Shown piece by piece: positions 1-21,825 of a stretch of 21,825 nucleotides of DNA; the first letter of the stretch is position 1; the number at the start of each line of letters is the position of its first letter. The notes under the pieces were generated by a model. It did no database searches and was not told the origin of the DNA. It worked only from the letters and a program-made list of their open reading frames with translations. The DNA comes from Gonapodya prolifera JEL478 (Eukaryota; Monoblepharomycota; Monoblepharidomycetes; Monoblepharidales; Gonapodyaceae). The translations under genes were made by a program, and so were the position numbers. The stretch is from NCBI GenBank assembly GCA_001574975.1, contig KQ965869.1, positions 8,297 through 30,121 of the forward strand. The letters run 5' to 3'.

Positions 1-1341
1 ATTGACTGGATCCTCTCGGATTTCCACCTCGTTTGGGCCCCTTCCTGATATTTTGACCGTCTACTCTTTCCCAGAATCACCGGAGCCCGACTGGCCTGTC
101 CACATACTTGATATCGACGCCCTCCCACCTCTCCTCATGGACCACCCGTTTCTCAAGTCGAAGGAGTACAGGGACGAGTCTCAGATTGTCGACAATTGCC
201 TTATCTACTTTCTCCCGGGGAAGCGCTCCAAGGCAGAAGCCGCAGTGCTGTGAGTAATCCATCCCGCATCATCAACAACGATGTGCATGACTTTAACTCC
301 CCAACTTCTCTCTCTCCTCTCCGGGATATTTTCGAACGTACACTCGGTACTTTTAACCTGGGACCCGTCTCGCATTGCCCTTTGAAGTGGTCTCGCATCA
401 AAGTCTGACCTGAAGAAGTACACATCAGGAATGGCACCCCCGGACTTTGTCCCAGCCCCAAGCTCGCGACTTTCCAACATGGACGTAAAGCGCTGGCGCG
501 AATCACAAGCGAATGCGTTTCGCCTCGCAGCCTATCTACACGAGCATCCGAGTGTCACCATGAACGATGTGACTTCGCGTCTGGTCACCTTCACGCTGGA
601 TGGGAGCATCGAGGACAACCGCCCCAACGCCCCTCCAAAGCCCGTGAACGCGACCGCCTCAGTACCTTCTGGCGAGCCAATTATCATCGTCACTGCAATT
701 CATCCATCCGCGGTTGACGCTGCGACGCTCATTCCAAACGTTGTGACTCCGAAACGTACCGCGGCGGAGCTTGAGGATGCCTCTGGAGCGGCAAGCAGCA
801 AACGAATCAAAATCGATACACCGGAGCAGCCATTGCCGAGCCCAAGGCTCAAGAAGGTGAGAGCATCGTGATTGCCGTTACTTGTCCCCCCTCCTTTGAA
901 TGACACTCTTCGTCAAAGGACGGCACACCGTATCGTTCCCGTTCCAGGAAAACTGAGCCAACGCCGAAACCTTCCGTTGCAAAGTCCCCACGACAGAAAG
1001 CAGTCGGAGCGAAAGCCATGAGGGAAGTCGCGCCAGCTTCCGTGGACGTGCTAATGGAAGACGTCAGCATTGAGACGAAGCTAGCCGTCGTGACCCCGCC
1101 TGCAGCCCCACCCGCAGTCCCACCGGTCAAGAAGTCCAAGAAGGCACCAAAGGAGAAGTCAAAGTCTGCCCCAGCTGCCGCGGCGCCGCTTGCAACAGCC
1201 TCGTCTGAGAAGCCCACCGTGGACGCGCTGCAGCCGCAGTCTGCACCGGCGGGTGGAAGCTTCTTGGAGCGTCTCGGAATCAAGACGTCGGGATGGATGT
1301 CGGGATCGTGGTTGAAGGGTCTGTTTGCAGGGCGAAAATGA
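1..1341 (+). CDS. Unrecognised Lys/Pro/Ala-rich protein, 3' part (5' truncated by window edge)
   Basis: Three exons are visible: up to 249, 388-856 and 919-1341, with stop TGA at 1339-1341. The introns are 250-387 (GTGAGT...GAAG) and 857-918 (GTGAGA...AAAG), and phases agree at both junctions. At least 379 residues are present. The first roughly 150 residues look folded, with motifs such as WPVHILDID and NCLIYFLPGKRS, then KRWRESQANAFRLAAYLHEH. The rest is low-complexity: an acidic/basic stretch with KRIKID, then Pro/Ala runs and KKSKKAPKEKSKS, which resemble nuclear-localisation or chromatin-binding tails. The C-terminus ends with a compact aromatic/basic patch (residues from FLERLGIK onward). 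I do not recognise the family; a nuclear role is inferred only from composition. The reading frame is open from base 2. A pyrimidine tract plus CCCAG at 65-74 could instead mark the end of an intron, so the first 74 bases are uncertain. Confidence 0.7.
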
Positions 1342-1762
1342 AATCGGAGATTGTGGTTCGAAAGGTGGAATGGCTGTGTGGGGTTGGCGGGGCTTCTTTT
1401 TGTTTTGATGGGGGGTATTTGAAGTGGAAGATGCGGTTGCTGGACGTGAGTGAGATTCAGATTGCGGAGATCGATTTATTGTTGCTGGATGGTCAACGTC
1501 GGGACACTGCGCTACGTGCGTTGGCGTGGGTGAAGTCACGCAGGATCACAGTGATGGCGCCCCGTCGAACGGTGGTTGACAAAGTTGAGATCCCTTCGCT
1601 TTTGATTCCATGTTCTTGTAGTTAGCCTAATGAGGTTACGTTTTCATAATAAAATCGCTGATATTCTTTTCTCAACACTTCGTACATCATCATATTTGTA
1701 TTTCGACGAGTCGGAGTAACGTGATCCCTCCTATTGCTGAACTCAAAGACACAACGGCATGA
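1342..1762. other. Intergenic region between convergent genes
   Basis: These 421 bp separate the 3' ends of two convergent genes. Short open frames occur but have no conserved features or splice logic. The sequence shifts to AT-rich after about 1620, as expected of a 3' flank. Confidence 0.6.
1648..1653 (+). terminator. Possible polyadenylation signal AATAAA
   Basis: A perfect AATAAA hexamer lies in an AT-rich stretch about 307 nt after the stop codon of the first gene. It is on the correct strand, but the distance is long for a fungal 3' UTR, so this is tentative. Confidence 0.3.
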
Positions 1763-4089
1763 TTAAGTTCGGTGCACTTCGGGGAACTTTCCGGCGATGT
1801 AGTGGATCGCACCGAGGTCTTTGGAGGTGATGTATCCCGCGGGGCCTGCAAGGATTTGAGGAATGCGGTTGACCTGTTGATAAAGACCGCACATGGAGAA
1901 TGTTGATGCTCGATCCCAGACAAAAATGAAGTACAAGGGTCAACTCACGGCGGACGCACACGTCGTCTCAACTGTCGGCGGGACTGGCATTTTCAAGGTT
2001 ATCTTGGCGGGGTCACCGACTAGGATTACAATTGCGGGTTTGCAAGTGAGAAGCCCCGGAATCAAAAATCCGATACACCGTTTCCGTCCACTTACAGATC
2101 TCCCAGTCGTTGCAGTCTTCGTCGCCTGGGGCGTACACTTTGCCGACGGTCGAGAAAATGATTTCGGTACCCTGAAGAAAAGGTCAGTGAACGTGTGAGC
2201 AAATCCGGAAACCAGAGGCAGAAGTTTTTTGTTTTCGATCACTGCTGATACGAACCTCGGCAGTCTGAACGGTAGCTTAAGTGATATTTCGTGGGATGAC
2301 GCGCCAAAAGTAACCACACACTGCTAGTACTCGTACATACCTTTCGCGGCCATGCCGGTGCAGGTTCCGACCTCGAGGGTGCGTTTCAAAACATCGCAGT
2401 AAACAGGCACGTCCGCAAAAGTAGGCTGGAACTCCTGAGTCATCTTGGTGACGGTGAAGCCAAGAGTGTTGGCAAGCCCTTCGGAAGCCGACCAAGCGTA
2501 CGAAGGTCCGGCAGTGGAGGCTTGGGACGAGATTTTGGCCTGAAATTCAGCGGCTGAGAGACCGACCCCGTGCTTCTCGCAAAGTGCGGACCCGTAATCA
2601 TTGACCTAAAACGAGTTTATCAGACTTGCGTACTCGATGCGACAATAGTCGGCACCAACGAGAGGAACACCTCAGCTCACGTTGTAAGACGAGAGACCCA
2701 CGACCTTCTGAACGTTTGCAGCGGCACCTGCCACAGCGGCCGGCAGGACGACCCACGCCCACTCTGAGTAGCCCGATCCAAACACGGCGGCATTGTTGGC
2801 CTTTGCGACCTTGTCGATCTCCTCGACGATTGCTGTGATGGGTCAGAGTGTCAGTGAATTGGCTTGAGGGTGTCGCCAAATTCATGCGGCATGGGCCTTC
2901 CGCTAGCTCAGATAGTAGCCACTCCGCGCTGTATCTTTCGTCTCCAGCGAACAGCCTCGGTCAGCGCATTCGGCGCTTTCGCCCGCGGTTAGCTCCGCCA
3001 AATTGTTCCACTTCGCGGTTTCCAGGATATCCTCGAAGTCGAATCACCCGCCTCCGTTGGACTCCTCGCTTAGCGCCGTCACACTCAGGCTTCGAGTTCG
3101 CTCCGCGAGAACATATTCCGTTCCGCAGGTCACTCGTGTCTGGCTGACATCCCCCGCCTGGATGTTTGCTCCGCGGGATTACATTCCGCTACGCGGGGTG
3201 TTCGGCTCCAGCGGACAGCCTCGGTCAGCGCATTCAACGCTCAGGCCTCGGGTTTGCTCCGAGAGGAACATTCCGCTTCGCGCAGCACTCGCTTCCGGAC
3301 GATAGCCTCGGTCAGCGCTACGTGCTTCGCACTTTAGGGGCCGCGAGGAACGACTCCACTGCACTCGGGTTCACCTCGTTCGTTCCTTCTCGCCCCCTCC
3401 CCCGGCCCAGCCACCACTCCCTCACCTTTCGCAGTCGTGATGGGATAGGTCGCCTCCTCTGCAATGGTCACGACCGACACTCCCTTGGAAACACACGTCA
3501 GAATGGGGTCCTTGAGTTCCTTCAGGGTCGACCGTGTTGCGAGAATGCAGATATCGGGCTTTGTGGCAGCGATGGCAACTTCGGCGTCGGCTGGGGATGT
3601 GACGACGCGCGAGGAGATTTGCGGGAGGTCTGGTGTGAGCTGTCCGACTGTTGGTCGGCGGTGTGCACGAATTCAATTGCCATGTGTCGCGATATTCGGG
3701 CAAATGAAAATCTGGTTGTCAAAGTACCCGTCGACGATCGCGAGCTACGTACTCGTCTTTCCGACGCGGGAAGCGTTCCTGTCCACCACCAAGACAACGT
3801 CACCTCCTTTTTGCTATTTTGAAGGGGGCGATCGTGTGGGGCAATCATGTCCGCGAACGGTCGTCAGATTTCGACAGTAAGCGCAGACGCTGGGAAGCAC
3901 TCACGAGGACGTATTTTGCGCAGATTGGGTTCATGAGCCCCCAGCCCCAGAGCATCACCTGGATTGGATGTGTTGGTTGTGTTGAAATATTGTGGGGTAC
4001 ATCGTCGTCAGGGCCGAGACGGGAGTCCAGTCAGTCGAAAGTTTCTTAAAGTTGTCAGCGCAGACTTGCGAGTTCACCTTGACAGTCAT
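1763..4089 (-). CDS. DapB-like / 2,4-diaminopentanoate dehydrogenase-like NAD(P)-dependent oxidoreductase
   Basis: Ten exons on the minus strand: 4089-4078, 3958-3905, 3813-3753, 3647-3426, 2832-2681, 2605-2341, 2264-2256, 2171-2096, 2019-1949 and 1873-1763. They give about 343 residues, the usual size of this family. The N-terminal Rossmann fold shows MTVKVMLWGWGLM (residues 1-13) with the Gly motif at 9-11, then a second strand ending VVDRN (31-35); Asp33 is the expected ribose-contacting acid. PDICILATRST, GVSVVTIAEEA and YP (in exon 4) match the dihydrodipicolinate-reductase N-terminal domain as found in 2,4-diaminopentanoate dehydrogenases. The C-terminal part (GDPAKITL, NRIPQILAGPAGYIT) matches that family's C-terminal domain. 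The substrate is unknown; amino-acid or imine reduction is inferred. Exon 2605-2341 carries one nucleotide too many: removing one T of the TTT at 2342-2344 would join it in phase to the 9-nt microexon (Thr-Ala-Glu). Nine introns argue for a resident nuclear gene even if its ancestor was bacterial. Confidence 0.85.
2833..3425 (-). repeat. 593-bp intron of the oxidoreductase gene, filled with GC-rich modular repeat
   Basis: The other eight introns of this gene are 75-119 bp; this one is 593 bp. Its donor (complement of 3425-3420) and acceptor (CACAG at 2837-2833) are canonical and the phase is right. Between about 2890 and 3410 it holds three copies of CCTCGGTCAGCGC (2954-2966, 3219-3231, 3306-3318 on the + strand). 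These are interspersed with related runs such as GCTCCGCG, TTCCGCT and ACTCGG. A tail at about 3350-3405 (ACTCCACTGCACTCGG...TCGTTCGTTCC) recurs inverted at 4540-4600. The size difference suggests that a repeat expanded inside a normal short intron. Confidence 0.75.
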
Positions 4090-4290
4090 GTCGATTGCGC
4101 GGATTCGAGAGTGAATGTTGTGTTTGGGAGTTTTGCGTCGGACTCTATTTACCCGCCCACAATCAAGCGGCCCGTGATCGAAGAATATCATCCCACTTTA
4201 CGTTCATGTATCTGCACTGTATATTGTATAATGGTATGGTAAGAGTGCAAATGGATACCGTTGTTCCTTCGCAATCTCAACATGTTCGAC
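4090..4290. other. Short intergenic spacer
   Basis: This is 201 bp between the start of the oxidoreductase gene and the 3' end of the small membrane-protein gene, both on the minus strand. It must hold the oxidoreductase promoter, but I see no clear TATA box or other site. Confidence 0.4.
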
Positions 4291-4518
4291 TCATTCCATC
4301 ACCCGAATCAGAAACCACGCTCCCGCAACAAGAGCGATAATAAACACAAAGAACGCTACGTTGACATAGAATTCCACCTTGTCGTCCTTTCGTGACCGCA
4401 AGGACCGGTTGTTGGGCATTGGCATTTGGTCTGAATACTGGGTGTACGAAGGTACCGTTGCCCCTGCGGAGGGATTGCCACCGTACGCATATGGGTTTCT
4501 TCGAGTGGCAGTTGCCAT
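4291..4518 (-). CDS. Small single-pass membrane protein, unknown function
   Basis: This uninterrupted frame encodes 75 residues. Residues 1-35 are polar and rich in Tyr, Pro, Asn and Ser. A basic patch RSLRSRKDDK lies at 38-47. One strongly hydrophobic helix (about 49-71: FYVNVAFFVFIIALVAGAWFLI) sits almost at the C-terminus, leaving only RVME after it. The layout is that of a tail-anchored or type-II mini membrane protein with its N-terminus in the cytosol; the basic flank fits the positive-inside rule. The start (ATG at 4518) is preceded on the minus strand by CGTCAAG and a pyrimidine-rich leader, a plausible fungal start context. I do not recognise the family. That it is a gene is inferred from the well-formed helix and flank, not from homology. 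Confidence 0.6.
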   Translation of the reverse strand: MATATRRNPYAYGGNPSAGATVPSYTQYSDQMPMPNNRSLRSRKDDKVEFYVNVAFFVFIIALVAGAWFLIRVME

Positions 4519-4530
4519 CTTGACGGTGAT

Positions 4531-4645
4531 GGGGGTGAGAGGGGCGAGACGGAACGAACGAGGCGAAGCCGAGTGAAGTGGAGTCGAGCCGGCAAGCGAA
4601 GTGAGACCCGAGGCTTAAGTGCAATATTGCTGGCCAAGGAGTACG
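4531..4645 (-). repeat. GC-rich modular repeat copy at the 5' end of the small membrane-protein gene
   Basis: Read on the minus strand, this begins with CCTTGGCCAGC, a degenerate form of CCTCGGTCAGC. It continues through GCACTTAAGCCTCGGG and ends with CTCCACTTCACTCGG...TCGTTCGTTCCGTCTCGCCCC. The last part is nearly identical to 3350-3405 in the 593-bp intron. The copy ends immediately upstream of the start codon at 4518 and so may overlap the promoter or 5' UTR. Confidence 0.7.
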
Positions 4646-5940
4646 CCGGAGGTGAACGATCCTGCGGGAAGCGGCTGGAGAACACAGAAAATGCCCTGAG
4701 CTGGGGGCATGAAGTAGGGGCCATCGATAGTATCCATCCGTCAAATATTTTCACGAATCATAAAATTCTCTTACGATGATAGTCGCAAAACGAGTCCCCG
4801 CAAGCTCCAGACGTTTCAATGTGATCCAAAAATGGAGCACTGGTGCTGTGGTTCCGCCATGCCGCCCTCACCCCCGCGAAATAATCAAACGAATCCGAAT
4901 CTCGATGTTAGCAGCCGCTTCGAGCAAGATAATGAAATGAAGGACAGCGTTGGCGAGTGTATTCGCACAACAATCTGTCGCAGCCAAAGAGAGGATGTTT
5001 GAAGTATTCTGTCTAACAAATCGTTTGTACCGAATGAGTATGAGATCATTTCAAATCCCGTTCGAGTACCTTCGTCGCCCTTGGGAAAGGAGGAAACGAG
5101 GTAAAGACTCCCCACCGGCACAAAAGAGACATTTTTTACATGAGCGCGGAGGGTTTGACACGAATGAACTCATTTGAAACGTGAGCACAGGGCTTTTCGG
5201 GAGCTTGGGTCCGTCAAGTAACAAGGGAGGTCTAAAAAGCAGGATTGAGACACTTCTGCCTTATCAGAGCTGATGCCAAGCGACATAGTTCTCCGAGATG
5301 ACGACGTCTTACGTTCCCGGCCAGATTTCGAAAGTCTCTTGTCACAATCCAAGTCAAGAGCTACTTCCTAGGTGCAGACTCCGCATGCAATGACGAAAAG
5401 GTGGCAGAGAACGTCAAAGCGCTTCGGCTCCGCCTTCGTGCGCTCTTCCGAAAGACAGCTAGATCAAAATTTCTTCAGAGAAAGCCATTCTGACATAGTG
5501 AAATGGGCATTAGGGGAAAAAGGTAATTGGCTTCGTTTGAAAGGAGGTGAGACGGTGAAGAAGAAATATTAGAGATGGTGTGCCGCCTGCGTGGCGAGAA
5601 CTGTAACACGAAAGAATGCACGTCAGCCTGATGTAGGCATTTATCAGGTGAAGTGTTCCGCCCACAGCAGGTCCCAGCAGACCTCGTTCTTCCAAAAAGA
5701 CAAACGTTGAACTAGTCTTAATTACCAACTCAATGTAACCATCAAGATCGCGATGGCCCGAAGCACTGCAAAAGTAATCTACCTGCCGTCGGATGGCGAA
5801 CCCAGATTCTTCAACCGCTTGGGTGGGTGCTGCGGCAGTTGGTTAAGATGGGAACTTAGGATGAAAGTAAGGAGGTCGCGCCGAAATTCTCTCTTCCCAA
5901 GGTGGAACACGACATAGAGATGGTTGATGGACTTTGGCAC
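4646..5940. other. Region without a supportable gene
   Basis: Only short frames occur on either strand, with no domains, no consistent splice-site pairs and no repeats that I can see. Composition is intermediate GC. Confidence 0.5.
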
Positions 5941-5959
5941 CGCCACATTTCAAAGAATC

Positions 5960-6900
5960 GCACCTCATGTCCCAAAATGAAAGTGATCACTCAGCCGAGA
6001 ACAGAAGCAGGACGATGTAGGAGCCCTTTGTTAGATGAGCCAAGATGGTGGCGGACTACGGTGACCAGAAGTCATATATTGTATTCCAAAGAGAAACGCC
6101 GCGACCGACCTCTGGTTGCCGCCTCGTTTGCAAAGGAAGGTCGACTCAGGACCCAAACGAAAGAGATCATGCAGTCGAGAACAGCAAGCCGGCAACATGC
6201 GTCGCCGCATGTCAGAAGAGGAAAAAGGCACAAAGGGGGCATGGGCTTGACCAAGATTGTCATTAAAAATTTCTGTCAAGATCCTTTGTTGCATGTCGCA
6301 CCCCCTGAAATAAAACGCATCGCATTCTGTCGTTCCATTCTCAAAGAATGACATCGACATATTGCACAAAATATCAAGATCATTGAGAGTCCAAAGAAGA
6401 ACTCGCAGCGCCTCCCTGTTGGACAAGTATTAATGGACCAGAGAAGTCAAAATCCGCTTGAGCGCGTGTCGCGTCGAACGTGTACGACCAGAACTCAGGA
6501 TAATAGTGTTGAGGTCGAGCGGAACTTTTTTCTTCCGCTGTTGTGGCCCGGGACAAATCGTCCTCGATGGACTCTGACCACCACCTAGCTTTCGAAGAAA
6601 AGGAGGTCTCATGTCCCAAATGAAAGCGATGACACAGTCGAGAAGAAACCGGACGATGACAGCACTTTTTTTCAGAAGAGGAAAGTGGTGCAAAGGGAAC
6701 GCGCGCCATGGCCGGATCAAGAATGTGCCGCAAAAGTTGCTGACACGCTCTTGGGTTGCAAGTCAGATCACCGAGGCTAATCAAGCCAAATTGCACTGTA
6801 TCGAACAGTTCTTTAAGAATGTCATCGACAGATAGCACTAGAATTTGAGGTAATTGAGGGTCCGAGGAAGTACTCACGGCATCCTTATGAAAGGGGGAAG
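5960..6900. repeat. Diverged direct repeats (decayed duplicated sequence)
   Basis: A core of the form CCCAAA-TGAAAG-GAT-ACAGTCGAGAA recurs at about 5964-6020, 6143-6263 and 6606-6723. The second and third copies also share a later part (AAGAATG-CATCGACA-AT-GCAC at about 6342-6370 and 6807-6835). The repeated unit is therefore at least about 300 bp with a 463-bp offset. Both strands show partial protein-level similarity between copies: on the minus strand, PFAPLSSSEKK resembles PFVPFSSSDMR, and RLCHRFHLGHETSF resembles RLHDLFRLGPESTF. Stops and frameshifts interrupt each copy. The most likely reading is a duplicated gene or transposon in decay; I cannot name it. Confidence 0.55.
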
Positions 6901-6978
6901 CACGACGACAGTTATCCTGTTCGATGGGATTCTTGGCGTGCATTTGGACGCTGGTGAAAGTTTCATGGTCATTCCTGA

Positions 6979-7162
6979 GACTTGTGTTCGAGACAAAAGC
7001 GATCGCGGCTGTTTTCCAAAGCGGCGGACCCGCAAGAGCTCATATTGTTCGGAACAAAGAGTATGCTCGGCACCAATATGAATCCCTTGATGACGCAGCA
7101 AGTGGTCGTGTTTGAGGCAAGTGCGATCTGCGCTGGATTCCAAAGCGTTGCTTGACCACAAG
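6979..7162 (+). repeat. Two diverged direct repeat units, about 126 bp apart
   Basis: Unit 1 begins near 6979 and unit 2 near 7105. Both read TTGTGTTcGAGaCAAaaGCGATC...TTTCCAAAGCG or close variants. In the + frame they give LVFETKAIAAVFQS and VVFEASAICAGFQS. The second has an in-frame stop soon after, so this looks like degenerate tandem coding repeats of about 42 residues. Confidence 0.5.
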
Positions 7163-7398
7163 AACATCCAGAGTCCTGATCGCGATTAGAACCGATGAAA
7201 CTTTCTTTCGCAAACGCGCGAGTAGTATTCACTCCCATCGAGCCTCGAGGAAAGTCCGACTGAACGGTTTCCCTCGAAGGTTTACAAAACAAGACAAAAA
7301 CGGTTCTGACTCGCTGGGCCGAACACGGGAACCAGCGCCGTGGAGCCGCGAGCGAATTGATGGTTTTCCAGAGATGGCAAATATCCCACGATTGCAAC

Positions 7399-7700
7399 GG
7401 TTCCGAGTAAACAAATTACTCGGTACCGTTTCAAACCTTGGATACGCGGCTGGAGTACTGATCCGGACTCGAGGGAAGAGCGCGCCGGCTATCTCCTGGA
7501 GGACAAATATTTTTCAAACCTTACACGGCTCTGAGTAAACATGGCACTCGGCACTATGTAAAACTTGATTCGTTGCCCTTGGCGGCTTGAGTACTGATCC
7601 AGTCTTAAGAACAGCACGTTTCAGCAGTCTTCGCCAACGCGCCTCCAGAAGAAGCTACATGGTCTTGAGCAAACAATCCACTCGGCCCCAAGTAACATTC
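7399..7700 (+). repeat. Three diverged tandem units with a period of about 130 bp
   Basis: Units start at 7399, 7527 and 7661 with GG(T/C)(T/C)(C/T)(C/T)GAG(T/C)AAACA followed by ACTCGG. A second shared block, GAGTACTGATCC, follows in the first two units (about 7456 and 7591). In the + frame, unit 1 reads VNKLLGTVSNLGYAAGVLI. Unit 2 reads VNMALGTM, then a stop, then NL, and the similarity shifts frame. This is a decayed tandem array whose unit would encode about 43 residues. Confidence 0.55.
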
Positions 7701-8381
7701 CTATGGCAAATCTGCGAGCTTTGTAGACTGAACGTGCAATCCAACCAAGGGAACAGAGCGACAGTGGCCGACGACCCCAAGAGCCGGGAACATCGTAGTG
7801 CCCAAAGAATGTACGCAAACGTGTGAGCCCGCCCTGTCACTGATTTAATCGGACGGACGCGACGTCCAGTCCGGACAAGGAGAGCTGTCTAGGATGCGGT
7901 ACTCGTTCGAGTATCATGCTGTCGCACTGGGGACTATGAGCGACCCGCCACGGAAACAGAAAAGGGCGGTTGCAGATGTATGTCAGTGCTTCACGTGAGT
8001 TCCCTCCATGTAAGGTGGGCAGTAACAATAGGCAGGCGTCTTCAAAGCTGACGCGACCAGGTGACGCGGTTTCCGATCGAGTCACTTTGGCAAGACGAGC
8101 GATGCTCAGGGCCCGTACCCAACAAACGCACGTCTGAACGCAGCAGACGAGTGATGCGATGCAGATGTGAATCCATTAGGTGCAAGCTGCATCGGATGCG
8201 GTGCGCGGTTGCGCGTGCGGGCAGTCGAGACACGAAGGCGGAAGAGCGCGCCGAGCGGGTCTGCCGGTGCCTGCGTGCGTGCGTGTGGGTGTTCGTTGCA
8301 AAGACATGTCTCCAGAGAAAAAACGCGACCGCAGCATCTGCACAAACAACGTGGCACACTCTCTCGCATCGTCAACCGTCA
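7701..8381. other. Region without a supportable gene upstream of the OCIA-like gene
   Basis: Only short or compositionally biased frames are present. The CG-rich stretch 8160-8300 gives long overlapping frames on several reading phases, which is expected from base composition. It probably includes the promoter and 5' UTR of the gene starting at 8382, but no specific site is evident. Confidence 0.45.
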
Positions 8382-9576
8382 ATGGCATCGCAGCAGCCGC
8401 AGCAGGAATCGACCGCGCACTCTCCCGCAGACTCTGCGCCACCGACTCAGCGCAGATTCCCCTTCGCAGCGTCCACGAATCCGTTTGAAGTCTTCAGATC
8501 GTACAAGCCGTCCCACGAGGAGCGGAGAGCGGTAGAGAAGGGGCAGGCTGCGTTCTACAATTACTGTACGTTTTTGTTCCCTTCATTCTGGGTCCCAGCA
8601 CCCTGTGCAACTCACATCGTCTCCTTTGGATCGACTCTCTCATTCCCGTTAATTCGGCCTCCGTTCTCCTATTTCCAATCGAAGGGATTCCTGGAACCCT
8701 CGGAGGCATTTTTGGTGCTGCTGTTCTCGGTGAGTGCTCGCTCCGAAGGCCTCCATTACATGCCGACTCCAAATTTCAACCACAACTACATACTATCCAC
8801 TGCCCACCCATCGTATGCCCTCACCCTCAGTGCGACTTAACCCCAGCATCACATTCCGCACCGTACCGGGCATGTTTGCCCTGTCAGGGATCATGCTGGT
8901 CGGGGAGTACGCAGGTCGCAAGTTTGGTGAACATGAGGGTGGAGAGGTTCTCCTCCGTGAACTGCCCCCGGATTCGAGGTTGAAGCTTCCCATTAGTGAA
9001 ATCCTGTAAGTGGCAGTCCGACCTGAGCGAGCAGAACGAGCGGAGGTCGGACTCCGAGGCCTAAGCACCGCTAGGTGCTGACCGAGGACCCGAGCGCAGC
9101 GAGTGCGTCCGCCGGAGGCGAGTGGATGGCGAAGGGGAATAACGTCGCGGAGCGAACCCGAGGCCTAAGCGCAAAAGTGCTGACCGAGGTCACATCGCGG
9201 AGCGACATCGAGGCCTAAGCCCCGCTTTGTTGGTTGCGAGACTTGTGGACCTGTCATTTCCCGATTCTGAACATTGAACCCCGGTGTGTCACCCAGCACG
9301 CACGGTCGCATCATCACTCCCTTCGACCCCACTCTACCTTCACCTTCCTCATCCTCGTCCCCCCCAACCTCCAACTACTCCTCCACCTACACCTCCACAT
9401 CCGTTCCTTCACCCACCCTCTCCGATCAACCCAACACCTACGTCACACCGTCCTCCAGCCAATCCGTCCCCCTCGCCACACTCGCGTCGGACGCGCCTCG
9501 GTCTCGAGAAGCATTCGAAGAAGCCGAAAAGGCGGGGAGGATGAAGCGGAACCAGTGGGGTGACGTTGTGGAATAG
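8382..9576 (+). CDS. Putative OCIA-like membrane protein with Ser/Thr/Pro-rich C-terminal tail
   Basis: Four exons (8382-8565, 8685-8729, 8831-9005 and 9297-9576) give 227 residues, with phases 1, 1 and 2 consistent at every junction. Residues 1-30 are polar and disordered. Residues 43-61 (PSHEERRAVEKGQAAFYNY) form an amphipathic helix ahead of two hydrophobic stretches: 62-77 (WIPGTLGGIFGAAVL) and about 88-104 (VPGMFALSGIMLVGEYAG). The order EERR, aromatic patch, two helices, then G-YAG-KFGE resembles the OCIA domain of mitochondrial or endosomal membrane proteins, but the match is remembered, not computed. The tail (about 135-227) is Ser/Thr/Pro-rich, then charged (SREAFEEAEKAGRMKRNQWGD). 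The start at 8382 was chosen because it opens the conserved part in a good context (GTCAATGGC). The frame is open further upstream, but that part is compositionally odd. Intron 3 (9006-9296) carries the GC-rich repeat. Confidence 0.7.
9010..9235 (-). repeat. GC-rich modular repeat inside intron 3 of the OCIA-like gene
   Basis: Intron 3 (9006-9296, 291 bp) is largely made of the repeat, antisense to the gene. On the minus strand CCTCGGTCAGCAC occurs at 9087-9075 and 9189-9177, and GCTTAGGCCTCG follows each motif. A short hairpin separates the two halves: AGCACC-GCTA-GGTGCT in one copy and AGCGC-AAAA-GTGCT in the other. The introns in the same gene without the repeat are 119 and 101 bp. Confidence 0.75.
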
Positions 9577-10065
9577 CGCCCGGCGTCATGTGTGAGTGTG
9601 GAGTTTCTGTGACGTGCGAGTCTGTTGAGCGCCGATTATTTTCACCTTCGCTTGGTACTTCGCTGACGATGTGTTCTCGTTGTGGACGAAAGTCAACGAC
9701 GGGAATTTGGTGATCCATTAATTCGGAGCACATGATCGAGCTTCCAGATATCACCCACCCCGCACTTTGTGACGTTGCAACATGTCACGCTGGTGTCTCC
9801 GCGATACAGTTTGGTCCTTCCCAAACTGCTGTCGCCCCGGGTAGTACCCTGTCGAACATTACAGATCCCCTCATTCAATACCACTGTAACCACTCCTCTA
9901 ATATATACCCCCTTCTGCCCGTTAACTTCCCTACTCGCAACTTTCCGTCCACCCCGTCTCTAATTTGTCTCCGGCCTCAAAAACCCCTTTTTCCGACCTC
10001 AACAAGGGTCCACCACCTTCCCCCCTTCTCCCCTCACTCCTCCCTCCCTCCTCCCATCCACCCCA
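9577..10065. other. Intergenic region and pyrimidine-rich leader of MPC2
   Basis: The first 250 bp have no recognisable feature. From about 9908 to 10065 the + strand is strongly C/T-rich, typical of a fungal core promoter or 5' leader. Confidence 0.55.
9899..9907 (+). promoter_or_regulatory. TATA-like element upstream of MPC2
   Basis: TAATATATA lies about 160 bp before the MPC2 start codon and just ahead of the long pyrimidine tract. Its position is plausible for a TATA box; there is no other support. Confidence 0.35.
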
Positions 10066-11447
10066 ATGGCCGCCGCCGCACAATCCGGCTTCTCCAAGTT
10101 TTGGAACCACCCCGCTGGTGCGTGCCCGCTCCCTTCCCTCTTTTTTCTGGAGACGCGGCGAGATACGGGGGCGGGGCCGCGCACAAGGGCATGGCGACGG
10201 GATGGCGCGTGGTGGGGAGACGCCGGTGGAGGCGCTCGGGCGCGCCGATATGGTATTGCTTGGGTGGATGGAGGCCCGGAGGTGTGGACCGTGGGAGGAG
10301 TTGTGATGGCTTGTAAGATGAAAACAGGACGAGCCGGACACTCCAACGTCGGGACATTGATTTCCTGCCTCACGACCGGCTGCTGAATCTCAAACTTCCC
10401 TCTCTCTCACTGCCACATCTTCGCTCCCGGTCCGCCTCCCACCCCCGGCCATGATCGCACATAGGCCCCAAAACCGTCTTTTTCTGGGCACCCCTGATGA
10501 AATGGGGCCTCGTTGTGGCAGGCCTGGCCGATTTACAGCGGCCGGCGGAGAATTTGTCTGTGAACCAGAACGTCGGTGGGTTTCTGGGCTGGGGCTTGGC
10601 AAGAGGGTGATGGTGTTGGGTGGACGCTTGTTTCGGTACGAAGTCGGGAGGTTTTCTCTGCAAAGGCGATGGAAGCCGGTTGGAAATTGTTGTAGTTATT
10701 ACATTTTTTTCCCGTGGGATAAACGGGACAAAGGAATTCGGAAGATGGACATGAATTACAGGATCATGACCTTTGTTTGTCGACACGATGTGGACGACCT
10801 TTACCGACCACGCAAGGGTTCCAAAATGAAGGACTCTCGCTCGGCGAGCAGGGGACCAGGGTGCTGTCTGGAATGAGGGAGGGCCGCCGAGGTTGACGGG
10901 AGAGATTGGGTTTCGCGCTCTGAACATTTCACACCATCTCACCCCTCGTATCCCCCCCTTCTCTCTCCTCTCCCCACCGCCATCCACCATCCACACTGCA
11001 GCCCTCACCGCCACGGGCGTCATCTGGTCGCGCTACTCCGTCGTCATCACTCCCGTCAACTACTCTCTCATGACGGTCAACCTTTTCGTGGGCGCGACGG
11101 GGATGATTCAGCTGTATAGGATTTGGCAGTGAGTGTTAGTTGGATGATGTTGGAAGGAGGGTGCCCGTTTGGAATGAGACCAAGGAAGCGCAGATGGACG
11201 AGGATTTATCCATGTACTTCTGGAGTTGGGTGACGCAATCTGGGTTTCATTGGTGAAGCACAAGCCTGTATCTGAACGAGCGAGCTCGCCTTCTCTTCCG
11301 TGGACTGTACAAACTCTCTTTTCTCCCTGACCCCGATTTCTCTGCGTTTACTGACCGATTTATTCGCCCCCATCATCTTGTAGATACCGAATGTCGAACA
11401 AGGAGGAAGCCGAGATGCATGCAAAAGCCATCGTACATGTCCCGTAG
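10066..11447 (+). CDS. MPC2: Mitochondrial pyruvate carrier subunit 2
   Basis: Four exons (10066-10117, 10465-10575, 11002-11128 and 11384-11447) splice in phase to 117 residues, normal for the family. In order: a short N-terminal amphipathic segment (1-18), FFWAPLMKWGLVVAGLAD (23-40) with the conserved W-A-P and K-W-G motifs, RPAENLS (43-49), ALTATGVIWSRYS (55-67), then VNLFVGATGMIQLYRIW (80-96). This is the diagnostic MPC signature with three predicted membrane helices. The protein sits in the inner mitochondrial membrane and pairs with MPC1 to import pyruvate into the matrix. The RP-E-LS and IWSRYS spacing and the C-terminal helix place it with MPC2 rather than MPC1. The introns are 347, 426 and 255 bp, long for this locus. 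Intron 2 uses donor GTGGGT at 10576; a donor at 10571 would break the frame. Confidence 0.95.
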
Positions 11448-11693
11448 AGTATGGCCGTGTTGTAATCTGTATTGTTTGAAATGAACCGTCGTGGCGCAAA
11501 CTAGGGAGTCCGGCATGGTATCACCTGTCGCTATGCTTTCTAATTGAGTTTCAAATAGTACCTGTAGGTGTGTTACCCGACAGCCTCGAAAAACAAAATA
11601 CTGTTGCCGAGTCGCTGTACAAAAAACATGAATTTGTTAAAGTCGCACGTTCTCATTGAGTCACCTTCCGTAACTGTCTAAATATATAACTGG
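11448..11693. other. Intergenic region after MPC2
   Basis: AT-richer sequence with no gene or repeat that I can support. It ends where the first tRNA-Cys 5'-half copy begins. Confidence 0.5.
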
Positions 11694-11723
11694 TCGCCTG
11701 CTCTACCACTGAGCTAAGCGTCA
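11694..11723 (-). pseudogene. tRNA-Cys 5'-half fragment, outer copy
   Basis: These 30 nt are the reverse complement of the first 30 nt of the tRNA-Cys gene at 14801-14830, with no mismatch. The match covers the 5' acceptor strand, D arm and 5' anticodon stem. It stops at the anticodon stem/loop border, so no anticodon or 3' half is present. The next few bases upstream of the tRNA (CGAGGA) also match the right-hand copy, then similarity ends. Confidence 0.85.
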
Positions 11724-11760
11724 CGAGGACTTCCTTTAGCCATTTGTTGCACATTATTGC

Positions 11761-11790
11761 TCGCCTGCTCTACCACTGAGCTAAGCGTCC
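11761..11790 (-). pseudogene. tRNA-Cys 5'-half fragment, inner copy at the end of the left inverted-repeat arm
   Basis: This is a second reverse-complement copy of the same 30-nt tRNA-Cys 5' half, 67 bp from the first and also ending at the anticodon stem/loop border. It differs from the complete gene at one base, tRNA position 1 (G here, T in the gene). The left arm of the long inverted repeat starts with it. Confidence 0.85.
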
Positions 11791-12059
11791 GGAGGGGTGT
11801 TGCGATAAATTTGGAAACTTTGCATTATATCAGGAACTAAATGATCCGTAATACATGATTTTTAAAGCCACCATCATGCCCCTTCCTTCAGAGTTTTATC
11901 GTGCATTACTGATTCCATACTCAACCACCACGAAAGCGTCCTGTGGATTGTCACAAATCAAGGTGAAAAGATGCATCACCATGTGGTAAGCAGTCAATTG
12001 CGGAATGTCTGTCAGTTGTTTCTATTACCCTCCGTCACCCGTGCACTGGACTCTGCCAC
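11761..12059 (+). repeat. Left arm of the long inverted repeat
   Basis: This pairs with 14543-14830 in reverse complement. The inner part (about 11823-12033) is nearly identical to the other arm. The 5'-flank portion at 11788-11820 holds most of the differences. It contains a 13-nt insertion relative to the right arm near 12034-12046. Confidence 0.9.
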
Positions 12060-14542
12060 ACTTGCATAGGAATCTCTCTTACTAAACTTTAGTTTCTCAT
12101 CTTTTGGGGTCATTTTGAACACAATTTGACATTGTTTCAAGGCGCGCGTCGAGCCCAAAAGTGATGTCCCATGGCAGCTGCACCAAATGGAGGAAATACA
12201 AGAAGTATGATAAAACTGCATTGGAAATCTTGAAACCTTATGTACTCAAAGCAAATACGTACTCGCTTCACAGTTCCGTAGAAAGAGTTCAGTTGTGTAA
12301 ACAGACTACTCATCCAGAAAAGCAAACAAACGCAGCCACTCTTGACAAGACGGGCTCCCCCGCTCTCACCCTGAGCTTATCTCAATGCGATTTGTGCCGT
12401 ATTCTTTCCAGGCCCATGCGCGTTGTGTGCCAAATACATAGTCACCTTGCTGATCCAGTTGAAATGCATGAGAAACAAGAATGAGGGGAGCTTGTAGTTG
12501 TGGAAGGTGAGAATACAGGCATCTCTGTCACTGTGAAAAAGCAGTGTGCATGGAGATATGACAGCATTGACTCATATATTTCTACCTTCCCCCTGATCCG
12601 CAACAACAAAACTGTGCAATGTCTGCAAAATACGGACACACAGCTCATCAGCGCCGTGCAAGGGTGATACTCAAGGCTAGGCAATGGGTGAGGCAGATTT
12701 TAGTGGAGGGAGAATGCAGTTCACTATCAGAGTGCACTGCTGTTGGCAATTTTATGCAGGAGAATTGGAGTAGTAAAGGTTCTGCTGGAGAGTTGCCAAC
12801 TTCCAAAGTGCTCACAACTGGAGTGAGGTCAATGCCAGTGAGAAATTTAGCTGTTGACAACTAGATTTCCCTCCCGGCTCACTCCAGCAATGCATGTTGT
12901 GGGAAGTTACATGAAAGTTTGCAAAGGAAGTAAATGATCAGACATTCCAGAATCCAGATGACAACAGAGCCCACTACATCAGTCGGACAGGTGGCAAAGT
13001 GAAGATGAATTACCTGACTAAGTGGCAAAACTTATATGTTGAGTTCACTGCGCCTTCATATCTAGATACTGTTCCATGTTCAGCACCTTCTTGCTTACAG
13101 AACTGACATCAACAATGTAGAACTTAATTTGTGATCATTGCAGATCTCAATGCAAAAGTTTGAGAACTTAGGCCAAACCAAGCTTGACAGTGGTGATATG
13201 ATGATCAAGTCTGCCAATAAAATTTACCTAGTCAAATGTAACTCAGCAGCAATTGCAATTGACAAAATCAATCCAGCAGAAATGAGCAGCAGTCCCTCCA
13301 CTCATCCCCATACTGGTCCTTTGACCATTGTGGCTTGGCTAATTGCATTTTGCCTTGGCTCATGGCAATCAGTGTATTTCTTCCTCAATCTGTCTCCCAG
13401 CACACAGCTAAAAATACCTCAAGCTAAGCCAAATATAGCTATCAAGAACAAAGCCATGTCCGCACAGAGGTAGACACTTCTAAGCTCAGACAAAAAACTG
13501 TTGAAATTGCATTGCTTTTGTTCCAGTAACATACGTGATCTGTACTCTTGCATTTGGGCTGCTAGTTGTGCAGTCAAACCCAAGCAGGTCACAAATACCT
13601 GCGACATAGCCAAAGGGCAGCTAGGGGACGGGTAGGGGTGGTAAGCAATTGTACATGGGAGGTTGAGAAGTTTGGACTGTTCGGTCCAGGAGTGGTACTT
13701 TCTAATGTAGTTTTGTATACCTTGAACAACAGGGAATCCGTTTTGACATCCCAGCAGCACTTCTGAGACAGGTGAGTGGTCTTGATGACTGGCAGATATA
13801 GGTCCCTCCCCTCTGTTGCCACCAGCATTTGTAGAGCTGTGATGTAGAAAGGGAAAGGAGGTGGGGGTGCTACCCAACCTAGGGGTGCTCCGTGAGACCT
13901 GTGTGCTGCAGGACCACGATCATATATGAGTGACACAAGGCATACATAGTAGATGTGACATAGTCTCACCTGCAGGACCACGACGCCAAACATGGGCTGT
14001 GTCCTGCAGGGGAGAATATATAAACTAGGGAACTGTTCCATGCTGTGCCGCCTAAGGTGCCTCACCTTAACAGCACTGTGCCACACACTCAGCCCCTATC
14101 TGTGCTGTGCCACACTCCACCCCACACAGCCATGTAAATGGCTGTCACCCAGCAGGCTGGGTGACAGGGGGCCTCTGGTGTTGACAGGTTTGCAAAATTC
14201 CAATTACTTTGAAAGTGTAAAAAGCAATTTCTGTTTAAAGCATTGTTTCTCTCTCCCAAGTCCACATGCACAGGGTATAAGACATAGGAGTGATAAGACC
14301 CAGTATGATTGGTTAATTAGGTTGCAGCCTGCAGGGTCATTTTCTCCTGTGCACTGTGCTCCATGCAGCATCATCCTTGACACTAAAGACAGCGAGTCTC
14401 ACCAACTGTTAGCACTGGAATACCCCACTGCCTCCCACTTCTGCACCACACCCAAGTGCTACCCTACTTCTTTTATGGCTCAGCAAAGTCCACTTCGTCT
14501 CTTGTCTGCGTCTAGACCTTGCAAAGATCAACCTGTGCCTAG
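12060..14542. other. Interior of the inverted-repeat element; no intact gene recognised
   Basis: The 2.5 kb holds only frames up to 215 codons on the + strand and 165 on the minus strand. None shows a transposase, integrase or reverse-transcriptase motif that I can see. Spliced genes cannot be excluded. Short internal direct repeats occur: TGCAGGACCACGA near 13908 and 13974, and CTGTGCCACAC near 14076 and 14106. Composition is AT-richer than the neighbouring genes, consistent with a separate origin. Confidence 0.5.
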
Positions 14543-14830
14543 GTGGCAGAGTCCAGTGCACGGGTTAGAAACAACTGACAGACATTCCACAATTGACTGC
14601 TTACCACATGGTGATGCATCTTTTCACCTTGATTTGTGACAATCCACAGGACGCTTTTCGTAGTGGTTGAGTATGGAATCAGTAATGCACGATAAAACTC
14701 TGAAGGAAGGGGCATGATGGTGGCTTTGAAAATCATGTATTACGGATCATTTAGTTCCTGATATAATGTAAAGTTTCGGACTTCATCACAACACTCCTCG
14801 TGACGCTTAGCTCAGTGGTAGAGCAGGCGA
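14543..14830 (-). repeat. Right arm of the long inverted repeat
   Basis: This is the reverse-complement partner of 11761-12059. It runs outward into the complete tRNA-Cys gene, and the repeat stops exactly where the tRNA anticodon loop begins (14830/14831). Confidence 0.9.
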
Positions 14831-14872
14831 CTGCAGATCGTCAGGTCACCGGATCAACCCCGGTAGCGTCCT
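14801..14872 (+). tRNA. tRNA-Cys (anticodon GCA)
   Basis: A full cloverleaf can be drawn. The acceptor 5' strand TGACGCT pairs with 3' AGCGTCC, the D stem is GCTC/GAGC, the anticodon stem GGCGA/TCGTC closes loop CTGCAGA with anticodon GCA, the variable loop is AGGTC, and the T stem is ACCGG/CCGGT. The discriminator base is T (U73), the known cysteine identity base. Two oddities are visible: the first acceptor pair is U1-C72, a mismatch, and the T loop starts ATC rather than TTC. The left inverted-repeat copy has G at position 1, which would pair with C72. No intron is present. The gene may be functional or an early pseudogene. Confidence 0.85.
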
Positions 14873-14883
14873 TCACCAAGAAT

Positions 14884-14890
14884 TTTTTTC
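14884..14890 (+). terminator. Pol III-type oligo-T terminator
   Basis: A run of seven T begins about 12 nt after the end of the tRNA-Cys gene, the usual Pol III termination signal. Confidence 0.6.
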
Positions 14891-15104
14891 TGGCTCGAAA
14901 TCATCGAATACTCCTTGTTTTGTCACTTTCCTTCCTTTTTGTCACCATATAAATCGTGTAAAACATTAATCCTCTACATTTAGCAGGGCATCCCTCGTTT
15001 GTAGTGGCCATTTACCTACAAGGGGTCAAGGGCCTGGCCTCAAGGTCATGGGGCGGTTGGCTCCCTGCTCCCTGCCGCTACGCCGACCACCCACCCAGTC
15101 CCGC

Positions 15105-15190
15105 ACATTCTCACGCCTCGGTCAGCGCTTCGCACTGAGGCCTCGGGCTTTCTGCGCTCACGTCCCGCGACTTCGGCCTTCGGCCTTGCC
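15105..15190 (+). repeat. GC-rich modular repeat, intergenic copy
   Basis: CCTCGGTCAGCGC at 15116-15128 is followed by TTC, then GCACTGAGGCCTCGGG, so TCAGCGC and GCACTGA form a hairpin around TTC. It then runs into CTCACGTCCCGCGACTTCGGCCTTCGG. This is the clearest single example of the module seen in two introns of this window. Confidence 0.7.
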
Positions 15191-15709
15191 AAGCCCTAGA
15201 CCCACTGTCCCCCCATTCCACCCCGCCCCCGCCCCCGTTACACTGCACAGCAAGAAGTTCAGTCTTGCGCTCTATTTGTGCGGATGTGGATTTTCTCGAA
15301 GGTTGGGGGAACTAAATATATACCAGCCACGGCCTTCTTGGGATCATGCAGTCCGAACCTCTAGTCCCTGTCACTGCGGCTTCTGAGTCTCTTTTGGGTA
15401 CCGTCGAACTGTCAGATATCCTTGGGCTGGAGCTGGGGTTCCCAATTATTCAACAGCTGCGATACCGGTCGATGGTCGTGTTAGTACTTGCCGTCCTTCT
15501 TTATGCAACATAATAGCACTTGCTCGAGGTTGCTCATTCGTTGTGGATTCCACTATCCTTGCGGGGATGTAACTCGCAGCACGTAGTGGACTGACTGACG
15601 GTGACTTGGGTGATTGGAACCTGTTCCAGGACAGCCATAACAAGAGACCAGGAATATCTCGCTAGACGCTTGCCTGGGTATCCCCTTTCGTTGCAGTGAC
15701 TGATCGGTC

Positions 15710-15717
15710 AATATATT
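15710..15717 (+). promoter_or_regulatory. TATA-like element upstream of the first LRR-TM-SH3 gene
   Basis: An ATATATTT-type sequence lies about 155 bp before the chosen start codon at 15871 and about 30 bp before an earlier in-frame ATG at 15745. Transcription starting near 15740 would make 15745-15870 mostly a leader. This is positional evidence only. Confidence 0.3.
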
Positions 15718-15870
15718 TACTTAACTTGGATCAGGATGTGAATAATGAGGCATCTTAGGACCACCAACCAAAGTACCGTGGAGACTAACACTTCCGTTCA
15801 GCTAGACTCTGAGTCGGACTTGGGGATCGGGAAAACATCGCCCATCCGCGGGCTGGAACAAGCGCCCCTG

Positions 15871-17950
15871 ATGCATCTCCAGCAGTGCTGGGTGGTGTTG
15901 GCACTATCCCTCCTCATTTTCCACGCCACACTTGCACCGGTCCATGGCCAATCGTACGCACCCGACTGCGCTGTGCTGGAGGGAATGTACTCTCAAAGTG
16001 GACTGTCGCCGCCTTGGACGATTGGGAGCTGTTGCGGATACACCACGGGCAAGATAACGATCGGGTGCGATGGTGGGGGAAGAATCGTCGAGGCGCATCT
16101 TGCGTCGGTCAATCTGGGTGGTTCTATCCCGTCGTTGGCTGGTTTGGCGAATGTGAGTGTGATGGATTGGGTTGTGCCAAGCTTTGTCGTTGGGTCGAGA
16201 CTGTCAATGGCATTGCTGAAATCGAACGACACTCTCAGATGCAAATACTCGACTTGACTGGGAACAACTTCGTGGGAAACTTACCAAATCTCAACGCGAA
16301 TGTGAGCCACATCGTGCCGCCGCACAAAACAACTTTACCTTACGTCTCAGACACCTAGCCATTTCTCACTCAAATCAACGTTCAACGCAACAACCTGGCA
16401 GGCAACATTGACGGCTTGCTCCCTTCAACCCTTTCAAGCTGCGCGCTTACAAGCAGCTCGTCCAACAACGGGCTCTACTCTTGCACAAATAACTTCCCAG
16501 CCGTGTGCCAAAGAACAGGAGATGCTGCTATCTCAATTGGCGGAGCAAATTGTGCCGCGCAACCTCCATCTTCTCCACCACCGTCCACTGTCGCACCCCC
16601 GCCTCAAGGAACGACAGGAGGCGGTGCTACGACTGCACCTCCTCCACCCGCTCTCTCCACCCCGCCACCACCTCCTCCCGCGTTAACCGTAGTTGTCATC
16701 AGCGGAGTCACAATGACGACACTTTCTGCCATCCCACCTCCCCCAATCTCTACAATGGAGTATATCAACGGATCACTCGTCGCAGTCGTCACCCAAGCAC
16801 CACCACCCCCTCCTCCTCCCGTGACGACTGTCATCTACGTTAGCGGGGCCGCATATACGACTTATCTTCCTGCCCCCGCACCCAGCGCGTCTGGTGATGC
16901 AATGATTGACAGGACGTCCAGCGGGGGCAATACGAGTTCAGGCCCCAACATTGCCCTCATCGCGGGATCGATTGCTGGAGTGATCGTGGTTGTCGGAGCT
17001 GTTGTGGGTGTTCTGGTGCACAACCGCCGGCGTACGCGGCGAGGCGACAGTGAGTGCGATTGGACAAGACCTGACCTGGTTTGTGCTTTACCCAACAGTC
17101 TTACTCCTCCAGTACCCAGCTTTGTAAAACTCACGCCCACTTCACGGGACTTTCCCGACCCCTCTTCCTCCGCAAAACTCCCACGCTCTGCCTTTGCCAA
17201 ACCGACGTATCCAACCGAACCCTCCACCTCTCTCGCCAGCCGCACCCTTTCAACTTACCCCAACTCCAATCCTCCAGCAAGTATGGGCATTGCGGCCTCG
17301 CAATTTTCTCAAACTGCCACGGACACAGATTCCGAAGGTGGCACGCCGCACTGGGCGTTCGCGCAATTAGTCCCGCCACTGTACCACCACGCCCCGTCGT
17401 ACGACGTGCCAGGCAACTCGCAGTTTCAGGCCCATACGGACGTAAGTGCCTTACTTTGACCCGTTTGCTTCTTCCCGACATCAAATTTTTCTGCAATAAA
17501 GTACTCACCCGTCAACACGGACGAGATTCCGGTAAATCAGGGCGACTGGATGAAGCTGAAAACAGTGTTCCGAGACGGATGGTGTTTCGCTCTGAACGTG
17601 GATCAGGAGGTGTTCGGGCTTGTTCCATTGTGAGTTCCGTTTGAATGTATGACCCCCCATATCCTCTTCCATCTGTGGAACATGTGAGCCACGACACTGA
17701 CACACCCGCCCGCTCGCACAGAGATTGCCTCGTAATCCACCCGTCTGCAACCAACCCCGGGTTCTCCACTCGATCGCCCAACCGGATAGAGTCCCTCGCC
17801 GTCGCACGCTCTGCAACCATCGCCTCAAACGCCTTCCCCGTCTCAACACCCCTGCCAGCGTATCCTGGTCCGACGTCGAAATTCTTTGGCTCTGGTGTGA
17901 TGTATTCCGAGCATGGAAGCTCCGGTGGGGGACTGTCATCGTCGGGGTAA
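15871..17950 (+). CDS. LRR ectodomain - transmembrane - SH3 receptor-like protein (copy A)
   Basis: Six exons (15871-16152, 16239-16301, 16359-17049, 17113-17441, 17502-17629 and 17722-17950) give 573 residues in phase. Residues 1-26 are a signal peptide (cleavage likely before QSYAPDC). About 27-135 is a plant-RLP-like LRR module: an N-cap with Cys, CC and Cys, then GGSIPSLAGLAN, LDLTGNNFVGNLPNL and NVQRNNLAGNI. A C-terminal Cys cap follows. Then comes a Pro-rich stalk with three V-TTV-SG-type segments, a membrane helix (about 312-336) followed by NRRRTRR, and a disordered Ser/Pro tail. An SH3 domain lies at about 455-502 (VNTDEI, GDWMKL, DGW, GLVPLDCL). An extracellular-sensing, cytoplasmic SH3-adaptor role is inferred. 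The start at 15871 was chosen because the signal peptide begins there; ATG 15745 is in frame but adds 42 polar residues. The 63-bp intron 3 is in frame and stop-free. Confidence 0.85.
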
Positions 17951-18396
17951 ACCTCCCTGAACGCCGCTGCAGGATCGAAGCGGAGTACGGCACCGGGGAG
18001 CGTAGGTATGGGTGGGGGTGCTTCTGGGAGGATGAGTTGATTGGAAACATTCGGAAAGGCGGCAGGCTTTACTTCGAGGACGGGGGAAGACACATCCACC
18101 GAACTTTTTCGCAACGGACAAACTGCATTTCGTATGTAAAAACGATACCCTAAATATGTTTCACGCCCATAGAACTATGGATAATATGTCGATCAGACTA
18201 CGTAGACAGGTAACTTTCGATATTGTTTACACAGTACAAGTGCAAATGGTACAATTCCAGATAGGGTTCGGTATCACGAACGTTATTTTTCTATGCATGA
18301 TGTCCACGTGTCTGCAAAGTCCAAAAAATCCACCTGCGCTCACGTCACCCACGCTCAATTCTCCCTCGACATAGTCCAACCAGATCGAACCTTGAA
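17951..18396. other. Spacer between the two tail-to-tail SH3 genes
   Basis: These 446 bp separate the stop codons of the convergent paralogues. No repeat or gene is apparent. It must hold both 3' ends, but I could not find a clear AATAAA for either. Confidence 0.45.
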
Positions 18397-20821
18397 TCAG
18401 TACACTCTTCCATAACCATTCCGCGCCCCAAAGCTCCCAGGCACCGCACTCCTCCGACTCCCTGGAGTGCCCACATCCATGCTCCCGACACCGCTCCCTC
18501 CACTCACGAAACTCGTCGCCCCGTCTGATCGTACACTCGGTTGACTCGTGGTGTCGTCTTTCAACCGCGTCGTACTGTTGCTCCCACCCGAACTGGCCGT
18601 GGCTCTACTCCCCGGCATCGATCCTGCACCCAGATATGACGGTAACGGTGTCGATAATGGACCCATTCGTGGCCCATTCACGTCGGATGAAGACGCGAAC
18701 GTGGCCGATTTGGCCATGGCCATGGAAAGGGACTCGATCCTGTAGCTTGGCGTGCGAAGGGGGGCGGCGAGGCCGGAAGCAGGGGCGGAGGGTTTTATGT
18801 TCAAGCAGTCCCTTTTTTGGTTGGGGTGAGGTCAGGGGAGGGGGGTGGTGCAAGAGAGAACGCGAGCAAACTCACAAGGGTACGAGTCCTACGACCTCCA
18901 AATCGACGTTCAGAGCGTATGCCCATCCATCTCTAAACACAGATTTAAGCTTGATCCAGTCGCCTTGACGGGCGTGGATTTCGTCGGTGTTGACGGGGGT
19001 GTACTGAAGGTTGGGGTTGAGGGGGAGATCGGGCCATAAGTAGAGACAAAGTTGCTTGGCGGGACGTGTGAGAAACTGTATACATACATCCATCAACGCT
19101 TGGGACTGCCAGTTGCCCGGTACGTCATACGACGCCGTCGAATGAAATATCGGGGGCACGAGCTGCGCAAACGCCCAATGGGGCGGTTCCTGAGGTTGGT
19201 CCCCCTCCTCTTGGTCGCCAGCAGCGGTGTGAGCAAATTGGGACGTTGGGTACTGCTGGGATAAACCCATGCTACTCGACGGCAGTACTGGCGATGTGGT
19301 ATGGGAGGAGTTGAGTGTGCGTGAGGAGAGGGACCCCGAGACCATTGACGAGCCCTGCTTGGCGAACCCTGATGCGGCAGTCGGCGGTCGTGAGGGCAGG
19401 GTTGACGAAAGGTTAGGGTCGCCGAATTCGGTGGATCGGGAGGGCGGGACGTGATCTAGTTTGACGAAATCGGTGGCTGGTGAGTGGTGTGAACATGAAC
19501 CTTGGTGGCCCGTAAATCTTTCCCAAACACAGTCGGACGAAACGTACCTTTGTTCTTCCTACGCCGTGTGTACAAGACTGCCGCCAAAACAAGCAGGAGG
19601 ACGGCGACGCCGCCAGCGACAGCTCCAGCGATGACGCCGATGTTGGGGGAGGAGGATGAGGATGGAATGGCGGGTTGAGCGGTGCCTCCGACGATTCCAT
19701 TGGCTGGTGGCGACCCTGCCACAACTGGCGCCGGTGAAGCGGGCATGACTGTTGTCTGTGCCACTCCTGACACGAAAACGACGGTGGTGACGGGTGGTGG
19801 GGGTGGAGGTGGCGGTACGGCGGTGACGGTTGCGATGAGAGTGCCAGAGACCTCGATCATTGTGGTCACTGGTGGGGGAGGTGGTGGTGGGACGGGAGAC
19901 ATCGTCGTGACGGGGACGCCAGACACGATGACGACGGTTGTTACAGGGGGTGGTGGAGGTGGTGCTGGGAGTGCGGGTGGCGGCGGTGACCCGGGTGGAG
20001 GTGGAACGGCAGATGTTGCTTGCGAGGGCGGAGGTGCCGATGTTGGCTGTCCGGCCGGAGGTGATGCGGGGGGAGCGGCAGGAGGTGGTGCAGCCGGCGG
20101 TGGTGTCGCGGGTGGTGGAGTGGACCCGCAATTGGTACCGCCCACGGGAATGGCTGCGTCTCCCGACTTCTGACAAACTTGGGGAAAGTTGTTTGTGCAA
20201 GAGTACAGTCCCTTGTTTGAGGTTCCCGATGTGACTGCGCAGTTTGAGAGGGTGGCAGGGAGCAGGCCGTCGATGTTCCCAGCGAGGGTGTTGCGTTGGA
20301 GATTGATCTGGGTGAGGAACGCCTATGTGTGGGTTGTGTGAGTGGGAGCACCTTGGAAGGTGGTGAGAGGAGAGACCCCAACTCACATTAGGGTTGAGAT
20401 TGGGCACATTTCCAACGAATTGGTTGTTGCTCAGATCGAGAACTTGCAGCTGCAAAGACTCTCTGTCAGTCGATCTCGTACCGCAAAACGCAGTTCGGAC
20501 AGACAGTTCGGACACACCCACGTTGGTCAAACCGGCGAGGCTTGGTATCGTCCCCATCAACCTCCCCTCCACCTGACTCATATGCGCCGTCACGACTCTC
20601 CCTCCGCCATCACACGCAATCGTGATCAGCGACGTGGAGTACCCGCAGCAGTTTCCCGTCGTCCACGGCACAGCCAGCGCACTCTGGGTGAAGAGCCCTT
20701 CGAGGATGGCGCAATCCGGCGCATATGATTGCGCATAGTAAGATGGCGCGAGGATGGCGAGGAAAAGGAGGACTGCAGCGTGGCTTGCTGACCGGATCGT
20801 GTGGGGAGTCCAACGTTGCAT
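18397..20821 (-). CDS. LRR ectodomain - transmembrane - SH3 receptor-like protein (copy B)
   Basis: Six exons (20821-20522, 20449-20387, 20322-19548, 19476-19088, 19003-18876 and 18811-18397) give 689 residues. Every intron sits at the same place and phase (0, 0, 1, 0, 2) as in copy A. Signal peptide about 1-31, then QSYAPDCAILEG, the LRR N-cap, GTIPSLAGLTN, LDLSNNQFVGNVPNLNPN and LQRNTLAGNI, and a Cys cap. The stalk is longer than in copy A (extended PPPA/PPS runs) and carries the three VTTVV-VSG segments between runs of 7-8 Pro. The membrane helix is about 348-372, followed by TRRRKNK. The tail has PHWAFAQLVPP and SYDVPGN, then the SH3 domain (about 508-554: VNTDEI, GDWIKLK, DGWAYALNVD, GLVPLDCL). 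The C-terminal Ser/Gly-rich tail is longer than in copy A. Start at 20821, where the signal peptide opens; an in-frame ATG at 20917 adds 32 residues. Confidence 0.85.
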
Positions 20822-21244
20822 GCCTGGTGGACCTGTCCGCGGCACTCGCTGGATCCGACGCCAGCCCACTCCGTTCAGCTGCTCTGCGTGCGCTTTGGCG
20901 ACGTCTTTGCTTTTCATTTTTGCAGTCGAACTGTTCCTGTGCCGCCTTGTTTTCGTCGGATCAACGTCTTCCCCTCCAGATCGTGCAATCTCCGGTCATA
21001 ATCTCGGCACCAGAAAGCGGATTCCTCCCGCAATTTCTGTTGCTTTCTTCCGTCCCAACGACCCGTCGCACCTGGTCTCATTTATCATCCTCATCGTGAC
21101 GCCTCGAACTGTTCCCCACATAGGGGTTGCGGGCCGGTCCTCGACTCGGAAACCTTTTCTTCTCTCCTTCCTCTTTCTCAGCATTATCACTAATCCTATA
21201 TCACAATACAATCTACGCACACACGCACCCACCCTCCAACGACC
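20822..21244. other. Intergenic region between copy B and the helicase gene
   Basis: This 423-bp spacer upstream of copy B also receives the 3' end of the helicase gene; both are on the minus strand. Open frames on the + strand here have no recognisable features. No clear promoter motif seen. Confidence 0.45.
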
Positions 21245-21825
21245 TCACCCAAACGTCTGACTGACCCTGCCTCCTCTCTTGATCTTACTAATCCGCCACT
21301 CGTTCGGCTTCTCGTACCGATTAAACAGGGGCTCGATCTTCTCCATCCGCTTTCGCTTACTCAGCCTGTTCGCATCCGCCACCTTGAAGAACGTCGGGGC
21401 CACCTCCACCAGCCACTTGGGATCCACCGCGACCACCTCACGCATGTACTCCTTCGTCGTCATCACCAACTCGTGGTAAATGACCCACTCGGGCTGGTGG
21501 TTGAACAGCGCCGAGCTTGGGTGGATGTACACTGGTGTCCCCTCGACGAGCGTCTTGTATCCCTCCTGTGGGTCCTTCTTGGCAGCGTGCCGGAAGAATC
21601 CACCACAGATCGCCATAAGAACCTTTCGGAAGTTGCGCCCGCACGACACAATGTCCTGGCGGTACCGGTCCATGATCCCCAGCAGCTGTTTGCGAATGTC
21701 TTGCGCCCGACGCAGTGACCGTGCTTGAACAAAGTTTTCGTAGCACCANGAGTTGCTGAATTTGGAGGCCTTCCACGAGTTGTACACCGTCAAAAGTGTT
21801 AAGTGGTCGCCTTTGTGTGTTGGAG
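21245..21825 (-). CDS. PRP22: DEAH-box pre-mRNA splicing helicase PRP22/DHX8, C-terminal part
   Basis: An open frame enters from the right edge and ends at TGA 21247-21245, giving 192 complete residues. [17 protein letters not shown], then [27 protein letters not shown] and VSCG belong to the helicase-associated domain. [44 protein letters not shown] and [14 protein letters not shown] form the OB-fold domain. [12 protein letters not shown] near the end is typical of the Prp22/DHX8 branch, which uses ATP to release spliced mRNA from the spliceosome; paralogues Prp2, Prp16 and Prp43 differ here. The assembly has one ambiguous base at 21749, the third base of codon TCN, which is serine whatever the base. 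No intron is visible in this part. The 5' portion, with the helicase core, lies outside the window. Confidence 0.9.

Follow-up and report, generated by a model that had tools for sequence, protein, structure and literature searches.

Convergent paralogous genes of Gonapodya prolifera predicted to encode membrane proteins with an LRR head and an unusual SH3 domain

Results

Gene models

The window, a stretch of 21,825 nucleotides from G. prolifera JEL478, contains two neighbouring convergent genes. Gene A (15871..17950, + strand) is predicted to have six exons (15871-16152, 16239-16301, 16359-17049, 17113-17441, 17502-17629 and 17722-17950, stop included) and to encode 573 residues. Gene B (18397..20821, - strand) likewise has six predicted exons (20821-20522, 20449-20387, 20322-19548, 19476-19088, 19003-18876 and 18811-18397, stop included) and would encode 689 residues. 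Recomputed gene models reproduced the coordinates, as well as the protein lengths and tail-to-tail arrangement given in the initial annotation. All 10 predicted introns have GT..AG ends and are 57-92 nt long. The five introns of gene A match those of gene B in position and phase (0, 0, 1, 0, 2), which bears out the identity that had been claimed for them. The splicing is likewise a prediction. In each gene a further ATG lies upstream in the same frame (126 nt away in A, 96 nt in B), so the starts given here are provisional, and intron 4 of gene B is open in frame. A Prp22/DHX8-like fragment was also recorded; its scores were 312 bits with an entry named DHX8, 282 with one named 'putative pre-mRNA splicing factor' and 164 with PRP22 (1145 aa), values that do not discriminate between kingdoms.

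Layout of the two proteins

The two proteins are built alike: a putative signal peptide is followed by an LRR ectodomain with eight cysteines, a stalk rich in proline, a single membrane helix, an SH3 domain and a tail. The putative signal peptide of A (aa 1-27; 15871..15951, + strand) was assigned by reading and coincides with a hydropathy peak. That of B (aa 1-31; 20729..20821, - strand) was assigned by reading, because all its N-terminal hydropathy windows stay at or below the 1.6 threshold. The stalk contains three diverged repeats in A (aa 181-312; 16554..16949, + strand) and three repeats in B (aa 187-348; 19642..20127, - strand), and the extracellular parts of the two proteins contain 41 and 65 prolines. 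Membrane topology, for which the initial annotation had proposed a check, was examined by hydropathy: besides the signal peptide there is one strong helix per protein, at about aa 313-336 in A (16950..17021, + strand) and aa 349-372 in B (19570..19641, - strand), with 19-residue values of 2.75 and 2.67. A second, weaker peak (1.71) lies in the stalk of A at 222-241. The helix is followed by RRR in both proteins, which fits a cytoplasmic position of the SH3 domain; the domain would thus lie inside the cell, near the C-terminus of a single-helix protein. Both tails contain the motif RIESL (A, aa 519-523, 17783..17797, + strand; B, aa 576-580, 18727..18741, - strand).

LRR ectodomain

The ectodomain is encoded by exons 1-3 in both genes (A, aa 28-180, 15952..16553, + strand, with about three LRRs; B, aa 32-186, 20128..20728, - strand), and all eight cysteines are kept in both copies. 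In the full proteins, Pfam LRR_4 matched with E values of 1.4e-4 and 1.1e-4 (22.4 and 22.7 bits; curated cut-off 27); when the ectodomains were scanned by themselves, the best LRR Pfam E value was 2.1e-7, for one of the two. A PDB sequence search (E ≤1) gave 91 matches, the best 60 of which were all plant-type LRR receptors or their relatives by name. FLS2 was the best among the PDB matches listed, aligning over aa 44-132 of A from the conserved PWT of the putative N-cap. In a further search with the LRR part, the best 60 of 76 matches were again plant-type LRR receptors or relatives by name; the PDB set is biased towards plant signalling receptors. LRRNT models gave no Pfam match up to E 10 in the full proteins or in the ectodomains alone, and a PDB search with just the N-terminal part of B retrieved two weak GP2 chains and no plant receptor. 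In NCBIfam the only match was internalin_A (E 0.0088), in one of the two ectodomains. No kinase family was found in A or B among Pfam matches up to E 10. Thus, the order of LRR, stalk, helix and SH3 first read at this locus was upheld by Pfam, PDB and hydropathy, whereas the proposed plant-type cysteine N-cap had no profile match.

SH3 domain

The SH3 domain spans exons 4-6 of both genes. In A it covers aa 450-503 (17424..17737, + strand; T454, Y456, W482, C483, P497, C500), and in B aa 504-557 (18796..19105, - strand; M508, Y510, W536, A537, P551, C554). Pfam SH3_1 matched the full proteins with E values of 7.2e-4 and 5.6e-4 (19.6 and 19.9 bits; cut-off 22.9), so that profile searches recovered both the LRR and the SH3 on which the initial annotation depended, though under the curated cut-offs. 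A PDB search with the SH3 region gave 32 sequences up to E 1 (7 named SH3 in the table), and a two-row SH3 profile gave 20 up to E 0.1 (3 so named); we take all 32 and all 20 to be proteins carrying an SH3 domain.

The landmarks Y10-W36-P51-54, numbered as in the available text of PMC5823434, follow one another at intervals of 26, 15 and 3 residues in either domain, which is the canonical spacing. At position 54, Cys replaces the usual aromatic residue in both copies; position 37 is Cys in A and Ala in B. The same source, in its available part, singles out the Fus1 SH3 for Cys at 37 and 54 and describes targets lacking PxxP. What is new here is a canonically spaced SH3 whose ligand surface, as judged from these residues, appears abnormal in both copies. 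Such a non-canonical surface changes the likely partners. The SH3 of the initial annotation is therefore retained through its Pfam and PDB matches, but its surface residues are unlike those of a standard PxxP adaptor, and the domain probably does not act as one. The strict Fus1 ligand motifs R[ST][ST]SL, R.[ST]SL and R[ST].[SW]L were absent from the A and B proteins. The tail motif RIESL keeps only the R, S and L of these motifs, and its candidacy as a self-ligand was unsupported.

Divergence of the two copies

Genes A and B are identical at 109/153 positions in the ectodomain (dN 0.22) and at 40/53 in the SH3 (dN 0.18), whereas identity is 37-52% in the stalk, the helix, the juxtamembrane part and the tail. 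Synonymous sites, by contrast, have nearly reached saturation. With LRR and SH3 so well kept, this indicates that both ends are under selection and that the duplication is old; purifying selection appears to be concentrated on the ectodomain and SH3. Blastn between the loci gave two matches only (148 and 137 nt, both at 76%). The inverted duplication followed by divergence that had been proposed stands as a paralogous inverted pair, but the event is old: the two short matches left and the near-saturated synonymous sites rule out a recent one. A pseudogene or fused gene model was rejected in view of the low dN at both ends, the near-saturated synonymous sites and the equal intron phases.

Relatives and published records

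The contig collections searched were viral, bacterial and archaeal and are uninformative on fungi. Among viral contigs, 0 of 63 candidate stretches were confirmed as relatives of the ectodomain and 0 of 38 as relatives of the SH3. Among bacterial and archaeal genome contigs, 1 of 81 candidates, from Thorarchaeota, was 38% identical over query residues 13-54; it lies opposite a 474-aa ORF and was set aside as a chance match.

Soanes and Talbot 2010 (PMC2939053, available text) found no LRR-receptor genes in 43 of 49 fungal species. This agrees with the starting premise that plant-type LRR receptor kinases do not occur in fungi; the five examples kept there, from four species, have no other functional domain. 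In the papers listed by the literature searches, judged by titles and abstract openings, no LRR-helix-SH3 receptor was described. The paper in which LRR, SH3, chytrid and transmembrane occurred together (PMC6040629), in the part available, concerns choanoflagellate TLR and kinase proteins and has SH3 once, in a table caption. The accessible part of PMC8533825 has FUS1 only as promoter reporters.

Discussion

We suggest, with a probability of about 0.45, that A and B are paralogous single-pass surface receptors or adhesion sensors that signal through a clustered Fus1-like SH3. The small LRR domain, capped by disulphides, would be displayed outside the cell on the proline-rich stalk, which probably passes through the wall. 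The molecules would cluster once they bind a ligand or a partner protein that a neighbouring or mating cell presents, and clustering would gather partners on the cytoplasmic SH3. Because its surface resembles that of the non-canonical Fus1 SH3, the domain would bind a motif that is not PxxP and in this way bring in formins, polarity proteins or proteins of a MAPK module. A and B would then act as membrane scaffolds of the Fus1 kind, each headed by an LRR sensor, that cluster polarity or MAPK partners. In favour of this reading are the LRR and SH3 matches, the purifying selection on both ends, the eight cysteines kept in both ectodomains, the SH3 landmarks and surface residues, the RRR after the helix, and the published binding of Fus1p to formins and its complex with Sho1p and Bni1p. 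The analysis shows the predicted gene structure, the domain order, the selection and the SH3 surface residues; we infer the topology in the wall, the ligand sensing, the clustering and the downstream partners, and a signalling role is plausible. Against the Fus1-like reading are Ala-37 in B, the absence of the strict Fus1 motifs and the two SH3 scores under the Pfam cut-off; about three LRRs, moreover, offer a small recognition surface. Cys-54 may be common among other fungal membrane SH3 proteins, and if so the special link to Fus1 is weaker.

A and B could instead be wall-integrity or osmotic sensors, which we consider unlikely. Mid2/Wsc-type sensors and Sho1 hand stretch signals to a MAPK module, and here the stalk, probably glycosylated, would be a mechanical probe that the LRR head fixes in the wall, with the SH3 passing the signal on. 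The long stalk with its 41 and 65 extracellular prolines is consistent with this, as is the occurrence of Sho1p in one complex with Bni1p and Fus1p (PMC3817587, available part). A weak match to the Mid2 model (E 0.15) covers the B helix, but at 12.3 bits it is far under the cut-off of 23.2, and it is absent in A. Conservation of the LRR well above that of the stalk argues for specific recognition and against a plain spring. Adhesion or self-recognition seems improbable to us; here the LRR heads would attach to wall polymers or to one another, and the SH3 would do no signalling but simply tie the protein to the cortical cytoskeleton. Such a role would suit adjoining diverged paralogues conserved at both ends and the formin-binding complexes with Fus1p found at mating projections (PMC3817587, available part); however, among the PDB matches listed the LRR style is closest to plant signalling receptors, in a set biased that way. 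An annotation error, with LRR-stalk-helix and SH3 in separate genes or with decaying genes, might be suspected from the sequence-based gene models, the in-frame upstream ATGs and the open intron 4 of B, but is very improbable: the two diverged copies agree in domain order and in the position and phase of all five introns, and dN is low at either end despite near-saturated synonymous sites.

The signalling-receptor reading has a wider form, possible but on the whole doubtful: a non-kinase LRR receptor class in early-diverging fungi, overlooked because both domains score under Pfam cut-offs. It would consist of paired paralogues that recognise one another or a ligand and signal by clustering an SH3 scaffold of the Fus1 type at the membrane. 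A and B themselves would escape a survey run at the Pfam cut-offs. For a fungal host, two diverged, selected copies with an LRR head and an SH3 tail are an exception to the survey in PMC2939053, as far as its available text goes. The layout could relay an outside signal without a kinase. It makes testable how an organism of this kind could read protein or peptide cues from outside when it has no receptor kinases, and links this to membrane scaffolds of the Fus1 type.

Among plant proteins, LRR receptor kinases and receptor-like proteins (FLS2, ERL, SERK) share with A and B the LxLxxNxFxGxLPxL repeat style, the signal peptide and the single helix; A and B differ in their small number of LRRs (about three), their cytoplasmic SH3 and the lack of any match to a kinase or to the LRRNT profile. 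Plant LRR-extensins and class I formins, which join LRRs to a proline-rich stretch or tie the cortex to the wall through a membrane protein, are alike in function only. To our knowledge, neither of them has the LRR-helix-SH3 combination; we also know of no LRR in Sho1 and no LRR ectodomain in Fus1. The candidates of Soanes and Talbot (PMC2939053) resemble A and B in having LRRs and one membrane helix, but the five kept, according to the text available, have no further functional domain, whereas A and B carry an SH3. The yeast osmosensor Sho1 is likewise a membrane protein with an SH3 (PMC3817587, available part), but has four membrane helices (PMC4411306, available part) against one strong helix each in A and B. 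S. cerevisiae Fus1, of mating-cell fusion, is membrane-inserted like A and B and carries an SH3 with Cys-54; Cys-37 is shared by A only, B having Ala there, and the likeness is drawn from published residues. PMC3817587 (available part) describes Fus1p as an SH3 protein inserted in the membrane, whose SH3 binds the formins Bni1p and Bnr1p.

Structure of genes A and B

The paralogous neighbours gene A (15871-17950, + strand, 573 aa) and gene B (20821-18397, - strand, 689 aa), each with six exons, were rebuilt from splice-site landmarks, and their ends were then checked. This reconstruction reproduced the coordinates and lengths of the initial annotation, and the equal introns claimed there were recovered, with phases 0, 0, 1, 0, 2 in both genes. 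Exon 2 (63 nt) and exon 5 (128 nt) were also equal in length, and all 10 predicted introns were 57-92 nt long with GT..AG ends. The genes are convergent, with 446 nt from stop codon to stop codon. A second in-frame ATG lies 126 nt (A) or 96 nt (B) upstream of the chosen start; because the resulting N-terminal extensions show no apparent mutual similarity and would leave the signal peptide internal, the inner ATGs were provisionally kept as the predicted starts. Intron 4 of gene B (19004-19087, - strand) is 84 nt long, a multiple of three, and has no in-frame stop, so its retention would add 28 residues directly before the SH3 core; a splice variant of this kind is possible.

Extracellular region and membrane helix

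Pfam scans of the full proteins gave no LRR or SH3 match that reached a curated cut-off. LRR_4 was matched with E 1.4e-4 (A, 22.4 bits) and 1.1e-4 (B, 22.7 bits; cut-off 27), and with E 2.1e-7 in one of the two ectodomains scanned alone. The N-terminal 180 residues of A matched 91 distinct PDB sequences at E <= 1; the 60 listed were all plant-type LRR receptors or relatives by name. The best was FLS2, with E 1.4e-24 summed over repeats, a value inflated by the many repeats of such targets, and 2.7e-5 for the best single stretch. A two-row profile made from both ectodomains matched 76 PDB sequences at E <= 1e-5, FLS2 being first among the 60 listed (E 2.8e-39 summed, 1e-5 for the best single stretch). 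No LRRNT model was matched at E <= 10 in full proteins or ectodomains, and the first 68 residues of the mature B ectodomain, searched alone, yielded only a pair of weak matches, both to GP2 chains (E 0.067 and 0.3). The evidence for a plant-type cap is therefore the FLS2 alignment, spanning residues 44-132 of A, together with the cysteines: each ectodomain has eight, one group of four preceding the LRRs and another following them, a pattern that would fit four disulphides.

The extracellular part contains 41 (A) or 65 (B) prolines. The stalk has three 18-residue repeats (VTTVVIVSGVPVTTMSPV in B) with polyproline between them. Shuffled sequences were as alike in 0 of 10000 trials for B (strong) and 59 of 10000 for A (moderate), figures that are flattering because the repeats were delimited by eye. 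Hydropathy revealed one strong membrane helix per protein, as initially annotated, but also a weaker peak of 1.71 in the A stalk. RRR follows the helix, and by the positive-inside rule the SH3 domain is predicted to face the cytoplasm. The N-terminus of B was below the hydropathy threshold of 1.6, so its signal peptide was read by eye.

SH3 domain

SH3_1 was matched in the full proteins with E 7.2e-4 (A, 19.6 bits) and 5.6e-4 (B, 19.9 bits; cut-off 22.9). The SH3 query matched 32 distinct PDB sequences at E <= 1 (best 0.0048), and the two-row profile 20 at E <= 0.1 (best 0.0022). Entries named as SH3 numbered 7 of 32 and 3 of 20, respectively; all of these sequences are from known SH3 proteins. 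Tyr-10, Trp-36 and Pro-51 (numbering of PMC5823434) are retained in both copies, and the spacing from Tyr-10 through to residue 54 (26, 15, 3) is as in that paper. PMC5823434 describes positions 8, 10, 37 and 54 as usually aromatic. Apart from Tyr-10, these positions are not retained: in A/B, position 8 is Thr/Met, 37 is Cys/Ala and 54 is Cys/Cys.

Divergence between the copies

A and B share 326 of 560 aligned residues. Identity was 109/153 in the LRR ectodomain and 40/53 in SH3, 68/130 in the stalk, 10/27 in the helix, 45/90 in the juxtamembrane region, 30/61 in the tail and 10/24 in the signal peptide. Synonymous differences were near saturation (pS 0.67-0.83; 0.51 in the short helix), dN was 0.22 (ectodomain) and 0.18 (SH3), and blastn between the loci retained two matches (148 and 137 nt, each 76%). 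A and B are old copies, and the ectodomain and SH3, at opposite ends of the molecule, are constrained in both. This favours a single protein per gene that needs both its LRR and SH3 ends.

Other features of the window

Adjoining gene B is the C-terminal part of a Prp22/DHX8-like splicing helicase (21245-21823, - strand; OB_NTP_bind E 7.2e-27), which scored highest against entries named DHX8 and contains the sole N of the window. A weak match to the 2,4-diaminopentanoate dehydrogenase C-terminal domain (2327-2605, - strand; E 0.0017, below cut-off) is possibly a piece of a multi-exon oxidoreductase gene. An interrupted inverted repeat (11693-12070 and 14532-14831) comprises four pairs of arms, each 34-175 nt long, with 85-100% complementarity and a separation of 2461-3065 nt; its right arm overlaps tRNA-Cys (14800-14874), and on its left side the 5' part of this tRNA is present in two copies spaced 67 nt apart. 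Six occurrences of the motif CCTCGGTCAGCRC, counted over both strands (2955, 3219, 3306, 9075, 9177, 15116; mean in shuffles 0.06), lie inside longer, related GC-rich stretches resembling a short interspersed repeat family.

Working model and comparison with known systems

No enzyme domain was matched in A or B, and a scaffold is therefore the simplest working model. We infer its functional part throughout: the LRR head would bind a ligand or partner protein, the proline-rich stalk would take the head across the wall, and clustering would concentrate the partners of SH3, by analogy perhaps polarity factors, formins or a MAPK module. Less likely, but still plausible, models are a wall-stress sensor and, slightly behind it, a plain adhesin.

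Judged by title and start of abstract, none of the papers listed by literature searches covering a minority of subscription journals describes an LRR-helix-SH3 receptor. The genomes of chytrids and other early-diverging fungi encode membrane SH3 proteins as well as proteins with an 'L domain-like' annotation, so the architecture may already sit unremarked in databases. The source of A and B is likely a fungus. In their survey, Soanes and Talbot (2010; PMC2939053) reported 43 of 49 fungi without LRR-receptor genes and retained five examples, drawn from four species and lacking any further functional domain; A and B, in contrast, have SH3 besides LRR. That survey scanned PF00560, PF07723 and PF07725 at default Pfam thresholds. 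In our scan of the full proteins, PF00560 scored 11.2 (A) and 15.4 (B) bits (cut-off 20.6) and the other two were unmatched; the survey would therefore miss both genes.

The yeast protein Fus1 provides a comparison for SH3. Fus1p is described as a membrane-inserted SH3 protein able to bind the formins Bni1p and Bnr1p via SH3, and Sho1p as joining Bni1p and Fus1p in a larger complex (PMC3817587). Fus1 targets are described as lacking a canonical PxxP motif (PMC5823434), with ligand consensus R[ST][ST]SL and relaxed forms (PMC4160167, PMC5417721). Neither the A nor the B protein contains a strict match to these motifs; RxxSL occurs once in each, as RIESL in the tail. Fus1 is the exception named in PMC5823434, with Cys at 37 and 54: gene A resembles it at both positions, and gene B, with Ala at 37, at 54 alone.
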